From assembly GCA_029560585.1 (NCBI GenBank), contig JAKQKQ010000201.1, forward strand, positions 62,001 through 126,000: a DNA stretch of 64,000 bases. The letters run 5' to 3'. The notes beneath the pieces were generated by a model. The model did no database searches. It saw only the letters and a program-made list of their open reading frames with translations, and was not told the origin of the DNA. Numbering within the stretch: position 1 is the first letter of the stretch; every line of letters begins with the position of its first letter. This DNA is from Verrucomicrobiota bacterium. Its GTDB lineage: Bacteria; Verrucomicrobiota; Verrucomicrobiia; JADLBR01. A program made the translations under genes and the position numbers. This document shows, one piece after another, positions 1 through 64,000 of the stretch.

Positions 1-782
1 GACTGAATCTGCGAAATGTAATTCGGCATGAATGTGTCGTATGTCGCGGGGTAGCCGCCCACGTCACCAACCAGATAGTGCGTGCCCAGAAGGGCCAGCG
101 TCGACCCCACCAACGTGAACGAAGGGCTCCCCGAATCGCCCGGTTGCCCGTAGGCCTCCCCCGTCGCCGGATACTGATCGTACCAGAAAACCGGGTTTCC
201 CAAGAATTCGTCGAAACCCCCGAATACGTTCGTCCCCACGGATATTCCGACGGGAACATTGATGTTCGTGCCGCCCTCGGGTCGGTAACCGTACACCCGC
301 ATGGGAAGACCCACGTAGCTGTTCGTGGACGGCAGGTCCATCACCGCATAGCTCATTATGTTGCTCGCCGATGGAATGGGCGTCGTCAACTCGCCCACGT
401 ATAGATCCGAGTTGGATCCGGTGACGGGATCAGTCAAATAATTGATGGTCGACGACACGCCAAACGTCATCGTCTCGCCATTCGAGTTCATGAAACTCAG
501 CTGCCCGCTCACCGGGAAGTGAGCCGCCGCCACGAAGTGCGTGGGGCTGATCATCGCCACCGACTTCCGCGGGTCGCTGACGTTCCACCCCACCCCAGAC
601 CAATCCAACGATGCGAACCAAAAATCCGTGTTGTTGGTCGGCGATGACGGATAGGTCCCCGGCAGGAACCGGTCATTGATCGTGTTGCTGTAGTTGACGA
701 TATCAAGCGCCACGACCGGTCGCGCCAGCGCAAGAACAGCGCCCAAGACCGCAAGCAGGCGGCACCCGGAATGAGCCCTCAC
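1..782 (-). CDS. Secreted trypsin-like serine protease (S1 family), C-terminus cut by window edge
   Basis: Reading the minus strand from a GTG at 780-782 gives an open frame to base 1, so the 3' end lies outside the window. The N-terminus is a signal peptide (basic start, a core like LLAVLGAVLALA, then VVALD). Three parts resemble the S1 catalytic triad: a His in VAAAHF near residue 86, an Asp in SDLYVGEL near residue 138, and the Ser motif GQPGDSGSPSF near residue 217. The protein is therefore probably an exported endopeptidase. A sorting signal such as PEP-CTERM, if present, would be past the window edge; an exosortase is encoded at 8496-9452. A GTG or TTG slightly further upstream is also possible as the start. 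I am fairly sure of the fold and less sure of the start. Confidence 0.75.
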   Translation of the reverse strand, partial: MRAHSGCRLLAVLGAVLALARPVVALDIVNYSNTINDRFLPGTYPSSPTNNTDFWFASLDWSGVGWNVSDPRKSVAMISPTHFVAAAHFPVSGQLSFMNSNGETMTFGVSSTINYLTDPVTGSNSDLYVGELTTPIPSASNIMSYAVMDLPSTNSYVGLPMRVYGYRPEGGTNINVPVGISVGTNVFGGFDEFLGNPVFWYDQYPATGEAYGQPGDSGSPSFTLVGSTLALLGTHYLVGDVGGYPATYDTFMPNYISQIQ

Positions 783-852
783 ACCCAAGATATCTACCAG
801 ATCCACCCGGCGCCCGCAACTCCCTCCCGGCGCACCATGCCGTGACCCGGCC

Positions 853-2544
853 TCACGCCCGGAATAATTCGCCCAGGCTGCGGCCCATGAGCCGCGACGC
901 GGCGCAGAGCCCCGCCGCCAGCAACCCCATCGCCAGCACGCCCAGCGCGCACGCCACTGCCGCAGCCTCCGGTTGCGGCCGCCCGACCAGTTCGTAGATC
1001 CCTTTGGTTATCGGCGCGAACCGGAGTTCCATCGCGAGGATCAGGCTGTCGCTGACCTCGAGCATTGCAAACGAGAAGACCAATATCCCGCCGGCCACGA
1101 GATTTGCGGCTATGAGTGGAAGCGTGATCTTGATCAGCGTCTTCCGCGGGCTCGCCCCCAGGTTCATCGATGCCTCCTCAAACGATGGGGACAATTGTCG
1201 GAATCCGGCGTAGGCGGCACGCACGATGAATGGCAAACGTCGCACCGCATAGCTCACCACCAGCAATAAAGTCGGGTTCGTCCTCGGATTCAGCCACGGC
1301 ACGTCGACGTTGAAACTCACCAGATAACCAAACGCCAGCACCAGCCCGGGAAGCGCCAGCGGCATCATCACCACCGCGTCAAGCGCGACGCGCCCCGGAA
1401 TGCGACCGCGCGCCAACAGCCATGCGATCGCCACGCCCAGCACCATGTCCAAACCCGCGCTGCACAACGAATAGACCAGCGAATTGCGCACGCTCGAAAC
1501 CGTCAGCTCATCCCGGAAAACCTCGGCGTAGAACGCCCCCGTCAGCTCCGTGGGAAACGCGGTGAAAAACCACTTCCCGGCAATGGAATTCAGCGCCACC
1601 CCGGCGTGCGGCAGAAGCGCGACGCCGAGCAGGGCACAGACCGCTGCCGTGACCAGCCAGCCCCCCAACCCCCGCCACCGGGTCATTGCCACCGCCCCCC
1701 CCGCCCGCCCCGACATCTCGCAACTGCCCGCCTCTCCCCACGCTCGCCCCGCAAAAAACAGGACCATCACGGCCACCAGCGTCAGCATCACCAGCGCGCT
1801 CGCTACCGGGCTCGAGGATGCCTCCGACGACGCCAGGAAGATCTGCGTCGGAACCGTCGCATTGCAATCGAATATCAGCGGCGTGCCCAGGTCCGTAAAC
1901 GCGCTGACAAACACGATGCTGCAACCGGCAAACACCCCCGGGGCGAGCAGAGGCAAGGTCACTGTGCGAAACGTCCGCCAGGGACCCGCGCCGAGGCCAG
2001 CGGCCGCCTCGCGAAGCGACGGATCCACGTTGGCGACCGCCGCCGAGAGCCCGAGATACAGGATCGGAAAAAGATGCAGCGCCTGCATCAGGATCACACC
2101 ACCCAGACCGCCGTCCCCGAACCAATCGGGTGGATCCTTGAGAGATATCAGGCCCCATTCGCCCAACAGGAGGTTGATCGATCCGAAGCGCGCGAAAAAA
2201 TGCTTGATCCCAATCGCGCCCACGAACGGCGGCAGAATGATCGGGGCAAGCAACGCCACCTCCAGAGGCCGCCGGCAAGGAAAATCGATCCGTCGGAAAA
2301 GCATCACGAGGGGCAGCGCGATGATCAGCGCCCCCGCCGTGGCTCCCAATCCGATCACGAGGCTGTTCGCAAAACACAGGCGATACAGCTCATTCGCAAA
2401 TACCAACCGGAAGTACTCCAGCGTGAACACCACACCGTCGGACCCCTGCACCACAAAGGCGTCCCCCGCCACGCGGAATAACGGATACAGCAGAAAAATG
2501 GCCAGGAAGGCCCAGACGCCCACCAGCAGCAACCAGCGCTTCAT
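853..2544 (-). CDS. ABC transporter permease with two fused permease domains (iron/2-AEP/thiamine type)
   Basis: This 563-residue membrane protein has about twelve hydrophobic segments and two copies of the inner-membrane permease (MetI-like) domain. Each copy carries the cytoplasmic EAA loop that contacts the ATPase: EAAAGLGAGPWRTFRTVTLP in the first half and EASMNLGASPRKTLIKITLP in the second. Fused double permeases of this kind serve Fe(III) (FbpB), thiamine (ThiP) or 2-aminoethylphosphonate importers, and the substrate cannot be decided here. No binding protein or ATPase gene is adjacent in the window. I chose the ATG at 2542-2544 (MKRWLLLVG), where the first membrane segment begins. The frame is open up to 2661, so a longer N-terminus cannot be excluded. 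The neighbour upstream is divergent. Confidence 0.85.
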   Translation of the reverse strand: MKRWLLLVGVWAFLAIFLLYPLFRVAGDAFVVQGSDGVVFTLEYFRLVFANELYRLCFANSLVIGLGATAGALIIALPLVMLFRRIDFPCRRPLEVALLAPIILPPFVGAIGIKHFFARFGSINLLLGEWGLISLKDPPDWFGDGGLGGVILMQALHLFPILYLGLSAAVANVDPSLREAAAGLGAGPWRTFRTVTLPLLAPGVFAGCSIVFVSAFTDLGTPLIFDCNATVPTQIFLASSEASSSPVASALVMLTLVAVMVLFFAGRAWGEAGSCEMSGRAGGAVAMTRWRGLGGWLVTAAVCALLGVALLPHAGVALNSIAGKWFFTAFPTELTGAFYAEVFRDELTVSSVRNSLVYSLCSAGLDMVLGVAIAWLLARGRIPGRVALDAVVMMPLALPGLVLAFGYLVSFNVDVPWLNPRTNPTLLLVVSYAVRRLPFIVRAAYAGFRQLSPSFEEASMNLGASPRKTLIKITLPLIAANLVAGGILVFSFAMLEVSDSLILAMELRFAPITKGIYELVGRPQPEAAAVACALGVLAMGLLAAGLCAASRLMGRSLGELFRA

Positions 2545-2662
2545 CCCCACGACGACGGCAAGGTTGCCCAGACTGCCCTTGATTGCATCCCAAAAACTCT
2601 CCTCTGCCCCCGTGCTGTCCGCAGCCCAGCTCGAGGATCCCCATAGCCGTGAGGCAGGCAAT

Positions 2663-2703
2663 CCTGCCCGCCGCCGCGTGCCTCGGCCGACGCCGCGGGC
2701 AGG
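2663..2703. repeat. Inverted repeat in the divergent intergenic region
   Basis: CCTGCCCGC at 2663-2671 and GCGGGCAGG at 2695-2703 form a perfect 9-bp stem with a 23-nt loop. It lies between the divergent permease and GH2-like genes. It could be a REP-like relic or a regulatory hairpin. No T-tract follows on either side. Confidence 0.4.
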
Positions 2704-2796
2704 AATCGGGCCCTGGGAACGTTTGGCCCGTCACACAGGCCATCGCATCGCCGCCCCTTGCGCGGCCCACGCTGATTGTGCCATGCTGCCAAAGTC

Positions 2797-5700
2797 GTGA
2801 AAATACACCGTCCACCCACGCGGATTATCCAGACCCTTGTCCTCGGCCTCTCGATCGCCATCGCCCCCGTGGCCCACGCCACACCCTCAGCCACCAACCT
2901 AGTTCGCCACGGCTCCTTTGATCAGGGCCCCGCGGGATGGGCCGCGGATGCCACGAGGCTGCGTGGCGGCATCACCTTCCCCACCGAAGGAACCAACCGC
3001 TGGGCGGTACTCGAGGCGCCCGCCACCTCCCTCTCCCAAAGGATCCACCTTGACCCCGATTGGCTCTCGCTCCGGGTTTCCGCGCGCATGCGCGTCACCG
3101 GCGTCACCGTCGGAAAAGAATCCTACCAGGACGCCCGCCTCGCCATGGATTTCAAAGACGCCGACGGAAAACACATGAGCCCATGGCCCAAAGTCTTCCA
3201 CGCCACGGGCACCAGCGAATGGGTGTCCCACGAGCGCATCTTCAAAATCCCTCAGGGCGCCGCAACCCTCGACATCAACCCCGCGATATTCGGCCCCTCC
3301 GGAAAGGTCGAGTTTGCCGACATCTCGGTCACGATCGCTCGGTCCAAAGGCATGCCCATCGCCGATGCACCCTTGCCCGATGGGGCGCCCGACACGGACG
3401 ATCTCTCCCGCGCCTGGTCCCGCTCCTCAGCCACGCGCGCCGAGATCTGTCTCAACGGCCTCTGGCGATTCCTGCCGCCCGGCACCGGCCCCACCAACTC
3501 ACCCCCCACGCCCCGCAACGGTTGGGGCTGGCTGAAAGTGCCCGGCGTATGGCCCGCCTCCGACAGATCGGCGCAGATCGCCATCCTCCCCGAAGACCCC
3601 GACGCCGAATCCCCCCACGGCCTCACGCGGGCCTGGTACCGCCGTTCGATCACGATCCCCGCCGATTGGTCCGGCCGCCGCATCCACCTGGACCTCCGGA
3701 TGGTCCAAACGCATGCCCGCATCTGGATCGACGCCAAACCAGCGGGAGAGATCTTCTTCCCCGGTGGACGCGCCGACATCACCGCCGCCGTCAAGCCCGG
3801 CGCGCGCCACGACCTCGCGCTCCTCGTCACGGCCAGCCCGCTCGAGCCCGAGTCGAATGTCTTCATGGCACCCGAGCGCATCATAAAGTCAAAGGCGGTT
3901 GTCAAATTGAAAGGCCTCACCGGCGACGTGATGCTGGTCTCGGGGCCGCCCTCCGACGCGATCGCGGATGTCCAGGTCCGCACTTCCGTCCGCGACGGCA
4001 ACATCACCATCGACACCGGCCTCATCGGCCCTGGCGCTGGCAAACGCACCCTCACCGCCGAGATCCTCGAGGCCGGCCAAACCGTAAAAACTTTCCGGAG
4101 CGCCCCTTTCGATGCCACGGCACTCAAGGATGGCCGCCGCGCTTTCTCCTCACCCTGGCCCGACGCAAAACACTGGGACACCGATTCGCCAAAGAACCTC
4201 TACGAGGCAGTCGTCACGCTCGCCGATGAACGCGGCCATGTCCTCGATCGGTCCCTCCCCGTCCGCTTCGGTTTCCGCGAGTTCACCATCGACGGGCGCA
4301 ACTTTCTCCTCAACGGGAAACTCATCCACCTCCGCGCGCTCCACAGCAGCAATATCAACGGCGGCGCCGACGTCGCCTCGATCGAGGGCTGTCGCAACAC
4401 CTGCCGCCGCCTCGCGCAGCACGGCTTCAATTTCCTGATCACCGGCAACTACAACTTCAGCCCGGGCGAGGTCTCGTACATGGATGCCCTTTTCGACGCG
4501 TGCGACGAATCGGGCATCCTCGCCGCTTTCTCCCTCCCGCACGTAAAAGATTTCGGTTGGAGACTCGACACCCCCGAGCAGTCGTCGCGCTACCGCGCCC
4601 TGTGCGAATGGCTCATCCGTCGGGAGCAGCACCATCCCTCCATCATCCTCTATTCGATGAACCACAACGCCACCGGCTATTACGGGGACCAGAACCCACT
4701 CCGCATGGACGGCGTGTACGAGCCCAACTTCCCACCCAGGCCCTCCTCGGATCCCAAGGCCCCACCCAAGCCCGATTCCCGCGCGAGAAATCGCGCGCAG
4801 GCGCAGCTCGCGGCCGATATCGCGAAATCCCTCGATCCCACACGCCCCGTCTACCACCACCAGTCCGGGAATCTCGGCGACCTCTACACCGTGAACATCT
4901 ACCTGAACTGGGCCCCGCTCCAGGAGCGCAGCGACTGGCTCGAGCATTGGTCCACCAACGGCAAAAAGCCCATGTTTTTCGTCGAATGGGGCCTGCCCCA
5001 TATCTCAAGCTGGTCCTCCTTCCGTGGCCCGCTGTTCATCTGGCGCAACCCCGCGTTCCAGCAGATCTGGGACAGCGAATTCGCCGCGGCCTATCTTGGC
5101 GAACGTGCCTATGAAATGACCGAGACGAAGATCGCATCCATGAAATTAGAGGAGGAGCTCTGGGCAAAGGGCGAGCCCTTCTATTGGTCCAACCTCATAC
5201 GCCACCTCAAGTCGCAAGATGAGAATTACACGGAGATCCAGGCGCTCTTCGCCTCAGATAACTGGCGCTCTCATCGCACCTGGGGCATCTCCGCCATGCT
5301 GCCGTGGGACCAGGAAAACCTCTGGCGCGAAACGCCCGCATTCCCCAGTGCCCCCACGCTCGCCCCCGAACGCTGGCAGAACCTCCAGTCCCCCGGCATC
5401 GTCCCCGATCAGTTGCCGCCGCCATCTCAGTTCATCTACTGCCGCGATGATCGGGCGATGCGGACCTCCGCACTGGGCGACGAATTCCTCCGATGGAACA
5501 TGCCCCTCTGCGCTTTCATCGGCGGCGGCCCCGAACGCTTAACCGAGAAATCCCACGTCTTCCGCCCCGGCGAAACAATCCACAAACAGCTCGTGATGCT
5601 CAACGACTCGCGCCGCGAGACCACCTGCCGCTACAACTGGTCGCTGGCGCCCACGGACCTGAAAGGCAGGGGCGAAGTTCAAATCCCCCCAGGCGACAAG

Positions 5701-7167
5701 GCCCTCGTTCCTCTCGAAATCACACTGCCCGAAGGACTCACCGAAGTCGGGGCAAGGCTCGAGGCCACTTTTGAGTTCGGTGATGGCAAGTTCCAGCACG
5801 ACAGCCTGCCGATTCAAATCCGGGCCCAGGCCCCCGCCCCAATACCGAAGTCCCGCCTCGTGCTCTGGGACCCTAAAGGTCTCACTGCCCCGCTCCTGCG
5901 GCGCCTGGGCGCGGAATTCACCCCGCCCTCGTCAGCGTCCCACCCTGCAGAGACCGACGTCTTGGTTATCGGTCGCCAGTCCCTCGCGGTCGACGGGCCG
6001 GGCCCCGACCTTTCGCGCGTCCGCGACGGCCTCAGAGTCCTGGTGCTCGAACAGGACCCAGATGTCCTAGAGCACCGTTTCGGATTCCGCACCAACATTC
6101 ACGGCTTGCGACAGGCGTTCCCTCGCGCGCCAACGCACCCCGCGCTATCCGGCATCGGCGCCGAACTCCTCCGCGACTGGCGCGGCGCGGCAACACTCGT
6201 CCCGCCCCACCTCGACATCACCGGCCCGGAGACCTCCGACCCGAAGTGGCTGTGGTGCGGCTTCGAGAACACACGCGTCTGGCGCTGCGGCAACCATGGC
6301 TCCGTCGCGACCGTCCTCATTGAGAAACCCGAACGCGGCGACTGGCTACCCATCGTCGACGGCGGCTTCGACCTTCAGTACACGCCGCTGCTCGAATGCA
6401 CCCACGGCAAGGGCCGCATCATCTTCTGCCAGCTCGATGTCACCACCCGGACCAAGGAGGAACCCGCGGCAATGGCCCTCTGCGCGAATCTCCTGCGATA
6501 CCTTGGCACCGCCCCACCCGCGACCGCGCGGCCCGTGATCTACAGCGGAAATGTCGAGGCCCTCGATCTTCTGAAACGCCTCGGGCACGCGCCGGGCCCC
6601 TATGATGCCGCGAACGCCACATCGGCAACCCTGCTCGTGCTGGGCCCCGGCCACCAGGCACGCAACCTCGACTCAGCCGTCAATGCCGGCGCCAACGTCT
6701 TCTGCCTCGGCCTATCTCCCTCCGAACTCGATCGGGCATTCGCGCAACGGATCGAGACAAAGGAGGGGCCCACCATCTCTCGGCCAATCAAATATTCAAG
6801 TCCCGCGACCGCAGGCATCGCCAGCGCCGACCTCCACTGGCGCACCGGGCCCTCGATCGCCGCGCTGCCAACAGATACCCCATCAGGACCCGCCCTCGCC
6901 GTTCTCCCCCGCGGCAAGGGCCAAATCGTCCTCTGCCAAGCCGCCCCATGGATGTTCGATTACGAGAAGAAGCCCTACCTCCGCACGACGTACCGTCGCA
7001 ACGTCTTCCTCGTCTCGCGCCTGCTCGCCAACCTCGGCGCACGCGCCGATTGCCCCATCCTCGATCGCTTCGCCCAGCCCCCGAAATCGGAAAAACCCTG
7101 GCTCGGCGCCCTGTACCTCCAGGACCCCATCGCCGATGATGACCCGTATCGCTATTACCGCTGGTGA
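2797..7167 (+). CDS. Large secreted glycoside hydrolase family 2-like protein
   Basis: This is a protein of about 1456 residues with a signal peptide (ending near APVAHA) if translation starts at GTG 2797; a TTG at 2776 is the alternative. The order is: an N-terminal jelly-roll-like module (RHGSFDQGPAGW onward), a GH2 sugar-binding and immunoglobulin-like region (NGLWRFLPPG, RAWYRRSITIP), a TIM-barrel region (NGKLIHLRALHSSN; HPSIILYSMNHNATG; PMFFVEWGLP), and some 600 C-terminal residues that include glutamine-amidotransferase-like segments. The GH2 nucleophile Glu is present (E730 in FVEWG). The usual acid/base Glu of the NE motif aligns with N624 of NHN. It probably acts on an external or periplasmic polysaccharide. 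The substrate, and even activity, are open. The gene is followed by an isomerase/epimerase, which suggests sugar use. Confidence 0.72.
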   Translation: MKIHRPPTRIIQTLVLGLSIAIAPVAHATPSATNLVRHGSFDQGPAGWAADATRLRGGITFPTEGTNRWAVLEAPATSLSQRIHLDPDWLSLRVSARMRVTGVTVGKESYQDARLAMDFKDADGKHMSPWPKVFHATGTSEWVSHERIFKIPQGAATLDINPAIFGPSGKVEFADISVTIARSKGMPIADAPLPDGAPDTDDLSRAWSRSSATRAEICLNGLWRFLPPGTGPTNSPPTPRNGWGWLKVPGVWPASDRSAQIAILPEDPDAESPHGLTRAWYRRSITIPADWSGRRIHLDLRMVQTHARIWIDAKPAGEIFFPGGRADITAAVKPGARHDLALLVTASPLEPESNVFMAPERIIKSKAVVKLKGLTGDVMLVSGPPSDAIADVQVRTSVRDGNITIDTGLIGPGAGKRTLTAEILEAGQTVKTFRSAPFDATALKDGRRAFSSPWPDAKHWDTDSPKNLYEAVVTLADERGHVLDRSLPVRFGFREFTIDGRNFLLNGKLIHLRALHSSNINGGADVASIEGCRNTCRRLAQHGFNFLITGNYNFSPGEVSYMDALFDACDESGILAAFSLPHVKDFGWRLDTPEQSSRYRALCEWLIRREQHHPSIILYSMNHNATGYYGDQNPLRMDGVYEPNFPPRPSSDPKAPPKPDSRARNRAQAQLAADIAKSLDPTRPVYHHQSGNLGDLYTVNIYLNWAPLQERSDWLEHWSTNGKKPMFFVEWGLPHISSWSSFRGPLFIWRNPAFQQIWDSEFAAAYLGERAYEMTETKIASMKLEEELWAKGEPFYWSNLIRHLKSQDENYTEIQALFASDNWRSHRTWGISAMLPWDQENLWRETPAFPSAPTLAPERWQNLQSPGIVPDQLPPPSQFIYCRDDRAMRTSALGDEFLRWNMPLCAFIGGGPERLTEKSHVFRPGETIHKQLVMLNDSRRETTCRYNWSLAPTDLKGRGEVQIPPGDKALVPLEITLPEGLTEVGARLEATFEFGDGKFQHDSLPIQIRAQAPAPIPKSRLVLWDPKGLTAPLLRRLGAEFTPPSSASHPAETDVLVIGRQSLAVDGPGPDLSRVRDGLRVLVLEQDPDVLEHRFGFRTNIHGLRQAFPRAPTHPALSGIGAELLRDWRGAATLVPPHLDITGPETSDPKWLWCGFENTRVWRCGNHGSVATVLIEKPERGDWLPIVDGGFDLQYTPLLECTHGKGRIIFCQLDVTTRTKEEPAAMALCANLLRYLGTAPPATARPVIYSGNVEALDLLKRLGHAPGPYDAANATSATLLVLGPGHQARNLDSAVNAGANVFCLGLSPSELDRAFAQRIETKEGPTISRPIKYSSPATAGIASADLHWRTGPSIAALPTDTPSGPALAVLPRGKGQIVLCQAAPWMFDYEKKPYLRTTYRRNVFLVSRLLANLGARADCPILDRFAQPPKSEKPWLGALYLQDPIADDDPYRYYRW

Positions 7168-7252
7168 AAACCGTTTTTCTGCCTTTCCCTGCACACCCCC
7201 AGCGCGCTAGCTTTTCACCCGTCTCATCAAAACCAGAATAAGGAGCATTACC

Positions 7253-8260
7253 ATGGCACGTCCCGTCACCCTTTTCACCGGCCAGTGGGCCGACCTCCCC
7301 ATCGCCACCCTCGCCAAAAAGGCCAAAGCCTTCGGCTATGACGGTCTCGAACTCGCGTGCTGGGGCGACCACTTCGACGTCGCCCAAGGCGCCAAGGGCA
7401 AGGCGTACTGCGACGCAAAGCACGAGCTGCTCGCCAAACACGGCCTCAAGACATGGGCCATCTCCAACCACCTCGTCGGCCAGGCTGTCTGCGACAACAT
7501 CGACGAGCGCCACAAACCCCTCCTCCCCCCCCATGTCTGGGGCGATGGCAAACCCGAAGATGTCCGCAAGCGCGCCGCCGAAGAGATGATGAAGACTGCC
7601 CACGCCGCCAAAAACCTCGGCGTCAAGGTCGTCAACGGCTTCACCGGCTCCAAGATCTGGCACTTCCTCTACAGCTTCCCGCCCGTCAGCGCGGCCCAGA
7701 TCGATGACGGTTTCGAGGACTTCGCCAAGCGCTGGAACCCCATCCTCGACGAGTTCAAGAAATGCGGCGTCAAGTTCGCCCTCGAGGTGCATCCCACGGA
7801 GATCGCCTTCGACGTCGCCAGCGCCGAGCGCGCCGTCGCCGCCGTCAAAGGCCGGCCCGAATTCGGTTTCAACTATGACCCCTCGCACCTCGGATATCAG
7901 GGCGTCGATTACATCGCCTTTATCCGCAAGTTAGGCAACCGCATCTACCACGTCCACATGAAGGACGTGTACTGGTCGCCCGTGCCCACGGAAGCTGGCG
8001 TCTTCGGCGGCCACACCAACTTCGGTGACGTGCGCCGCTTCTGGGACTTCCGCTCCCTCGGCCGCGGATGCGTCAAATTCGAGGAGATCATCCGCACCCT
8101 GAACCGCGTCGGCTACGATGGCCCGCTATCCGTGGAGTGGGAGGATAGCGGCATGGATCGCGAGCACGGGGCCGCAGAGGCCGCCGCGTTCGTCAAGCGC
8201 GTTGACTTCCCCCCGAGCAAAATCGCGTTCGACTCCGCCTTCGATAAAGAAAACCAGTAG
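7253..8260 (+). CDS. Sugar phosphate isomerase/epimerase (xylose isomerase-like TIM barrel)
   Basis: This 335-residue cytoplasmic protein has no signal peptide. It has the AP-endonuclease-2/xylose-isomerase barrel pattern with the four expected metal ligands: Glu in FALEVHPTE, Asp-His in NYDPSHLGY, His in IYHVHMKD and Glu in LSVEWEDS. Family members isomerise or epimerise sugars, inositols and their derivatives; the exact substrate cannot be read from the sequence. The start is well supported by AAGGAG eight bases before the ATG. It lies 85 bases after the GH2-like gene in the same direction, so a shared sugar-degrading role is plausible. Related proteins in PVC-type bacteria are abundant and often misannotated, so I give only the family. 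Confidence 0.88.
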
Positions 8261-8298
8261 CCGATCAGGCGCGCGACGCCGACTCGAAAATTGCGAAT

Positions 8299-8364
8299 CT
8301 TGTAGGCCGTCTCTGCGAGACGGCAGCGGCGGATAGGGTGGCGTCTGACACAGACGCCCTGCAA
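8299..8364. repeat. Double-hairpin palindromic element
   Basis: Two perfect 8-bp stems with 3-nt loops lie side by side: GCCGTCTC-TGC-GAGACGGC at 8306-8324 and GGCGTCTG-ACA-CAGACGCC at 8340-8358. The outer bases (TTGTAGG before, CCTGCAA after) can also pair with one mismatch, giving a cloverleaf-like unit. The sequence is non-coding and lies just after an isomerase gene. It looks like a dispersed palindromic repeat rather than a terminator, since no T-run follows. Confidence 0.6.
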
Positions 8365-8436
8365 CCCGATTTTCTGCCCCGGTGGTGCCCGCCCGGCGGG
8401 GCATGGAATGACTCGAAGACTCCAGGCGCAGGGATA

Positions 8437-8486
8437 GTAGGAGCCTGCTTGCAGGCGATTGGAATCGCGCGCAAGCGCGCTCCTAC
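8437..8486. repeat. REPIN-like element, copy 1 (50 bp)
   Basis: The element begins GTAGGAGC, ends GCTCCTAC, and consists of two inverted REP-like halves (each with GCTTGC or GCAAGC and an inner GCGATT or AATCGC). A second element of exactly 50 bp with the same plan lies at 20719-20768. The head GTAGGAGC with inner CGAT resembles REP families of Pseudomonas, which are mobilised by RAYT (Y1 transposase) proteins. No RAYT gene is seen in this window. Confidence 0.7.
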
Positions 8487-8495
8487 GTTCCATCT

Positions 8496-9452
8496 TTATC
8501 GGACACGCCCTTGCCCGCGCCACAGCCACCACACCGCCGCAAGCGCCAATAGCACGCACGCCGTGCCCACCACCTCGTGCATGGCATGATAGTGCCGTTG
8601 CCCCGCCCATCCCGAAAGCATGCATATGATCACGATTCGTGCGATGTTCCCAAAAAGTCCAAGCGCCACCGACGCGCCGCCCTTCGCCACCCGCCGCCAC
8701 CAGGCTTCCCGCGACGCCCCCGCCAATAACAGGGCCAGCAGACTGCTGCTGCTCAGAAGCCCAAAGCCATTGCATTCCGCGGCCACCTCAAACACCCGAT
8801 CCCCCATCACGAGCATCAGGCTCGGCTCAGGCCGCAGCACGACGAATAATTGCACCTGCCTCCCCAGCATCTCCAGCAGCCAAGCCCCCATGCGGCCCGA
8901 AGTAATCCGGAGCGGCCAGTCGAAGAACGGCATGGCCACCACGAAGAACAGATAGAGTCCAAACACCAGCACCACCCATCGGCTCGCGCGCCTCGCGCGA
9001 TCCCCAAAAACAAACCGCGCCGCGGCCCCGATCGCAGCGCAAAGCGCCGCCAGCACCAGCAGCGGCCACCTCAGCCATATCGCCAAACCCACCAGCGCAT
9101 ACGAGGCCACCAGCCCGCGCACCACGGCGGGCCCAAAACGCCAGACCGGACGAAAACCACCCCCCTCCAGTGCCAGCAGAATCCCCGCAAATCCAAATAT
9201 CGCAAAGGCCTGAAGAAGTTGCTGCTGGTCCAACGTCACGCTCAACAACCACCGCAGCGCCGGCCAGAATATGACAAGCGTGATCCCCCACAGCATGGCC
9301 GCCGCCCAGCCGCCGCGAACGTCAATCCTCGGAGCCTGCCGCGCCCCCGCCGCCACATTCCCCGCGGAAAATTGCCTTTCTCTCTTGATGACCAAAAAAT
9401 TACCAGAGGAACGAGAAGTTGCGACACGGCCAAACGGCAGGGCCCGAAACAT
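8496..9452 (-). CDS. Exosortase/archaeosortase family membrane protein
   Basis: This 318-residue protein has about eight hydrophobic segments. The three exosortase active-site signatures appear in order in the C-terminal third: a Cys in VAAECNGFG (about residue 230), an Arg in FGNIARIVII, and a His in YHAMHEVVGT. Exosortases cleave C-terminal sorting tails (for example PEP-CTERM) of exported proteins at the inner membrane, usually in bacteria that make extracellular polysaccharide. The Cys motif reads ECNG rather than the common ACSG, so this may be a divergent subclass. No sorting target is evident next to it; the nearest candidate is the truncated protease at the left edge. The first 50 residues are not hydrophobic and the true start may be further in. 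Confidence 0.83.
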   Translation of the reverse strand: MFRALPFGRVATSRSSGNFLVIKRERQFSAGNVAAGARQAPRIDVRGGWAAAMLWGITLVIFWPALRWLLSVTLDQQQLLQAFAIFGFAGILLALEGGGFRPVWRFGPAVVRGLVASYALVGLAIWLRWPLLVLAALCAAIGAAARFVFGDRARRASRWVVLVFGLYLFFVVAMPFFDWPLRITSGRMGAWLLEMLGRQVQLFVVLRPEPSLMLVMGDRVFEVAAECNGFGLLSSSSLLALLLAGASREAWWRRVAKGGASVALGLFGNIARIVIICMLSGWAGQRHYHAMHEVVGTACVLLALAAVWWLWRGQGRVR

Positions 9453-9500
9453 CCCAACTCAAAACTTCATCGATCTCATCCAGATCCGCTTCTGCCAGCG

Positions 9501-9518
9501 GGACCGTGCCCACGGTCC
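9501..9518 (-). terminator. Perfect hairpin downstream of the glycosylase gene, terminator-like
   Basis: GGACCGTG-CC-CACGGTCC is a perfect 8-bp stem located 27 bases past the stop codon of the uracil-DNA glycosylase gene. It could end the long hydrogenase transcript. There is no U-tract on the minus strand, so it is not a classical intrinsic terminator. Confidence 0.35.
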
Positions 9519-9544
9519 GAAAACCTCTGAACGGAAGCATGGAA

Positions 9545-10273
9545 TCACGCGCGCCATGCGCCCAACTCGATCATCGCCGCCTCGGCCAACTTCGCCCACC
9601 CGCGATTCGCCGCGGGATTTGCCGGGCTCGGATGCGGGATTCGCCCCACGTCCAAGTCGAGCCCCGTGGCCTCCCGCACGGCCAGCGCGCGGGCCTGTGC
9701 AAACGCGCCCACGCCAATCACCCACTCGGCCCCCACCGCGCGCACCAGTTGCGCCAGATGGCGGTCGCAGGCTTCCCACAGAGGCGCGGTCTCGGACGCG
9801 CGAAGTTTGTCGGGCGTCAGGTTCTTGCCCGATGCCTCCATGAAAACCAGCGGACAATAGTTCGCAACGAAATGGTCCGCGAAAAATGCTTCCGCCGCAC
9901 CAAACCTCGAGCGGAATAATCCCCATAGCCGTGCGCCACTTACCTCGCTCCGGCGACACGCAAACCCCTCGATCGGCCGAGCCGGATGCTCCGCGGAGGG
10001 TCTGCCCACGGGCTCGCACACCCCCACCCAATCCCGCACCGCCGCCACCTCGCCAAACGGCACGCCCGTCTGCGCCATCCCCCACGGACCGGGATTCATG
10101 CCCAGGAAAATGATCCGCTTCGGTGATGCTCCCCAACGCCGCAAATACGCCTCGTGTGGCCGCCACGCATAATCCAACGGATTGTACACGCACGCGACCG
10201 GCTGGCCGAACCGGAGGCCGCCCACCTCTTTTCGGAGCCGCGCCGCCACCGCCACAAGCCCACCCGCATCCAT
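9545..10273 (-). CDS. SMUG1-type uracil-DNA glycosylase
   Basis: The 242-residue protein carries both SMUG1 signatures: the water-activating loop NPGPWGMAQTGVPFGE and the DNA-intercalating loop HPSPANPAANRGW. Such enzymes excise uracil and oxidised pyrimidines from DNA in base excision repair. The ATG at 10271-10273 is preferred over an upstream in-frame start at 10312. It lies seven bases after the stop of the hydrogenase small-subunit gene, and the TAG stop plus following bases (TAGGGA) give it a Shine-Dalgarno. It therefore seems to be the last gene of the hydrogenase operon, an odd pairing. SMUG1 in bacteria is patchy, so transfer is possible, but base composition matches its neighbours. 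Confidence 0.9.
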   Translation of the reverse strand: MDAGGLVAVAARLRKEVGGLRFGQPVACVYNPLDYAWRPHEAYLRRWGASPKRIIFLGMNPGPWGMAQTGVPFGEVAAVRDWVGVCEPVGRPSAEHPARPIEGFACRRSEVSGARLWGLFRSRFGAAEAFFADHFVANYCPLVFMEASGKNLTPDKLRASETAPLWEACDRHLAQLVRAVGAEWVIGVGAFAQARALAVREATGLDLDVGRIPHPSPANPAANRGWAKLAEAAMIELGAWRA

Positions 10274-10280
10274 GCGATCC

Positions 10281-10817
10281 CTAAACCTGATCAAGCTTCT
10301 CGTAAACCACAAGCTCCCCCTCGTTCTTCAACTGGCTGGGGTGATATCGCGGGATCGTCAGCTCGGTCTGTTTGAACTGAACGGGCGCGGTCTTCTTGTC
10401 CACCAGCCCAACGGCCACCGCAACACCGTAGATGATGGCCTCCGGCCTCGGCGGACACCCGGGAATGTAGTAGTTGACGGGAACGATCTTCTCAACTGGC
10501 CCGATCACGCTGTAGGAATCGTGCCAGATCCCACCCCCGCACGCGCAGGAGCCAATCGCAAATACCAGCTTGGGCGCCGGCATCGCGTCGTAGGCCCGCC
10601 GCAGGGCCTTGGCCGTGCTCCGCATCGCCGGCCCCTGGCACAGCATGACATCCGCGTGCCGAGGCGATCCCACCAGTTTGATGCCAAAGCGCTCCACGTC
10701 GTAGTACGGCGTGAGGACGTTCAGCACCTCGATGTCGCAACCGTTGCACCCCCCGCTGTTCGCGTGATAGACCCACAGCGAGCGGCCAAACATCTTCTTG
10801 CACAGCTCTCTCAGCAT
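10281..10817 (-). CDS. [NiFe] hydrogenase small subunit, NuoB/HycG/EchC-like
   Basis: This 178-residue protein carries the proximal 4Fe-4S cluster of group 4 hydrogenases. The four ligands are visible in SGGCNGCDIEV (two Cys), FAIGSCACGGG and YIPGCPPRPEA. It pairs with the NuoCD-like large subunit encoded at 12285-13961 to carry electrons to the NiFe site. I chose the ATG at 10815-10817, ten bases after the preceding stop and with GAGGTGG in front; the open frame extends to 10922 but that part overlaps the ferredoxin gene. It is the last hydrogenase structural gene of the operon. Similarity to complex I NuoB means the family alone does not prove hydrogenase function; the large-subunit Cys motifs do. 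Confidence 0.92.
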   Translation of the reverse strand: MLRELCKKMFGRSLWVYHANSGGCNGCDIEVLNVLTPYYDVERFGIKLVGSPRHADVMLCQGPAMRSTAKALRRAYDAMPAPKLVFAIGSCACGGGIWHDSYSVIGPVEKIVPVNYYIPGCPPRPEAIIYGVAVAVGLVDKKTAPVQFKQTELTIPRYHPSQLKNEGELVVYEKLDQV

Positions 10818-10827
10818 CGGCGCCACC

Positions 10828-11352
10828 TCAGTCCATCTCAATCTGGATATCGTCCACGGGCTTTTCGCCCTCGAGATAGGCCCGCGAACGAAACACCCAA
10901 CGCTCGTTCTCCGGGTCGTCAAAGCGATAGCCCTTGAGCTTCAGTTGCTCCAGGGCCGACGGTTCCTTGAAACATCGCCCGCAGCGCTGGCAAGTGCTCA
11001 TGAATAACTCCAGTCGCTGCCCCACGTCCCCGATGACGTCGGTGGCATTCTCGTACTCCGTGCTCATGGTGATCGCCTTCTCAGGGCACACTTCCGCGCA
11101 GCGCCCACAATAGGTGCACCGGCGCCCCAGATACTTCAGGATCCGGATCTCCTGGCAGGGGTCGTACACCAGGATCTCCCGCGCCGGGCAGTTATTCGCG
11201 CACCCGGCACATCCGATGCACTTCGCCGCATCAAATATGGGCCGACCACGAAAATTGGGAGGCACCTCGCGCGGACGTGCCGGGTACGGCAGCGTCACGC
11301 GACCCGCCCTCAGGCAGACGATCGCCTCTTTCAGCTTGCTCACAAAAGACAT
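10828..11352 (-). CDS. Hydrogenase 4Fe-4S ferredoxin subunit, NuoI/HycF/HyfH-like
   Basis: This 174-residue polyferredoxin has two classic clusters, CIGCAGCANNCPA and CTYCGRCAEVCPE, which wire electrons toward the small subunit in the peripheral arm. A third motif, CQRCGRC, lies in the C-terminal part, as in HycF/HyfH of formate hydrogenlyases. The N-terminal amphipathic stretch probably docks it on the membrane subunits. It lies nine bases downstream of the NuoH-like gene and ten before the small-subunit gene, so it is clearly part of the operon. In FHL complexes the upstream electron source is HycB; no such gene is seen here, and the beta/gamma pair encoded at 16452-18414 may take that place. 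Confidence 0.9.
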   Translation of the reverse strand: MSFVSKLKEAIVCLRAGRVTLPYPARPREVPPNFRGRPIFDAAKCIGCAGCANNCPAREILVYDPCQEIRILKYLGRRCTYCGRCAEVCPEKAITMSTEYENATDVIGDVGQRLELFMSTCQRCGRCFKEPSALEQLKLKGYRFDDPENERWVFRSRAYLEGEKPVDDIQIEMD

Positions 11353-11361
11353 CGTTTCACC

Positions 11362-12288
11362 TCACATGCCAAGGCTCGCAAGGACCAGCGCGACCATCGA
11401 CACCCCAAGCAGGCACCCGAAATACCGGATCGCCTGATCGATCCGGTACCGCGCGTGCGTCGCCGCCACCAGCGTCACCAGCAAAACCAACCCCAGCACC
11501 TTCCCCCAGGTCAACAGCGCGCCCAGCGGAAACACCAGCGATGAGCCCCACGGCAGAAACAGGGCCACGAACAGCGCGCTGTAGGCCACCAGTTTCACCA
11601 TCCGCGCATACTTGAACATCGCCAGCTTCGGCCCCGAGTACTCCATCAGCGGCCCCTCCATGATCTCCGTCTCAGCCTCGGAGATATCGAACGGCACCCG
11701 CGCAACGAACGCCTGGAACGACAGGGCCACGACCCCAAGCATGATCAAACCAGAAACGGGCACCCCGCCCGCCGCGTACACGGACCCGTCGAGCACGGTC
11801 TCCAGCCGGAATGACCCCGTGTGGATTGCACCGATGAGAATCGCCACGGCAAACAGGGGCTCCAGCGCGACCATCGACATCATCTCGCGGCTCATCCCAA
11901 CCAGAGAGAATGTGCTGCCCGCCGCCAGGCCGCCCAGCACCGTGCAGACACCGCACAACGTCATCAGGTAGATGAGGAGGATGGCATCACCGGCGCCTTG
12001 CAGCGGCACCCCGACGCCCATCGGCACCATGCACGCCACGGCCACCGCCGCCGCAAATGACAGCCTTGCCGCAAACTGTTGCATCCCCGGCACGTCCCCA
12101 GACTCGATGTCCTCCTTGCCAAGCAACTTCAACAGATCGAAATAGGGTTGCCAGATCGGCGGGCCTTGGCGCGACTGGATGCGGGCCGTCACCTTCCGCA
12201 CCACGCCCTCCAGGAACGGCGCCACCAACAGGACGGCGCCAACGTTGAATATCCCAGCCAAGACCAACCTGCCCCAGTCCATGGTCAT
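11362..12288 (-). CDS. Hydrogenase membrane subunit, NuoH/HycD/EchB-like
   Basis: This is an integral membrane protein of about 308 residues with eight or so helices. Motifs typical of the NuoH/HycD family are visible: QSRQGPPIWQPYFDLLKLLGK near the N-terminus (quinone/arm-facing loop), and ISEAETEIMEGPLMEYSG, the acidic loop proposed to transmit redox energy to the ion path. It anchors the NiFe module to the antiporter-like subunit. The ATG at 12286-12288 overlaps the stop of the large-subunit gene (ATGA), so the two are translationally coupled. A longer frame up to 12384 lies inside the upstream gene and is rejected. Confidence 0.9.
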   Translation of the reverse strand: MTMDWGRLVLAGIFNVGAVLLVAPFLEGVVRKVTARIQSRQGPPIWQPYFDLLKLLGKEDIESGDVPGMQQFAARLSFAAAVAVACMVPMGVGVPLQGAGDAILLIYLMTLCGVCTVLGGLAAGSTFSLVGMSREMMSMVALEPLFAVAILIGAIHTGSFRLETVLDGSVYAAGGVPVSGLIMLGVVALSFQAFVARVPFDISEAETEIMEGPLMEYSGPKLAMFKYARMVKLVAYSALFVALFLPWGSSLVFPLGALLTWGKVLGLVLLVTLVAATHARYRIDQAIRYFGCLLGVSMVALVLASLGM

Positions 12289-13961
12289 CCCCTCCCCCCC
12301 AGCGCGAGGCGCCGCAGATCCTCGCCCGACCAGATTCGCCTGTGGCCCGACCTCACGTCGATTGTCTCCATCCGGTCCGTGCACGAAAAACAGGGGTCGA
12401 TGCTGCCCAGCGCGATCGTCATGTCTGCGAGTTGCTGGTCCTTGATCATCGACGGAATACCCTGGAGGTTCTGATAGGTCGGCGCGCGCACCCGCCAGCG
12501 CCGCGGGCGGTTGTTCTCGCCCGTCACGACGAAATGATGCGCCTCGCCCCGAGGCGCCTCCACCGACGAGAGCCCCATGCGACCCACCGGCAACTCGTCC
12601 TCGATCTGCGACTGGATCGGCCCGCCCGGCATCTTCTCAAGGCACTGGCGGATGATTCGGATCGACTCGAAAACCTCGTTCATCCGCACGACGAGGCGCG
12701 ACCAGACGTCGCCATCGCGCGCCACGATCACGTCGAAATCCACCCTGTCGTAGGCCGCGTACGGGTGGTCGCGACGGCAGTCGATGTCCGCGCCCGATGC
12801 CCGCGCCACCGGCCCAACCAGGCCGACATCCTTGACCAGTTGTGCGCTCGCCACGCCCACGCCACGCGTGCGCTTTTGGATGTTGCGGTCGCTGCTGACC
12901 GCATCCACCACACTCCTCCACTCCTCCTCCAGCTTGTCGAGAACCCCCCGCAGCTCGGCCGCCATCTCGGATCCGATGTCCCAGCGCACGCCCCCCACGA
13001 CACAGAGCCCATACGTCTTTCGATTGCCCGTGATCTTTTCCGCCACCCACATGATCGGCTCGCGGATGCGGAAACTTTGCATGAATAGCGTGTCGAAGCC
13101 GACGATGTGGCACGCCAGCCCGACCCAGAGCAGATGGCTGTGCAATCGCTCCACCTCCAGCATGATCGTGCGAACGAATTCGGCGCGCTCGGGCACCCGC
13201 AGCGCCGCGGCGTTCTCGACCGCCTGCACGTAGGTGACGCTATGGACGCACCCGCAGATCCCGCAAATGCGCTCGGCCATCATCGGGATGTCATTGTAGG
13301 AAAGGACCGACTCGGCGAGTTTCTCGATCCCGCGATGCGCCATGAACCCGCGATACTCGCACCCGCGCACCACCTCCCCGTCCACGTACAGCCGAAAATG
13401 CGCGGGCTCGTCCAGCGTCGGATGAAATGGCCCGAAGGGCACCACCACGCAGCCCTCGGGCGGATCGTCGAACTTGAACTCCAGTTCACCATCAAAGTTC
13501 GCTGGGACGTGATCCCACGAAACATCTTTTCGCAACGGGTGCACGCCCTCCGGCCACCCGTCCGGAAGGACCAGCCTCTTGGGATACCTGTGCCCGATGG
13601 GCTCGATGCCCACGAGATCGCGAAATTCCCGCTCCGCCCAGCTGGCCGCCGGAACGACGTCCGAAATGCTGTCCAAGGCGGGCCTCTCGGCCGGCAGATA
13701 TGACAACACCCCGCACAGCAATTTCGCCCGGTCGAACGCAAAGTTGTGCGCCACGAGATACTCGCCAGAGAACGGCCGGTCATCCGCCCCGATGCTGATC
13801 ACATACCGCGCGCCCATGTCGCGAAAGATATGCCCGCACACGGCCTTGATCGCCCTGGGATCGACCACCACGAACATGCGCCCCCCGCCGGGCAGATCCG
13901 CCCGCCGGATCGACCCGCCGAATTTCTCCTTCAGCTCACCCAGTTTTGTGCGTGCCTCCAT
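12285..13961 (-). CDS. [NiFe] hydrogenase large subunit with fused NuoC-like domain (HycE/HyfG type, group 4)
   Basis: This 558-residue protein fuses a NuoC-like domain (about residues 1-150) to a NuoD/large-subunit domain. Both NiFe ligand pairs are intact: RICGICGCVHS in the N-terminal part of the large-subunit domain and DPCFSCTDRM near the C-terminus. Real NuoD proteins have lost these cysteines, so this is a hydrogenase and not complex I. After the second pair some 30 residues follow; in HycE such a tail is cut off by the HycI protease after metal insertion, and a protease gene lies in this operon. The likely reaction is H2 evolution from protons coupled to ion pumping, or the reverse. 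The start is ATG 13959-13961 with GAGG seven bases ahead. Confidence 0.95.
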   Translation of the reverse strand: MEARTKLGELKEKFGGSIRRADLPGGGRMFVVVDPRAIKAVCGHIFRDMGARYVISIGADDRPFSGEYLVAHNFAFDRAKLLCGVLSYLPAERPALDSISDVVPAASWAEREFRDLVGIEPIGHRYPKRLVLPDGWPEGVHPLRKDVSWDHVPANFDGELEFKFDDPPEGCVVVPFGPFHPTLDEPAHFRLYVDGEVVRGCEYRGFMAHRGIEKLAESVLSYNDIPMMAERICGICGCVHSVTYVQAVENAAALRVPERAEFVRTIMLEVERLHSHLLWVGLACHIVGFDTLFMQSFRIREPIMWVAEKITGNRKTYGLCVVGGVRWDIGSEMAAELRGVLDKLEEEWRSVVDAVSSDRNIQKRTRGVGVASAQLVKDVGLVGPVARASGADIDCRRDHPYAAYDRVDFDVIVARDGDVWSRLVVRMNEVFESIRIIRQCLEKMPGGPIQSQIEDELPVGRMGLSSVEAPRGEAHHFVVTGENNRPRRWRVRAPTYQNLQGIPSMIKDQQLADMTIALGSIDPCFSCTDRMETIDVRSGHRRIWSGEDLRRLALGGRG

Positions 13962-13969
13962 GCCTGCCC

Positions 13970-15931
13970 TCAATCGTCTCCGCGCCCGCCCGCCGCCAGT
14001 TCGCCACTAGGTCTCGCGCGCGATGTTGTGGCACCGTCGCGTGCAGCGCCGGACGCTGTACCGCCCATCCACCGGAAATACCGCATCAATTCTCCATAGT
14101 ACCCTTTTGCCGCATAACGGTGACAGTCTGCCTCCGCCACATAACCGCACAGCCATGGCTCGGCCTCTCGGGCCCTCGCAGCCCCCAACCTCGACACGAG
14201 GCGCGCGACCAAGAACCCCAGGCCCAAAACACACGCGAGCACCACCGGCACCAAGACCGCACGCCCTCCAAATACCGCGACCCCAAGTGCGGCCGCGCCC
14301 TCCACGGGCCATGCCTCGGCCAGCGCTGCCCCCGACCCTCCTGGGCTGCTGCCCAGCGCGGCACCGACCAGCTTGAGCCCCAAACCCGGAAGCACGCCCA
14401 ATACGATGCACGCAACGGCAAGCAGCCATTGCGGCAGACCCATCATCCAGCCCACCTCCATCGAGCGCCGACCCGTGGCCCTCTGCTCCACCCATGCGCT
14501 GGTCCGAGAGAGGAAGCTCGCACCAAAGAACTTGACGAACGCCGCAAGCGTTAGCGCGCTGGTAAGAATGGCGATCGCCGCGCACAGGGGAACATACCTC
14601 GCCCCCGACGCGCCCTGGATGGCCCCAACGCACAGTCCCCACTTGCTCGCAAAACCATTTGACAGAGGAACGCCCGATACCGACAGGGCGCCCACGAGTG
14701 CCGTCACGCCCGTCAGCGGCATCAGCCGCATCAATCCCCCCAGCCTGTCGAGACTCTGCGTGCCCGTGGCCCAGACCATCGACCCCGAATTGAGAAACAG
14801 CAGGCTCTTGAAGAGGCCGTGATTGATGGTGTGGAAGAGCGCCCCCCCAAGACCCATCGCCCCCAACGCCACGAGCGCAGGATCCGCCGATGGCAGCAAC
14901 GAGAGCGCAACGCCAAGCCCAAACAGGATGTACCCGACCTGACCAATGCTCGAAAATGCCAACAGCCGTTTCGTCTGGTCTTGTTGAAGGGCGGCCACCG
15001 TCCCCGTGAACAGCGTGATCGTGCCCAAGATCACGATGGTCAAACCCCACGCTGACATCGGGCATCCGGCACGAGAACCCTCTGGCACCAACCACAAGAA
15101 ACAGCGCATCATCCCATAAACACCCGTCTTGATCATCACGCCCGACAGCAGCGCGCTGACGGGCGAGGGCGCCGCCGGATGCGCGTCCGGCAGCCAAATC
15201 TGACCGAATGGCCACATGCCCGCCTTGATGCCAAAGGCCGCCAGGAACAGCGCGAGCGCCACCACCACCACAAACGGCCGCGTCTGCAATAGCACCGATA
15301 CGTTCCCGGCCAGCGAATCGAACTCATACCTGCCGGCGTGCCCCCCGGCACCCGCCCCAGTCGGTGCCAGCAGCGCTGCCCCGATCATCGCCAGCGCGCA
15401 CGCAACCTGCATCATGAGGATGTACTTGTTCGCGGCACGGATGTTCGCAGCCTCCCGGTGCTCGAATCGAATCAGCAGATAGCTCGGCACGGTCATCATC
15501 TGCCAGAAGACCATGAACACCCACATCGTGTCCGTGACCGCCACGATCCCATACATCCCAGCCACGAACATCAGGAAATTAGGGTAATAGCGCGCAACGC
15601 CGTAGCCCGGGTAGTGGTCCATGTACCGGATCGAAAAAAGCGCGGCGATCGGCGCGATCATCGCGATGATCGCCACGAAAATCGCGCTCAATCCGTCCAC
15701 GTAAAATCTCACCGCCAGACCCGGATGCCCGAGGATCAGCCACGCCTGCCCACTCGGCTCGCCCGAGCCCAGCACCCCGGCCACCGCAACAAGGGCCAGC
15801 GCGCTCGAAATGCCCGTGACCGCAAACGCCACCCACCCGGCGGCGGCGCGACTCCGAGCCACAGGCAGCGTCAGCGCCGCACCCGCAAGGCAGGTGAATA
15901 TCGCAAACATGTGTGCCTGGCCCGAAGTCAT
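13970..15931 (-). CDS. Antiporter-like hydrogenase membrane subunit (HyfB/HycC, NuoL/M family)
   Basis: About 653 residues with some fourteen or more transmembrane helices of the proton-conducting membrane transporter family. The signature region around FGIKAGMWPFGQIWLPDAHP, with the expected Lys and His, is present, as is a C-terminal segment EPWLCGY similar to HyfB/HycC. It is the only antiporter-like subunit in the operon, as in Ech and FHL-1. The complex should therefore have a single main pumping module. The ATG at 15929-15931 overlaps the stop of the protease gene (ATGA). A frame extension to 16099 is inside that gene and is rejected. It lies nine bases ahead of the large-subunit start. 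Confidence 0.92.
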   Translation of the reverse strand: MTSGQAHMFAIFTCLAGAALTLPVARSRAAAGWVAFAVTGISSALALVAVAGVLGSGEPSGQAWLILGHPGLAVRFYVDGLSAIFVAIIAMIAPIAALFSIRYMDHYPGYGVARYYPNFLMFVAGMYGIVAVTDTMWVFMVFWQMMTVPSYLLIRFEHREAANIRAANKYILMMQVACALAMIGAALLAPTGAGAGGHAGRYEFDSLAGNVSVLLQTRPFVVVVALALFLAAFGIKAGMWPFGQIWLPDAHPAAPSPVSALLSGVMIKTGVYGMMRCFLWLVPEGSRAGCPMSAWGLTIVILGTITLFTGTVAALQQDQTKRLLAFSSIGQVGYILFGLGVALSLLPSADPALVALGAMGLGGALFHTINHGLFKSLLFLNSGSMVWATGTQSLDRLGGLMRLMPLTGVTALVGALSVSGVPLSNGFASKWGLCVGAIQGASGARYVPLCAAIAILTSALTLAAFVKFFGASFLSRTSAWVEQRATGRRSMEVGWMMGLPQWLLAVACIVLGVLPGLGLKLVGAALGSSPGGSGAALAEAWPVEGAAALGVAVFGGRAVLVPVVLACVLGLGFLVARLVSRLGAARAREAEPWLCGYVAEADCHRYAAKGYYGELMRYFRWMGGTASGAARDGATTSRARPSGELAAGGRGDD

Positions 15932-16452
15932 ACGCGGACCGGATCGGTTTGTGTTCGGGCCAGCGCCGCGACGAACAATTTCACCAACATGTCGACGGTC
16001 TGCTGCACGGCCGACGTCAGGGACGCTTCCCCCACAAGGGAATTCGGTTGGACGCCGAGCAGCCAGACCCGCGTCTTCCCATCGGCCTCGATCGCGCAAG
16101 CCAGCGTGCCGAGGCTCACCCTGTGCGTCGAAATCTGGGGAAAACGCTCCGCCATCTGCATGGAGTCCAACAACACCACGGATCCCGGCGCGCCACCAAA
16201 ATCAACCGCGTCCAGAAACAGCACCGTATCGTAACCGCCATCCGCCAGATGCGGGAGAAAACGTTCCGGCGCTGGGCCGGCGGCGATGATCTCGGGCGCG
16301 TCTCCACCCCCATCGCCGATTCCCGCGGCCGCCCGCAGCGACTCCGCGAGCCTCACTCCCAGCGCGTCGTCGCCAGAATCTGTATTCCCCACACCCACCA
16401 GACAGGACCGCCCCCGGACGCACGCTTCGATCTCCTCGCGCAGGTCACTCAT
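15928..16452 (-). CDS. Hydrogenase maturation protease (HycI/HybD family)
   Basis: About 174 residues. The N-terminal motif GVGNTDSGDDALGVRLAESL matches the GxGN...DDxxG signature of peptidase family M52, whose acidic residues bind Ni in the unprocessed hydrogenase. The enzyme removes the C-terminal peptide of the large subunit after NiFe(CN)2CO insertion. The partner is almost surely the large subunit two genes downstream. The ATG (16450-16452) shares one base with the TGA of the gamma-subunit gene. A specific protease within the structural operon is usual for FHL-type enzymes. General Hyp maturation genes are not in this window. Confidence 0.9.
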   Translation of the reverse strand: MSDLREEIEACVRGRSCLVGVGNTDSGDDALGVRLAESLRAAAGIGDGGGDAPEIIAAGPAPERFLPHLADGGYDTVLFLDAVDFGGAPGSVVLLDSMQMAERFPQISTHRVSLGTLACAIEADGKTRVWLLGVQPNSLVGEASLTSAVQQTVDMLVKLFVAALARTQTDPVRV

Positions 16453-17300
16453 CAGATGTCCTCCCCGAGCTTCTTGATCTGGCGATATGTGAACACCGGG
16501 CCGTCCACGCACACGTAGGCCACCCCAATGCAGCAATGCCCGCACTTTCCGACGCCGCATTTCATGTAGCGTTCTAGCGTCGAGACGATGTTCTCCTCCG
16601 CGATCCCCATCCCAGACAGATCTCGGATGACAAAACGGAACATCACGGGCGGCCCGCACACAAAAGCGACCGTGTTCTCCACCGGCACCCTCACGCCCTC
16701 TTTCTTGAAGAGGCTGCCCACTACGCCCACGTTCCCGGTCCACCCATCTTCGCCGCGATCAACGGTCAGGTGACACTCCACGCCGGCCGCCTCCTCCCAC
16801 TCGCGCAGGTTGTCCCGGTACATCAGATCCTTGGGCGTCCGCGCCCCCAGGAATATCTGGATGCGCCCGTAGCTCTCCCGGTGCGCCAGTGCATACATGA
16901 TGCACGAGCGGAGCGGGATGAGCCCGATGCCACCCGCCACAAAAACCAGATTCTTCCCGGAGAAGGCCTCCATCGGAAAGCCGTTGCCGTATGGCCCGCG
17001 CACTCCGAACTTCTCGCCCGGCCTTAGGTCATGCAGCGCCGCAGTGCAACTGCCCACCCGCCGCACCGTGAAAAACGTCTTCCCCTCGGTCGGGCTCGGG
17101 GGCAACGACAACGGCATCTCTCCGGCCCCAAAGAGCGACACCTGCACAAACTGGCCGGGCCTGAAACGCATGAAGGTTTCCTGCTCCCGCGCGTCCTCGA
17201 AATGCCAGTGGAATGTCTTCACGTCCTGGATCTCGTCCACGACGCGATCCAGCACGGCGATCTTCGGAAGGTAGACGTTGTCAGTCACCGGCGGATCCAT
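16452..17300 (-). CDS. FAD/NAD(P)-binding gamma subunit with 2Fe-2S cluster (sulfhydrogenase HydG / AsrB type)
   Basis: This 282-residue protein belongs to the ferredoxin-NADP reductase superfamily. FAD contacts are suggested by FRPGQFVQVS and the VRGPYGNGFP region, the NAD(P) site by FVAGGIGLIPLRS and the FVCGPPVM motif. A C-terminal 2Fe-2S cluster is seen as CGVGKCGHCC plus a later Cys, as in dihydroorotate dehydrogenase electron-transfer subunits. In soluble sulfhydrogenases this subunit passes electrons between NAD(P)H and the beta subunit. Here it sits in a group 4 hydrogenase operon and overlaps the beta gene by 20 bases. It may give the complex an NAD(P)H entry or exit. Whether NADH or NADPH is used cannot be told. 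Confidence 0.9.
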   Translation of the reverse strand: MDPPVTDNVYLPKIAVLDRVVDEIQDVKTFHWHFEDAREQETFMRFRPGQFVQVSLFGAGEMPLSLPPSPTEGKTFFTVRRVGSCTAALHDLRPGEKFGVRGPYGNGFPMEAFSGKNLVFVAGGIGLIPLRSCIMYALAHRESYGRIQIFLGARTPKDLMYRDNLREWEEAAGVECHLTVDRGEDGWTGNVGVVGSLFKKEGVRVPVENTVAFVCGPPVMFRFVIRDLSGMGIAEENIVSTLERYMKCGVGKCGHCCIGVAYVCVDGPVFTYRQIKKLGEDI

Positions 17301-18414
17301 GCTGTCCTTTCGGTTCCGCCGCCCCCGGCCTCTCGGGCGCGATCTTGTCGTCCTGTGCCGTCGCGCGGCGAATCATCTCCACGACGCTCGGCATGCCGAT
17401 GTCACCATGGCAAACCTCCGTGCAGCGACCACAGCCTACGCATGCCATCGACAGCTCGCGCTGGATGAAATAGTGGGCCAGTTTTCTGAAGAAACGACGG
17501 TTTCGGCGATCATGCACCGCCCTGCGCGGGTTGTGTCCCCCGGCCATCCGCGTGAACCCCCCCAGCGCACACGCATCCCACAGGCGCACCCGCTCCCACT
17601 CGCCAGCGCCCACCTCACGGTCCCTGACCGTGAAACAGGTGCAGGCGGGACAGACGTACGTGCACCCGCCGCATTCCAGGCAGCGGACGCCAATCTCCTC
17701 CCACGTCTTATCGAGAATCTTCCCCTGCGAGACATATCGCACGGTCGCCGAAAACCAGCTTGTCGTGGCCTCCTTGAATTGCTTGCGCACCTCGCCGAGA
17801 ATCCTGCGGCGCCGGGCGATTTGCTCCGCCGCCCCCCGCTTGAAAATCGGATCCGCGAACAGCGCCGCACCCGCGGGCGTGCCGGCCACCGCCATGAACT
17901 CGCCCCCCCCAAGATCCATCAGCTGCAGATCAAAGTGGTCGCGCGCCGCCGGACCGGTGTCGGCGCACACGCAGAAGCAGGACTCATCGATGTCCGAGGT
18001 CGGGTCGGTGCACACGACGTTGACCAAAAACAGGCCCCTGCGGTGCCGCTCGTAGTAGACGTCGCGGAAATCCCGGCCCAAGAAAAACCTGTCGAGATGC
18101 CAGATGCCCGCCACGTCGCACGAGCGGATGCCAAAGATCGCCCGCCGAGTCCCATCATACGTCGGCTCGACCCGCGGGTCCCCGCCCCCTCCCCGAATCT
18201 TCATGATCCGCTCGATCTGGGGAAACACGTACCGCTTCGGGGGATGATAGGGATTTGCGATGTGGATCTGGATCTGGTCGCGGTTCTCGTCCGTCACGAT
18301 GTCAAAGACACTATCCCGCCCCCGTCCCCGGAACGGCGCGAGAACTTCGTGGTCTTTCCGCAGAAGATCCACGATCTTCAGAACGTCGTCGCGATGAATG
18401 ATGCGGGCGCGCAT
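17281..18414 (-). CDS. 4Fe-4S beta subunit (sulfhydrogenase HydB / AsrA type)
   Basis: This protein of about 377 residues matches the beta subunit that pairs with the FAD gamma subunit in sulfhydrogenases and anaerobic sulfite reductases. Two 4Fe-4S clusters are seen in the C-terminal half: CLECGGCTYVCPACTC and CVGCGRCTEVCHGDIG. The N-terminal half holds the conserved RAIFGIRSCDVAGIWHLDRFF segment of the family. Electrons would run from the flavin subunit through these clusters. The ATG at 18412-18414 follows the stop of the molybdopterin gene by two bases, so the two are likely translated together. The frame is open to 18576, but that overlaps the upstream gene. Confidence 0.9.
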   Translation of the reverse strand: MRARIIHRDDVLKIVDLLRKDHEVLAPFRGRGRDSVFDIVTDENRDQIQIHIANPYHPPKRYVFPQIERIMKIRGGGGDPRVEPTYDGTRRAIFGIRSCDVAGIWHLDRFFLGRDFRDVYYERHRRGLFLVNVVCTDPTSDIDESCFCVCADTGPAARDHFDLQLMDLGGGEFMAVAGTPAGAALFADPIFKRGAAEQIARRRRILGEVRKQFKEATTSWFSATVRYVSQGKILDKTWEEIGVRCLECGGCTYVCPACTCFTVRDREVGAGEWERVRLWDACALGGFTRMAGGHNPRRAVHDRRNRRFFRKLAHYFIQRELSMACVGCGRCTEVCHGDIGMPSVVEMIRRATAQDDKIAPERPGAAEPKGQHGSAGD

Positions 18415-18416
18415 GT

Positions 18417-20453
18417 TCAGTCCTTGGTGATGCTCACAAACACCGGCTTCCCCTGGTGCCCTGCCTCGAGCGGGGTCTCCCCCATGATCGCCTTCTCCAC
18501 CTCCCGCACGAAGAATGGCACAAAGACCGTTCCGTTCCTCACCTCGCCGCTCACCCGCGCCGTGGTCAGGGCGCAACCCCGCGCCGCGCAGAGCCTGATC
18601 CGGTCGCCGTCGCGGATGCCGGCGCGGGCCGCGTCGTCGGTGTTCATCTCGACAAAACCGTCCGGATAATCCAGCAGCAGGATGCGCAGCTCACGCTTGA
18701 GGGTTTCGCTGTGTTTCACCAGCACGTTCTGGTGCCAGTAATAGAGCGAGTGCCCAAAGATGAGCGCAAAGGGGTACTCCTGGGGCGGATTGACCTGCGT
18801 CGTCGGCCTGGGCACCGGCACGAACTTGAACGGTTTGCCTGAGATGCCGTCCTCGAAAAGAAACCGGGTGCCCAGGGGCCTGTCTTTCGTGCACGGCCAC
18901 TGGCGGCCGTATTCACACGAGAGGTTCTCGTAATTCGCGCCGCCGTAGTTGGGCACCGCCTGCCCGATCTCCGCCATGACATCGGCAGATGTCGCATAAC
19001 TCCAGCCGGCGCCCAGCGCGCGCGCGACGTCCTCGATCTGCCGCCACGCCGGCCGCAGCCCCGGCGGTGGATCAAGCACCTGTCCCGCAATTTGAATTCG
19101 CCGATCCGTGCTGGTGAACGTGACCTGCTCTTCGCCAAAAGCCACCACCGGAAGGATCACGTGGGCGTATCGGGCCGTCGACGTCATGAACAGGTGCTGC
19201 AAAACCACCAGATCCAATTCCCGGAGCGTCGCCGCGGCATCGGTGAATGCGGCCGTCGTCACCGGATCGTAGCGCGTCAGCCAGACGGCGCGCACCGATC
19301 CCCCACCCCGGTCCGTCAAAACCTCCCGCGCCCCCAGCCCCTGCGCTGTGGGCAGGGCGCCCGCGCCCCACAGCGACTCGAGCCGCCCCCGTGCCACGGG
19401 CTCATCCACCGCAAAATAGCCGGGCAGCCGATCGGGCAACATGCCCATGTCGCAGGCGCCCTGCAGATTGTTGTGCTCGGTCAGCGCGAAAAGCCCCGAG
19501 TTCACCTTGCCGATATTGCCGGTCAGCAGCGCCAGGTTCACCATCGCGCGGATGCTGTTCATCCCCCGCGCCTCAATGCCAGTCGAGTACAGGAACGCGG
19601 CCGAACCAGCCCGCGCCAACGTCAGCGCCGCACCCTCGATGTGTTCCGGCGGCACGCCGCAGGTGTCGGCGGCCTGGAGCAAGTCATAGTCCTGCACCGC
19701 CGCCACCAACCCCTCGTAGTCCCGGCAGTGCCCGCGGACGAAGGCCAGGTCCAGCAGGCCGTGATCGACGATCACCTTGGCCATCGCCCCGTAAAGCGTG
19801 ACCCGCGTTCCGGGACGAACCTGGAGCATGAAATCCGCCTGCTCCGCCACCCGGTGCCGGCGCGCGTCCACGACAATCAACTTCGCGCCACCCAGCTTGG
19901 CGCGGATCACGCGGCCAGCGATCGTCGGCATCTGCAACGCCAGATCCACGCCGTCCACGAGAATGACCTCGCTCCGCGACAACTCGCCGATGGAGTTGGT
20001 CGTGGCCGGCACGCCCAGCATGTCCAGCAGGACATTGACGCTGTTGTTGCAGTAAACGCCCGTCCCGTGATCCACGTTGTTGGTGCCAATGACCGCGCGA
20101 GCCAGTTTCTGCAGGAGGTAGCTCTCCTCATTCGAGCAGCGGGGCGAGCTGAAAAACGCCAGCGCATCCGGCCCGTGGCGCCGCCGTATTTCCTCGAGCC
20201 TCCGCACGATGAAGTCGATGGCCTCGTCCCAGCCGACCTCCTGAAAACGCCCGTCCTTCCTGAGCAAAGGCACCTTCAGTCGCTCGGGGGAACTCGCCAC
20301 CTCATGCACGTTCCACCCGCGGATGCAGATCCTGCCCTGGTTCGTGGGGTGTGACATGCTGGGGCAGACGCCCACAATCCGGTTGTCAGCGGTCTCCAGA
20401 TACAGACCGCAACCCACGCCGCAGAATGTGCAGGTTGTCAGGCTATGCGCCAT
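18417..20453 (-). CDS. Formate dehydrogenase-like molybdopterin oxidoreductase
   Basis: This 678-residue protein has the bis-MGD enzyme layout: an N-terminal 4Fe-4S site (C8, C11, C15, C43), three molybdopterin core regions, and a C-terminal dinucleotide-binding barrel (MNTDDAARAGIRDGDRIRL). Length and position fit the FdhF partner of a formate hydrogenlyase. Two key sites differ. The Lys that normally follows the last cluster Cys (CxK) is Arg45. The Mo-ligand region reads VDHGTGVYCNNSV, with Tyr134 where Cys or Sec is expected and Cys135 one place later, where His is usual. No in-frame TGA is present, so it is not a selenoprotein. It may still be a formate dehydrogenase, or another molybdenum/tungsten enzyme. 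It is the first gene of the operon; no clear Shine-Dalgarno was seen. Confidence 0.85.
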   Translation of the reverse strand: MAHSLTTCTFCGVGCGLYLETADNRIVGVCPSMSHPTNQGRICIRGWNVHEVASSPERLKVPLLRKDGRFQEVGWDEAIDFIVRRLEEIRRRHGPDALAFFSSPRCSNEESYLLQKLARAVIGTNNVDHGTGVYCNNSVNVLLDMLGVPATTNSIGELSRSEVILVDGVDLALQMPTIAGRVIRAKLGGAKLIVVDARRHRVAEQADFMLQVRPGTRVTLYGAMAKVIVDHGLLDLAFVRGHCRDYEGLVAAVQDYDLLQAADTCGVPPEHIEGAALTLARAGSAAFLYSTGIEARGMNSIRAMVNLALLTGNIGKVNSGLFALTEHNNLQGACDMGMLPDRLPGYFAVDEPVARGRLESLWGAGALPTAQGLGAREVLTDRGGGSVRAVWLTRYDPVTTAAFTDAAATLRELDLVVLQHLFMTSTARYAHVILPVVAFGEEQVTFTSTDRRIQIAGQVLDPPPGLRPAWRQIEDVARALGAGWSYATSADVMAEIGQAVPNYGGANYENLSCEYGRQWPCTKDRPLGTRFLFEDGISGKPFKFVPVPRPTTQVNPPQEYPFALIFGHSLYYWHQNVLVKHSETLKRELRILLLDYPDGFVEMNTDDAARAGIRDGDRIRLCAARGCALTTARVSGEVRNGTVFVPFFVREVEKAIMGETPLEAGHQGKPVFVSITKD

Positions 20454-20655
20454 CCCCGATGCCCCCGACAGAACCCGGCGGCGCGCCGGCCACCGCCCGC
20501 GCGGCGCAAGATCCGATCACTCCTGCAACCATGAGCCAGATTTACAGATCTCGCATCGCTAGGCAAGACACGCTTATTGGCCCCGATCTTTGCATTCGGC
20601 CGTTCTGCCAAGCGCAACCGCGCCGCTTTTGCCAGCAAACGGTATTCTCGAGTCA

Positions 20656-20691
20656 GACCCCATCCGGCGGATGGACCCCATCCGGCGGATG
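20656..20691. repeat. Perfect 18-bp tandem duplication
   Basis: The unit GACCCCATCCGGCGGATG occurs twice without spacer (20656-20673 and 20674-20691). Each unit holds a short hairpin, CATCC-GGC-GGATG. Confidence 0.85.
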
Positions 20692-20718
20692 CCGGACCAC
20701 CGGGGCAGAAAATGGGAC

Positions 20719-20768
20719 GTAGCAGCGCGCTTGCGGGCGATTCGAATCGCCCGCAAGCAGGTTCCTAC
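20719..20768. repeat. REPIN-like element, copy 2 (50 bp)
   Basis: It starts GTAGCAGC, ends GGTTCCTAC, and is centred on GGGCGATTCGAATCGCCC. It has the same length and plan as the copy at 8437-8486. Its flank carries CACCGGGGCAGAAAAT, found inverted near copy 1. The left half has one base changed from the GTAGGAGC head. Confidence 0.7.
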
Positions 20769-20839
20769 TGCCCGGTTTCCGAATTCTCGAGTCAGCAAAC
20801 GAGAATCCGCGCCCCCCTTTCGGCCCCGAACGCCCACCG

Positions 20840-20868
20840 TTGACGCCGCCCCGGCGCGTTTCTATCGT
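20840..20868 (+). promoter_or_regulatory. Promoter of parB, probably leaderless
   Basis: TTGACG at 20840-20845, a 17-bp spacer, and TATCGT at 20863-20868. The -10 ends six bases before the ATG, so transcription would start at or next to the start codon. No Shine-Dalgarno is seen. Confidence 0.6.
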
Positions 20869-20874
20869 CCCCCC

Positions 20875-21765
20875 ATGTCTGCGAAACCTCTCGGGCGGGG
20901 ATTGGATGCGTTACTGGGCTCTCGCGCAACGACCCCATCGACGACCACCGCCCCAGCACCCGGCGAGACCGTGCGCCGCATCCCCCACGAACAGATCGTC
21001 CCCTGCCCCCTCCAGCCCCGCAAGGAGTTCGCCGAGGATTCGCTCCAGGAACTCGCCGACAGCATCCGCTCCCGCGGCATCATGCAGCCGCTCCTAGTGC
21101 GCGAGCGCGAGGGACGCTTCGAGCTGATCGCCGGCGAGCGCCGCTGGCGCGCGGCGAAACTCGCTGGACTTGCCGAGGTGCCGGTCCTCGTGCGATCCGT
21201 CTCTGATGTCGAGGCGCTCGAATTCGCGCTCATCGAGAACCTCCAGCGGGCCGACCTCAATCCCATCGAGGAGGCCGAGGGCTACGCAAACCTGCAGAAT
21301 CGCTTCAAGCTCACGCAGGAGGAGATCAGCCGCGTCGTGGGCAAACCGCGCGCCACCGTGGCCAACGCACTCCGCCTCCTCGACCTCGACCCCACCGTCA
21401 AGGCGTTCGTCTCCAAGGGCCAGCTCAGCGCCGGTCACGCGAAAGCCCTCCTGTCCATCAAAGATGCCGCCCTCCAGCGCGCGCTCGCCGAGCGCACGAT
21501 CCGCCAGGGCCTGTCTGTCCGCCAGGTCGAAGATGTGGCCGCCGGCGTGGCCCGGGGCGATGCCAGAACCGGCCGCCAGAAGAAAGCTGCCCAAAGACCC
21601 ACCGATGCCGACATAAAGGAACTCCAGAGTCGCCTGCGCCGCCGCTTCGCGACCCAGGTCAACCTGAAGTATTCGGGCGGCAAGGGGCGCATCGAGGTCG
21701 AATTCTACAGCCTCGATGACCTGAACCGCCTCGCCGCGCTCATGGGAATCGACGAGGAATCCTGA
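20875..21765 (+). CDS. parB: Chromosome partitioning protein ParB
   Basis: This 296-residue protein begins with the typical ParB N-terminus KPLGRGLDALLG, which fixes the start at ATG 20875. The ParB/Srx-like domain follows (PRKEFAEDSLQELADSIRSRG; ERRWRAAKLAGL, the CTP-binding GERRxRA motif), then the helix-turn-helix region (LTQEEISRVVGKPRATVANALRLL) and a C-terminal dimerisation domain. ParB loads on parS sites, spreads as a CTP-dependent clamp and recruits SMC. No parA lies beside it, which is unusual, and I saw no parS match near the gene. It is followed 24 bases later by mutL. It probably acts in origin segregation, so this region may or may not be near oriC. Confidence 0.93.
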   Translation: MSAKPLGRGLDALLGSRATTPSTTTAPAPGETVRRIPHEQIVPCPLQPRKEFAEDSLQELADSIRSRGIMQPLLVREREGRFELIAGERRWRAAKLAGLAEVPVLVRSVSDVEALEFALIENLQRADLNPIEEAEGYANLQNRFKLTQEEISRVVGKPRATVANALRLLDLDPTVKAFVSKGQLSAGHAKALLSIKDAALQRALAERTIRQGLSVRQVEDVAAGVARGDARTGRQKKAAQRPTDADIKELQSRLRRRFATQVNLKYSGGKGRIEVEFYSLDDLNRLAALMGIDEES

Positions 21766-21789
21766 GCCAGCCGAAGGAAAGCGCCCACC

Positions 21790-23598
21790 ATGCCCAGCCG
21801 CATCCGGCTCCTTGACGAGGCGGTGGCTAACCAGATCGCCGCGGGCGAGGTGATCGAGCGCCCGGCATCCGTTGTCAAGGAGCTGATCGAAAACAGCCTC
21901 GATGCCGGTGCGACACGCATCGATGTGGAAATCGAACAGGGCGGGCGCAACCTTATCCGGATCACAGATGACGGCTGCGGGATGGGGCGCGATGATACCT
22001 TGCTCTGTCTCGAGCGACACGCCACCAGCAAGGTGCGCACCGCAGGAGACCTTTTCACCGTCCGCACCTTCGGTTTCCGGGGGGAGGCGATACCCAGCAT
22101 CGCGTCGGTATCAGAATTCCGCATCCGCACCGCGGAGGCCGGTGCCGTGGGTGGCACCGAACTGCTGGTGCGCGGAGGCCGCGTGGAATCCGTCCGCGAC
22201 ATGGGCCTGCCTCCCGGGACCCAGGTCGAGGCGCGGCGGCTCTTCTTCAACCTCCCCGGCCGCCGGAAATTCCTGCGGTCCGCCCCGACCGAATACGGTC
22301 ACATCGAGCATCTGGTGCGCGTCTATGCGGCCGCCCACCCGCGCATCGCCTGGCACCTGCGCGCCGATGCCAGGCCGGTGCTGGAACTGCCCGCCACGGA
22401 ATCGCACGAGCGCCGAGTGCGCGACCTGTTTGGCGAACCTTTCGCCGAGGCGCTGATCGCCGTGTCGGGTGCCGGCACGTGCGCCGTCCGAGGATGGGTG
22501 GGCCGCCCCGGTATCCACCGCGCATCCCGGTCGGACGAACTCTGGTTCGTGAATGGCCGGCCCGTTGACAACCGGACCCTTTACCACGCCATCCGAGAGG
22601 TCTACCGCGCATCGCTCCCGCGCGGCCGTCACCCCGTCGCTCTGCTTTTCGTCGATGTCCCGCCCGATACCGTGGATGTCAACGTCCACCCCGCCAAACG
22701 CGAGGTGCGATTCCGCGATTCGGAACCGGTGCGCGCGGCGGTGGTCGCCGCTGTCGGACGCGCCCTTTACGGCGGCAATGCCCATGCCACCCCACCCGCG
22801 CCTTTGTCCCAAGCCCCTCATCCGGACGCCACCGACGCCCCTGCCGCGCAGCCGCATGAGGCATCGCCGCCCACCCAGTTTCCACCGCCCGGGCCTCTCG
22901 TCCTCACAGGCCCGATTGCCCCCCGCCAGATCCCGGTGGAAACCTCACTGCCCCTGAATCTGGCCGCGCATCCACCCGATGAAACCCCCGATCGGCCCAT
23001 GCCAGCCGACGCTCGTCCCACGAAACTCAGGATCCTCGGGGTCACCTTGGGCACGCTCATCGTCGCCGAATCCGATCAGGGGCTCGTCATCATCGATCAG
23101 CGGGCCGCCCACGAGCGAATACTGTTCGAGGACCTCCTGCGGCAACGCATCGGCGGCACCGTCGCCAGCCAGCAGTTGCTCGCTCCCGAGACCCTCGAAC
23201 TCGGGCCCCGGGAGGCCGCCTTGCTGCGCAGGCTCTCGCCACAGCTGCGCGCCGCGGGCCTCGACGTCCACGATTTTGGTAGGAACACTTTCAAGATCGA
23301 GGCCGTCCCGCCGTTCATACAGCCGGGGCGCGCGCCAAATCTCGTCCGCGATGTCATCGCCGACATCGACAAGAGCGGGGCCGCCGGCGCCCGTCGCCAT
23401 CTGGATGACGACGAGATCCTCCGCACGATCTGCCATCGGACGGTCCACGTCGGCGAGACCCTGAAGGGCCCCGAGATCGAACGCCTCATCGAGGATCTCC
23501 ACCGCTGCGACCTTCCCTATACCTGCCCCCGAGGCAGGCCCACGATGATCCTCATCGGCGCCCGCGAACTCCGCCGCCGCCTCGGACGAACCGGCTGA
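21790..23598 (+). CDS. mutL: DNA mismatch repair protein MutL
   Basis: This 602-residue protein has the GHKL ATPase motifs in order: ELIENSLDAGATRI, DDGCGMG, TFGFRGEA and GGTELLVRGG-type lid residues, followed by a Pro-rich linker (about residues 335-405) and the C-terminal dimerisation domain. The latter contains a VIIDQRAAHERILFEDL region, which resembles the DQHA(x)2E(x)4E endonuclease motif with Arg in place of the first His. The end CPRGRPTMI matches the CPHGRP motif with Arg for His. Both endonuclease motifs are thus slightly altered, as also seen in some families. It links MutS to downstream repair. It follows parB closely and shares its direction. Confidence 0.95.
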   Translation: MPSRIRLLDEAVANQIAAGEVIERPASVVKELIENSLDAGATRIDVEIEQGGRNLIRITDDGCGMGRDDTLLCLERHATSKVRTAGDLFTVRTFGFRGEAIPSIASVSEFRIRTAEAGAVGGTELLVRGGRVESVRDMGLPPGTQVEARRLFFNLPGRRKFLRSAPTEYGHIEHLVRVYAAAHPRIAWHLRADARPVLELPATESHERRVRDLFGEPFAEALIAVSGAGTCAVRGWVGRPGIHRASRSDELWFVNGRPVDNRTLYHAIREVYRASLPRGRHPVALLFVDVPPDTVDVNVHPAKREVRFRDSEPVRAAVVAAVGRALYGGNAHATPPAPLSQAPHPDATDAPAAQPHEASPPTQFPPPGPLVLTGPIAPRQIPVETSLPLNLAAHPPDETPDRPMPADARPTKLRILGVTLGTLIVAESDQGLVIIDQRAAHERILFEDLLRQRIGGTVASQQLLAPETLELGPREAALLRRLSPQLRAAGLDVHDFGRNTFKIEAVPPFIQPGRAPNLVRDVIADIDKSGAAGARRHLDDDEILRTICHRTVHVGETLKGPEIERLIEDLHRCDLPYTCPRGRPTMILIGARELRRRLGRTG

Positions 23599-23740
23599 GC
23601 GGCACCGCGCAACCACAGGGGCCCGGGACACCGTGGCCTTCGCGAACGAATCGGTGCGAGCCCCCGGGGGCCATCCGCCCTTGCGCACCCGGCCCAACCT
23701 GCCCTAACCTCCCGCCGTTCAATATGCGATCCAGAATGCC

Positions 23741-24307
23741 ATGAAACCCGAAGCAGTCCTCGCCGAATTCCGCGCCGCCGGTGCCCTCTTGGAAGGTCAC
23801 TTCATCCTCCGCTCCGGTCGCCACAGCCGTCAGTTCTTCCAGTGCGCCCTGCTCCTCCAGTACCCGGATAAAGCCGAACGACTCTGCCAGGCACTTGCCC
23901 AACGCCTCGATCCCGCCGCCTTTGACTCCGTCATCTCGCCCGCACTCGGAGGCCTTTTTGTCGGGCACGAGCTCGCCAAGGCCCTGGGGAAACGCCACAT
24001 TTTCGCCGAAAAGGAAAACGGCGCCCTCGTGCTCCGGCGCGGTTTCGAGATCTCCCCGGGCGAGCGATTTCTGGTGGCCGAGGATGTCATCACCAGCGGG
24101 GGCCGCGTGGCGGAAACCATAGCGATCGTCCGCGGGGCCGGCGGTGTCCCGGTTGCCGCCGCCGCACTCGTCCACCGCGGCGATTCCGAGCCCCAGTTCG
24201 GTTGCCCCTTCCACAGCCTGCTCCGGTTGCAGGTCGAGAGCTTCGACCCCGCGCAGCTGCCCCCGGATCTCGCGGCCATCCCAGCCGAGAAACCCGGCAG
24301 CCGCTGA
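23741..24307 (+). CDS. pyrE: Orotate phosphoribosyltransferase
   Basis: This 188-residue enzyme of pyrimidine synthesis converts orotate and PRPP to OMP. The PRPP-binding signature FLVAEDVITSGGR is clear. The N-terminal part LEGHFILRSGRHS holds the orotate-contacting residues typical of PyrE, and KENGALVLRRGF fits the mobile loop region. Length is near the family norm. It stands alone, 140 bases after mutL, and no other pyr gene is seen here. The gene ends 14 bases before a convergent gene, with a weak stem between them (CCGCT...AGCGG). No strong Shine-Dalgarno precedes the ATG. Confidence 0.92.
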   Translation: MKPEAVLAEFRAAGALLEGHFILRSGRHSRQFFQCALLLQYPDKAERLCQALAQRLDPAAFDSVISPALGGLFVGHELAKALGKRHIFAEKENGALVLRRGFEISPGERFLVAEDVITSGGRVAETIAIVRGAGGVPVAAAALVHRGDSEPQFGCPFHSLLRLQVESFDPAQLPPDLAAIPAEKPGSR

Positions 24308-24321
24308 CCGGAAAGCGGGTT

Positions 24322-24981
24322 TCAGAATCCCAGCACCGAGAACCACCCCGTCACGCTCGCGTCGCGCCCCGCATCCAGCCGAACTTCTCCACCCCCGCCC
24401 CTGAACGATTCCAGATGCATCACCATATCGCGCCCATCCCGTAGATTCTCTGCGCCAGCCTCCACACAGCGGCGGGCCTCCCCGCCAAACGCCAGCCCCA
24501 CATCCAAGCGACCCGATGCCAGCAGTCCCACCGCAACGCGCACGCCCTCGGCAGGCAGGTCCGTCAAGTCTGGATTCGATATCGCCCGGATTTGTATTCG
24601 GCGACGGGCACGACCCGGTGCCACGCGGTCCGCCTCACCGGTCTGCCCATCCCACGGTGAGCCCGTGAAACACAGAAACCGATCCACGGACGCCACGATG
24701 TCGGACAAGACACCCAGGCCACAATAGATCGCCGCATCATCGGGCTCTATCCCTCGTCGCCGGGCCCCAAAGGCACAGCAGAAAAGCCGCAGCCCGCGAT
24801 CGCGCAATCGCTGGAACGCCGGCTCGTGCACGTGGTGCACCCCATCGTGCAGGAGATACAGGTACGCCTCGGCCCCGCTGCCCATGGCGCCGGCGCACGC
24901 CGACACGGCTCCCCTCGACGCCACGCCCGTCTCACCCGACCCGAGCAGCACCCCTAGGCTCCCGCGCCTCTCCGCACTCAT
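24322..24981 (-). CDS. DsrE/TusD-like protein, probably two DsrE-type repeats
   Basis: This 219-residue cytoplasmic protein is of uncertain role. The first half resembles DsrE (SLGVLLGSGE; AYLYLLHDGVHHV; a C-C pair in LRLFCCAFGARRRG). The second half (DLPAEGVRVAVGLLASGRLDVGLAFGGEA) looks like a second DsrE/DsrF-type fold, so the protein may be a fused TusD-TusC-like pair. Such proteins carry sulfur as Cys persulfide, for tRNA thiolation or sulfur oxidation, but this is inference from fold-level resemblance. The ATG (24979-24981) overlaps the stop of the Trm112-like gene by ATGA, so they are co-translated, and a link to tRNA modification is possible. Confidence 0.5.
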   Translation of the reverse strand: MSAERRGSLGVLLGSGETGVASRGAVSACAGAMGSGAEAYLYLLHDGVHHVHEPAFQRLRDRGLRLFCCAFGARRRGIEPDDAAIYCGLGVLSDIVASVDRFLCFTGSPWDGQTGEADRVAPGRARRRIQIRAISNPDLTDLPAEGVRVAVGLLASGRLDVGLAFGGEARRCVEAGAENLRDGRDMVMHLESFRGGGGEVRLDAGRDASVTGWFSVLGF

Positions 24982-25232
24982 GCCGGTGGCAACGCCAGCG
25001 CCTCTTCCGCAAGCATGAATGGGATCCCCTTTCGCACCGGATAGCAAAATGCGCCGTCCCCGCGCACCAGGGCCGCGTCAATTGGTTCCCGCACCACATT
25101 TCCGGCGCGATTCCGGACGCGGCCCGTCGCGATCGCCGCGTTCAGCAGCGCCACTGTCGCGGCATCCGCCAGGCGCACGCGCTGTCTCGTCTCAGGACAA
25201 ACCAGTACCGCCAGCAGTTTCGCGTCAACCAT
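24978..25232 (-). CDS. Trm112-like small protein
   Basis: This 84-residue protein begins MVDAKLLAVLVCPETRQRVRL and ends with CYPVRKGIPFMLAEEAL, the pattern of bacterial Trm112/YcaR proteins (LACPxC...YPIRxGIPxML). The second Cys of each zinc pair is missing here, as in many bacterial members. Trm112 in eukaryotes activates methyltransferases; bacterial roles are poorly known. The start at 25232 is backed by GGGAGGT seven bases ahead. A TTG-like extension to 25250 is unneeded. It overlaps the end of the CHAD gene by eight bases and the start of the DsrE-like gene. Confidence 0.8.
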   Translation of the reverse strand: MVDAKLLAVLVCPETRQRVRLADAATVALLNAAIATGRVRNRAGNVVREPIDAALVRGDGAFCYPVRKGIPFMLAEEALALPPA

Positions 25233-26163
25233 CGATGTGACCTCCCTCAATCCGAGATTCCCTCGTGCGACTCCAGCGCCTCCACCTTTTCTTTATCGCC
25301 CCCACAAAATCCTCCGGGGCCTCCTTGAATATCCGGGCCCCCAGCTTCTCGGCCCGCCCCACGAGATATCTCCGGTGGCGAATCATTGCGCTCCTCACAA
25401 GCATACATGAATCAGTGTCCATGTCGCATTCCGGGGCCAACGCCATGAACGCGTCTTCCAACATCGCAAGATCGTGCGCCTTGCCGAGGCATGTCTCCAG
25501 CCGACTGAGCCGCTTGCGCAGTTTTGACAGGTGCCCCGGCCACGCCTTCTCCACCAACTGCACCTGAAACATCAGATACTTGGAGAATTTCCGCCACTCG
25601 TGGGCGTCTTCGATCAGGCCCGACTCGCCCCATTGCCTCATCAGCCGCCGCGCCTTCCGGTAGGTCCCCCGCAACCCGCCCTCGAGAACCTGCCAGCCCG
25701 ATGCCTCCAGCGCCTGCCCCTCGAGCGACCCCACCATGGACCGCAATGTCTCCTCGGCATGATGCGTCGCCCTTTTTGCGGCGCCACTGTCTCCATCCGC
25801 CGGCAACGCCCTCTCCAGAAACGCCCGCAACCCCTGGAGCGCCTCCCGCAACTCCGGCTTCCGCGCGTCCTCTCGCATTTCATCGGTAATCTGAAAAATC
25901 ACGGCACGGTCCCGGAAATCTGCCAGCCCCCGGGCGGAATCGCGGAGTTCCACGGTCTTCCGATGATAGTAAGCGTCCTCCAGACTCGCCCGAACCATCC
26001 GCAAGTAGGCGCGCAGCCTCTTGATCGCCGTGCGCAGCCCATGCACGTGTTCGGGACCTACCGCAACATCCGCCCCCCCGATCACATCACCGATCAGGCC
26101 CCCAACGACTCGATGTACCCCAACACCAGGCCGTTCCGACCGTTTCAGCGACGGCTTCACCAA
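25225..26163 (-). CDS. CHAD domain protein
   Basis: 312 residues, almost all alpha-helical. The conserved His-rich and basic helices of the CHAD domain are visible: VHGLRTAIKRLRAYLRMVR near residue 40, LADFRDRAVIFQ near 80, and HEWRKFSKYLMFQ near 190. CHAD proteins bind inorganic polyphosphate and often lie near polyphosphate or CYTH genes. No such neighbour is present, though phosphate transport genes lie elsewhere in the window. The N-terminal 30 residues are poorly conserved and the true start may be further in. It overlaps the next gene by eight bases and seems to lead a three-gene operon. Confidence 0.85.
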   Translation of the reverse strand: MVKPSLKRSERPGVGVHRVVGGLIGDVIGGADVAVGPEHVHGLRTAIKRLRAYLRMVRASLEDAYYHRKTVELRDSARGLADFRDRAVIFQITDEMREDARKPELREALQGLRAFLERALPADGDSGAAKRATHHAEETLRSMVGSLEGQALEASGWQVLEGGLRGTYRKARRLMRQWGESGLIEDAHEWRKFSKYLMFQVQLVEKAWPGHLSKLRKRLSRLETCLGKAHDLAMLEDAFMALAPECDMDTDSCMLVRSAMIRHRRYLVGRAEKLGARIFKEAPEDFVGAIKKRWRRWSRTRESRIEGGHIDG

Positions 26164-26212
26164 CGCAAATATACCCCCAACTCCGCTAACCTGAATCCAA
26201 ATCGAATCGGGG

Positions 26213-26242
26213 CGGCGGACCCGTCTGTTTGTCGGGCCGCCG
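26213..26242 (-). terminator. Strong hairpin between ridA and the CHAD gene
   Basis: CGGCGGaCCCG pairs with CGGGcCGCCG across a 9-nt loop (one mismatch). It lies 40 bases past the ridA stop on the minus strand. It may end ridA transcription, though no U-run follows. Confidence 0.35.
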
Positions 26243-26283
26243 AGGATTCCCCCTCGACCTGGAGCCGCGCGGCCTGACCTCGA

Positions 26284-26667
26284 TCAGCGCCTCCAGGCAA
26301 CCACCTCGATCTCAACCCGAGCGCCCAAAGGCAACGCCGCCACCCCGACCGTGCTCCGCGCCGGCCTCCACCCTCCAAAAAACTCCGAGTAGATCGCGTT
26401 CATCGTCGCAAAATCACCCAGGTCTTTCAGAAACACCGTCGTCTTCACCACATCGCCAAATCCCAGCCCCTCGTCCCCCAGCACGGCGGCCACGTTGTCC
26501 AGCACCCGCCGCGTCTGCGCCGCTATATCCCCGTCCACCAGTTTTCCGGTCGACGGATCAATCGGTATCTGTCCCGACAGAAAGACGAAATCGCCCGTGA
26601 CGATCCCCTGCGAATAAGGCCCGACCGCCTTTGGCGCTCCAGCCGATTCAATGGCGCGTGGTTGCAT
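26284..26667 (-). CDS. ridA: RidA family reactive-intermediate deaminase
   Basis: This 127-residue protein is of standard length for the YjgF/YER057c/UK114 family. Family motifs are all present: GPYSQGIVTGDFVFLSGQ at the N-terminus, DVVKTTVFLKDL in the middle, and PARSTVGVAALPLGARVEIE, whose Arg binds the carboxylate of the substrate. RidA hydrolyses 2-aminoacrylate and similar imines produced by PLP enzymes, protecting those enzymes from damage. It stands as a single gene. The ATG has no Shine-Dalgarno; a promoter lies directly ahead. Confidence 0.93.
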   Translation of the reverse strand: MQPRAIESAGAPKAVGPYSQGIVTGDFVFLSGQIPIDPSTGKLVDGDIAAQTRRVLDNVAAVLGDEGLGFGDVVKTTVFLKDLGDFATMNAIYSEFFGGWRPARSTVGVAALPLGARVEIEVVAWRR

Positions 26668-26674
26668 GTCCGCT

Positions 26675-26702
26675 TGTATGGGGCCTCCGCTCCCCCAGTC
26701 AA
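26675..26702 (-). promoter_or_regulatory. Promoter of ridA, probably leaderless
   Basis: On the minus strand TTGACT (26697-26702), a 16-bp spacer and CATACA (26675-26680). The -10 ends seven bases before the ATG. The -10 is a weak match (three of six). Confidence 0.45.
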
Positions 26703-26798
26703 TAGCCCGTCACCTGCGCCTCACGAAGGCGCCGCCGCACGCACGGTCTCCACCCGCCCATTCGGCCCAGCTTGAGAAAACGAAATCCTTGGGGTTTC

Positions 26799-28529
26799 TC
26801 ATCCCGGGCCTCGTCCCGTCTCCTTTATAAGCCTCGCAAACATCTCGCCCTTTACGCGAAACGGCTCAAACCGCTCGAATTCTCCGGTGGCGCAGGGCAT
26901 CCGGAACGTCCAGTTTCCGCCCCTGGCCACCCCCGGGACGTTGAACCTCCCCTCCAGTCCGAACACGTCTGTCAGCATCACCAGCGCCAACCAAGACTTG
27001 CACCACATCGTCGCCCGCAAGATCCCCTCGTGCAAGGCGGCGGCGAAACCCCTCGGGGGTTCCTTGCCCCCTAGCGCCGCGAACTCCATCAGCGCGTCAA
27101 TCTCCCTCCGGGCACGGCGTCCGGCTTCGGACTCCGGGTCCCTCTTGACCGGGCGCCACCAATCCGCCCACGCGGCCGCCAATGGCGGATGATCGTGCGT
27201 GCCGGGCGTCGCCACCGACAGCGGGGGATAGCTGTCCGGATGATGGTAACCCCCGCCCGGATGCCGCCGAAACATCGGGATCGCAAAGCCAGGCATGCCC
27301 AACTCCGCTAGCGCCCCGGGCACATAATCCGGCACCACACCCAGATCCTCGGCCACCACCGCCGCATCACCCGCCGCCTCCGCGAGAACGCGCAAGAGCG
27401 CAACGCCCTCGTGCCTGTTCGCTTCCTTGTGCTCCGGCGTGTCGTCGGGCCGCGGCCGAAAACCCGGCAGCCTCCCCCCCGTCAGGGCAACCGCCCCGGC
27501 CTCGCCCAAGCCCAGAAACTCATCGTTGCGCTCCGGCACCCAGGGGAATGCATAGACCCGGAAGAAACCCAGCACGTGATCGATTCGAAAAATGTGGAAC
27601 ACCCGGCACGTGTTCTTCACCCGAAGCCGCCACCATCCAAAATCTCTCTCCCGCATCGCCCCCCAATCATATAGCGGAATACCCCAGTTCTGCCCCCATT
27701 CTGCGGTGAAGCGATCCGCGGCAAACGTCTTTTCCGGCGGCGCACCCCCGCTCCAATCGAGATCGAAAACTTCCTTCTCACCCCAGACATCCGCGCTGCA
27801 CCGACCCACTCCAAACGGGATATCCCCCATCAGCCTGACTCCCGCGCGGTCCGCGTGCGCCCGGACCGCCTCCCATTGGCCATACGCGAGCCATTGGATG
27901 TAGCTCAATCGCTCCCGCCGCCGCGCAAATTCCTCGCGCCGCGCGGGTGCCTGCGACGCCAACCACGATTCGGCTGCCCCAGGATTCCGGTGCGCTGCCG
28001 GCCACCCCGTCCACGCCGGACTGCCCCCGTTCTCATCCACCAACAACCGAAACAGGGTATACTTTGGCAGCCAATCGCCGTGCGCCTCACAGAATCCCCT
28101 GAACTCCGCAGCCCGCGCCGTCCCCCTCCCCAACTCCCTCGCGACGAAATTCTCGTACGCCCGCCAGAGCAACTTGCCCTTCAAGGACCTCACGCCACGA
28201 TAGTCCACCGGCCCCGAACGCAATGACCGCAAGACCTCCGCACCCGCCTCGGCCTCAAATTCGGATTTGCTCAGGTCCGGCACGTGGGCCGGATCCACCG
28301 CCAGCGTTGTCGGCTCGATCGCCATCGCGCTTATCGCGTTGTACGGGCTGTTATCGTCGCTGGTCTCGTTGATCGGCAACAACTGCAGCACCCGCGCACC
28401 CCTCCGCGCGCACCAGTCAATCATCTCGAGCACCGCGGCCGTGTCCCCGATCCCAAGATCCCCGTCCCGCCGCAATGAGAAACTCGGCACCAGGACGCCA
28501 GCCACTCTCTCCTCAACATTCACGCCCAT
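26799..28529 (-). CDS. malQ: 4-alpha-glucanotransferase (amylomaltase, GH77)
   Basis: This 576-residue enzyme transfers alpha-1,4-glucan segments between maltodextrins and releases glucose; it acts in the cytoplasm on glycogen or maltose breakdown products. The GH77 catalytic residues lie in FRIDHVLGFFR (nucleophile Asp), VVAEDLGVVPDYV (acid Glu) and PGTHDHPPLAAAW (third Asp). The N-terminal region VLQLLPINET and DNSPYNAISA is typical of the family. It stands alone, divergent from cimA. The ATG has no Shine-Dalgarno; TCTAAT lies five bases ahead, suggesting a leaderless message. Confidence 0.95.
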   Translation of the reverse strand: MGVNVEERVAGVLVPSFSLRRDGDLGIGDTAAVLEMIDWCARRGARVLQLLPINETSDDNSPYNAISAMAIEPTTLAVDPAHVPDLSKSEFEAEAGAEVLRSLRSGPVDYRGVRSLKGKLLWRAYENFVARELGRGTARAAEFRGFCEAHGDWLPKYTLFRLLVDENGGSPAWTGWPAAHRNPGAAESWLASQAPARREEFARRRERLSYIQWLAYGQWEAVRAHADRAGVRLMGDIPFGVGRCSADVWGEKEVFDLDWSGGAPPEKTFAADRFTAEWGQNWGIPLYDWGAMRERDFGWWRLRVKNTCRVFHIFRIDHVLGFFRVYAFPWVPERNDEFLGLGEAGAVALTGGRLPGFRPRPDDTPEHKEANRHEGVALLRVLAEAAGDAAVVAEDLGVVPDYVPGALAELGMPGFAIPMFRRHPGGGYHHPDSYPPLSVATPGTHDHPPLAAAWADWWRPVKRDPESEAGRRARREIDALMEFAALGGKEPPRGFAAALHEGILRATMWCKSWLALVMLTDVFGLEGRFNVPGVARGGNWTFRMPCATGEFERFEPFRVKGEMFARLIKETGRGPG

Positions 28530-28534
28530 AAATA

Positions 28535-28540
28535 ATTAGA
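28535..28540 (-). promoter_or_regulatory. -10 element of malQ directly before the start codon
   Basis: TCTAAT (five of six to TATAAT) on the minus strand ends five bases before the ATG. No good -35 at the usual distance was found. Confidence 0.4.
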
Positions 28541-28625
28541 CTGCCCGTCCACCGGGAAAACACAATCCGACAAACTCGAGAATCCCCGGCACCATCGCCA
28601 CGCACCACACCTTCCCATCCCGGCC

Positions 28626-28654
28626 TTTACGCCCCGACCTAAATGGCCCATAAT
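28626..28654 (+). promoter_or_regulatory. Promoter of cimA
   Basis: TTTACG at 28626-28631, 17-bp spacer, CATAAT at 28649-28654. The start codon is eleven bases further, leaving a leader of only a few nucleotides and no Shine-Dalgarno. Confidence 0.5.
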
Positions 28655-28665
28655 TCTTGCTTGCG

Positions 28666-30252
28666 ATGAATGCGGCGATCCAACTCTACGACACGACTCT
28701 GCGCGATGGCGCCCAGGGCCAAGGCGTCAGCCTGTCCGTGAACGACAAGCTGCTGATCGCCCGCCGCCTCGACCAGCTTGGCGTCGCCATGATCGAGGGC
28801 GGATGGCCCGGCTCCAACCCCAAAGACATCGAGTTCTTTCAGGCAGCCGCCCGGCATCCCTGGCAGAAGGCTCGCGTCGCAGCCTTCGGCAGCACCAGGC
28901 GGGTCGGAGTCCGCGCCGAGGGCGATGAGCAGGTCCGACTCCTCATCGACGCCGCCACCCCCATCGTCACCATCTTCGGCAAGACATGGACCCTCCACAT
29001 CGAGGAGGTCCTCCGCACCACACGCGCGGAAAACCTCGCCATGATATCCGACACCGTCCGCCACCTCGTCGCCAACGGACGCGAGGTCGTCTATGACGCC
29101 GAGCACTTTTTCGACGGCTGCAAGGCCGATTCGGCCTACGCTCTGGATTGCGTTGCCGCCGCATCCGAGGCGGGCGCCGCCACCGTCGTCCTCTGCGACA
29201 CGAACGGCGGCACCCTCCCGCGCGAAATCGCACTGATGACCGCCCAGGTCCTGTCCCGCGTCCGCTGCCGCGTCGGCATCCACACCCACGACGACAGCGG
29301 CCTCGGGGTCGCCAACGCCCTGGCCGCCATCGAGAGCGGCGCCACCCATGTGCAGGGCACCATGAACGGCTTCGGCGAGCGCACCGGAAACTGCAACCTC
29401 ACCACCCTCATCCCCATCCTCCAGCTCAAGATGGGATTGCCCGTCGTCTCCGATGCGGAACTTGCCCACCTCAGGGAGGTCTCGCTGTTCATCGATGATG
29501 TGGCCAACCAGAACAGCAACCCCCGCGCTCCCTTCGTCGGCGCCTATGCCTTCGCGCACAAGGGCGGGATGCACGTCAATGCCGTCAACAAGGTCGCAGC
29601 CAGCTACGAGCACATCCCGCCCCAGCTTGTCGGCAATAGCCAGCACATCCTCGTCGGGGAACTCTCCGGCAGAACCAACGTCTTCATGAAGGCCCGCGAC
29701 CTCGGGATATCGCTCGATGAGAAGGCGCCCGAGACCCGCGACATCCTCGAGACCATCAAGGGCATGGAGGCCGCCGGCTACGAGTTTGAGAGCGCCGACG
29801 CCTCCTTCGAATTGCTCGTCCGCAAGGCCCTCCAGCACCACAGGCCTTTCTTCGAGACGCTCGAATACCGCGTGTCCGTCCGGCATAGCGTGGAACGCCG
29901 CTACGAGGTGTCCGAGGCCACCGTCAAACTCCGCGTCCGCGACGCCGAATCGTACACCGTCGCCGACGGCGATGGCCCCGTCAACGCCCTCGACCAGGCC
30001 CTCCGCAAGGCGCTCCGCCAATTCCACCCCTCCCTCGACGAGGTCCGACTGACCGACTACAAGGTCCGCATCATCGATTCCACCTCCGGCACGGAGGCCA
30101 GGACCCGCGTTCTCATCAGTTCCACCGATGGCCGAAGCACATGGAACACCGTCGGGGTCTCCGACAACATCCTGGACGCCTCGTGGCTGGCGCTCGCCGA
30201 GAGCATCGAGTTCTTCCTGCTCCGACGGGAAATGGGCCCGAAAACCGCTTAG
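28666..30252 (+). CDS. cimA: (R)-citramalate synthase
   Basis: This 528-residue enzyme joins acetyl-CoA and pyruvate to citramalate, the first step of the threonine-independent isoleucine pathway. The N-terminal HMGL-like TIM barrel starts with YDTTLRDGAQGQGVSLSV (catalytic Arg-Asp, metal Asp) and contains GIHTHDDSGLGVANALAA (metal His pair). The region MNGFGERTGNCNL is typical of the CimA/isopropylmalate synthase group. The C-terminal regulatory domain (residues 390-520) likely binds isoleucine. The GQGVSLS wording and the long linker fit CimA (cimA_Clost type) better than LeuA, but substrate choice is by family resemblance. The start is ATG 28666; a TTG lies nine bases upstream. Confidence 0.9.
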   Translation: MNAAIQLYDTTLRDGAQGQGVSLSVNDKLLIARRLDQLGVAMIEGGWPGSNPKDIEFFQAAARHPWQKARVAAFGSTRRVGVRAEGDEQVRLLIDAATPIVTIFGKTWTLHIEEVLRTTRAENLAMISDTVRHLVANGREVVYDAEHFFDGCKADSAYALDCVAAASEAGAATVVLCDTNGGTLPREIALMTAQVLSRVRCRVGIHTHDDSGLGVANALAAIESGATHVQGTMNGFGERTGNCNLTTLIPILQLKMGLPVVSDAELAHLREVSLFIDDVANQNSNPRAPFVGAYAFAHKGGMHVNAVNKVAASYEHIPPQLVGNSQHILVGELSGRTNVFMKARDLGISLDEKAPETRDILETIKGMEAAGYEFESADASFELLVRKALQHHRPFFETLEYRVSVRHSVERRYEVSEATVKLRVRDAESYTVADGDGPVNALDQALRKALRQFHPSLDEVRLTDYKVRIIDSTSGTEARTRVLISSTDGRSTWNTVGVSDNILDASWLALAESIEFFLLRREMGPKTA

Positions 30253-30289
30253 CCGCGCGCCCGGCCATCAACTTCTGACCCGCGCGCGG
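30253..30289 (+). terminator. GC-rich inverted repeat after cimA
   Basis: CCGCGCGC (30253-30260) and GCGCGCGG (30282-30289) can form an 8-bp stem directly after the stop codon. No T-run follows, so termination is only a possibility. Confidence 0.3.
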
Positions 30290-30311
30290 CCCGAATCCCC
30301 TCCGGCCCCGT

Positions 30312-30339
30312 TTGACATCCGGCCGGGGTTTGACAAAAT
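30312..30339 (+). promoter_or_regulatory. Promoter of khpB, probably leaderless
   Basis: TTGACA at 30312-30317, 16-bp spacer, CAAAAT at 30334-30339, then seven bases to the ATG. A second TTGACA at 30330-30335 overlaps the -10. There is no Shine-Dalgarno. Confidence 0.55.
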
Positions 30340-30346
30340 TTCGTTA

Positions 30347-30847
30347 ATGGAATCACCCCGGCATATCCTGGAGATGATCCTCGGTACGCTGGGCTTCGTC
30401 TTCGAGGTCCACGAGGAGGAGACGTCCGACGGACTCGTTCTTCAGGTGCGCACCCGCGATCCCGGCCGCCTCATCGGCCGCGAGGGCCACACCCTCGAGG
30501 ACCTCCAGTTCCTCGTCAATCGCCTCTCCCACTCGAGCGAGGAAGTCGCACAACGCGTCGTCGTTGACGTCGAGGGTTACCGCACCAACCAGCGCCGCGA
30601 GCTCGTCTCACGGCTCGGCCGCATCGCCCAGCGCGTCCGCCAGACCGGAGAGCCCATCCGACTTGAGCCCATGAACAGCTTTGATCGCCGCATCGTCCAC
30701 AACGTCTTCCAGGACGACCGCGATGTCGAGGCCGTCAGCCCTCCCGGCGAGTCGCGCCTCAAGCGAATGACTGTGCAGTTGCGCAATCGCCCACGGGCCG
30801 AGGGTGCCAACGTCAGCGCCACTCGTGTTTCGGATACCGGCGCCTGA
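30347..30847 (+). CDS. khpB: KH/R3H RNA-binding protein KhpB (Jag-like)
   Basis: This 166-residue protein has a type II KH domain (DPGRLIGREGHTLEDLQFLVNR, with the GxxG loop as IGREG) and an R3H domain at the C-terminus (LEPMNSFDRRIVHNVFQDD...VSPPGESRLKRMTV). It lacks the Jag-N domain of Gram-positive proteins. KhpB with KhpA forms a global RNA chaperone; in many bacteria the gene lies by yidC, which is not so here. The ATG at 30347 is chosen because the KH fold starts just after it. A longer frame beginning at 30128 overlaps cimA and is rejected. The 3' end overlaps the convergent hrpB by 35 bases. Confidence 0.88.
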   Translation: MESPRHILEMILGTLGFVFEVHEEETSDGLVLQVRTRDPGRLIGREGHTLEDLQFLVNRLSHSSEEVAQRVVVDVEGYRTNQRRELVSRLGRIAQRVRQTGEPIRLEPMNSFDRRIVHNVFQDDRDVEAVSPPGESRLKRMTVQLRNRPRAEGANVSATRVSDTGA

Positions 30848-33338
30848 GCTCCTGGCGGATCTTCGGGTACGTGTCCCGCCAGAATCCTGCCAGATCCTTC
30901 GTCGTCTGGACGGGCCTGGAATTCGGCGCGAGGATCTCGACCACGGGCACCGCTCGACCCCCGCAAAGCGATGGCACTTCGTTCAACCCAAAAAGATCCT
31001 GTATGCGCGCCGACAAGACCGGATCCCCGCCCGGCCCGTAGCGGATGCGCCCGCGCCGCCCGGAGGGCAGTTCCACCCTGTCCGGGGACAACCTTTCGAG
31101 CGCCGCAAGCTGCGCGCCGTTCAGCCAGCCTCGGACCACCGGCCAGACGGGACGGTCCCGCACCTCCTTCTGCGACGAGGCGCCATAACAGATCTGCTCG
31201 ATCAGCGCCCTTTTCTCCGTGTCGCCTATCGGGGCAATTCCCAGTTCCGGCATGCGGCTCGCCAGGAAGTTGACTCTCCCTATCCACTGGTCGACGGTCT
31301 CGTCCCACTCCCTCGGGGCACATCGCCCCGCGATGACTTCATCCGCCAAGAGCCGCGCTGCCTCGCCCTCGGGGGCCGGACACTCCGGCCCGCGCCAGAT
31401 GACCAGATCCCGGAACAGCCTCTCTTGGCGCGCCACGACACGCCGCTGCATGGGATCGAGCGAAACGTCCGCCCGCACCGAAAAGTCCCCCGGAAAAAGC
31501 TCGCGCAACGAATCTTCCGATACCGCCGTGGCCAGCCCGAGGCGAACATCGATGCCCCCGCCCCCGGACTGGATCTCGCGGATCTCCGCGGCCACAAACA
31601 TCCGGCTGCGCCTCACCACGCTTTCCCTGTCGAGCGTCCCGCGACGACCGTGCACCACGTCGCATCGCAGAGTCCCCTCATCCCGACGCACCGCCAGATG
31701 ATCAGAGAACCCCGCCAATAGGCACATCTCCAGGGCCCCTGGCGACGGTTCGCCCACGTCCTCCGCCAAACCCTCGCGCCGCGCGATCGCCATGAACTGG
31801 TCAAACGCCGCGCCCACTTCCCGCGCCGCTCCAGCATGAATCCCCAACCTGCCACACTCCTCCACCGAATAACCCGCCGCCCGGGCGTGTTCCCAGGCCC
31901 GGATCAACACCAGCAAGTCTGATGCCTCCTCCTCGCCGACGGTCTCCCATCTTCGCGCTTCGGCCTCCGCTCCCGCCCTGCGGATGAGGATCGGCCGGCC
32001 CGAAGTCAGCGCGGCGACGAGCGCCGCCATCCGGAGGCAGCCGTGGGTCGCCCCGGCCAATAGCATCCTCGCGTGCCGGGGATGCACGGGGAAAGCGTCC
32101 ATCTGCCGCCCGATCTCCGTGATGCCCCCTGTTTCCCTGTCCAGGGCTCCCAGGTCGCGAAGCAGATTCTCCGCGCGCGCCAATGATGATTCCGGCGGCG
32201 GCTCGAACCACCGGAATCGCCCAGGCCCCTGCAATCCCGCCACGCTCAACGCCAGCACGGTCTCCGCAAGATCCAGTCGGCACACCTCGGGCATGTCGAA
32301 AGCGGGCCGCTGGCGGTGGTCCGCTTCCGTCCAAAGTCGAATGCACCTCCCCGGCCCCGTGCGCCCCGCCCGACCGGCGCGCTGGTCGGCCGCCGCACGG
32401 CTGATCTTCTCCACCAGCAGCGTGTCGATCCCCCGATGCGGATCATACCGGGGCACCCGGGCCAAACCGCTGTCCACAACAAGATCGACCCCATCGATCG
32501 TCAGCGATGTCTCGGCAACGTTCGTCGAAACGATGATCCGGCCTCCAGACGCCGGCGCGACCGCCGCCTGCTGTCGAGCCAAGGGCAGGTCGCCGTGAAG
32601 CGGCAGCAATTCGAACCGCCTGCCAAGACCTTCCGCCTCCAGCGCGCGCAGCGTCCGCCCGATCTCCCAAGCCCCGGGCATGAAAACGAGCGCACCGCCA
32701 GACCAGCCCTCCCGCGCCAGTTTCCCCACCTCGCGCGCCGCCGCGTCCCAGGGCGCATCGCCCACCGGCCTCGTCAGATACCCGATGTCCACCGGATGGG
32801 TCCTCCCCTCCGCCGCTATGACCTCGCAAGGCGACATGAATGACGCCAGTGGCGCGGCATCCAGCGTGGCGGACATGACGACCAGTTTCAGGTCCGGGCG
32901 CAACGTCTCCTGAAGCTCAAGCATCCGGCCTAACGTCACATCGGTGTGTATGTGGCGCTCGTGGAATTCGTCGAGCACCACGGCGCCCACCCCCTCCAAA
33001 GCAGGATCCCTCGCAATGCGCCGGATCAGTATCCCCTCGGTCACGAATTGGATCCGCGTCGCCACCGACGAGACGTCCTCAAACCGGATCTGATAACCCA
33101 CCTCGTCCCCAGGCCGCGAACCTCGCTCCGATGCCACCCGCAGCGCCAGCAGACGCGCAGCCAGCCGCCGGGGTTGCAGGATGATCACCCTCCCCCGCAC
33201 AACCCCGGAATCCACCAGTATTTGCGGCAGGCGCGTCGACTTGCCCGATCCCGTCGGCGCCGTCAGCACCAACCGCTCGCATCCCGACAACGCCCCCGCG
33301 ATCTTCACCCCCAGGGCACTGACCGGAAGCTCGCCCAT
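30813..33338 (-). CDS. hrpB: ATP-dependent DEAH-box helicase HrpB
   Basis: An 841-residue helicase. The motifs are clear: Walker A TAPTGSGKSTRLP, Ia LQPRRLAAR, DEAH-type box as DEFHERH, motif III VMSATLDA, motif V STNVAETSLTIDGV, and motif VI QRAGRAGRTGPG. The C-terminal HrpB domain is present, with the family ending (KDLAGFWRDTYPKIRQELRRRYPKHEWR shortened here). HrpB helicases are widespread in Gram-negative bacteria; the role is poorly known, possibly RNA processing. The ATG at 33336-33338 is chosen; a TTG start at 33365 is possible. It ends inside the convergent khpB gene. Confidence 0.93.
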   Translation of the reverse strand: MGELPVSALGVKIAGALSGCERLVLTAPTGSGKSTRLPQILVDSGVVRGRVIILQPRRLAARLLALRVASERGSRPGDEVGYQIRFEDVSSVATRIQFVTEGILIRRIARDPALEGVGAVVLDEFHERHIHTDVTLGRMLELQETLRPDLKLVVMSATLDAAPLASFMSPCEVIAAEGRTHPVDIGYLTRPVGDAPWDAAAREVGKLAREGWSGGALVFMPGAWEIGRTLRALEAEGLGRRFELLPLHGDLPLARQQAAVAPASGGRIIVSTNVAETSLTIDGVDLVVDSGLARVPRYDPHRGIDTLLVEKISRAAADQRAGRAGRTGPGRCIRLWTEADHRQRPAFDMPEVCRLDLAETVLALSVAGLQGPGRFRWFEPPPESSLARAENLLRDLGALDRETGGITEIGRQMDAFPVHPRHARMLLAGATHGCLRMAALVAALTSGRPILIRRAGAEAEARRWETVGEEEASDLLVLIRAWEHARAAGYSVEECGRLGIHAGAAREVGAAFDQFMAIARREGLAEDVGEPSPGALEMCLLAGFSDHLAVRRDEGTLRCDVVHGRRGTLDRESVVRRSRMFVAAEIREIQSGGGGIDVRLGLATAVSEDSLRELFPGDFSVRADVSLDPMQRRVVARQERLFRDLVIWRGPECPAPEGEAARLLADEVIAGRCAPREWDETVDQWIGRVNFLASRMPELGIAPIGDTEKRALIEQICYGASSQKEVRDRPVWPVVRGWLNGAQLAALERLSPDRVELPSGRRGRIRYGPGGDPVLSARIQDLFGLNEVPSLCGGRAVPVVEILAPNSRPVQTTKDLAGFWRDTYPKIRQELRRRYPKHEWR

Positions 33339-33471
33339 ATCAGCCGGTTGCCTCGTCGCGCTCAAACCACGACCCCGGCTTGTGAAGAAGGGAATGAGTC
33401 AGCCCCGGCACTGGCGCACGGCGATGTTCCCGGGAACGCCCTCACGCCCCACGCAGCCATTGCGCCGGCCG

Positions 33472-34440
33472 TCATCCGTCCGACAGGCAGCGATCCTTCC
33501 TGTCGATCGCCCGCCTCAGCTTCCGCAGCCCGATGTTCTGCAACTGCCGGATCCGTTCCCGGGTCACCTTGAATCGCTCGCCCACTTCCTCCAGGGTCAT
33601 GGCATCGCCACCATCCAGGCCATAACGCATCTTCAGGATAATCCTCTCGCGCTCATCGAGCACCCCCAGCAGCCGCAGCATCTCGTTGGTGATGTCATTC
33701 GTCTGCACCCACTCCGACGGCGTGAATGCCGCCTCGTCACCCACGAGTTCGCCCAGCTCCGAGCCATCGGTGTCCCCGATGGTCGAATTCAGCGATGCCG
33801 GCCGCACCGAGGCGCTTCTGAGTTGAGAGACCTTCGTCGTCGAGATGCCCAGTTCCTCCGCCAATTCCTCATCGGTCGGATCACGCCCAAATTCTTCACT
33901 GAGCTGCGATGCGATTCGGCGCATGCGCGAGATCTTGTCGGCCATGTGCACCGGCAGTCGGATCGTCTTGCCCTGATTCGCCAGCGCCCTCTTCACCGCC
34001 TGCTTGATCCACCAGGCCGCATAGGTGCTCAACTTCGCCCCTTTTCGCGGCTCGAACCTCTCCACCGCCTTCATCAGGCCGATGTTGCCCTCCGATATCA
34101 GATCCAGCAGGGGCAGCCCGTAATTTGCGTAGTCTTGGGCGATCTTCACCACCAGGCGAAGATTCGCTTTGATCATCCGTTGGCGCGCATCGTTCCCGCG
34201 CTCCACGTCATCCGTCAGCGCCTTGACGCGCACGGCCCCGGCGCGCCCCTTGGCGGCCTTGCCCCCTCCACCGCGAAGCCGGATCTTCTTCAGCTCGATC
34301 TCCGCCCGGATCCCTCGCTGGATTTGGTTGGCCAGCCGGACTTCCTCGCTCGGGCTGATGAGCGATACTTCCCCAATCTCGCGAAGATAGATCTTAATGG
34401 GACTCTCGGTTTCCCGTGAGCCCGAATCACCCGTCGCCAT
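33472..34440 (-). CDS. RNA polymerase sigma factor of the sigma-70 (RpoD/SigA-like) group
   Basis: A 322-residue sigma factor. Region 1.2 (ESPIKIYLREIGEVSLISPSEE), region 2 (NLRLVVKIAQDY; LISEGNIGLMKAVERFEP; KLSTYAAWWIKQAVKRAL), region 3 (DPTDEELAEELGIS) and region 4 (TLEEVGERFKVTRERIRQLQ) are all complete, so it should recognise -35/-10 promoters of the TTGACA/TATAAT type as seen here. It lacks the long region 1.1 of proteobacterial RpoD, and between 1.2 and 2 has a Gly/Lys/Ala-rich insert (RGGGGKAAKGRAG). The wording resembles Verrucomicrobia/Lentisphaerae primary sigma factors. The start at 34440 has the strong GGAGGAGGG ahead. Primary or alternative status cannot be proved. Confidence 0.92.
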   Translation of the reverse strand: MATGDSGSRETESPIKIYLREIGEVSLISPSEEVRLANQIQRGIRAEIELKKIRLRGGGGKAAKGRAGAVRVKALTDDVERGNDARQRMIKANLRLVVKIAQDYANYGLPLLDLISEGNIGLMKAVERFEPRKGAKLSTYAAWWIKQAVKRALANQGKTIRLPVHMADKISRMRRIASQLSEEFGRDPTDEELAEELGISTTKVSQLRSASVRPASLNSTIGDTDGSELGELVGDEAAFTPSEWVQTNDITNEMLRLLGVLDERERIILKMRYGLDGGDAMTLEEVGERFKVTRERIRQLQNIGLRKLRRAIDRKDRCLSDG

Positions 34441-34584
34441 GCGGACCCTCCTCCGGCCGGACACCCCCGCGCCACTTGCGCGCTAAGCCTTCTTTCCGAG
34501 TGCCCTCTCTCCTCACCACACTGGCGAATTCTTGGAGCAGTTTCCCCAGTTAGCAAATGATTTCTGCGGAAAGAACGCCGCCGA

Positions 34585-37500
34585 TCAGGCGCCGGTCTCC
34601 CCCTGCGCCGACCCCGCCTCGGTTCCATCGGTCGCGGTGTCCACCACGCCCTCGCCCTCGTCGCCCCGCGTACGGAACCGCACGGACACCACCTTGGATA
34701 CGCCACTCTCCTCCATCGTGACACCGTACAGCGCATCCGCCATGCCAATGGTCCGCTTGTTGTGCGTGATCAGCAGGAATTGCGACTGCAGCACGAATCT
34801 CTTGAGCATGTCGATGAACCGATTGATGTTGGACTCGTCCAGCGGCGCGTCCATCTCATCGAGGATGCAAAAGGGACTCGGGCGAACCATGTAGATGGCG
34901 AACAGCAGCGCGACCGCCGTCATCGTCCGCTCGCCACCCGAGAGCAGCGTGATGTGCGCCAACTGCTTGCCGGGCGGTTTTGCCGAAATGTCGATGCCCG
35001 ACTCCAGTGGATCTGCCTCGTCCATCAGAGACAGGGTCGCCTTGCCCCCGCCGAAAAGTTCCGAGAACGTTTGCTGGAAATTCACCGCCACCTTCTCGAA
35101 GGTCTCCGCGAAGAGTTGCCGCGACGTCCGGTTGATGCGCGCGATCGCCTGCATTAGCTGTTCTTTGGAGTTGAGAAGATCCCGCTGCTGTTCCTCCAGA
35201 AAGCGGTGCCGTGCCTCGAGTTCGTCGTACTCCGTGATCGCCTCGAGATTCACCGGACCCATGGAATCCAGCCGTTCGCGCAACTGCCCGGCCTCGACCT
35301 CGAGCTGCGCCCAGTCTGGCTCGGGAGCCGCCTCCTCCGCGACGCCTCCCTCGGCCGCCTCAAGCTCGGGTGCCGCGGGCGCCTCGCCTTTCCCGGGCTC
35401 CGGTGGCTCTGCCCCCGCAACGGCAGGCGCGGGCGCCCCCGCCGCGTACTCCGCAAGCTCCACCCGGTAAGCCCTGTGGATTCGCAGGACCAGCGCCTCA
35501 AGATCCATCCGTATCCGCGCCAGCTCCACGTCGATCCGGCCCCGCTCTTCCTGCTTCTCGTGCTGCTGGCGCCGTCGCCCCTTCAGATCCTCTTCCCTCG
35601 ACCTGATGGCCTCTAGCGCGGCCGTTCGCTGCGCCTGTAGCGCCTTGAGGTATTCCTCCAGCTGCGCGATCTGCCCCCGGCCCTCCTCCACCTGCTTGGC
35701 CAGCCTCTCGTTCTCCTCCAGGAACTGGGCGCGCCGAGCGGCGTTCGCCTCAATGACCGCCCGCCGAAGCCTGCAGGTCTCCTCCAGATCGGCCACGAGC
35801 GCCGCGAGCGGGGCCCTCCGGGCCCTGAGCCCCACCTCTTTCTCTTCCAGCGCCGCGCCGCTCACCCGCAGTTCGAGCACGCGCGCGTTCAGCTCCGACT
35901 CGCGCCCCAGCAGCGCGGGTAATTCGGCCTCTGCGCCCTTGAGCTCCAATCTGAACGTCTCCACCACTTGGCTGAACTCATCGCGCCGCCGCATCTGCGC
36001 GCGCTCGTGCTCGTCCATCTCATCGCCACTGGTGCCGATGTGGCGGATCTCCGCCTCAATGCCAGCGATCCGCTGCTGGAGATCCTCCCGCCGCTTCTCC
36101 CAGACATGCCATTCGCGCTCCGCGATCCGCATCGCCTCGTCCGTGGCCATCAGGTCCGCAGCAACCTGTTCCACCCTCTTGTCGGCCTCGTCCCGCTGGA
36201 TGCGCACGGCTTCTTCCTGCGAGATCGCCTCGTCCAACTCCTCGCTCGCCTTGGCGAGTTTCGCCTCCAGATCGGACATCTCGCGCCGCCGGGTCAGCAA
36301 TCCACCGCGCGCGACGTCTTCCCCCACTCCCGAGACGATGATCCCCTCCGGCGTGATGAGATGCCCGTCTTTGGTTGCAATGATCGCGTGCGGCAACTCG
36401 GCCTTAAGCTTCAGCGCCCGCTCGATATCCTCCGCCACATAAGCGTGGCCCAGGAGCACCTCCAGTAGCCGGCGCGCGGCCCCTCCCGCGGTCACGAGCT
36501 TTAGGGCGGACTCCTCCCTCGCCGGCGCCTTCCACCGCACCCGGGGGAAGATCGATGGCGCCAAGATGAGCCGACCGCTCCCCGATGATTTGAGGAAGGC
36601 CAGGATCTTCCGCACCGCCCTCGTGTCCTCGAGAAGGAGCGCCCCCACCCGATCACCCAACAAGACCCCTATCGCAGCCTCTGCCCCCGGTTCGATCTTG
36701 ATCGCGTCCGCCAGCGCCTCCCGCACTTCGACGCCCTCGAGCGCCCCCTTCCCCGATGCCGCAATGACCGCCTGCGCCGCCGACCCGATGCCCTCGTGCG
36801 ACGCCGCCATCCGCTTCAGCAAATCCAGCTGGCTCTTGATGCCCGCCAGACGCTGTTCGACCTCAGCGCGCCTCCGCGACCGGACCTCCAGGCTTTCGGC
36901 CACGTCCCGAAGTCGGACCTTCCGCGCCGCAACTTCGTCCCCCGCCTCGGTTCGGCGCACGCGCGCCGCAGCGAGCTCCGCCTCCACCCCGGCATTGGTC
37001 TCCCGCTCCTGCTCCAGCTGGGCCTTCGCCCGCTCCAGTTCCTTGTTGGCCGCCTCGACGCGCAAGACGTGCGTCCGCTTCTGCACGTCCCAGCCCCCTA
37101 TCTGCGCAACAAGGGACTGCAGCTCTTGCTCGGCAGCCGTGAGCCGCTCGCGCCGCCCCCCGATCTCCGATTGCCGCTTGCCCGTCATCTCCGTGCAGTC
37201 CCCCAGCTGCCGCACCGCCTGCGCCAGATGATCCCGGCATGCCCGCAACTCGGCGGCCACGGCGTCGACATCCCCGTCGATCGCCCCGAGATCCTTTTTC
37301 TGGATCGCCGCCCGTTCCTCCGCCGACGCGATGTCCGCGGTCGCCGACGCGTCAGACTTGTCGAGGTCGGCCAGGCGCTCGACGTTCAGCGAGCGCTGGC
37401 CCTCGGCGCGCTCCACCGCGGCCGTCGCGTTGGCCCGCTCCTGCCTCGAATTCTCGAGGGCCGTTTCGATCTCCGCGCCGTGCGCCCGCCACTGCTCCAG

Positions 37501-38304
37501 CTCCACCTCCTCGGTGGAAACCTTCTCGCCCATCTCGGCGATGGCCCGATCCAGTTCGGCGATCGCCGTCTCCAGCGCCCCAACGCGGGTCGAAAAATCG
37601 CGGTATGCCCTGGCCCCGATCCGCAGTTCGATGTCCCGAAGGCGGTCGTGGATCTCCTTGTATCGTCTCGCCTTGTTCGCCTGCCGCTGCAGCGAACCAA
37701 TCTGCCGGGATACCTCCCGGATGATGTCCGCCAGCCTCAGGAGGTTCGACTCCGTGTACTCCAGTTTGCGCAGCGCCTCTTTGCGCTGCGCCTTGTACTT
37801 CGTGATGCCGGCCGCCTCCTCAAAAATCTCGCGCCTGTCCTCGGGGCGCGAAGACAAGACCTTGTCGATCTTGCCTTGCTCCATGATCGAGTACGCCGTC
37901 CGCCCGATCCCGGTGTCCATGAACAGGTGATGGATGTCGCGCAGCCGACACGGTGTCCTGTTGATCTCGTACTCGCCCTTGCCGTCGCGGAACACGCGCC
38001 GGGACACGGTCACCTCGTCATAGTCCGTCTTCAGGGCCTCCCGACAGCCCGCGAAAGTCATGCTGACCTCCGCCATCCCAATCTGCTTGCGACTGTCGGT
38101 CCCGTTAAAGATAACATCCGCCATCTCGCTGCCGCGCAGCGCCTTGGGCGACTGCTCGCCCAACACCCACCGGATTGCATCCAAGACGTTGGACTTCCCG
38201 CAGCCGTTAGGGCCTACGATCGAAGTCACGCCGGGATGGAAGTCCAGCCGCGTCTTCTCCGCGAAGGACTTGAACCCGAGCATCTCGATGCTCTTCAAAT
38301 ACAT
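34585..38304 (-). CDS. smc: Chromosome segregation protein SMC
   Basis: A 1239-residue ATPase of full family length. Walker A GPNGCGKSNVLDAIRW is at the N-terminus. Long coiled coils flank a hinge near residues 515-640 (GVLLGDRVGALLLEDT). The C-terminal head has the signature LSGGERTMTAVALLFAIY and Walker B PFCILDEMDAPLD. SMC with ScpAB organises and separates chromosomes, loaded by ParB, whose gene is 13 kb away. Near residue 995 there is an Ala/Pro/Glu-rich insert in the coiled coil (APAPAVAGAEPPEPGKG), and the C-terminus ends in an acidic tail. ScpA/ScpB genes are not in this window. The gene is followed, after 144 bases, by the sigma factor gene. Confidence 0.97.
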   Translation of the reverse strand: MYLKSIEMLGFKSFAEKTRLDFHPGVTSIVGPNGCGKSNVLDAIRWVLGEQSPKALRGSEMADVIFNGTDSRKQIGMAEVSMTFAGCREALKTDYDEVTVSRRVFRDGKGEYEINRTPCRLRDIHHLFMDTGIGRTAYSIMEQGKIDKVLSSRPEDRREIFEEAAGITKYKAQRKEALRKLEYTESNLLRLADIIREVSRQIGSLQRQANKARRYKEIHDRLRDIELRIGARAYRDFSTRVGALETAIAELDRAIAEMGEKVSTEEVELEQWRAHGAEIETALENSRQERANATAAVERAEGQRSLNVERLADLDKSDASATADIASAEERAAIQKKDLGAIDGDVDAVAAELRACRDHLAQAVRQLGDCTEMTGKRQSEIGGRRERLTAAEQELQSLVAQIGGWDVQKRTHVLRVEAANKELERAKAQLEQERETNAGVEAELAAARVRRTEAGDEVAARKVRLRDVAESLEVRSRRRAEVEQRLAGIKSQLDLLKRMAASHEGIGSAAQAVIAASGKGALEGVEVREALADAIKIEPGAEAAIGVLLGDRVGALLLEDTRAVRKILAFLKSSGSGRLILAPSIFPRVRWKAPAREESALKLVTAGGAARRLLEVLLGHAYVAEDIERALKLKAELPHAIIATKDGHLITPEGIIVSGVGEDVARGGLLTRRREMSDLEAKLAKASEELDEAISQEEAVRIQRDEADKRVEQVAADLMATDEAMRIAEREWHVWEKRREDLQQRIAGIEAEIRHIGTSGDEMDEHERAQMRRRDEFSQVVETFRLELKGAEAELPALLGRESELNARVLELRVSGAALEEKEVGLRARRAPLAALVADLEETCRLRRAVIEANAARRAQFLEENERLAKQVEEGRGQIAQLEEYLKALQAQRTAALEAIRSREEDLKGRRRQQHEKQEERGRIDVELARIRMDLEALVLRIHRAYRVELAEYAAGAPAPAVAGAEPPEPGKGEAPAAPELEAAEGGVAEEAAPEPDWAQLEVEAGQLRERLDSMGPVNLEAITEYDELEARHRFLEEQQRDLLNSKEQLMQAIARINRTSRQLFAETFEKVAVNFQQTFSELFGGGKATLSLMDEADPLESGIDISAKPPGKQLAHITLLSGGERTMTAVALLFAIYMVRPSPFCILDEMDAPLDESNINRFIDMLKRFVLQSQFLLITHNKRTIGMADALYGVTMEESGVSKVVSVRFRTRGDEGEGVVDTATDGTEAGSAQGETGA

Positions 38305-38410
38305 GGTGCGTGAAAGTCAAAAGCCCGCGCGCGAAACGTAAAGCGGAAATACGCGCCTCCGCAGGATCTGGCGGGCTCCGGCCGATAGGCAACTGGGCGG
38401 CATCGCCCCA

Positions 38411-39451
38411 TCACGCCCCGCGCGGAATCGTGCCGCTCCATGCCGGACCGCCCATGGGGCTGCCGCCAAATGAGGCACCGAACGGCACCCCCGGCGGCAT
38501 GCCGGTGACCCGCTCGGCCCGCTGCCATCGCTCCGCGAGCTCCATCGAACCCACCCAAAACCTGCGCGAGAACTCGGCCATGAATTGCCGGAACAGCACT
38601 TCCCTGGCCTCCTCGGACAGGCCCCCGGCCCCCCCCACATCGAACGGAAACTCGAAACCTCGCTCCTGCAAACGCGCCAGCGTCTCGGCCAGCCCTTCGC
38701 CCTCGCGACGCTCGCCGGCAACCAGATCCAGCAACTGCCGGAACGAAAGGCTGATCGGGATTGTCACAAACCGCGACTCCAGATCCCCCGATGGCACGTC
38801 CTTCGGTGCCCGCGCCAAGCCGGATCGGCCGATGGATCGAAATGCCCCGCCCGCGTCAAAGTAGCCCAACTCCGCGTAGAGATCGACACCGGGGCGCCCG
38901 GCGTAGATGAACCAGTTGCGCGCCTCACCGGGCACCATGATCTGCTGCACGCAGGCGCCACCCGCCTCGCACACCTGAAGAAACACCTGCCCCTCCCTCG
39001 ATGCGGCCCGCGCCTCGGCCAGCCGCTCTCGGCTGACATCCCAATATGCGTAAAACCAGTGCGGATCGCGCGCGATCAGAAACACCCGATCCGTCCCATA
39101 CGATTCCGGCAACTCTCCCAGATCTTCATATTCGGGCACCGTCGGTGCCTCCGGGATTTCGGGCTGCATGACGACGAATTTCAGGACGCCCGGATCCTCT
39201 TCCGGTCGCCGGGCAACGTGCGGCTGGTCCGCCACCGGAATGGGCTTTGCGACAGCGCGCCTGGCCGGCCGCACCACCTTCTTCACCTTCTTCGCCGCGG
39301 GCGCGATGGCAATCTTTACGCGTTTGACCGGTTTCTTCGTCTTGAGCTTGGGCTTTTGCATCTCAGGTGTCGCTTTCTTGGCCTTGGGTGTCGGCTTCTT
39401 CATCTTGGGTCTCGGTTTCTTCGCCTTGGATATCGGTCTTTTCGCCGCCAT
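38411..39451 (-). CDS. DUF4912 protein with lysine/proline-rich N-terminal tail
   Basis: This 346-residue protein starts with about 65 residues of basic repeats (KKP, PKxKK, KKATP types), similar in composition to histone H1 tails, which could bind DNA or polyanions. A DUF4912 domain follows (RVFLIARDPHWFYAYWDVS, residues 135-250), then a segment with RFVTIPISLSFRQLLDLV. The function of DUF4912 is unknown; it occurs in many Firmicutes and deep-branching phyla. The ATG at 39449-39451 has GGGAGG ahead and begins MAAKRPISKAKK. The C-terminus is Gly/Pro/Met-rich. It lies in the same direction as smc, 106 bases upstream of it. The basic tail and smc nearby hint at a nucleoid role, which is speculation. 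Confidence 0.8.
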   Translation of the reverse strand: MAAKRPISKAKKPRPKMKKPTPKAKKATPEMQKPKLKTKKPVKRVKIAIAPAAKKVKKVVRPARRAVAKPIPVADQPHVARRPEEDPGVLKFVVMQPEIPEAPTVPEYEDLGELPESYGTDRVFLIARDPHWFYAYWDVSRERLAEARAASREGQVFLQVCEAGGACVQQIMVPGEARNWFIYAGRPGVDLYAELGYFDAGGAFRSIGRSGLARAPKDVPSGDLESRFVTIPISLSFRQLLDLVAGERREGEGLAETLARLQERGFEFPFDVGGAGGLSEEAREVLFRQFMAEFSRRFWVGSMELAERWQRAERVTGMPPGVPFGASFGGSPMGGPAWSGTIPRGA

Positions 39452-39503
39452 GACAGCCTCCCCTCTCGTCGCATCCATTGACGAGGGCGCGAGGATCGCG
39501 TCC

Positions 39504-39833
39504 TCAGAACTCGATCGAGAGCAGCATGATCCCGTCCGCCTGGCCGGTGATGGGATCCCGCGCCACATTCGCAAACCCCGAGCCGTACTCCGCCGGCGCA
39601 CACGGGTTGATGGCATGCAGGGGTTGCCGCGCCTTCGCGATGGTCACCAGTGCCCCACTCACATTCGTCTTGCGCCCCACGATCCGATTCGGCGCCGGCC
39701 TCCGCGGCACGATCGGTGCCAGCTGCCTGCCGATCTCCCTGTCACGGACCAACACCGATTCCTGGAAATTCTCCGCCATCGCGGGCAAAACGAACATCGC
39801 CAGGGCCATTCCGCCTATCACATTCCGTATCAT
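39504..39833 (-). CDS. Small secreted protein of unknown function
   Basis: 109 residues with a clear signal peptide (IGGMALAMFVLPAMA, cleavage before ENFQ). The mature part is about 88 residues, basic, with one Cys (INPCAPAEYGSG) and a C-terminal patch DPITGQADGIMLLSIEF. I do not recognise a family. A Shine-Dalgarno AGGGAGA lies ahead of the ATG, and a promoter-like TTGACA is found 45 bases upstream, so expression is credible. It is divergent from ruvC and upstream of the DUF4912 gene in the same direction, with a 52-base gap. Confidence 0.65.
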   Translation of the reverse strand: MIRNVIGGMALAMFVLPAMAENFQESVLVRDREIGRQLAPIVPRRPAPNRIVGRKTNVSGALVTIAKARQPLHAINPCAPAEYGSGFANVARDPITGQADGIMLLSIEF

Positions 39834-39849
39834 TTTCTTTTTATCTCCC

Positions 39850-39885
39850 TTGCAAAACTTACGCCCCGCGATTTTGCTTTGTCAA
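39850..39885. promoter_or_regulatory. Overlapping divergent promoters for ruvC and the small secreted protein
   Basis: Plus strand: TTGCAA (39850-39855), 17 bp, TTTGCT (39873-39878), six bases to the ruvC ATG. Minus strand: TTGACA (39880-39885), 17 bp, GTAAGT (39857-39862). The minus -35 overlaps the ruvC start codon. The -10 elements are weak. Confidence 0.4.
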
Positions 39886-40409
39886 TGGCACAGCCCGGAG
39901 ATGTTATCCTCGGTGTCGATCCCTCCCTCCGCGGCTCCGGCTACGGCGTCGTTGAGGTCCTGCCACGCGGGCGCCTCCGCGCCCTGGCCTATGGCGTGAT
40001 CTCAAACCCGCGCGAATTGTCCCTCGGCGAATGCCTCGTCGCCATCCACGACACTCTCTCGAAAGTCATCGGCGCCCACCGCCCAACGTGCGCGGCCATT
40101 GAACAAACGATTTATGTCCAAAGTCGCATCGTCGCAATCACGCTGGGTTGCGCCCGAGGGGCCGCAATCCTTGCCATAGCACGCCACGGCATCGCCATGG
40201 TCGAATACGCCCCGAAGGCCATAAAGGCTGCCGTCACCGGCCACGGCACCGCCGGCAAGACACAAGTCGCCATCATGGTCCGCGCACTCATGGGTCTCGA
40301 TACCACCCCCCCGCCCGACGCGGCGGACGCCCTGGCCGTCGCCATCGCCCACGCCAATGCGAGCTCGCCACGCCACCTCACCGCCGCCTCAGGCCGACAC
40401 CGCAACTGA
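39885..40409 (+). CDS. ruvC: Holliday junction resolvase RuvC
   Basis: A 174-residue endonuclease of normal family length. The four catalytic acidic residues lie in ILGVDPSLRGSGYG (Asp), AAIEQTIYVQ (Glu), and PPPDAADALAVAI (Asp pair); the surrounding YAPKAIKAAVTGHGTAGKTQV segment is typical. RuvC dimers cut Holliday junctions with RuvAB, whose genes are not here. I chose ATG 39885 because the first strand (VILGVDPS) starts a few residues later; a much longer upstream frame overlaps two minus-strand genes and is rejected. No Shine-Dalgarno is present. Confidence 0.94.
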   Translation: MAQPGDVILGVDPSLRGSGYGVVEVLPRGRLRALAYGVISNPRELSLGECLVAIHDTLSKVIGAHRPTCAAIEQTIYVQSRIVAITLGCARGAAILAIARHGIAMVEYAPKAIKAAVTGHGTAGKTQVAIMVRALMGLDTTPPPDAADALAVAIAHANASSPRHLTAASGRHRN

Positions 40410-40478
40410 CCCCCCCGGTGCCAGCGCCAGTCCCTCTCGGGGGGGCGAACTCCGCCAGCAGCAACCAGCCGCCAGCCG

Positions 40479-41432
40479 TCAGAACTTGGCCTTCGCCCCA
40501 AGCGATGCGTAGGGCGCGGGATCGCTATCCAGATCGGTGGAGGTCCGGTGGAAATCAAACTCGCGGTCGAATGCCACGCCGCCCTGAATCTCCACGCTCA
40601 ACTCCAGACCCCCGCCCTGATGCGCCAGCCAGCTCAGCCCCGCCCCGGCCCGGTACTCCCGATAGTCGACCAGCGCGCCATTCAGCTCTTCGCGATCCAG
40701 CCCTTCGCCAAAATCCTCGGCCACCCGGAAACTGCCCCCCCGGAATTCACACCCCGTAAACAGCGTCAGATTCTCCGAGGCCTTGTACTCGATCCGGGGT
40801 CGCGGCACCATCAGGTTCAGCGTCCAATAGTCGCTCACTTGCCAGCGCATCCCCGCACCGCCGACAACGGGCCAGTCGGACATGAAGTTCACCTGAAAAC
40901 CAAACGCCCACTGCAGGCGATCGTTGACCAGATAGGTGAACCCAATGTTGAAGGGCACGTTGAAATCCTCCCACCCGATGTCCGCAAAATCGCTGTAGAT
41001 GCCGGGCATGGCCTCGACCCGCATCAGCCAGTGGTCGCTCAGGCTGACGTCGGCGCCCACCACCAGATTAAGCTCCTGAAGGCTCGCCGGAACCGGCAAT
41101 CCCTCGCCGCCCATGAACCAGTAGCTCTCGTAACCCAGACCCGCCCGCAGATAAGCCGCCGAGCCAAGCTGGAAAATCGCCACGTACTGCAGGTCCGCCG
41201 CCCACTCCGAGACGTCGGCCGAATCCCCTGAAAACTCCGTGTCCCCACCGAAGACATGTGACCCGCCCATCTCCAGTTCGTGCGAGATGTTCAATGCCTC
41301 AACCGGACCCTGGTCCAGTGCCCGCCCCGCCTCCTCGACGGTCATGTCGCCAGCCCAACCCCGATCGGCCAGGGGTCCCAGCGCGGCCAGCGCACAGACG
41401 GCGCCAATCGCAGTAATCATTGTCTCCTTCAT
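40479..41432 (-). CDS. Outer-membrane beta-barrel protein (DUF6268-like)
   Basis: 317 residues with a signal peptide (ITAIGAVCALAALGPLADRGWA). After a short linker the sequence alternates polar and aromatic residues in about twelve strands (for example YLRAGLGYESYWFMG, VPFNIGFTYLVNDRLQWAFGFQVNF, YRAGAGLSWLAHQGGGLELSVE cut short here) and ends in KAKF with a terminal Phe, typical of outer-membrane barrels. I think it is in the DUF6268 group often found in PVC bacteria, but that naming is less certain than the barrel itself. Its function is unknown. It supports a Gram-negative envelope. A nearby start at MITAIG is possible. Confidence 0.7.
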   Translation of the reverse strand: MKETMITAIGAVCALAALGPLADRGWAGDMTVEEAGRALDQGPVEALNISHELEMGGSHVFGGDTEFSGDSADVSEWAADLQYVAIFQLGSAAYLRAGLGYESYWFMGGEGLPVPASLQELNLVVGADVSLSDHWLMRVEAMPGIYSDFADIGWEDFNVPFNIGFTYLVNDRLQWAFGFQVNFMSDWPVVGGAGMRWQVSDYWTLNLMVPRPRIEYKASENLTLFTGCEFRGGSFRVAEDFGEGLDREELNGALVDYREYRAGAGLSWLAHQGGGLELSVEIQGGVAFDREFDFHRTSTDLDSDPAPYASLGAKAKF

Positions 41433-41477
41433 TGGTATCGACGGCTATTAGCCGAGGAACTCAATTCGCGCAACCCC

Positions 41478-43280
41478 TCATTCCCGCGCGCCCACATCAG
41501 GCCGCCGCCCGACTCGCGGATCGTTGCATAGGAGCACCCTGGTCCCGCTCCGCCCCACAGGCTGACGCTGGATGGCCGAAAGCCCCAGCTTCGATTCCCA
41601 CTCTCCCAGGCATGATTCCTCCGTCATCAGGAAAACTTGGCCGGGCCCCGTCCACCGCGACACGAACTGTTCGTCGCTCAAATACAGCTCACGGCCCACC
41701 CCCAGCGTGCGGGGCGCAAAATCCGCATTCGGCCGCGCCCCAACCCAATGGACCCTCCGCCCCAAGTAGAAAAAAAGACTCGAGGCCAGATTCGGTTCCC
41801 CATGATAGACCGCGATCGCGCCCGCATCGGCCACCCGGTTGATGTCACGCGCAACCGACACAAGCGAGAAATAGTTCTCCTTCAGGCAGAATCCTCGCGC
41901 CGCGGCCAGCAGCGGCACCGCCATCATCCCCGCCACGGCCAGCCCCGCCGCCATCCGATTGCCCCGCCAAAGCCAGGCCACCGCAACACCCCCGCCAATG
42001 ACGAAGGATACCGACGTCCCCTGTAACAGCGGCACAAACCGCTTCCATGCATTCATCGAGAACCCCTGGATCGCCGTCCACAGATGGTCCCGCTCGACCA
42101 TGGGCACCGCGTGCACCGAATCTCCGCCGGGGGCCGCGCTGATCACGTGCGCCGCCACCAGCCCGAGGGCGCCGGCCCCTATCAAAAACAGCAATGGAAT
42201 CACGAAACCCCGCCGAGGAAGCGCCACCGGCGAGGCCCATGGCAGCGCCAGCCACACCGCCGCCGCCGACCACGCCGACATCGTGTAGTAATCCTGGCGC
42301 GCCGACACAAACGAGGTGACGAACGTCGCCAGAAACCAGCACCCCAGCAGGTGCTTCGAGAAACCGTCAAGCCGCCTCGCGTGCTCGCACCGCCGCCACG
42401 CGAGCCACGCCATCGGCGCAAACAGCGCCGCGGGCACCAGAAAAAAGAAATGCTGGACCACGAACACCACCGGGCTCACCTGATTGCTCGTCGGTGGCCA
42501 CCGCTTGTTCAGGGAATGTCCCAGCTGCTCGTTCACGAAGTGATCCCACGCGAAACCGGGATAACGCGACTCCAGCGCCGCGTACCAGGGCACCACGACC
42601 AGCGCGAATAACAGTACGCCGCGCCACGAGAGTAACCCCAGCCAGAACCTCGCGTGCCGGGGCCGCAGCGCGACGCTCGCGCCCACGGCCACGAGCGGGT
42701 ACACCGCGCCATGTATCCCCTTGCTCATCGTCGCCAGCCCCATGAAGAGCCACGCCCACGCAAACCATCGCCCCGCCGATTCCGGCCGGGCCCAAGCGCT
42801 GAAAAAACACCACATCGTTAGCGTGACAAAACACGCCAGATACGGCTCGGGCATGATCAGGTGACAGAAAACGAAGAAGCCGCACGCGCTGCCCAGGCAC
42901 AGCGCCGAAAACAGTCCCAGGCCCCGACCGCCGATCCTCGCGCCCAATAGATAGGTCGCCCACAACCACCCCAGCGTCGCCAGCGCATTGGGCAGGCGCG
43001 CGCCGAATTCATTCACCCCAAGCACCGACATCGAGGCCATGATCGCCCAATAGACCAGCGGCGGCTTCTGGAACCGCGGCACCCCGTTGTTGGTCGGCAC
43101 CAGCCAATCGCCTCGGGCCAGCATCTCCTTCGCCGCGCCGCTGTACTGCCCCTCCGTCTCGTCGTATATCGCAGGTCCAAAACTCGCCCCAACGTAAAGA
43201 ACGATTGCCACCGCGGCGATCACCGCAAGCCCAAAATTCCCTGTCCGCCGGTGGGCCGGCGGGATCTCCACAAGATTCAT
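41478..43280 (-). CDS. GT39/ArnT-like membrane glycosyltransferase
   Basis: A 600-residue protein with about eleven transmembrane helices. The first extracytoplasmic loop has the catalytic acidic pattern of polyprenol-phosphate sugar transferases (YDETEGQYSGAAKEMLARGDW), and PRFQKPPLVYWAIMASM follows as in ArnT/PMT enzymes. Such enzymes move a sugar from a lipid carrier to lipid A or proteins on the periplasmic side. The target is unknown. The start at ATG 43278-43280 is supported by GGGGGAGGT ahead. The soluble C-terminal domain (residues 480-600) is present. It stands between NadE and the outer-membrane barrel genes, all in one direction but with gaps. Confidence 0.85.
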   Translation of the reverse strand: MNLVEIPPAHRRTGNFGLAVIAAVAIVLYVGASFGPAIYDETEGQYSGAAKEMLARGDWLVPTNNGVPRFQKPPLVYWAIMASMSVLGVNEFGARLPNALATLGWLWATYLLGARIGGRGLGLFSALCLGSACGFFVFCHLIMPEPYLACFVTLTMWCFFSAWARPESAGRWFAWAWLFMGLATMSKGIHGAVYPLVAVGASVALRPRHARFWLGLLSWRGVLLFALVVVPWYAALESRYPGFAWDHFVNEQLGHSLNKRWPPTSNQVSPVVFVVQHFFFLVPAALFAPMAWLAWRRCEHARRLDGFSKHLLGCWFLATFVTSFVSARQDYYTMSAWSAAAVWLALPWASPVALPRRGFVIPLLFLIGAGALGLVAAHVISAAPGGDSVHAVPMVERDHLWTAIQGFSMNAWKRFVPLLQGTSVSFVIGGGVAVAWLWRGNRMAAGLAVAGMMAVPLLAAARGFCLKENYFSLVSVARDINRVADAGAIAVYHGEPNLASSLFFYLGRRVHWVGARPNADFAPRTLGVGRELYLSDEQFVSRWTGPGQVFLMTEESCLGEWESKLGLSAIQRQPVGRSGTRVLLCNDPRVGRRPDVGARE

Positions 43281-43425
43281 GGTGATAAAAACCTCCCCCG
43301 CGACTCCCGCGGGGCCGGAACCTTTATGCCCTCGCATCCTGATCCTGCAACCGGGGAATCAAGCGCTCCCTTGCCCGCGCCACGCCCAGGAATCGCCGCA
43401 TGAACGATGTGACGCGATCGCGAGA

Positions 43426-45426
43426 TCAGCCCGCCCCCTCGCGCGCCGCAACATCCCGCAATTCCGCCAACTCCCGCTCGAAACCTCCCGATAGTATCGG
43501 GAACCGGCACCACGTCTTCGGATCCAGATTCTCGTCGTCGACATGAAAACACGGCGCGTACCTCTCGCGCTTCCACTGGTTGCGGCACCACAGGCGGAAA
43601 AAGCGCTCCACCCAGCCCGCCAGCTCCACCGAGGAATGGCCGGGGAACCGCAGCCGCATCAGCCGCCACACGTCGACCGGGGCCTGCTTGTCGCGGATCG
43701 CGGCCCGCTCGATGGCATCCAGCACAAGGTATGGCATAAGGTCGGCCTCATCCGTCTGCTTCCTATCCGGCGGCCGCAATTCCGCCGTGGGCTCCTGCTC
43801 GTTCACGGGCCCCAGTTCGGGAAACGCCCGCGCGCCCATGGGCCCCTCGCGCTCCATCCACCTCAGCCACTCCCGCAAAAAGGCCTTGTCGATACCAGCG
43901 ATCGGACTCAGGCCGCCGCAGGTATCCCCATCCATCGTCGCATAGCCCACCGCCGCCTCGGACCGGTTGCTCGTCGAGAGCAACAGCGCCCCGCGCACAT
44001 TTGCCAATAGCCACACGCCCGGCGCGCGCGCGCGCGCCTGGATGTTCTGTAGCGCCAAATCGTCTTTTCCCCAATCCAGCGGGCGCCCCATCGCGGCACC
44101 CACCATATCGATGTATGACCTCACCAGCCCCTCGACGTCGAACTCCAGGAACTCCGCGCCCACGCCTTTCGCCACCGAGGCCGCCGCTTCGCGCGTCACC
44201 CGCGAGCTGTTCCGGGTCGCTTGATAGACGCACGTCAGAAGCCGCCCCACCACGTCGCGGGCGTCCCGCGCCCCGGTCAATCGCCCCGCGTGCGACAGCC
44301 GCGCGCACAATCCCCCGATCCCCAGTTCGGCCGTGCCCATCTCTGCCATCAGCGCGCACAGCACGCTCACGGCCGCCGAATCCGCCCCCCCGCTGATCGA
44401 GACCACGAAGCCGTTGGAGCGCGATTTGCGCATGTAGTCGAAGAGCCCGAGGGATACGGCGCGGGCGAATTCCTCCTCCTTCAGCCGTGCCGACCCCTCC
44501 CATGCCTCAACAGCACACCCCGTCTCCTCCGGCCCCGCACCCGCAAGGCAAAACGGCACCCGCGCCAATGACTCCGATCCCGACTCGGCGCGGAAACCCG
44601 AGGCCTTGGCCTGGCCCATGCGCGTCAGGTCCAGATCGATCACCGCCGAGGTCAGGGCCACCTCGCGGAACGAGAATCTCGGCCCCGATGCCACGAGTTG
44701 GCCCCTCGACGCGATATCTACCCCGCCATCGTAAATAGCGCGCCCCGCCTCGTTCCCAAGCAGGTTGGCAAAGATGAAGCTCGCCCCGAATGCGCGCGAC
44801 CCATCCAGCACGTACCGCCGGCGGACGTCCCGCTTCCCGAACGCGAAATGGCTCGCGCTCGGATGGAGGATCACATCCACGCCGTGCCGCGCCATCGCCA
44901 CCCCCGGCCTCTCGGCCACCCACGCGTCTTCGCAGATCTCGAATCCGAGCCTGACGCCCCCAACGTCGAACACCCAATCCCCGATCGGGACGGTCTTCCC
45001 GCCAAACTCTATCTCTCCGCGGGTCCCCGGAGGCCAAGGCCGAAACCACCGGGGCTCGTAGTGGATCCCCTCGCCGGCCAGAAACCGCTTGCACGCGAAA
45101 CCCGCGACCACCCCGTCCACCACCAGCGCCATCGCGTTGAAAACCCCGTTGCGAAAGTTCAGCGGCAACCCGAGGGCCACCACCAGCCCCGCCGTCTCTG
45201 GCGCGATCTCACCCAAGACCCGAGCGGCCATGCGCGCGGTCGCCGCCGAGTGAAATGCGTCCTCGCACCCGTACCCCGTCACGCACAGCTCTGGAAGGCA
45301 GAGCAGCCCCACGCCAGCCTCGCGCGCCACACGAATCGCCTCCCGGATCCGGCGCCCGTTGCCGTCCCAGTCCAGCGGCGTCTGGTTCAACGCCGCGCCC
45401 GCCACTTTCAGCCATTTCACCGCCAT
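43426..45426 (-). CDS. nadE: Glutamine-dependent NAD+ synthetase
   Basis: A 666-residue two-domain enzyme. The N-terminal nitrilase-like glutaminase (about residues 1-300) has the catalytic Glu in LCLPELCVTGY and Cys in GFEICEDAWV. The C-terminal synthetase begins with the ATP P-loop ISGGADSAAVSVLCALM and has LLSTSNRSEAAVGYATMDGD, the NAD-binding region of the long bacterial/eukaryotic form. It makes NAD+ from deamido-NAD, ATP and glutamine-derived ammonia. Length and order match the Mycobacterium-type enzyme. It is a single gene with AAGG close to the ATG. Confidence 0.95.
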   Translation of the reverse strand: MAVKWLKVAGAALNQTPLDWDGNGRRIREAIRVAREAGVGLLCLPELCVTGYGCEDAFHSAATARMAARVLGEIAPETAGLVVALGLPLNFRNGVFNAMALVVDGVVAGFACKRFLAGEGIHYEPRWFRPWPPGTRGEIEFGGKTVPIGDWVFDVGGVRLGFEICEDAWVAERPGVAMARHGVDVILHPSASHFAFGKRDVRRRYVLDGSRAFGASFIFANLLGNEAGRAIYDGGVDIASRGQLVASGPRFSFREVALTSAVIDLDLTRMGQAKASGFRAESGSESLARVPFCLAGAGPEETGCAVEAWEGSARLKEEEFARAVSLGLFDYMRKSRSNGFVVSISGGADSAAVSVLCALMAEMGTAELGIGGLCARLSHAGRLTGARDARDVVGRLLTCVYQATRNSSRVTREAAASVAKGVGAEFLEFDVEGLVRSYIDMVGAAMGRPLDWGKDDLALQNIQARARAPGVWLLANVRGALLLSTSNRSEAAVGYATMDGDTCGGLSPIAGIDKAFLREWLRWMEREGPMGARAFPELGPVNEQEPTAELRPPDRKQTDEADLMPYLVLDAIERAAIRDKQAPVDVWRLMRLRFPGHSSVELAGWVERFFRLWCRNQWKRERYAPCFHVDDENLDPKTWCRFPILSGGFERELAELRDVAAREGAG

Positions 45427-45522
45427 ACCTTCGATCGCGCGAACGTATCAGAAACCCCGCCCCCCGCGAGCCCATATCGCACGCCCCATCATCCCCTCGG
45501 CAGCCCCATGCTCCGCGACCGC

Positions 45523-47448
45523 TCACTCGCCCATGCGGAAGGCATTGCCGAATCCAGAGAGGCCCTCCTCCAGCCGGGACCCATCCATCCCCGTCAGGGC
45601 GGCTCGCAGCGCGGTCCCTCGGGCACTGTTCGCGCACGTGCTGCCGTCGGTCAACGCATCGAAATGGTATAGCGCCAATGTGCCAGCTTCTGTGCCAGTA
45701 TATGGCGCGCGGGGCGCCTCGGTGTAGATGCGCGCCACCGTGCTGATGCGCAGTTCATCAAGGAGGCCCTCCGCGCAAAATGCCGCATGACCGCCATAGC
45801 GCCCGATATAGAGATCCTGATCGGGATTCACCCGCAGGGGCTTGTCCGAAATCGTGCGCCGCGCCGCCATGGCTCCACCCACATAGAGCCGCAGCTCGCG
45901 CCCCGGACGATCATACACCGTCGCCACGTGGATCCACTGGTTAGACGGCAGGGGCAACGCGGTATCCAATGTGCAATCTTCGCCCCCACCCTTGACGGCG
46001 GGATCAAAGAGATTGATTCGAAAACGGAATCGCCCACCCGGCAGAACGATCCACTCCCACCCCCGCATCAGATCGTCATTCTCATGATCATACTTGCTGA
46101 GCACGCGCTGCGATTCCCTCACTCCGGCGGCGTCGAGTCTCAAAAATGCCTCGATCGTCATCTCCCCACCGGCAAAATTCAGGCCGGGGTCATGTGGCAG
46201 GCGCGGCGAAAGTCGTGAAGAGGGACAGCCGATCATGAAGCCGGTCAGGTTGGGATCTCCCTTCGCCCACTTGGCCTGGCCGATGCTATAGCCACTCTGG
46301 AGATACAGGCGCACACCCCGTTCGCGGCACGGTGGCCCATGGACCTGCCCGACACACTCGCGATTCTTCGGGATCTCAATCTGGTCGTCCTCGCTGGACA
46401 GGTAGCCGATCTGGCGGTGTGGCACATAGAGCGGCGGATGCAGCCCCGCCCCCGAACGGACCCCGAGGACCAGCCCGTCGACGAGCTTCTCGCGGATGAT
46501 GCTCTCCCAGTCCAAATAGAGATTCCCGTATGGCGGTCCCAAATAACGGCCGCGCGGGATGCCCGTGATGATCTCCTTTCCCTGCAGCGCCGCGCGCAGC
46601 TCGCGATAGAACTGGACCAGGTATTCCCCCCGCAGCCTGCGCCAATCCGCCACCGCGCGATCGCCCGGCGCATAGCGCGGATCGCGAAAGTCAAAACGGG
46701 GATCGGACAGAATGTCTGGGCCACCGCGTCTTCTGATCTCCTCGACGACCTTCGGCCCGAACCCAAACTGATCCGCATGGAGCGCGGGAAGCGAATGCGT
46801 CCGCGTGCAGACGTACACGCCGTCGCAACCAAACCGCTCCACGTATCCTTTGATGCGCCCGACCATCAGGGCGCGCGCCTCCGGCCAAGAGAAATCGAGC
46901 ACACCATAATGCGGCGTCCCCCGCAGATCCACATCTTGCCACTCGGGATGCTCGATCGTCGCACGGTCTTGCCACGGGAAGGGCGTGCTTCCCCCATACA
47001 GCTGGTTGGTCGGCGCACCGTGATCGAAAATCGTCATGTAGATCAGGAAACGTTGCCCGTGCTTCCGCGTTTCCCGCCGGACGACCTCCAGCGGCTGAAA
47101 CTTCGCCTCGATGCTATCGACTTTCGCGTAATAATTGCTGATGAATCTCGATGTCGGGCGCTGCTCATAATACTCTTTGATGTAGAGAGATGATCCGCGC
47201 CACAGGACCGCTCCCGCGTCATAATGTTTTGCCCACGCGGCCACGCTGCGCTCAATCTTATCCGCCGCATCGAGTTGCGCGTCCCCTTTGGCGACCATGA
47301 TCTGGTCACCCCAGCTGACGTATATCAGGTTGTCGATCTCCGCGCCGCGCAGCGGTGCCGCGCGGCCCAGGCCGGAGTGCCCGGGGCGGCCACATCCGAC
47401 AAATAGCAGCGCCACCGCGACATGCGGCAAGCCCTTCAAGAAGCTCAT
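45523..47448 (-). CDS. Lipoprotein with GH-like barrel region and C-terminal LamG domain
   Basis: 641 residues. The N-terminus MSFLKGLPHVAVALLFVGCG ends in a lipobox, so it is a membrane-anchored lipoprotein. Residues about 35-400 look like a TIM-barrel glycoside hydrolase-type domain: LIYVSWGDQ, FLIYMTIFDHG, RFGCDGVYVCTRTH and YGNLYLDWESI. Residues about 420-620 form a LamG/concanavalin-like module (MTIEAFLRLD; NQWIHVATVYDRPGRELRLYVGG; LDELRISTVARI). It probably binds and maybe cleaves a polysaccharide at the cell surface. I do not recognise the exact family and no catalytic pair can be named with confidence. It follows the thiolase gene by 60 bases. Confidence 0.65.
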   Translation of the reverse strand: MSFLKGLPHVAVALLFVGCGRPGHSGLGRAAPLRGAEIDNLIYVSWGDQIMVAKGDAQLDAADKIERSVAAWAKHYDAGAVLWRGSSLYIKEYYEQRPTSRFISNYYAKVDSIEAKFQPLEVVRRETRKHGQRFLIYMTIFDHGAPTNQLYGGSTPFPWQDRATIEHPEWQDVDLRGTPHYGVLDFSWPEARALMVGRIKGYVERFGCDGVYVCTRTHSLPALHADQFGFGPKVVEEIRRRGGPDILSDPRFDFRDPRYAPGDRAVADWRRLRGEYLVQFYRELRAALQGKEIITGIPRGRYLGPPYGNLYLDWESIIREKLVDGLVLGVRSGAGLHPPLYVPHRQIGYLSSEDDQIEIPKNRECVGQVHGPPCRERGVRLYLQSGYSIGQAKWAKGDPNLTGFMIGCPSSRLSPRLPHDPGLNFAGGEMTIEAFLRLDAAGVRESQRVLSKYDHENDDLMRGWEWIVLPGGRFRFRINLFDPAVKGGGEDCTLDTALPLPSNQWIHVATVYDRPGRELRLYVGGAMAARRTISDKPLRVNPDQDLYIGRYGGHAAFCAEGLLDELRISTVARIYTEAPRAPYTGTEAGTLALYHFDALTDGSTCANSARGTALRAALTGMDGSRLEEGLSGFGNAFRMGE

Positions 47449-47508
47449 GATTGGCCCCCGTGCATCGTCCCCTTCTCGCGATAGGCTCCTCTCGCGCAAC
47501 GATGCGAC

Positions 47509-48666
47509 TCAAGACCCCCGCTCGATCGCCATGGCGATGCCCATGCCGCCGCCTATGCACAGCGACGCGATCCCGCGCCGGTAATCCTTGTCCTCCATCA
47601 GATGCAGCAGCGTCACGAGCACCCGCGCCCCACTGGCCCCGATGGGATGGCCCAGGGCGATCGCCCCCCCGCGCTGATTCAGCTTCTCCATATCGAGCCG
47701 CAATTCGCGCACGCAGCCCAGGGTTTGCGCCGCGAAGGCCTCGTTGATCTCCACGGCGTCCACCGACTCGAGCGCCCAGCCCGTGACCCGGCACAGCTTG
47801 CCGATCGCCGCCACCGGCCCCAGGCCCATGAGCGCCGGATCGCATCCTACCGCCGAGGTCCCGATGATCCGTGCGCGTCCCGGCATCTTGCACCGGCGCG
47901 CCCCATCATCGGTCGCGAGCAGCACCATCGCCGCGCCGTCATTGATGCCGGACGCGTTGCCGGCCGTGACGGTGCCATCTTTGCGAAAGGCCGGCTTCAG
48001 CTTCGCCAGCGACTCGATCGTGGCGTCGGCCCGCGGATGCTCGTCAGCGGCCACCTCGCCGTCGGCGTCTCCTATCGGCACGATCTCACGGCGGAACGCA
48101 TCGCGGTGCGCGGCCGCGAGGGCCTGGCTGCGCGCGGCAAACTCATCCTGTTCCCTCCGGGTCAGCCCATGCTTGTCGGCCACCCGCTCGGCGGTCTCCC
48201 CCATGCCGATCTTCAAGATCGGATCGCTCAGGCCGTCCATGAGCATCGCGTCATGCATCGTCAGATCGCCCAGCTTCCGGCCCCACCGGGCATCCATCAC
48301 GTAGTGCGGCGCACGGCTCATCACCTCGACGCCTCCCGCGAGCACGAGTTCGCCGTCGCCATGCGCGATGGCATCCGCGCCTAGCGCCACGGCCTTCAGC
48401 GACGAACCGCACGCCATGTTCACCGTCATCGCCGGCACTTGCTGGGGCAGCCCCAGTCTCAGGCACACCTGCCGCGCCACGTTCACCCCACCGCCGGCCG
48501 GCAGCACCTGGCCGAGGATCACTTGGTCTATCTGCTCGCGGACGCCTTCCGGCAACATGGCGTCGGCGACGGCGCGGGCGAGTTCCGCGGGAACGATGTT
48601 CTTAAGGCCGCCGCCGAGCCGGCCTATCGGCGAGCGCATGGCCGCGACAATGTGTACGGGTCTCAT
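47509..48666 (-). CDS. Acetyl-CoA acetyltransferase (thiolase)
   Basis: A 385-residue thiolase of full length. The nucleophilic Cys is in MTVNMACGSSLKAVALG, the His in GHPIGASGARVLVTLLH and the second Cys in SLCIGGGMGIAMAIE. It condenses two acetyl-CoA to acetoacetyl-CoA or runs in reverse. With the CoA-transferase and dehydrogenase upstream it fits a hydroxybutyrate/acetoacetate route. The ATG (48664-48666) overlaps the CoA-transferase stop as ATGA, showing translational coupling. Chain length preference cannot be read from the sequence. Confidence 0.94.
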   Translation of the reverse strand: MRPVHIVAAMRSPIGRLGGGLKNIVPAELARAVADAMLPEGVREQIDQVILGQVLPAGGGVNVARQVCLRLGLPQQVPAMTVNMACGSSLKAVALGADAIAHGDGELVLAGGVEVMSRAPHYVMDARWGRKLGDLTMHDAMLMDGLSDPILKIGMGETAERVADKHGLTRREQDEFAARSQALAAAHRDAFRREIVPIGDADGEVAADEHPRADATIESLAKLKPAFRKDGTVTAGNASGINDGAAMVLLATDDGARRCKMPGRARIIGTSAVGCDPALMGLGPVAAIGKLCRVTGWALESVDAVEINEAFAAQTLGCVRELRLDMEKLNQRGGAIALGHPIGASGARVLVTLLHLMEDKDYRRGIASLCIGGGMGIAMAIERGS

Positions 48667-50171
48667 GGGCGGGATGCCTCCAGTTGCACCAGGGGTGTGA
48701 ATTCCATCTGATCGAGAACATCGGTCTGCAGATCGATCCCCGCCGTCAGTTCCCTGACCGCAAGGCCATTCGGGGTCAGCTCAAACACCGCGCGTTCGGT
48801 CACATACAGGACGCGCTGGCCACAGGCCGTCGCGGTCGGTCCGTGGAAGCACACGTGCTCGATGCGGCGAACGAACTTCGCGTGGCGGCCCTCCTTGGCT
48901 ATGGCGACGCGCGCCCCCTCCATCGCGACCTCGAGCCCGCCAGCCCGCAACGTGAGGCAGAACACGATCCGCCGGGCGCTCTGCGCGATGTTCACGAAAC
49001 CACCGACACCCGCGAAGCGCCCCCCAAAGCTCGCGACGTTCACGCTGCCCTCCGCGTCCACTTCTGCCGCCCCGAGCACCGCGATGTCCAGCCCGCCGCC
49101 GTCATAGAAATCAAACTGCGCGGGCTGATCGATGATCGCCTCCGGATAGTGGCTGCATCCGAAACTGAGCCCCGATGCCGGCACGCCGCCGATGGGCCCG
49201 CTCTCCACCGTGAGCGTGAATTCCTTCAGCCGCCCGGTCTCCGCCGCCACCATCGCCACGCCCTCCGGCAGGCCGATGCCCAGATTCACGATGTCGCCCG
49301 CGCGAATCTCGCGCAGCGCGCGCGAGCAGATGATCCTGCGCTCGCCGGGATCCATCGCCGGCAGCGCGTGCGCATGATCCCATGGCGCCACGTATGCCCC
49401 GTTGAACACCTCGCCGAATGTCTGATCGTGCTGCCGCCCACCGCTGACCACCACGAAATCCACCAGGGCACCGGGCACCCGCGCCGCCTTCGGATCTGAC
49501 AGCGCCCCGACCACCCGCTCCACCTGCGCGATGACGATACCACCGTGGTTCTTCGCCGCCTGCGCGATCGGCAGCACGTCGCCGATCATGCCCTCGCGCT
49601 CCATGCTCAGATTGCCGCGGGCGTCGGCAAGCGTGCCGCGGATCAGTCCGACATGGACGGGCACGGCCTTGTAGCGCAGCCAAACCTGGCCATCGAATTC
49701 AACGCGCTCGACCAGCGCCTCAGTGGTGCGCGCGTTCATCCGACCGCCCGTGTGGATCGGATCGATGAACGTGTTGAGGCCAACCCTTGTGATCAGGCCG
49801 GGTCGCTTCGCCGCGATCTCGCGAAGCAGAGCGCTGAGCACGCCCTGCGGCAGATTATAGGACTCGAATTCACCCGCCAGGGCGAGCGCGCCGAGCTTTG
49901 GCGCGAGATTCCAATGGCCGCCGATCACCCGTTTGATCAGGCCGCGATGCGCGAGGTGATTCAGCCCGCGATCGCCCCGGTCGCCCTGCCCCGCGCAATA
50001 GTAGAGCGTCAGGTCGCGCGGCGCACCGGTCCGCAGAAAGCGCTGCTCCAGCGCCGATGTCAGCATCTCCGGATGCGCCGCACCGACGAAACCGCCCACG
50101 GCCACCGTCGCGCCATCGGGAATGGCGGCGATGGCCTCCTCGGCTGTCGCGACGCGTGCGGCCGCCCTCAT
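48663..50171 (-). CDS. Acyl-CoA:acetate/3-ketoacid CoA-transferase, fused alpha-beta type
   Basis: A 502-residue protein joining both CoA-transferase halves, as in propionate CoA-transferase and YdiF. The N-terminal half has IPDGATVAVGGFVGAAHPEML and the C-terminal half the active-site Glu in TVESGPIGGVPASGL. It moves CoA between acids such as acetate, acetoacetate, propionate or lactate. In this operon acetoacetate activation (or butyrate-type fermentation) is the best guess. The ATG (50169-50171) overlaps the dehydrogenase stop. The frame up to 50234 is inside the upstream gene and is rejected. Confidence 0.9.
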   Translation of the reverse strand: MRAAARVATAEEAIAAIPDGATVAVGGFVGAAHPEMLTSALEQRFLRTGAPRDLTLYYCAGQGDRGDRGLNHLAHRGLIKRVIGGHWNLAPKLGALALAGEFESYNLPQGVLSALLREIAAKRPGLITRVGLNTFIDPIHTGGRMNARTTEALVERVEFDGQVWLRYKAVPVHVGLIRGTLADARGNLSMEREGMIGDVLPIAQAAKNHGGIVIAQVERVVGALSDPKAARVPGALVDFVVVSGGRQHDQTFGEVFNGAYVAPWDHAHALPAMDPGERRIICSRALREIRAGDIVNLGIGLPEGVAMVAAETGRLKEFTLTVESGPIGGVPASGLSFGCSHYPEAIIDQPAQFDFYDGGGLDIAVLGAAEVDAEGSVNVASFGGRFAGVGGFVNIAQSARRIVFCLTLRAGGLEVAMEGARVAIAKEGRHAKFVRRIEHVCFHGPTATACGQRVLYVTERAVFELTPNGLAVRELTAGIDLQTDVLDQMEFTPLVQLEASRP

Positions 50172-50926
50172 CCGCGCCAGCCCCCATTGACTTCGATCGT
50201 CTGCCCCGTCACGTACGCGGCCAGCGACGAACACAGAAACAGCGCCACGCAGGCGATATCATCCGTGGTGCCAAAGCGGCCCAGCGGGATGTTCTTGAGC
50301 ATCTCGGCGCGGACGTTCTCTGGAATCGTCGCGGCCATCGCGGTGTCCACGACGCCCGGCGCGATGGCATTGGCCCGGATGCCGCGCCGTGCCGCCTCGC
50401 GGCTGATCACCCGCATCATCGCCTGCACGCCCGCCTTCGCCGCCGCATAGTTCGCCTGCCCGTAAAATCCCTGGATCGCCGCGATGCTGCCCATGCTCAC
50501 GATGGCGCCCCCGTCGCGCATGATCGCGAGGGCGAACTTGGTGCAATGAAATACGCCGGACAGGTTGACTCGAATGACCGCATCCCATTCCTCCAGCGCC
50601 ATCTTCGCGATGGTCCGATCACGGATGATGGCGGCGTTGTTGATCAGAAAATCCAGGCCCCCGTGCATCCGTTTGGTCTCGGCCATCATCGCTTCCACTG
50701 CCGCCGCATCGGAAACGTCGGCGGCGATGGCATGGGCGCCCCCGGCCCGAGCGGCATTCAGTTCGCCCGCGATGCGCCCCGCGTCGTCACCGGTGCCGCC
50801 CACGCCAGGATGATTGAGGATCACCGTCGCGCCCGCCGCATGAAACCTGCGCGCCATCTGTTCCCCGATTCCCTGCGACGCCCCGGTGATGAGGGCGACC
50901 CTGCCGGAAAGATCGATCGTGGTCAT
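50168..50926 (-). CDS. Short-chain dehydrogenase (FabG/PhaB/3-hydroxybutyrate dehydrogenase-like)
   Basis: A 252-residue classical SDR. The cofactor motif is TGASQGIGEQMA, the NNAAI motif is present, and the catalytic Ser-Tyr-Lys lie in MGSIAAIQGFYGQANYAAAKAG. The ending VTGQTIEVNGGW is typical of FabG-like enzymes. By context it would interconvert 3-hydroxybutyryl and acetoacetyl (acid or CoA) forms. Whether NADH or NADPH is used is open; no acidic residue is seen right after the second strand, which would allow NADPH. It is 21 bases after the propeller gene and overlaps the CoA-transferase start, so it may belong to a longer transcript. Confidence 0.88.
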   Translation of the reverse strand: MTTIDLSGRVALITGASQGIGEQMARRFHAAGATVILNHPGVGGTGDDAGRIAGELNAARAGGAHAIAADVSDAAAVEAMMAETKRMHGGLDFLINNAAIIRDRTIAKMALEEWDAVIRVNLSGVFHCTKFALAIMRDGGAIVSMGSIAAIQGFYGQANYAAAKAGVQAMMRVISREAARRGIRANAIAPGVVDTAMAATIPENVRAEMLKNIPLGRFGTTDDIACVALFLCSSLAAYVTGQTIEVNGGWRG

Positions 50927-50947
50927 AGCATTGGACCTGGTGGATGC

Positions 50948-52384
50948 TCAATCGGCGAATCGGAGCGCATAGAGGTCGGCGTCCCGCATTGCGATGCGAA
51001 GCCGGACGACCTTGCCGGCCAGCGGGCCGAGGTCGGATCCGCCCTTCCAAGAGCACGCCGCCTCGAACTCATCGCCGTACAGCTCTGGCATGTCGGCCAG
51101 CGCGAAACCGGGGATGGGCTGGCCTCGCTCATCCTGCAGTTCGATCTGGACCGAGCCGGCGGCGGACGTGGAGTAATTGAGCACCAGCCTCTTTCCGGTC
51201 AGGCGCAGCGGCCGGGTGACGAAAGAGCCGCCCCCGGCATCCGCATGCATGGAGGCGAAGCCCTGCTTGCGCACCGTCAGCCTGCGGAGGCGGTGATCGG
51301 CATGGCGATAGTGCTCGCTGATGTAGAGCGACCATTCTCCGGTGCCCGTTTCGACGATGCCGCAGGCTGTCATGTTGTTGCGATCCGTCCAGTTCTTCGG
51401 ATCTGGGCCGGGCCGCACCCAGGCCTCGAGGAACGGGCGATCCCACTGCACCCCGTCGCGGCTGCTCATAAAAACCGCATCGGATACGCCCATCTCCTTG
51501 TGCTCGGCGACCTTCTTGCGCGCGGGCACGAAACGCTTGGGAAAAGCCAGCAACAGGTGCGGCGCGGTGGGACAGGGAACTGTCGCGGAGGTGTAGAAAT
51601 GCTCCGCCGGCACCCCTTCGGCGTAGCGGTTCGGCACACCCTCCGTCCACGTCAGGAAATCCGCGGACGCGGAACTCTGAATCGCCCGGATCTTGTTGCT
51701 GAAGATGCGGCTGTAGCACGCGTACCGTCCACGGACCGCGTCCCAGAAAGCGAGGTTTTGTGAGTCGAACGCCCCCTTGGTTATCACGGGGTCGTCGCGG
51801 AGTTTGCGCCAGTGGATGCCATCGGCGGAAGCGAACGCGTACAGGCCGCCGGGCGTGGCCCCCTGCGTCCAGTTCTTGCCGGGCTGCTTCAGACCCCCCA
51901 ATGCCTTGTACCGCTCCTCCGGCTTCGCCGCCGGATTCTGGTCCAGAAAGGGCGCGAAATTGTGAGACTCTACACCGCGCCAGACCACGTTGTTCGCCCT
52001 GGTGCCACCGGCCTCGATCAGATCCAGTTTCGGGCGCGTGAATCGGATGCCGTCGTCGCTCTCGGCCATGCAGGTGACCTGATCCACCGAATGGTCCAAC
52101 CCACCCGTCGAGCCCCGATAGTAGAGTCGCACTTTGCCACCGTCCTGGATCGCCGAGAAGTAGGCGCAGGTGGGACCCTCCCACGGCTGGTCGGTGACGA
52201 GCACGACCTCGCGCTTCACCGGCTCGTGCAACCTCAGGCCCACGCCTTCCTGCCGGTCAACGAGAAACCCGTCCACGAAAAGTTCCCAGCGCGAACCAAT
52301 ATCGACGGGGGGCGCGACCGGAAACCCGCGGGATGCCAACAGGAGGAAAAAGGTAACCTGGGATAGTCGGCGAATGGATGTCAT
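50948..52384 (-). CDS. Secreted five-bladed beta-propeller-like protein, copy 1 (GH32/43-like)
   Basis: 478 residues with a signal peptide (VTFFLLLASRGFPVAPP). Repeated segments such as KVRLYYRGSTG, YACYSRIFSN, YKALGGLKQ and WSLYISEHYRHA are typical of five-bladed propeller glycosidase-like proteins (GH32/43/117-type clans) common in Planctomycetes and Verrucomicrobia. The last 110 residues form a beta-sandwich (GKRLVLNYSTSAAGSVQIEL). The gene upstream, 52486-54012, encodes a protein of the same plan. No catalytic residues can be assigned. Substrate unknown, probably a plant or algal glycan. The start is ATG 52382-52384; the frame is open far upstream but without signal peptide. Confidence 0.65.
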   Translation of the reverse strand: MTSIRRLSQVTFFLLLASRGFPVAPPVDIGSRWELFVDGFLVDRQEGVGLRLHEPVKREVVLVTDQPWEGPTCAYFSAIQDGGKVRLYYRGSTGGLDHSVDQVTCMAESDDGIRFTRPKLDLIEAGGTRANNVVWRGVESHNFAPFLDQNPAAKPEERYKALGGLKQPGKNWTQGATPGGLYAFASADGIHWRKLRDDPVITKGAFDSQNLAFWDAVRGRYACYSRIFSNKIRAIQSSASADFLTWTEGVPNRYAEGVPAEHFYTSATVPCPTAPHLLLAFPKRFVPARKKVAEHKEMGVSDAVFMSSRDGVQWDRPFLEAWVRPGPDPKNWTDRNNMTACGIVETGTGEWSLYISEHYRHADHRLRRLTVRKQGFASMHADAGGGSFVTRPLRLTGKRLVLNYSTSAAGSVQIELQDERGQPIPGFALADMPELYGDEFEAACSWKGGSDLGPLAGKVVRLRIAMRDADLYALRFAD

Positions 52385-52485
52385 GAAACAATCGTCCGCG
52401 CACGGTGCCATGGCCGTCAAGCGCGGCCACTTGGTCTCTTTATGTGACCAACCGCCCGCGGCGTTCAGGGTCGCGTATTCCAGGA

Positions 52486-54012
52486 TCAGTCGCTGACGTA
52501 GATCGCGTAGAGCTTCGCGGCGCTGCCGGTGCGCATCGAGACGCGTGCGGCGCCGCGCCCTTTCGGTAACGCCAGCGCGCGCACCCGGATCCCCGATTCG
52601 ATCACATCTGCCGTGCCAATGACCCTCAATCTCTCGTCCAGCAATTCCACCTTCAGCGGATTGCCGGGAGTCACGCCGTCCGCGTTCAGGAGCAGCGCCG
52701 ACCCTTCGCGCATTTCGAAGAATGCTGTCTCGCAACTCGCGGGCGCATCGCCCGCCTGGGCGGACAGATAGCCGAAACCATCGCGGCGCAATGTGGCAAG
52801 ACCAATGTCCATCGACTTCAATTCGCCGTCCGTGTCCCAGTGCGAATACCAGATCATGGTCTTGTCGCCTTCGTTCGCGAACGCATGACCCTGGAGCAGG
52901 GCGACATCGTCCCATTCGCCTCCCGCGCCGCGCGCGATGACTTTGAAATCTGGGATGGGCTCCCGGAAATGGATGCCGTCATTGCTCAAGATCAGGCCCA
53001 GATCGATGTGGACGCCCAGCAGGTGCGACGATGACCCCTTTGGCGGTGGCGCAGGCGCGTCCTGCCATTGTCCGTAGAGCCCAACCAAAACGTTCCCGCG
53101 ATTCCACAAGCCCGCGCCCATGTGCGTCTGCTGGCCCTTTAGCGCCGGGTCGATGAGTTGCCCCGGACGCGCAAAAGCAAAGGCCTTCGCCTGAGACCAA
53201 TTCCTAAAATCTGGAGAACGGTATGCCAGCATCACCCGGCCCACCTCGCCGCCATCGGGTCGCCAACACCAGGGCGAGATCAATTGACCCGTCGCGTAGT
53301 AGAACTCGCCAAAGCGATAGAGACTCGAAACCTCGAAACGCTCGCCACCGGCGTTTGCGGGACGATCACCCACGACCCTCCACCTGAGTCCGTCCGAACT
53401 CGCCGCGCAGACCATCGCACAGATCCGCCGCTCCCTCTTCCCAACGTTACTCATGCCACCGGGGATGTCGCCATATGGCACGTGCGCGATGAACGCCGCC
53501 TTGTATCGGCGCGCCAGATCGGGATCGCCCGGATCATGCAGCACCGAGAGAAAATCGTTCACGCGGGTCAACGAAAACGGCTCGCCCTCGATCAGGCAGA
53601 TGTTGTTCTTCCGACTGCCCCTGAAATCCACCAGGCCCAGCTCCGGTTTCTTCCAATGCACGCCGTCCGCGCTCTCCGCATAGCACATGGGTCGCCACAG
53701 GCCCGGGGCCTGCCCCTTGACGACCTCCGCCTCGATCATGCCCAGGTACCACATCCGAAATTTGTCCCCGTCCTTGATGACCGTGCCATAGAGCGCCGCA
53801 TGCCCATGATCGGGCGATCCTTCCGGCCCGCGCCGCAAGACGGGGTTTTCCGGGTGCTTCGTCACGGGCACCAGGGTGACCTTCAGATTGTGCTGCCATG
53901 GAATGCTGTGGTCGTCGAAGGCAAAGAAAACACTCTCCCCCGCCGGTGACGGCGAAAGGCCGATGCCGCACACGAGACCGATGAGAGGGACAAAAAGGCG
54001 CGGGTCCGGCAT
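52486..54012 (-). CDS. Secreted five-bladed beta-propeller-like protein, copy 2
   Basis: 508 residues with a signal peptide (RLFVPLIGLVCGIGLSPSPAG). Propeller-type segments recur: KFRMWYLGMIEAE, CYAESADGVHWKKPELG, LSVLHDPGDPDLARRYKA and KTMIWYSHWDTDGE. The C-terminal part is a beta-sandwich with NPLKVELLDERLRVIGTADV. It resembles the gene downstream in layout (propeller plus sandwich, similar ending ...LYAIYVSD versus LYALRFAD), so the two are probably paralogues. The start was chosen at ATG 54010-54012 before the signal peptide; a longer frame to 54228 adds no recognisable sequence. The role is presumably binding or cleaving of an external glycan. Confidence 0.65.
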   Translation of the reverse strand: MPDPRLFVPLIGLVCGIGLSPSPAGESVFFAFDDHSIPWQHNLKVTLVPVTKHPENPVLRRGPEGSPDHGHAALYGTVIKDGDKFRMWYLGMIEAEVVKGQAPGLWRPMCYAESADGVHWKKPELGLVDFRGSRKNNICLIEGEPFSLTRVNDFLSVLHDPGDPDLARRYKAAFIAHVPYGDIPGGMSNVGKRERRICAMVCAASSDGLRWRVVGDRPANAGGERFEVSSLYRFGEFYYATGQLISPWCWRPDGGEVGRVMLAYRSPDFRNWSQAKAFAFARPGQLIDPALKGQQTHMGAGLWNRGNVLVGLYGQWQDAPAPPPKGSSSHLLGVHIDLGLILSNDGIHFREPIPDFKVIARGAGGEWDDVALLQGHAFANEGDKTMIWYSHWDTDGELKSMDIGLATLRRDGFGYLSAQAGDAPASCETAFFEMREGSALLLNADGVTPGNPLKVELLDERLRVIGTADVIESGIRVRALALPKGRGAARVSMRTGSAAKLYAIYVSD

Positions 54013-54150
54013 GGATCTGATCGGGTCCCACCAGCCGGCGCGCCCGTGAGAGCCTCTTGGAGAATCGCTTGCGAATCCTCGCCACCCCTCGGTGGTGCCC
54101 ATGTCGCCAGTGAGTCTGTTCCACAAGGACCGGGCGGACAAGCATGGTAT

Positions 54151-54173
54151 TTTGGTCAGTTTGCTTGACCAAA
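54151..54173. promoter_or_regulatory. Palindromic operator candidate TTTGGTCA-N7-TGACCAAA
   Basis: A perfect 8-bp inverted repeat with a 7-nt spacer lies in the 276-bp gap between the divergent propeller gene (minus) and the DUF47-PiT pair (plus). The pattern suits a dimeric repressor, for example of GntR type. No regulator gene is adjacent. Confidence 0.5.
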
Positions 54174-54288
54174 TCGAGCAATCTGGGAAACTGGTCTTGC
54201 GTCCCTGCCAGAAGTCCGGTAACCGCATGCCAGGTTCTTTGATCGCGCCCGCATGCGGCGGATCTGGGACGTGGGAGGACAGGCTGAT

Positions 54289-54930
54289 ATGCTAGGTTAT
54301 CTCAAAGGCCTCCTGGGTCATGACGGGAAGTTCTACGACCTGCTGGAGGCGAGCGCGATGGAGGCGCGAGAAAGCGCGGCACTCCTGGTTCGACTCATGC
54401 CGGCCCTCGGTTCGCCCGAGGCCGAGAAGATCGTCGGGGATCTGGCGGACAGGCGCAGGACGCTGAAGCGGCTGCGCAGCAGGATCATCCAGGACCTGTG
54501 CCGCACGTTTGTGACCCCGCTGGAGCGAGAGGACATCGAGGCGCTCTCCTCCGCGCTGTACCGCGTCCCCAAGACGGTGCAGAAGATCGCAGGTCGCCTG
54601 CTGGTCTGCCCGCCCGAGGTCCTTCACGATGTCGCACTCAAACAGGTTGGCATGCTGGACGAGGCCAGCGTGATCGTCGTCACCCTGGTCGGGAGCCTCC
54701 GGAAACGGCTGCATGGCGAGAGGATCGAGGCCGCCTGCGACAAGCTCCAGACCATCGAGGGCGACGCCGACAGGCTGGTGGGCGACCTCCTTGCCTCCCT
54801 CTATCAGGGCAGCACGGAAGCCAAGCGCGTGATCATCCTCAAGGATCTCTACGAGTTGCTGGAGAAGGCGATCGACCTCTGCCGCGACGTCGGCAACGTG
54901 GTCTTCCACGTCATCCTGAAATACTCTTGA
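54289..54930 (+). CDS. DUF47/PhoU-like phosphate transport regulator
   Basis: A 213-residue all-helical protein of the DUF47 (PhoU_div) family. The start at ATG 54289 (MLGYLKGLLGHDGKFYDLLEASA) is supported by GGGAGG ahead. Inside are the family segments TFVTPLEREDIEALSSALY and KDLYELLEKAIDLCRDVGNVV, the latter with the acidic metal-binding pattern of PhoU. Such proteins pair with PiT transporters and are thought to regulate them. The PiT gene follows 15 bases later. A frame from 54253 is slightly longer and unneeded. Confidence 0.9.
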   Translation: MLGYLKGLLGHDGKFYDLLEASAMEARESAALLVRLMPALGSPEAEKIVGDLADRRRTLKRLRSRIIQDLCRTFVTPLEREDIEALSSALYRVPKTVQKIAGRLLVCPPEVLHDVALKQVGMLDEASVIVVTLVGSLRKRLHGERIEAACDKLQTIEGDADRLVGDLLASLYQGSTEAKRVIILKDLYELLEKAIDLCRDVGNVVFHVILKYS

Positions 54931-54945
54931 CGCGGCGGGCGGCGC

Positions 54946-56115
54946 ATGTGGCTCTTCCTCCTAGTCCTGCTCGTGGCCCTGACGTTCGAGTACATCAACG
55001 GGTTCCACGATGCCGCCAACGCGATCGCGACGGTCGTTTCCACCAAGGTCCTGACCCCGCGCGTGGCGATAATGCTGGCCGCCACGTTTGACATGATCGG
55101 CGCCCTGATGGGCACCGCGGTGGCATCGACCATCGGCAAGGGACTGGTTGATCCGACCGCCATCACCGTGCTCGCCGTCCTCTCGGCCCTGGTGGCGGCG
55201 ATCCTCTGGAATTTGTTCACGTGGTGGTTTGGCATGCCTTCCAGCTCCAGCCACGCCCTCGTCGGGGGACTTTGTGGCGCGGCCCTGGCCACCACCCACG
55301 GGGATTGGCACGTCCTGAACTGGAGCGGCGGACTGTGGCCGAAACTCGTCGTGCCCATGGTCATATCGCCGATAATCGGATTCTTCGCGGGGGCCATACT
55401 GATGGCGGGCATGACCATCGCCCTGCGCCGGACCCGCCCCAGCATCATCCAGAATGTCTTTGGTAAACTCCAGATCGTCAGCGCCTCCTTCATGGGGCTG
55501 AGCCACGGGACGAACGACGCGCAGAAAACGATGGGCATCATCACCCTGGCCCTTTTCAGCGGCACGCAGGCGGGGGCATTCAAGGAGTTGCCGGAACCGC
55601 TGCACTTCCTCCGCACCCCGCAATTCGAACTCAGCACATGGGTGATCCTGCTCTGCGCCGTAACCATGGCCGCCGGTACCGCGTCCGGCGGCTGGAGAAT
55701 CATCAGGACGATGGGCCATAAGATCGTGCGACTGCAGCCGGTGCATGGTTTTGCGGCCGAGACGGTCGCCGCCATCGTCATTCAGTCCGCAAGCCACCTT
55801 GGGATACCGCTCTCGACCACCCACGTGATCTCGACCTCGATCATGGGCGTCGGTGCCAGCAAGAGAGTCGGCGCGGTCAAATGGGGCATTGTCAACCGCA
55901 TCGTTTGGGCATGGGTGCTCACCCTGCCCACAACAGCGATCGTCGGGTTCTGCGTGCAATCGCTCCTCCAGCCCCTCGCCGCCCACGGCGGCCGACAACA
56001 GGTGCCGATGCGTGTGGAACTCCATGCGGCCGCGGGCGATGTGGGCCGCAACCACGGCGCCATCGACCCATCACACCAGCCAGCCACTCCGGCCATGCCC
56101 CGCGCGACCCGTTGA
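54946..56115 (+). CDS. Inorganic phosphate transporter, PiT family
   Basis: A 389-residue membrane protein with about ten helices. The two family repeats carry the signature Asn-Asp regions: NGFHDAANAIATVVSTK near residue 20 and SHGTNDAQKTMGII near 185. It imports phosphate (as metal-phosphate) with protons or sodium. The preceding DUF47 gene forms a standard pair. The last helix is followed by about 45 polar residues (RQQVPMRVELHAAAGD...), longer than usual for the family. A high-affinity Pst system is encoded at the right end of the window. Confidence 0.92.
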   Translation: MWLFLLVLLVALTFEYINGFHDAANAIATVVSTKVLTPRVAIMLAATFDMIGALMGTAVASTIGKGLVDPTAITVLAVLSALVAAILWNLFTWWFGMPSSSSHALVGGLCGAALATTHGDWHVLNWSGGLWPKLVVPMVISPIIGFFAGAILMAGMTIALRRTRPSIIQNVFGKLQIVSASFMGLSHGTNDAQKTMGIITLALFSGTQAGAFKELPEPLHFLRTPQFELSTWVILLCAVTMAAGTASGGWRIIRTMGHKIVRLQPVHGFAAETVAAIVIQSASHLGIPLSTTHVISTSIMGVGASKRVGAVKWGIVNRIVWAWVLTLPTTAIVGFCVQSLLQPLAAHGGRQQVPMRVELHAAAGDVGRNHGAIDPSHQPATPAMPRATR

Positions 56116-56176
56116 GGGACAACTGGCCCTTTCCGCCTGCGTCGCGGGACCGCCACATCCTCCGGCTATTCTCGAA

Positions 56177-57334
56177 TCACGCGACCAGGTTGTGTTCCAC
56201 CAGACACGCCGCGGCCCGGATGTCCAGCGCCTGGCCCTTCGCGCGGACGATGCGGTTGTTTGCAATGATGTGGCGCCCTCCGCCGGGACCGGCGCTGATG
56301 CCGGGACCCGGATCGATCGCGTCGAGCAGATTGCCCGTGACGATGCAATCCCCGGCATCGCCGAGATCGAAACCGCCCTGGTCCGGGACCATCTGCGGCA
56401 GCGGGAAGAACGCGCCGCCATACACGCTCTTGCGGACCATGTTGCCGGTTATCGTGTGCTTGCCGGCACCCTCCGCCGCCTCAATGAGCACGGCCGCCCT
56501 GTTGTTGTTGATGAAATCATTTCCCGTGATGGCGAAGCCCCGGCACTCACCGACAAGCCGGATTCCGATGTCGGCGTGCAGATAATTCGACGTGATCGCG
56601 ATGTCGCGACAGCGGTCGCGCACTTTCTGCTCGCAGGTGCCTCTCGCCTCGATGGCCGTGTGAAAACCTTCGATCGTGTTGTTCGCGATGACATGTTGCG
56701 CGGTGCCGTCGAGGATGATCGCGGTATTCTTGCCATAGGCGAAATGGTTATTGACGACGCGGACCTCTCGACACTCCCAGCCCAGATAGACGTGCTCTTC
56801 CTGCTCCTGCCCCCCCTCAAGTCGCCGCGTCTGATTGCCGTGCAGCGTGAGATGATGGACGTTCTCCGCCCGGACGCCGCGCTTGCAGTCGCGCATCCAG
56901 CAATCCCGCACGACGACGTTGGTGCCATGCGGGACGAGCCGGATTGCGTAACCCCCGTGCCCGAGGAAAAAGCAGCTGTCGATCATCGTGTCGTTGGGAA
57001 ACATCACCAGCAGGCCATCGCCGCTCTGGTGATTGCCCTCGAACGTGATGTCCCGGACGGTCATCCGCAGGTCCGGCCACCACGAGCCGGTCACGCCGCT
57101 GAGCTGCAGCAATGGCTCGCCGCATGTGTTGGTATTGACCAGCACGCTCCCGCGCCCGTCTCCCACGATGAAGAGATGCTGCCCCTCGACCAGCGTCTTC
57201 GCCACCGGTCCCGTGATCTCATGCCGCCCGGGGGGAACGTAGACAGTGCCGCCGTGCTTCGGCAACGCATCCAGGGCGGCCTGAAGCCCGCCCGCCTCGC
57301 ACATGTTGATCCATTCGATCGGTCTTGCGCTCAT
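56177..57334 (-). CDS. Right-handed parallel beta-helix protein (pectate lyase-like)
   Basis: 385 residues without an obvious signal peptide. After the start PKHGGTVYVPPGRHEITG, typical of pectin-lyase-like folds, there are repeated coils with NN/GN turns (VVNNHFAYGKNTAII, VIANNTIEGFHTAIE, AITGNDFINNNRAAV, HTITGNMVRKS, CIVTGNLLDAI). Such proteins are polysaccharide lyases, epimerases or binding proteins. No catalytic residues can be fixed. The lack of a leader peptide is odd for a lyase and suggests a cytoplasmic role or a wrong start. The gene is convergent with the PiT gene. Confidence 0.78.
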   Translation of the reverse strand: MSARPIEWINMCEAGGLQAALDALPKHGGTVYVPPGRHEITGPVAKTLVEGQHLFIVGDGRGSVLVNTNTCGEPLLQLSGVTGSWWPDLRMTVRDITFEGNHQSGDGLLVMFPNDTMIDSCFFLGHGGYAIRLVPHGTNVVVRDCWMRDCKRGVRAENVHHLTLHGNQTRRLEGGQEQEEHVYLGWECREVRVVNNHFAYGKNTAIILDGTAQHVIANNTIEGFHTAIEARGTCEQKVRDRCRDIAITSNYLHADIGIRLVGECRGFAITGNDFINNNRAAVLIEAAEGAGKHTITGNMVRKSVYGGAFFPLPQMVPDQGGFDLGDAGDCIVTGNLLDAIDPGPGISAGPGGGRHIIANNRIVRAKGQALDIRAAACLVEHNLVA

Positions 57335-57566
57335 AAAACCCCACGGCGATCACTGCTAATTACCCGATAATCGGACCTGGTGCCCGCTGACCTCCGCCGA
57401 GGCCACTACCCGCGGCGGAGCCCGATCCCGCCATCAGATCATGATAGCGCTCCGGGTAGTCAGTTGTCCAGAAGAGGCACTCCCTCCAAACCCTACTGGG
57501 AACCAGAATTCACGATGCCCCTTCCTCGCTTGGCACCGTGCGCCAGTCCAGATAGGGTTCGATTTG

Positions 57567-58539
57567 ATGAACCGGCGCGAGTTCCTGGCGCGGGCGGCCA
57601 TGGCAATGGCCGCCGTTATACCGAACGAAGGTGCGCGCGCCGCGATGCTCGATCCCTCCTGCATCGGCGCCAACACCGCCCTCCCCGGATTCGGATTGCT
57701 GGAGGCGATCCAGGCCCTGCGCGACCTGGCTTTCCCCGCGATCGAAATACATCCGTTTGGGTCGCCCGAGCCGGCACCCTTCGTCTTTCCCGGCTTCCAG
57801 TTCGATTCGTTATCCCAGGACGACAGGCAGAAGATCCGCGCCGCCCTGGGCGGCTTCCGGCACGTCTCGGCGCACCTTCCATTCCAAGAGCTTCACTTCT
57901 TTTCCCGGTTCGCGCCGATCGCCGAATTCTCCACCCGGCAGTTGCGCCTCGCGCTGGAGGCGACCGCATTCTTCGGCGCGACGATCGCGGTTGCGCACAC
58001 CACGCCACCGTCATGGCCGTTGAAGTTCGAAGACGCTTTGCCGCAGATGGTGCGCCGATTCCGCGAGTGGGGCGACATCGCGGAGAAGGGCAACTTCAAG
58101 ATCGCCATCGAGACCTCATACCCAGGATCCGTGCGCGAGCACGTGCGGCTCTTGAGGGAGATCGATCACGCGTGCGTCGGTTGCGCGATCGACGTCGGCC
58201 CAGATCGGATTTGCCGAATTCACGTCCCGCGTGAAACCGGGCGAGCGATCCACGCCAGACGGCATCGCCATCTATAATGACGTGATGCACGAGCTGATCG
58301 ACCAACTTGGCCCGAAAGTCATCCACTTCCATGTCCATGATGTTGACCGCAAGCTCTGGAAGGATCATCGGCCGATCGGCGCCGGCGGCGTGATCGACTA
58401 CCCCCGGCTGTTGCGGAAACTGAAGCAGATCGACTACAGGGGTCTGATGGTCCTCGAAATCGAAAGCACGCAGGAGCGCGCAAAGGCCGACTTCGCGGAT
58501 TCAAAACGCAGGCTACAAGAATTCATGGCCGAGGCGTGA
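57567..58539 (+). pseudogene. Tat-exported sugar isomerase/epimerase-like protein with a one-base frameshift
   Basis: The first part, from ATG 57567, begins with a twin-arginine signal (MNRREFLARAAMAMAA) and runs through FAIETSYPGS-type barrel segments to CAIDVG near 58197. The rest continues in the next frame as GFAEFTSRVKPGERSTPDG, then FHVHDVDRKLW and LMVLEIEST to the stop at 58539. Removing one C from the CCC at 58199-58201 restores a single frame of about 323 residues with all barrel metal ligands (E, D, H, E). So this is either a recent mutation, a sequencing error, or less likely programmed frameshifting. Without repair the protein lacks two ligands. The family is xylose-isomerase-like; the substrate is unknown. 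Confidence 0.8.
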
Positions 58540-58562
58540 CGCGCCGGGATCGCCCGCGCCCA

Positions 58563-60413
58563 TCAGGGTCCGTCAGCGGCCCGGGTCCTGCCCTCGGCGG
58601 TCTCCAGCCAGACCTCCATGTGGCACCCCGCACAGTCAAACGTCAGCCGAAAGCGCCGCCCACGGTCATCCACCAGCCACAGGTCTTCCGTGGTCCCACC
58701 GCCGCTCTCCCTGGGGCATTGCCCGAGCTCGTATCGGATGCAATGCCGGGTGGTCATCACACGCCGTCCGGCGAGGTCCACCTCGCCGGTCTCTGCCGCT
58801 GGTTCTGTCACCAGGGCCCCGTGCCGTTCGTAGAAGGCGCGGGCCTTCGCATTCATCACGTTCGCCTCAAAGCCCATCTCCCGCCCCGGGCATGGGTGAG
58901 AAGTTCCCTTTGGCGCCTCGGCGCGCGCGGGCATGAACGCCGCGGCCCGCGCTGCCCTCAACTTTGCCACAAGCTCCCGCCTCCACGCCGCAATCTTGCC
59001 GGCGGGCACAAATGGCACCTCATCGCACTCGAGGACGATCTCGCGCGCCCCGAATTCTGTTCCCCCCAACTTGCCCAGCTGTTGCCTCCACACGCCCGCC
59101 ATCGCCACCGGATCCTTCGGCCGGCTCAGGTCGGCCGCCGGCATCTCGACGGCACATCGAATCCCCTCCGGGTCTCGCGCCTCCAGATACGGGCGCGATC
59201 CGCCGTGGCGCAGCCTGATGTCGATCGCCACGCGCCTCGCGATCCTGCCTCGCGCCAGGCGATTCTCGAACTCCCGATCCAGATTGCGGTGGACGACCAC
59301 CCTCGGGCTTATCCCCGAGGCATCCGCCAACCGGACCCGATCGCCCTCCACGCCTTCCACCGACGTGCCGTGCAGTTGGCCCGCCCCGTCGAAGAATGCG
59401 ATCCCGTCCCCCGGCCGCAGCGCATCCCCCTCGATCCGCACACCCCGGGCATCTATCGCCGCCACGGTCCCCACCGTGGCCCCCACAGACTTGGGAGTCT
59501 CGATCGAGCCTATTCCCCGGTGCCTCCCATGCAAAAAGTACGGCGTGAAGCCACGGTTGAAGCTCTTCGCCGGATCCGGTTCGAACTCGATCTCGCTCTC
59601 GCCAAAGGACGCCCGCCGCAACCCCGGGCGCAGGGCCAGCGCCGCATCCACGGTGCGCCGATAGTGGCTCACCACGTTCTTCACGTAACCCGCATCCTTC
59701 AGCCGCCCCTCGATCTTGAACGATCTCACACCCGCATCGAGTAGACCCCCGATGTCCGGCGTCAGATTCAGGTCCTTCAACGACAGCAGATGCCGCTCGC
59801 TCACAAGCACGCGGCCCGAGCCATCCAGCAAAGAGTACTGCCGGCGGCACGGCTGCGCGCAATCGCCGCGGTTGCCGCTCCGGCCGCCGATCGCATAGCT
59901 CAGAAAGCACTGGCCGCTCTGGCACACGCACAGCGCCCCATGAACGAAACACTCCAGCGGCACCTCGGTCGTCGAGCGAATCTCCCGGATCTCCTCCAGC
60001 GTCAGCTCCCGCTCCAGGATCACACGGCTGAACCCCGCGCGCTCCAAGAATAGCACCTTCTCGGCGGTCATGTTGTGCGTCTGCGTGCTCGCGATGAGCG
60101 GCAGCGGCGGTAGTTCGCACTCCAGGAGACCCATGTCCTGGATGATCACCCCATCCACCCCGGCCCCATGCACCGCCCAGATCAATTCCACTGCCTGCGA
60201 CAGCTCCGAATCGCTCAGAATCGTGTTGATCGCCACAAACACCCGCGCCCGGTACACGTGCGCGAACGCCGCCAGCCCCTCAATCGCCTCGACCGAATTC
60301 CCCGCACGACCCCTCGCCCCAAACCGAGGCCCCCCGATGTAAACCGCATCCGCACCGCAAAGGATCGCCGCCCTACCGCACTCGGCATCCTTCGCCGGAG
60401 CAAGCAGTTCCAC
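58563..60413 (-). CDS. Peptidase U32-family protein (RlhA/TrhP-like)
   Basis: A 616-residue cytoplasmic protein. It begins VELLAPAKDAECGRAAILCGAD, the classical U32 start, and has the cluster-binding Cys set in ECFVHGALCVCQSGQCFLSY and GDCAQPCRRQY. Then LLSLKDLNLTPDIGGLLDAG and FKIEGRLKDAGYVKNVV follow, as in TrhP/RlhA. Bacterial members hydroxylate tRNA or 23S rRNA using prephenate-derived groups rather than act as proteases. The C-terminal half is a longer U32-type domain. I chose GTG 60411-60413 with GAGG eight bases ahead. The frame stays open to 60521, but that stretch is the tRNA-Pro gene. Confidence 0.87.
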   Translation of the reverse strand: MELLAPAKDAECGRAAILCGADAVYIGGPRFGARGRAGNSVEAIEGLAAFAHVYRARVFVAINTILSDSELSQAVELIWAVHGAGVDGVIIQDMGLLECELPPLPLIASTQTHNMTAEKVLFLERAGFSRVILERELTLEEIREIRSTTEVPLECFVHGALCVCQSGQCFLSYAIGGRSGNRGDCAQPCRRQYSLLDGSGRVLVSERHLLSLKDLNLTPDIGGLLDAGVRSFKIEGRLKDAGYVKNVVSHYRRTVDAALALRPGLRRASFGESEIEFEPDPAKSFNRGFTPYFLHGRHRGIGSIETPKSVGATVGTVAAIDARGVRIEGDALRPGDGIAFFDGAGQLHGTSVEGVEGDRVRLADASGISPRVVVHRNLDREFENRLARGRIARRVAIDIRLRHGGSRPYLEARDPEGIRCAVEMPAADLSRPKDPVAMAGVWRQQLGKLGGTEFGAREIVLECDEVPFVPAGKIAAWRRELVAKLRAARAAAFMPARAEAPKGTSHPCPGREMGFEANVMNAKARAFYERHGALVTEPAAETGEVDLAGRRVMTTRHCIRYELGQCPRESGGGTTEDLWLVDDRGRRFRLTFDCAGCHMEVWLETAEGRTRAADGP

Positions 60414-60462
60414 CGCGCCCCGCGCCTCACCCAGTCCTTCGTGTCCCACGAGATAAAGAGAA

Positions 60463-60537
60463 TCGGGCTGCAGGGATTTGAACCCTGGACCTCCTCGTCC
60501 CGAACGAGGCGCGCTAGCCAAACTGCGCTACAGCCCG
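60463..60537 (-). tRNA. tRNA-Pro (CGG anticodon)
   Basis: All arms fold: acceptor CGGGCTG/CAGCCCG, D stem GCGC/GCGC, anticodon stem CCTCG/CGAGG with loop TTCGGGA, variable AGGTC and T arm CAGGG-TTCAAAT-CCCTG. The anticodon CGG reads CCG, and the C at position 1 and A73 fit bacterial tRNA-Pro. CCA is not encoded. It is 50 bases ahead of the U32 gene in the same direction. Confidence 0.95.
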
Positions 60538-60548
60538 AAAGAATTTTT

Positions 60549-60576
60549 ACAATATCACCCTCGGCCCTTATCGCAA
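60549..60576 (-). promoter_or_regulatory. Promoter of tRNA-Pro
   Basis: On the minus strand TTGCGA (60571-60576), 16-bp spacer, TATTGT (60549-60554), eleven bases before the tRNA 5' end. Confidence 0.5.
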
Positions 60577-60628
60577 GGCCGAAGCTTTGCCCCACAGAAA
60601 AACCCCTTTTGCCTCCGACGCCACCATT

Positions 60629-60682
60629 GTCACAGTACCGTAACATCGCGGTAACAGTGCCGTAACGACCACCCGCCATACT
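60629..60682 (+). promoter_or_regulatory. Pho-box-like operator (four 11-bp repeats) with -10 for the pst operon
   Basis: GTCAC at 60629 and GTAAC at 60640, 60651 and 60662 are spaced exactly 11 bp. The 7-mers read TTGTCAC, CCGTAAC, CGGTAAC and CCGTAAC, close to CTGTCAT half-sites of PhoB-type regulators. CATACT at 60677-60682 lies ten bases after the last repeat and fits the -10 of an activated promoter. Confidence 0.72.
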
Positions 60683-60748
60683 GGCGACCTGGTATGGTTG
60701 GCAAAAAAGCATGGCCGCTCTCATATTAATCGTATAGGTCTCTGGCCA

Positions 60749-61864
60749 GTGAGCACGCACCCACATCTAGAAGAATCGCTCCAACGCGAAGTAGACGCCA
60801 TTCGCGAAAAGGTCAGGACCATGTGCGCCCTGTGCGAGAAGGCGCTGCGCGATTGCATCAGCGCCCTGACCACGAGCGACCGCCAGACCGCCTGCGCGGT
60901 CATCCTGCGCGACCGAAACATCGACGCGATCGAGAAGGAGATCGAGCGCCTCTGCCTCGAGTTCATCGTCCGCCAACAGCCCGTCGCCGGGCTGCTGCGC
61001 TTTGCGTACGCGGCGATCAAGATCAACCTCGAGCTGGAACGCGTCGGCGACTACGCCGAGAGCATCGCGCGACAAACCCTGAAGCTGTTCGACCAGGGCG
61101 CGCAGATACCCATGGATCGCTTTACGGACATGGCCAACCTCTCCATCCCGATGGTCCACGATGCCGTGCGCGCCTTCCTCGAGCAAGACGCCGAACTCGC
61201 CAAGAGAACCATATGCACCGAGGAAACCGTCGACGCCCTCAAGAGCGCTCTCGCGAGGCACCTTCTGGGGCTCGTCCGGCAGGACCACCTGTCCATCGAT
61301 GCCATGAGCGCACTCATCACCATCGGCAGACGCCTGGAGCGAGTCTCGGACCAGGCCCGAAATGTCTGCATGGAGGTCCTGTACATGTGCACCGGGGAAA
61401 ACCCCAAGCACCCGGGCGCCAACATCTGCCGGGTCCTCTTTGTCGATGGGGAGAACGCTTGCCAGAGCCAGATGGCCGAGGCCATCTCCAACGCCATCGG
61501 CCTTCCCGACTTCATCTTCGCAAGCGCCGGAGTCGACCCGAAACCCATCGAGCCCGAGACCCTCGCATTCATGAAAGATAAGGGCCTCGATCTTTCGCGA
61601 GCCACGCCCAAGGCCATCCACCAGGTGCCAGAACTCGACCACTTCGCCGTCATCATCGCCCTGTCTGCAGAGGCCAGGAATGCGTTCCCCAAGCAATCTA
61701 GAAAAATAATTCACCTCGATTGGAGCATCGAAGACCCCTCAAAGAAGACCGGAGCGCCCCACGAGATCCGAGCGGACTACGAAAGGGCCTTCGATTCTAT
61801 CAACACCCATATCAGGCAACTCGTGGAAGCCATCCTGGGAAGCAGCCTGGAAGAGAGCCACTAG
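60749..61864 (+). CDS. PhoU fused to a degenerate low-molecular-weight phosphatase (ArsC-like) domain
   Basis: 371 residues from GTG 60749 (TTG 60698 is an alternative). Residues 1-215 form a PhoU domain with two three-helix repeats and metal motifs ELERVGDYAESIA and RLERVSDQARNV. Residues 227-365 match the LMW-phosphatase/arsenate reductase fold (RVLFVDGENACQSQMAEA; FIFASAGVDPKPIEPETLAFM; LDWSIEDPSK). The active loop, normally C-x5-R (VCTGNSCRS), has Asp233 for the Cys and Gln239 for the Arg, so catalysis is probably lost. The gene leads the pst operon behind a Pho-box-like operator. PhoU represses phosphate signalling when phosphate is plentiful; the added domain may bind a phosphate ligand. 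That last point is inference. Confidence 0.85.
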   Translation: MSTHPHLEESLQREVDAIREKVRTMCALCEKALRDCISALTTSDRQTACAVILRDRNIDAIEKEIERLCLEFIVRQQPVAGLLRFAYAAIKINLELERVGDYAESIARQTLKLFDQGAQIPMDRFTDMANLSIPMVHDAVRAFLEQDAELAKRTICTEETVDALKSALARHLLGLVRQDHLSIDAMSALITIGRRLERVSDQARNVCMEVLYMCTGENPKHPGANICRVLFVDGENACQSQMAEAISNAIGLPDFIFASAGVDPKPIEPETLAFMKDKGLDLSRATPKAIHQVPELDHFAVIIALSAEARNAFPKQSRKIIHLDWSIEDPSKKTGAPHEIRADYERAFDSINTHIRQLVEAILGSSLEESH

Positions 61865-61877
61865 CCGAAGGACCCAC

Positions 61878-62801
61878 ATGAACCAGCTCGCAGCCAGAGG
61901 AATCCGTTTTGCCGTCACCGCCATATGGGGCGGGGCCGCCGCGACCTGCCTGCTCCTCTCGGGATGCGGCGGCGGAGGCACCGATGAGGCCGACACCGTC
62001 TGCATCCAGAACAAGGGCTCCGACACGATGGTCAACGTCGCCCAGGCCTGGGCCGAGGAATACAGGGCGGTCGCCCCCGAAGTGGACGTTGAGATATCGG
62101 GGGGCGGATCCGGCGTGGGGATCGCCGCGCTCATCAAGGGCGCCATCGACATCGCAAACGCCAGCCGGAACATGAAGCCCGAAGAAATTGAGCAGGCCAA
62201 GAGGAACACCGGAAAGGAGCCCAGGGAGTTCATCGTGGGGCACGACGCATTGGCCATCTACGTCCACAGGGACAATCCGCTCAACGAGATCTCCATCGAT
62301 CAGTTGGCCGATATCTTCGGCGAGGGCGGAAAAACGACCAAGTGGTCTGAGCTCGGCGTCTCCATCCCCGGCGGACAGGACGAGATCGTCCGCGTAAGCC
62401 GGCAGTCGAGCTCCGGCACCTACGAATTCTTCCGCGAGCACGTGCTCAACAAGGAGGATTTCAAGCTCGGCTCCCGCGACATGAACGGATCCAAGGAGGT
62501 CGTGGAACTGGTCGCGGGCACCCCCGGCGCCATCGGCTATAGCGGCATGGGCTACAATGTGCCCGGCAAAGTCAAGATGCTGAAAGTGGCCACGAGAAAA
62601 GGCGAGCCCGCCGTCGAGCCCAGCGTCGCCAGCGCACTGGATAAGCGCTACCCCGTCGCGCGCTCGCTCTTGCTGTACACCTTGGGGGAACCCTCCGGCG
62701 AGACCAAGGCCTACATCGACTGGATTCTATCGGACGCCGGCCAGAAGGTCGTTGAGGAGAGCGGCTACGTGCCATTGCCGGCAGACATGCGCCACAAGTG
62801 A
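61878..62801 (+). CDS. pstS: Phosphate-binding lipoprotein PstS
   Basis: A 307-residue periplasmic binding protein. The N-terminus has a long leader ending in the lipobox LLLSGC. Phosphate-contact segments are typical: NKGSDTMVNVAQAW, SGGGSGVGIAALIKGAIDIANASR, and VSRQSSSGTYEFFREHV. It delivers phosphate to PstCA. It starts 14 bases after the PhoU-fusion gene, with GAAGGA ahead of the ATG. This placement (phoU first, then pstSCA) differs from the pstSCAB-phoU order of Enterobacteria. Confidence 0.95.
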   Translation: MNQLAARGIRFAVTAIWGGAAATCLLLSGCGGGGTDEADTVCIQNKGSDTMVNVAQAWAEEYRAVAPEVDVEISGGGSGVGIAALIKGAIDIANASRNMKPEEIEQAKRNTGKEPREFIVGHDALAIYVHRDNPLNEISIDQLADIFGEGGKTTKWSELGVSIPGGQDEIVRVSRQSSSGTYEFFREHVLNKEDFKLGSRDMNGSKEVVELVAGTPGAIGYSGMGYNVPGKVKMLKVATRKGEPAVEPSVASALDKRYPVARSLLLYTLGEPSGETKAYIDWILSDAGQKVVEESGYVPLPADMRHK

Positions 62802-62907
62802 TCGACGCCGGCACGCCCCCGGCTGATTGAACCGCGCCGACCGCCATCGGGGCGGGGCCCCGGGGGCACACGACGGAAACCCAGGACCACCCCGAACGCC
62901 AACGACG

Positions 62908-63855
62908 ATGACAGATCCCAGCCCCCAGCCGACCGCCCAGTTCAGCTTCGCCGTCCGCTCGGCGCGTCGCCCCACGCTGTACGTCCTCGCCGAGCGATCC
63001 CTCACGGCACTCATCTACGCCTGCGGCATCAGCGCGATCTTCTTCGTCGTCGGCATATTCCTGTTCGTATTCAAGGAGGCGGCCCCGGTGCTGTTCAGCG
63101 ACCGTTTCAGCCTGTCGCAGTTCCTGTTCAGCGAACAATGGTATCCCACGTCCGAGCTGAACAAGCGATACGGCGTCCTGGCGATGACCGCCGGCACTTT
63201 CAGCGTCACCGCACTCGCCATGATGATTGCGGTCCCCTTCGGGCTCGGCGCCGCCATCTTCATCTCGGAATTCTGCGGCCCACGGCTGAGGGAGACCCTC
63301 AAGATCACGATCGAATTGCTGGCGGCCATCCCCAGCGTCGTGTGGGGTTTCATCGGCCTCACGGTGATGAGCAAGCTCATAGTCCAGCTCACCGGCGCCC
63401 CGGTGGGCGTCAACATCCTCAACGGCGGCATCATCCTCGCCCTGATGAGCGTGCCCATCATCGTGTCCATAGGCGAGGACGCCCTCAAGGCCGTCCCGGA
63501 TTCCTTCAGGGAGGCCGGGCTCGCCCTGGGCGCCACCCGCTGGCAGCTCGTCTGGCGCGTGCTCTTGCCCGCGGCCAAGAATGGCCTCCTCGCGGCCGTC
63601 CTTCTGGGGGTCGGTCGCGCCGTCGGCGAAACGATGGCGGTGCTGATGGCCACCGGCCACGCCGTGCAGATCCCGCACGGCATCCTGGATTCCGTGCGCA
63701 CCCTCACCGCAAATATCGCCGCCGAACTCGGCGAGGCCCCCGCGGGCTCGGATCATTACCGCGTCCTGTTCCTGATCGGGATCTTGCTCTTCACCATCAC
63801 GTTCGTCGTCAACCTCGCGGCCGACATGGCCGTCCGCGGTATCCGGAAAAAGTGA
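62908..63855 (+). CDS. pstC: Phosphate ABC transporter permease PstC
   Basis: About 315 residues with six main transmembrane helices. The permease EAA loop is seen as REAGLALGATRWQLVWRVLLP. The N-terminal helix ALIYACGISAIFFVVGIFLFVFKE and the loop FLFSEQWYPTSE match the family. I chose ATG 62908 (MTDPSPQPTAQ); a TTG at 62827 gives a longer, low-complexity N-terminus. It pairs with PstA to form the channel. The stop overlaps the pstA start as TGATG. Confidence 0.94.
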   Translation: MTDPSPQPTAQFSFAVRSARRPTLYVLAERSLTALIYACGISAIFFVVGIFLFVFKEAAPVLFSDRFSLSQFLFSEQWYPTSELNKRYGVLAMTAGTFSVTALAMMIAVPFGLGAAIFISEFCGPRLRETLKITIELLAAIPSVVWGFIGLTVMSKLIVQLTGAPVGVNILNGGIILALMSVPIIVSIGEDALKAVPDSFREAGLALGATRWQLVWRVLLPAAKNGLLAAVLLGVGRAVGETMAVLMATGHAVQIPHGILDSVRTLTANIAAELGEAPAGSDHYRVLFLIGILLFTITFVVNLAADMAVRGIRKK

Positions 63856-64000
63856 TGTTCGCCGAAACCCCATTCGTCCGAAGCAAACGACGCTCCGAGG
63901 CGTTCGCCAAATGGTTGTTTTTCGCCATGTCGGCCGCGATGGTCCTGCCGCTGTTGCTGATCGTCGGATACCTGTTCGTGAAAGCGGCCCCCTCGCTGAA
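63855..64000 (+). CDS. pstA: Phosphate ABC transporter permease PstA, N-terminal fragment at window edge
   Basis: The ATG at 63855-63857 overlaps the pstC stop by one base. The 48 residues seen (MFAETPFVRSKRRSEAFAKW, then FFAMSAAMVLPLLLIVGYLF) have a basic start and the first membrane helix of PstA. The rest lies beyond base 64000. The name rests mostly on the operon position. Confidence 0.8.
   Translation, partial: MFAETPFVRSKRRSEAFAKWLFFAMSAAMVLPLLLIVGYLFVKAAPSL

Follow-up and report, generated by a model that had tools for sequence, protein, structure and literature searches.

A nine-gene operon with a [NiFe] hydrogenase core

The analysed stretch of Verrucomicrobiota DNA, 64,000 nucleotides long and hereafter called the window, contains a nine-gene operon on the minus strand (10281-20453). 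All nine open reading frames were found, adjacent ones overlapping or standing only a few bases apart, and Pfam and NCBIfam agreed with the named families in assigning the proteins. The operon is headed by a formate dehydrogenase (FDH)-like MopB subunit of 678 aa (18417-20453), in which the N-terminal [4Fe-4S] cysteines are intact and the Mo/formate site is replaced. It is followed by HydB, an Fe-S subunit like sulfhydrogenase beta and AsrA (17281-18414), and HydG, an FAD, NAD(P)H and [2Fe-2S] subunit like sulfhydrogenase gamma and AsrB (16452-17300). The remaining genes encode a HycI-type hydrogenase maturation protease (15928-16452), a HyfB-like antiporter subunit (13970-15931), a fused NuoCD-type [NiFe] hydrogenase large subunit (12285-13961), a NuoH/HyfC-type membrane subunit (11362-12288), a HycF/NuoI-type Fe-S subunit with two [4Fe-4S] motifs and extra cysteines as in HycF (10828-11352), and a NuoB/HycG-type small subunit (10281-10817).

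An earlier note on this DNA had described an operon of nine hydrogenase genes. The operon is real, since the same order recurs within the class far beyond chance: it is constant in 13 further genomes, with two loci (L065 and L072) lying on truncated contigs. The gene families were confirmed as well, but HycI is a maturation protease and not a subunit of the complex; the DPCxxC motif of NuoCD carries a C-terminal extension, which fits with such a protease. The single antiporter gene of the note is found here, while several relatives have two. Among all nine reading frames, Pfam and NCBIfam revealed no HycB-type four-cluster ferredoxin, with HydB and HydG there instead, and no alpha or delta subunit of the group 3b sulfhydrogenases, as the note had claimed for the operon.

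Large subunit and antiporter

NuoCD contains both CxxC motifs of the NiFe ligands (RICGICGC ... DPCFSC), and the ligands are thus intact. Together with the NuoB-type small subunit and the NuoH-type membrane subunit, this two-CxxC large subunit has the features of group 4 [NiFe] hydrogenases. Its best PDB match is HycE. In a tree with E. coli HycE/HyfG and the loci gathered here as references, the large subunit belongs to a clade that comprises 43-44 rows, has an SH-aLRT support of 91 and contains starred subclades. It lies outside the HycE/HyfG clade and is set apart from these references only. Joining HycE/HyfG to the clade was rejected (AU p 0.00033). The distinct clade with constant synteny that the note had predicted was therefore recovered. 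Omnitrophota form a separate clade, in which NuoC and NuoD are split. We also considered HydDB group 4f and set it aside; its examples in the literature either lack the Ni ligands or are Ech-like, and an Ehr-like copy on another contig of the window genome (C213) fits this group better.

The antiporter subunit has kept the Lys residues of TM7, TM8 and TM12. The Glu of TM5 is replaced by Gln in the window and in two of the three subclades, which makes ion pumping doubtful. HycC shows the opposite arrangement of the TM5/TM7 pair, with the Glu but no Lys, whereas the window antiporter has the Lys but no Glu (PMC9474812).

The formate site of the FDH-like subunit is lost

Formate dehydrogenases are defined by a catalytic triad of Cys/Sec, His and Arg, named Cys133-His134-Arg324 in one description (PMC8965080). 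The FDH-like subunit keeps the FDH fold (TM 0.90 to FDH-H), and its match to TIGR01591 reaches 563.7 bits, under the equivalog cut-off of 666.25. In FDH-H numbering, U140-H141 is replaced by Y-C, R333 by T, K44 by R and R581 by H in the window protein. The same loss is seen throughout the aligned FDH-like subunits: the Mo-ligating Cys/Sec is gone in 43 of 44, the catalytic Arg333 likewise in 43 of 44, Lys44 in 40 of 44, and none has retained both the Mo ligand and the Arg. The catalytic His is missing in most members of the clade. The gene does not encode an intact formate dehydrogenase. A selenocysteine codon misread as a stop was ruled out, as the reading frames are unbroken and the ligand position is occupied by Tyr, Gly and other residues. 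With the active-site columns masked, these subunits still fall on one side of a single branch (98*), so that one loss of the formate site would suffice.

Three of the N-terminal Fe-S cysteines are kept in all 44 subunits and one in 42. The fourth cluster cysteine is missing in L075 and L112, which argues for a scaffold rather than an electron conduit.

Some of the MopB framework also persists (R110, N114, E115 and E450 among others), and a pterin could therefore still bind. The subunit might then catalyze a different reaction that supplies or takes up electrons alongside NAD(P)H, with a new Mo/W ligand such as Tyr or a neighbouring Cys/Ser. This would agree with the retained MopB fold and with the replaced loop, which is itself conserved in Verrucomicrobiota (HGTGVYCNNS, E-H-N-N-L-Q-G). 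Between subclades, however, the loop at the ligand site is wholly different (YC/YS/YG, GH, GQ, WY, YS, VC), the residue following the ligand position varies freely, and the canonical-FDH invariants K44, T579, R581, N662 and K679 are mostly gone. We therefore regard a new molybdenum or tungsten chemistry as unlikely.

Formate context of the genomes

The earlier note had proposed a variant of formate hydrogenlyase (FHL) linking formate, NAD(P)H and H2. An FDH-like gene does head an operon with an FHL-type core, PFL-family genes occur in the window genome, and Fdh3 of Thermococcus onnurineus offers a precedent as an NADP-dependent FDH complex, in which Fe-S proteins and a flavin subunit that binds NAD(P) are associated with an FDH-family subunit (PMC8965080). 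Fdh3, however, has an active Cys-His-Arg site and is a cytoplasmic complex without a hydrogenase (PMC8965080). With the catalytic triad absent from the operon's own subunit and neither a second FDH nor FdhD in the genome, the suggested formate-like chemistry is not supported for the window or, as far as the active site is concerned, for the clade, and we consider the FHL variant very improbable.

FDH-family genes were searched with a cut-off of 1e-60 in 11 carriers of the class. In 9 of them, the window genome included, the FDH-like gene was the only one past this threshold, which leaves no second enzyme of this family for formate oxidation there. Further FDH-family genes are present in G408, G417 and several Spirochaetota. 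FdhD was not found in the window genome, and was present in 1 of 14 class carriers vs. 12 of 16 carriers of canonical FDH (Fisher p 0.0002, with relatedness ignored). As FdhD does occur outside the class, in 9 of 21 carriers, and is missing from the Thermococcus FHL control, its absence is supporting evidence only and no decisive marker.

HydB and HydG as a probable nicotinamide module

HydB is closest to sulfhydrogenase beta (E 1e-34), and 14 of the 16 HydB cysteines are invariant over 51 aligned sequences, with the remaining two nearly so. HydG has sulfhydrogenase gamma as its closest solved relative (E 3e-58), and its FAD, NAD and [2Fe-2S] motifs are kept in nearly all relatives. The two proteins together contain the NAD(P), FAD, [2Fe-2S] and [4Fe-4S] motifs typical of group 3b. 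The flavin adaptor of the earlier note can thus be read as an adaptor for NAD(P)H with all cofactor motifs intact; the motifs of HydG do not discriminate NADH from NADPH.

HydG shows the same deep subclades as the large subunit and is separated from the HydG of group 3b type that the class also has. This shared branching, together with the constant gene order, rules out that HydB and HydG are an unrelated pair of neighbours, a point the note had wanted checked. On contig C309, the window genome carries another HydB/HydG pair, separate from the operon and close to a NiFe gene.

Electron bifurcation or confurcation of ferredoxin and NAD(P)H with H2, also suggested in the note, would suit the many Fe-S clusters, the one flavin and the NuoI-type ferredoxin subunit, but we hold it to be unsupported and very improbable, since the sole flavoprotein of the operon is of the HydG/FNR type with one FAD site and closest to sulfhydrogenase gamma, simple NADP(H) coupling is described for such enzymes (HydDB 3b), no known bifurcating flavin subunit (HydB(FeFe)-, NuoF- or NfnL-like) was found in the operon with Pfam/NCBIfam, and energy could already come from ion coupling.

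Proposed function and relation to known systems

Considering the gene content, the intact NiFe, FAD, NAD(P) and Fe-S motifs, the lost formate site and the deep branching shared by HydG and the large subunit, the operon probably encodes a membrane-bound, energy-converting [NiFe] hydrogenase coupled to NAD(P)H, with an FDH-derived subunit as scaffold or electron conduit. The partner for electron exchange would be NAD(P)H, and neither formate nor ferredoxin. We infer from the sequences a physical complex in which electrons would pass from NAD(P)H to FAD and [2Fe-2S], all within HydG, then to the [4Fe-4S] clusters of HydB, which would take the place of HycB, possibly on to the N-terminal [4Fe-4S] cluster of the FDH-like subunit, and through NuoI and NuoB to the [NiFe] site in NuoCD. 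NuoH and the one antiporter subunit may link turnover to the movement of ions. The FDH-like subunit would be a former formate dehydrogenase that has lost its molybdenum chemistry and was kept to serve as scaffold or Fe-S conduit, in a role analogous to that of NuoG in complex I.

The step from NAD(P)H to H2 lies near equilibrium. In fermenting cells, an inward flow of ions could therefore drive the formation of H2 from NAD(P)H, and at high H2 the reverse could run.

E. coli FHL-1 and FHL-2 (HycBCDEFG/Hyf with FdhF, group 4a) share with the window operon NuoB, I, H, a fused CD, a HyfB/HycC-type antiporter, HycI and an FdhF-family subunit. They differ in that HydB and HydG here replace HycB, the FDH subunit is without its catalytic triad, and the large subunit belongs to another clade than HycE/HyfG. 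The HydB/HydG pair is homologous to beta and gamma of Pyrococcus sulfhydrogenase I/II (group 3b), with the cluster cysteines kept. Those enzymes are, however, soluble and built around a large subunit of group 3, in contrast to the membrane group 4 large subunit here, and the window operon lacks alpha and delta.

Complex I has a nicotinamide-flavin module beside a NuoB/CD/H/I core, as is predicted for the window system. NuoG (NDUFS1/Nqo3) is FDH-related, lacks formate chemistry and has kept an N-terminal [4Fe-4S] cluster, the equivalent of cluster N7 (PMC9474812). Unlike complex I, the window system has HydG/HydB and not NuoEF as NAD(P)H module, and the NiFe ligands of its core are intact.

A group 4 cluster from Saganbacteria RX5A and Omnitrophica has asrA/asrB, which are HydB/HydG-like as in the window operon. 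It also contains a molybdopterin protein, described as one that "could not be identified as a formate dehydrogenase", and subunits of the Mrp type (Matheus Carnevali 2019; PMC6349859). An Mbh-like function was proposed, and the portion of the account dealing with this cluster relates it to Omnitrophica/Zixibacteria hydrogenases, with no active-site analysis found there (PMC6349859). These relatives differ from ours, as Omnitrophota form the separate large-subunit clade with split NuoC/NuoD.

Distribution and gene neighbourhood

Among 80 loci from named genomes, 35 combine the FDH-like gene, HydB, HydG and the group 4 core, and these span about nine phyla. We see the case as evenly balanced that they constitute an undescribed [NiFe] hydrogenase subtype, a NAD(P)H:proton oxidoreductase on a complex I core in which an FDH has become a catalytically dead connector. 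Such clusters would easily be labelled formate hydrogenlyase, and predictions of formate-to-H2 metabolism are thus probably too numerous in Verrucomicrobiota, Aminicenantota, Spirochaetota and others. If our reading is true, a nicotinamide-linked membrane hydrogenase with a complex I core and a degenerate FDH subunit would be a living parallel to the proposed origin of NuoG in complex I. The idea of NuoG as a relic of an FDH-type input module would then become testable in an extant enzyme, since one carrier, Chitinibacter tainanensis DSM 15459 (L111), is in culture.

No conserved substrate gene was found among the neighbours of the clusters. A search with one loose pattern found no Rex operator ahead of the FDH-like gene in related loci. 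Kinases and regulators adjoin some clusters, and a Rex-like NADH/NAD+ sensor, which would agree with a nicotinamide link, adjoins the cluster in L105, as Rex does for only a few related clusters.

Operon Content and Distribution

Nine open reading frames occupy 10281–20453 of the window on the minus strand, with few-base gaps or overlaps between neighbors. Family searches assign their products as FDH-like, HydB (sulfhydrogenase beta/AsrA-like), HydG (sulfhydrogenase gamma/AsrB-like), HycI, HyfB-like antiporter, fused NuoCD, NuoH, HycF/NuoI and NuoB, and found no HycB, sulfhydrogenase alpha or sulfhydrogenase delta among the nine, absences that the earlier note had already pointed out. The NiFe ligands are kept in the sequence of the large subunit, and the target of the HycI protease has a C-terminal tail. 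The window's contig (C254) belongs to a 7.06 Mb genome of 95.7% completeness. The NuoB gene overlaps at its end with a co-directional, UDG-superfamily DNA glycosylase-like reading frame (9545–10312). A palindromic intergenic repeat (GCGATTCGAATCGC...) flanks the operon region at 8455–8480 and 20725–20762; shuffles gave an expectation of none.

HydB orthologs (63–83% identity) were found in 13 other genomes of the Verrucomicrobiia, and the fetched regions of all 13 have the same order, FDH-like-HydB-HydG-HycI-antiporter-NuoCD-NuoH-NuoI-NuoB, two of these loci (L065 and L072) being on truncated contigs. The antiporter gene is duplicated in tandem in L066, L067, L070, L072, and L074, where the membrane arm may be longer. 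The window's named relatives are mostly Verrucomicrobia MAGs, subdivision 3 among them.

Scanning named genomes with the large-subunit alignment gave 80 loci, and in 35 of these FDH-like, HydB, HydG and the core are co-located. The 35 span Verrucomicrobiota, Aminicenantota, Spirochaetota, Pseudomonadota (including the cultured Chitinibacter tainanensis DSM 15459), Acidobacteriota, Gemmatimonadota, KSB1, and Armatimonadota. Three clusters from genomes named Acidobacteriaceae or Planctomycetaceae (L089, L091, and L093) nest within the Verrucomicrobiota clade, reflecting either mislabeled MAGs or recent transfer.

Phylogeny of the Large Subunit and HydG

The large subunits of the FDH-like/HydBG clusters form one clade (43–44 rows, SH-aLRT 91), and the part containing the window has a support of 99. 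The adjoining clade (23 rows, support 99) holds E. coli HycE/HyfG and archaeal relatives, including a Thermococcus locus (L123) that carries a canonical FDH. A topology constrained to place HycE/HyfG inside the larger subclade that holds the window was rejected (AU p 0.00033), and the distinct clade with constant synteny foreseen by the earlier note is thus supported. The HydG tree has the same deep subclades and sets the operon's HydG apart from the group 3b-type copy in the same genome, so the HydBG pair has moved together with the hydrogenase.

A second, separate group 4 clade (support 100; L146, L149, L150, L154–L159, L161, and L163–L165) from Omnitrophota, Cloacimonadota, and Bacteroidales has HydBG and split NuoC/NuoD, usually without an FDH gene. 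In one member, L157, a canonical FDH is present and a Rex-like gene lies nearby.

The FDH-Like Subunit

Judged by its sequence, the FDH-like subunit (18417–20453) is not a formate dehydrogenase, and the formate-like chemistry proposed in the earlier note was not borne out, since the Mo ligand and catalytic Arg are lost clade-wide. Compared with HDCR FdhF and other FDHs, the window's protein has Y-C in place of Cys/Sec-His and T in place of Arg. Among aligned clade members (FDH-H numbering), the Mo ligand and Arg333 are each lost in 43/44 and Lys44 in 40/44, and the ligand and Arg do not occur together in any of the 44. Of the four Fe-S cysteines, three are present in all 44 sequences and one in 42. 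Canonical FDH/Nas proteins in the same alignment have C140 in 31/31 and R581 in 33/33. Residues 579, 581, 662, and 679, which from FDH-H we take to be probably pterin-binding, are invariant in the canonical set used here and mostly lost in the FDH-like proteins.

With the active-site columns masked, the FDH-like subunits fall on one side of a branch (support 98), so a single loss of the active site would suffice for all members. The AlphaFold model (mean pLDDT 89.4) matched FDH-H in Foldseek with a TM of 0.90, so the FDH fold is retained. The gene is the only FDH-family match in the window's genome, where FdhD was not found. FdhD is present in 1/14 class carriers versus 12/16 canonical FDH carriers (Fisher 0.0002, relatedness not corrected); outside the class it is less informative as a marker.

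Proposed Electron Path and Ion Coupling

The nicotinamide side is intact: HydG and HydB match sulfhydrogenase gamma (3e-58) and beta (1e-34), and the FAD, NAD(P), [2Fe-2S] and [4Fe-4S] motifs are kept throughout the clade. Electrons from NAD(P)H would enter FAD/[2Fe-2S] in HydG, pass to the [4Fe-4S] of HydB, then through or past the FDH-like cluster to NuoI, and on via NuoB to NiFe (NAD(P)H + H+ <-> NAD(P)+ + H2). This reaction is near equilibrium, so that ion movement across NuoH and the antiporter would set its poise. The NuoI subunit keeps extra cysteines at the site that, in E. coli HycF, binds a metal ion on the side toward FdhF (PMC9474812). In locus L105 (2527–3708), the gene directly upstream of the operon encodes a fusion of a Rex-type NADH/NAD+ sensor with a response-regulator receiver domain; it fits a nicotinamide role, though it is rare.

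The antiporter (13970–15931) keeps the Lys of TM7, TM8, and TM12. The TM5 Glu is replaced by Gln in two of three subclades (Verrucomicrobiota; Aminicenantota/Spirochaetota/Pseudomonadota), so ion coupling may be weak or altered; Armatimonadota/Acidobacteriota antiporters keep both TM5 Glu and TM7 Lys. E. coli HycC has the reverse loss to that of the window's antiporter, in which TM5 Glu is Gln and TM7 Lys is kept.

Relation to Known Systems

The operon shares its core with FHL but differs in FDH chemistry, HycB and clade, while from group 3b it has the electron module (HydB/HydG) but not the hydrogenase. The nearest published notice we found in the open-license literature is a Saganbacteria RX5A cluster in which asrAB accompany a molybdopterin protein that could not be classified (PMC6349859); an earlier description may exist elsewhere. 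The structural study of FHL discusses NuoG as a relative of FDH and its cluster N7 as a relic (PMC9474812); by analogy, the operon would show a comparable change that arose independently and is preserved in an extant enzyme.

The window's genome also carries a second group 4 complex (contig C213, L078), which is Ehr-like and has no Ni-ligand cysteines in its large subunit. On C309 (L079), a HydB/HydG pair resembling that of sulfhydrogenase lies close to a NiFe gene. Another group 4 large subunit is encoded on C131 (L080), and C142 (L081) has a further NiFe-type gene.
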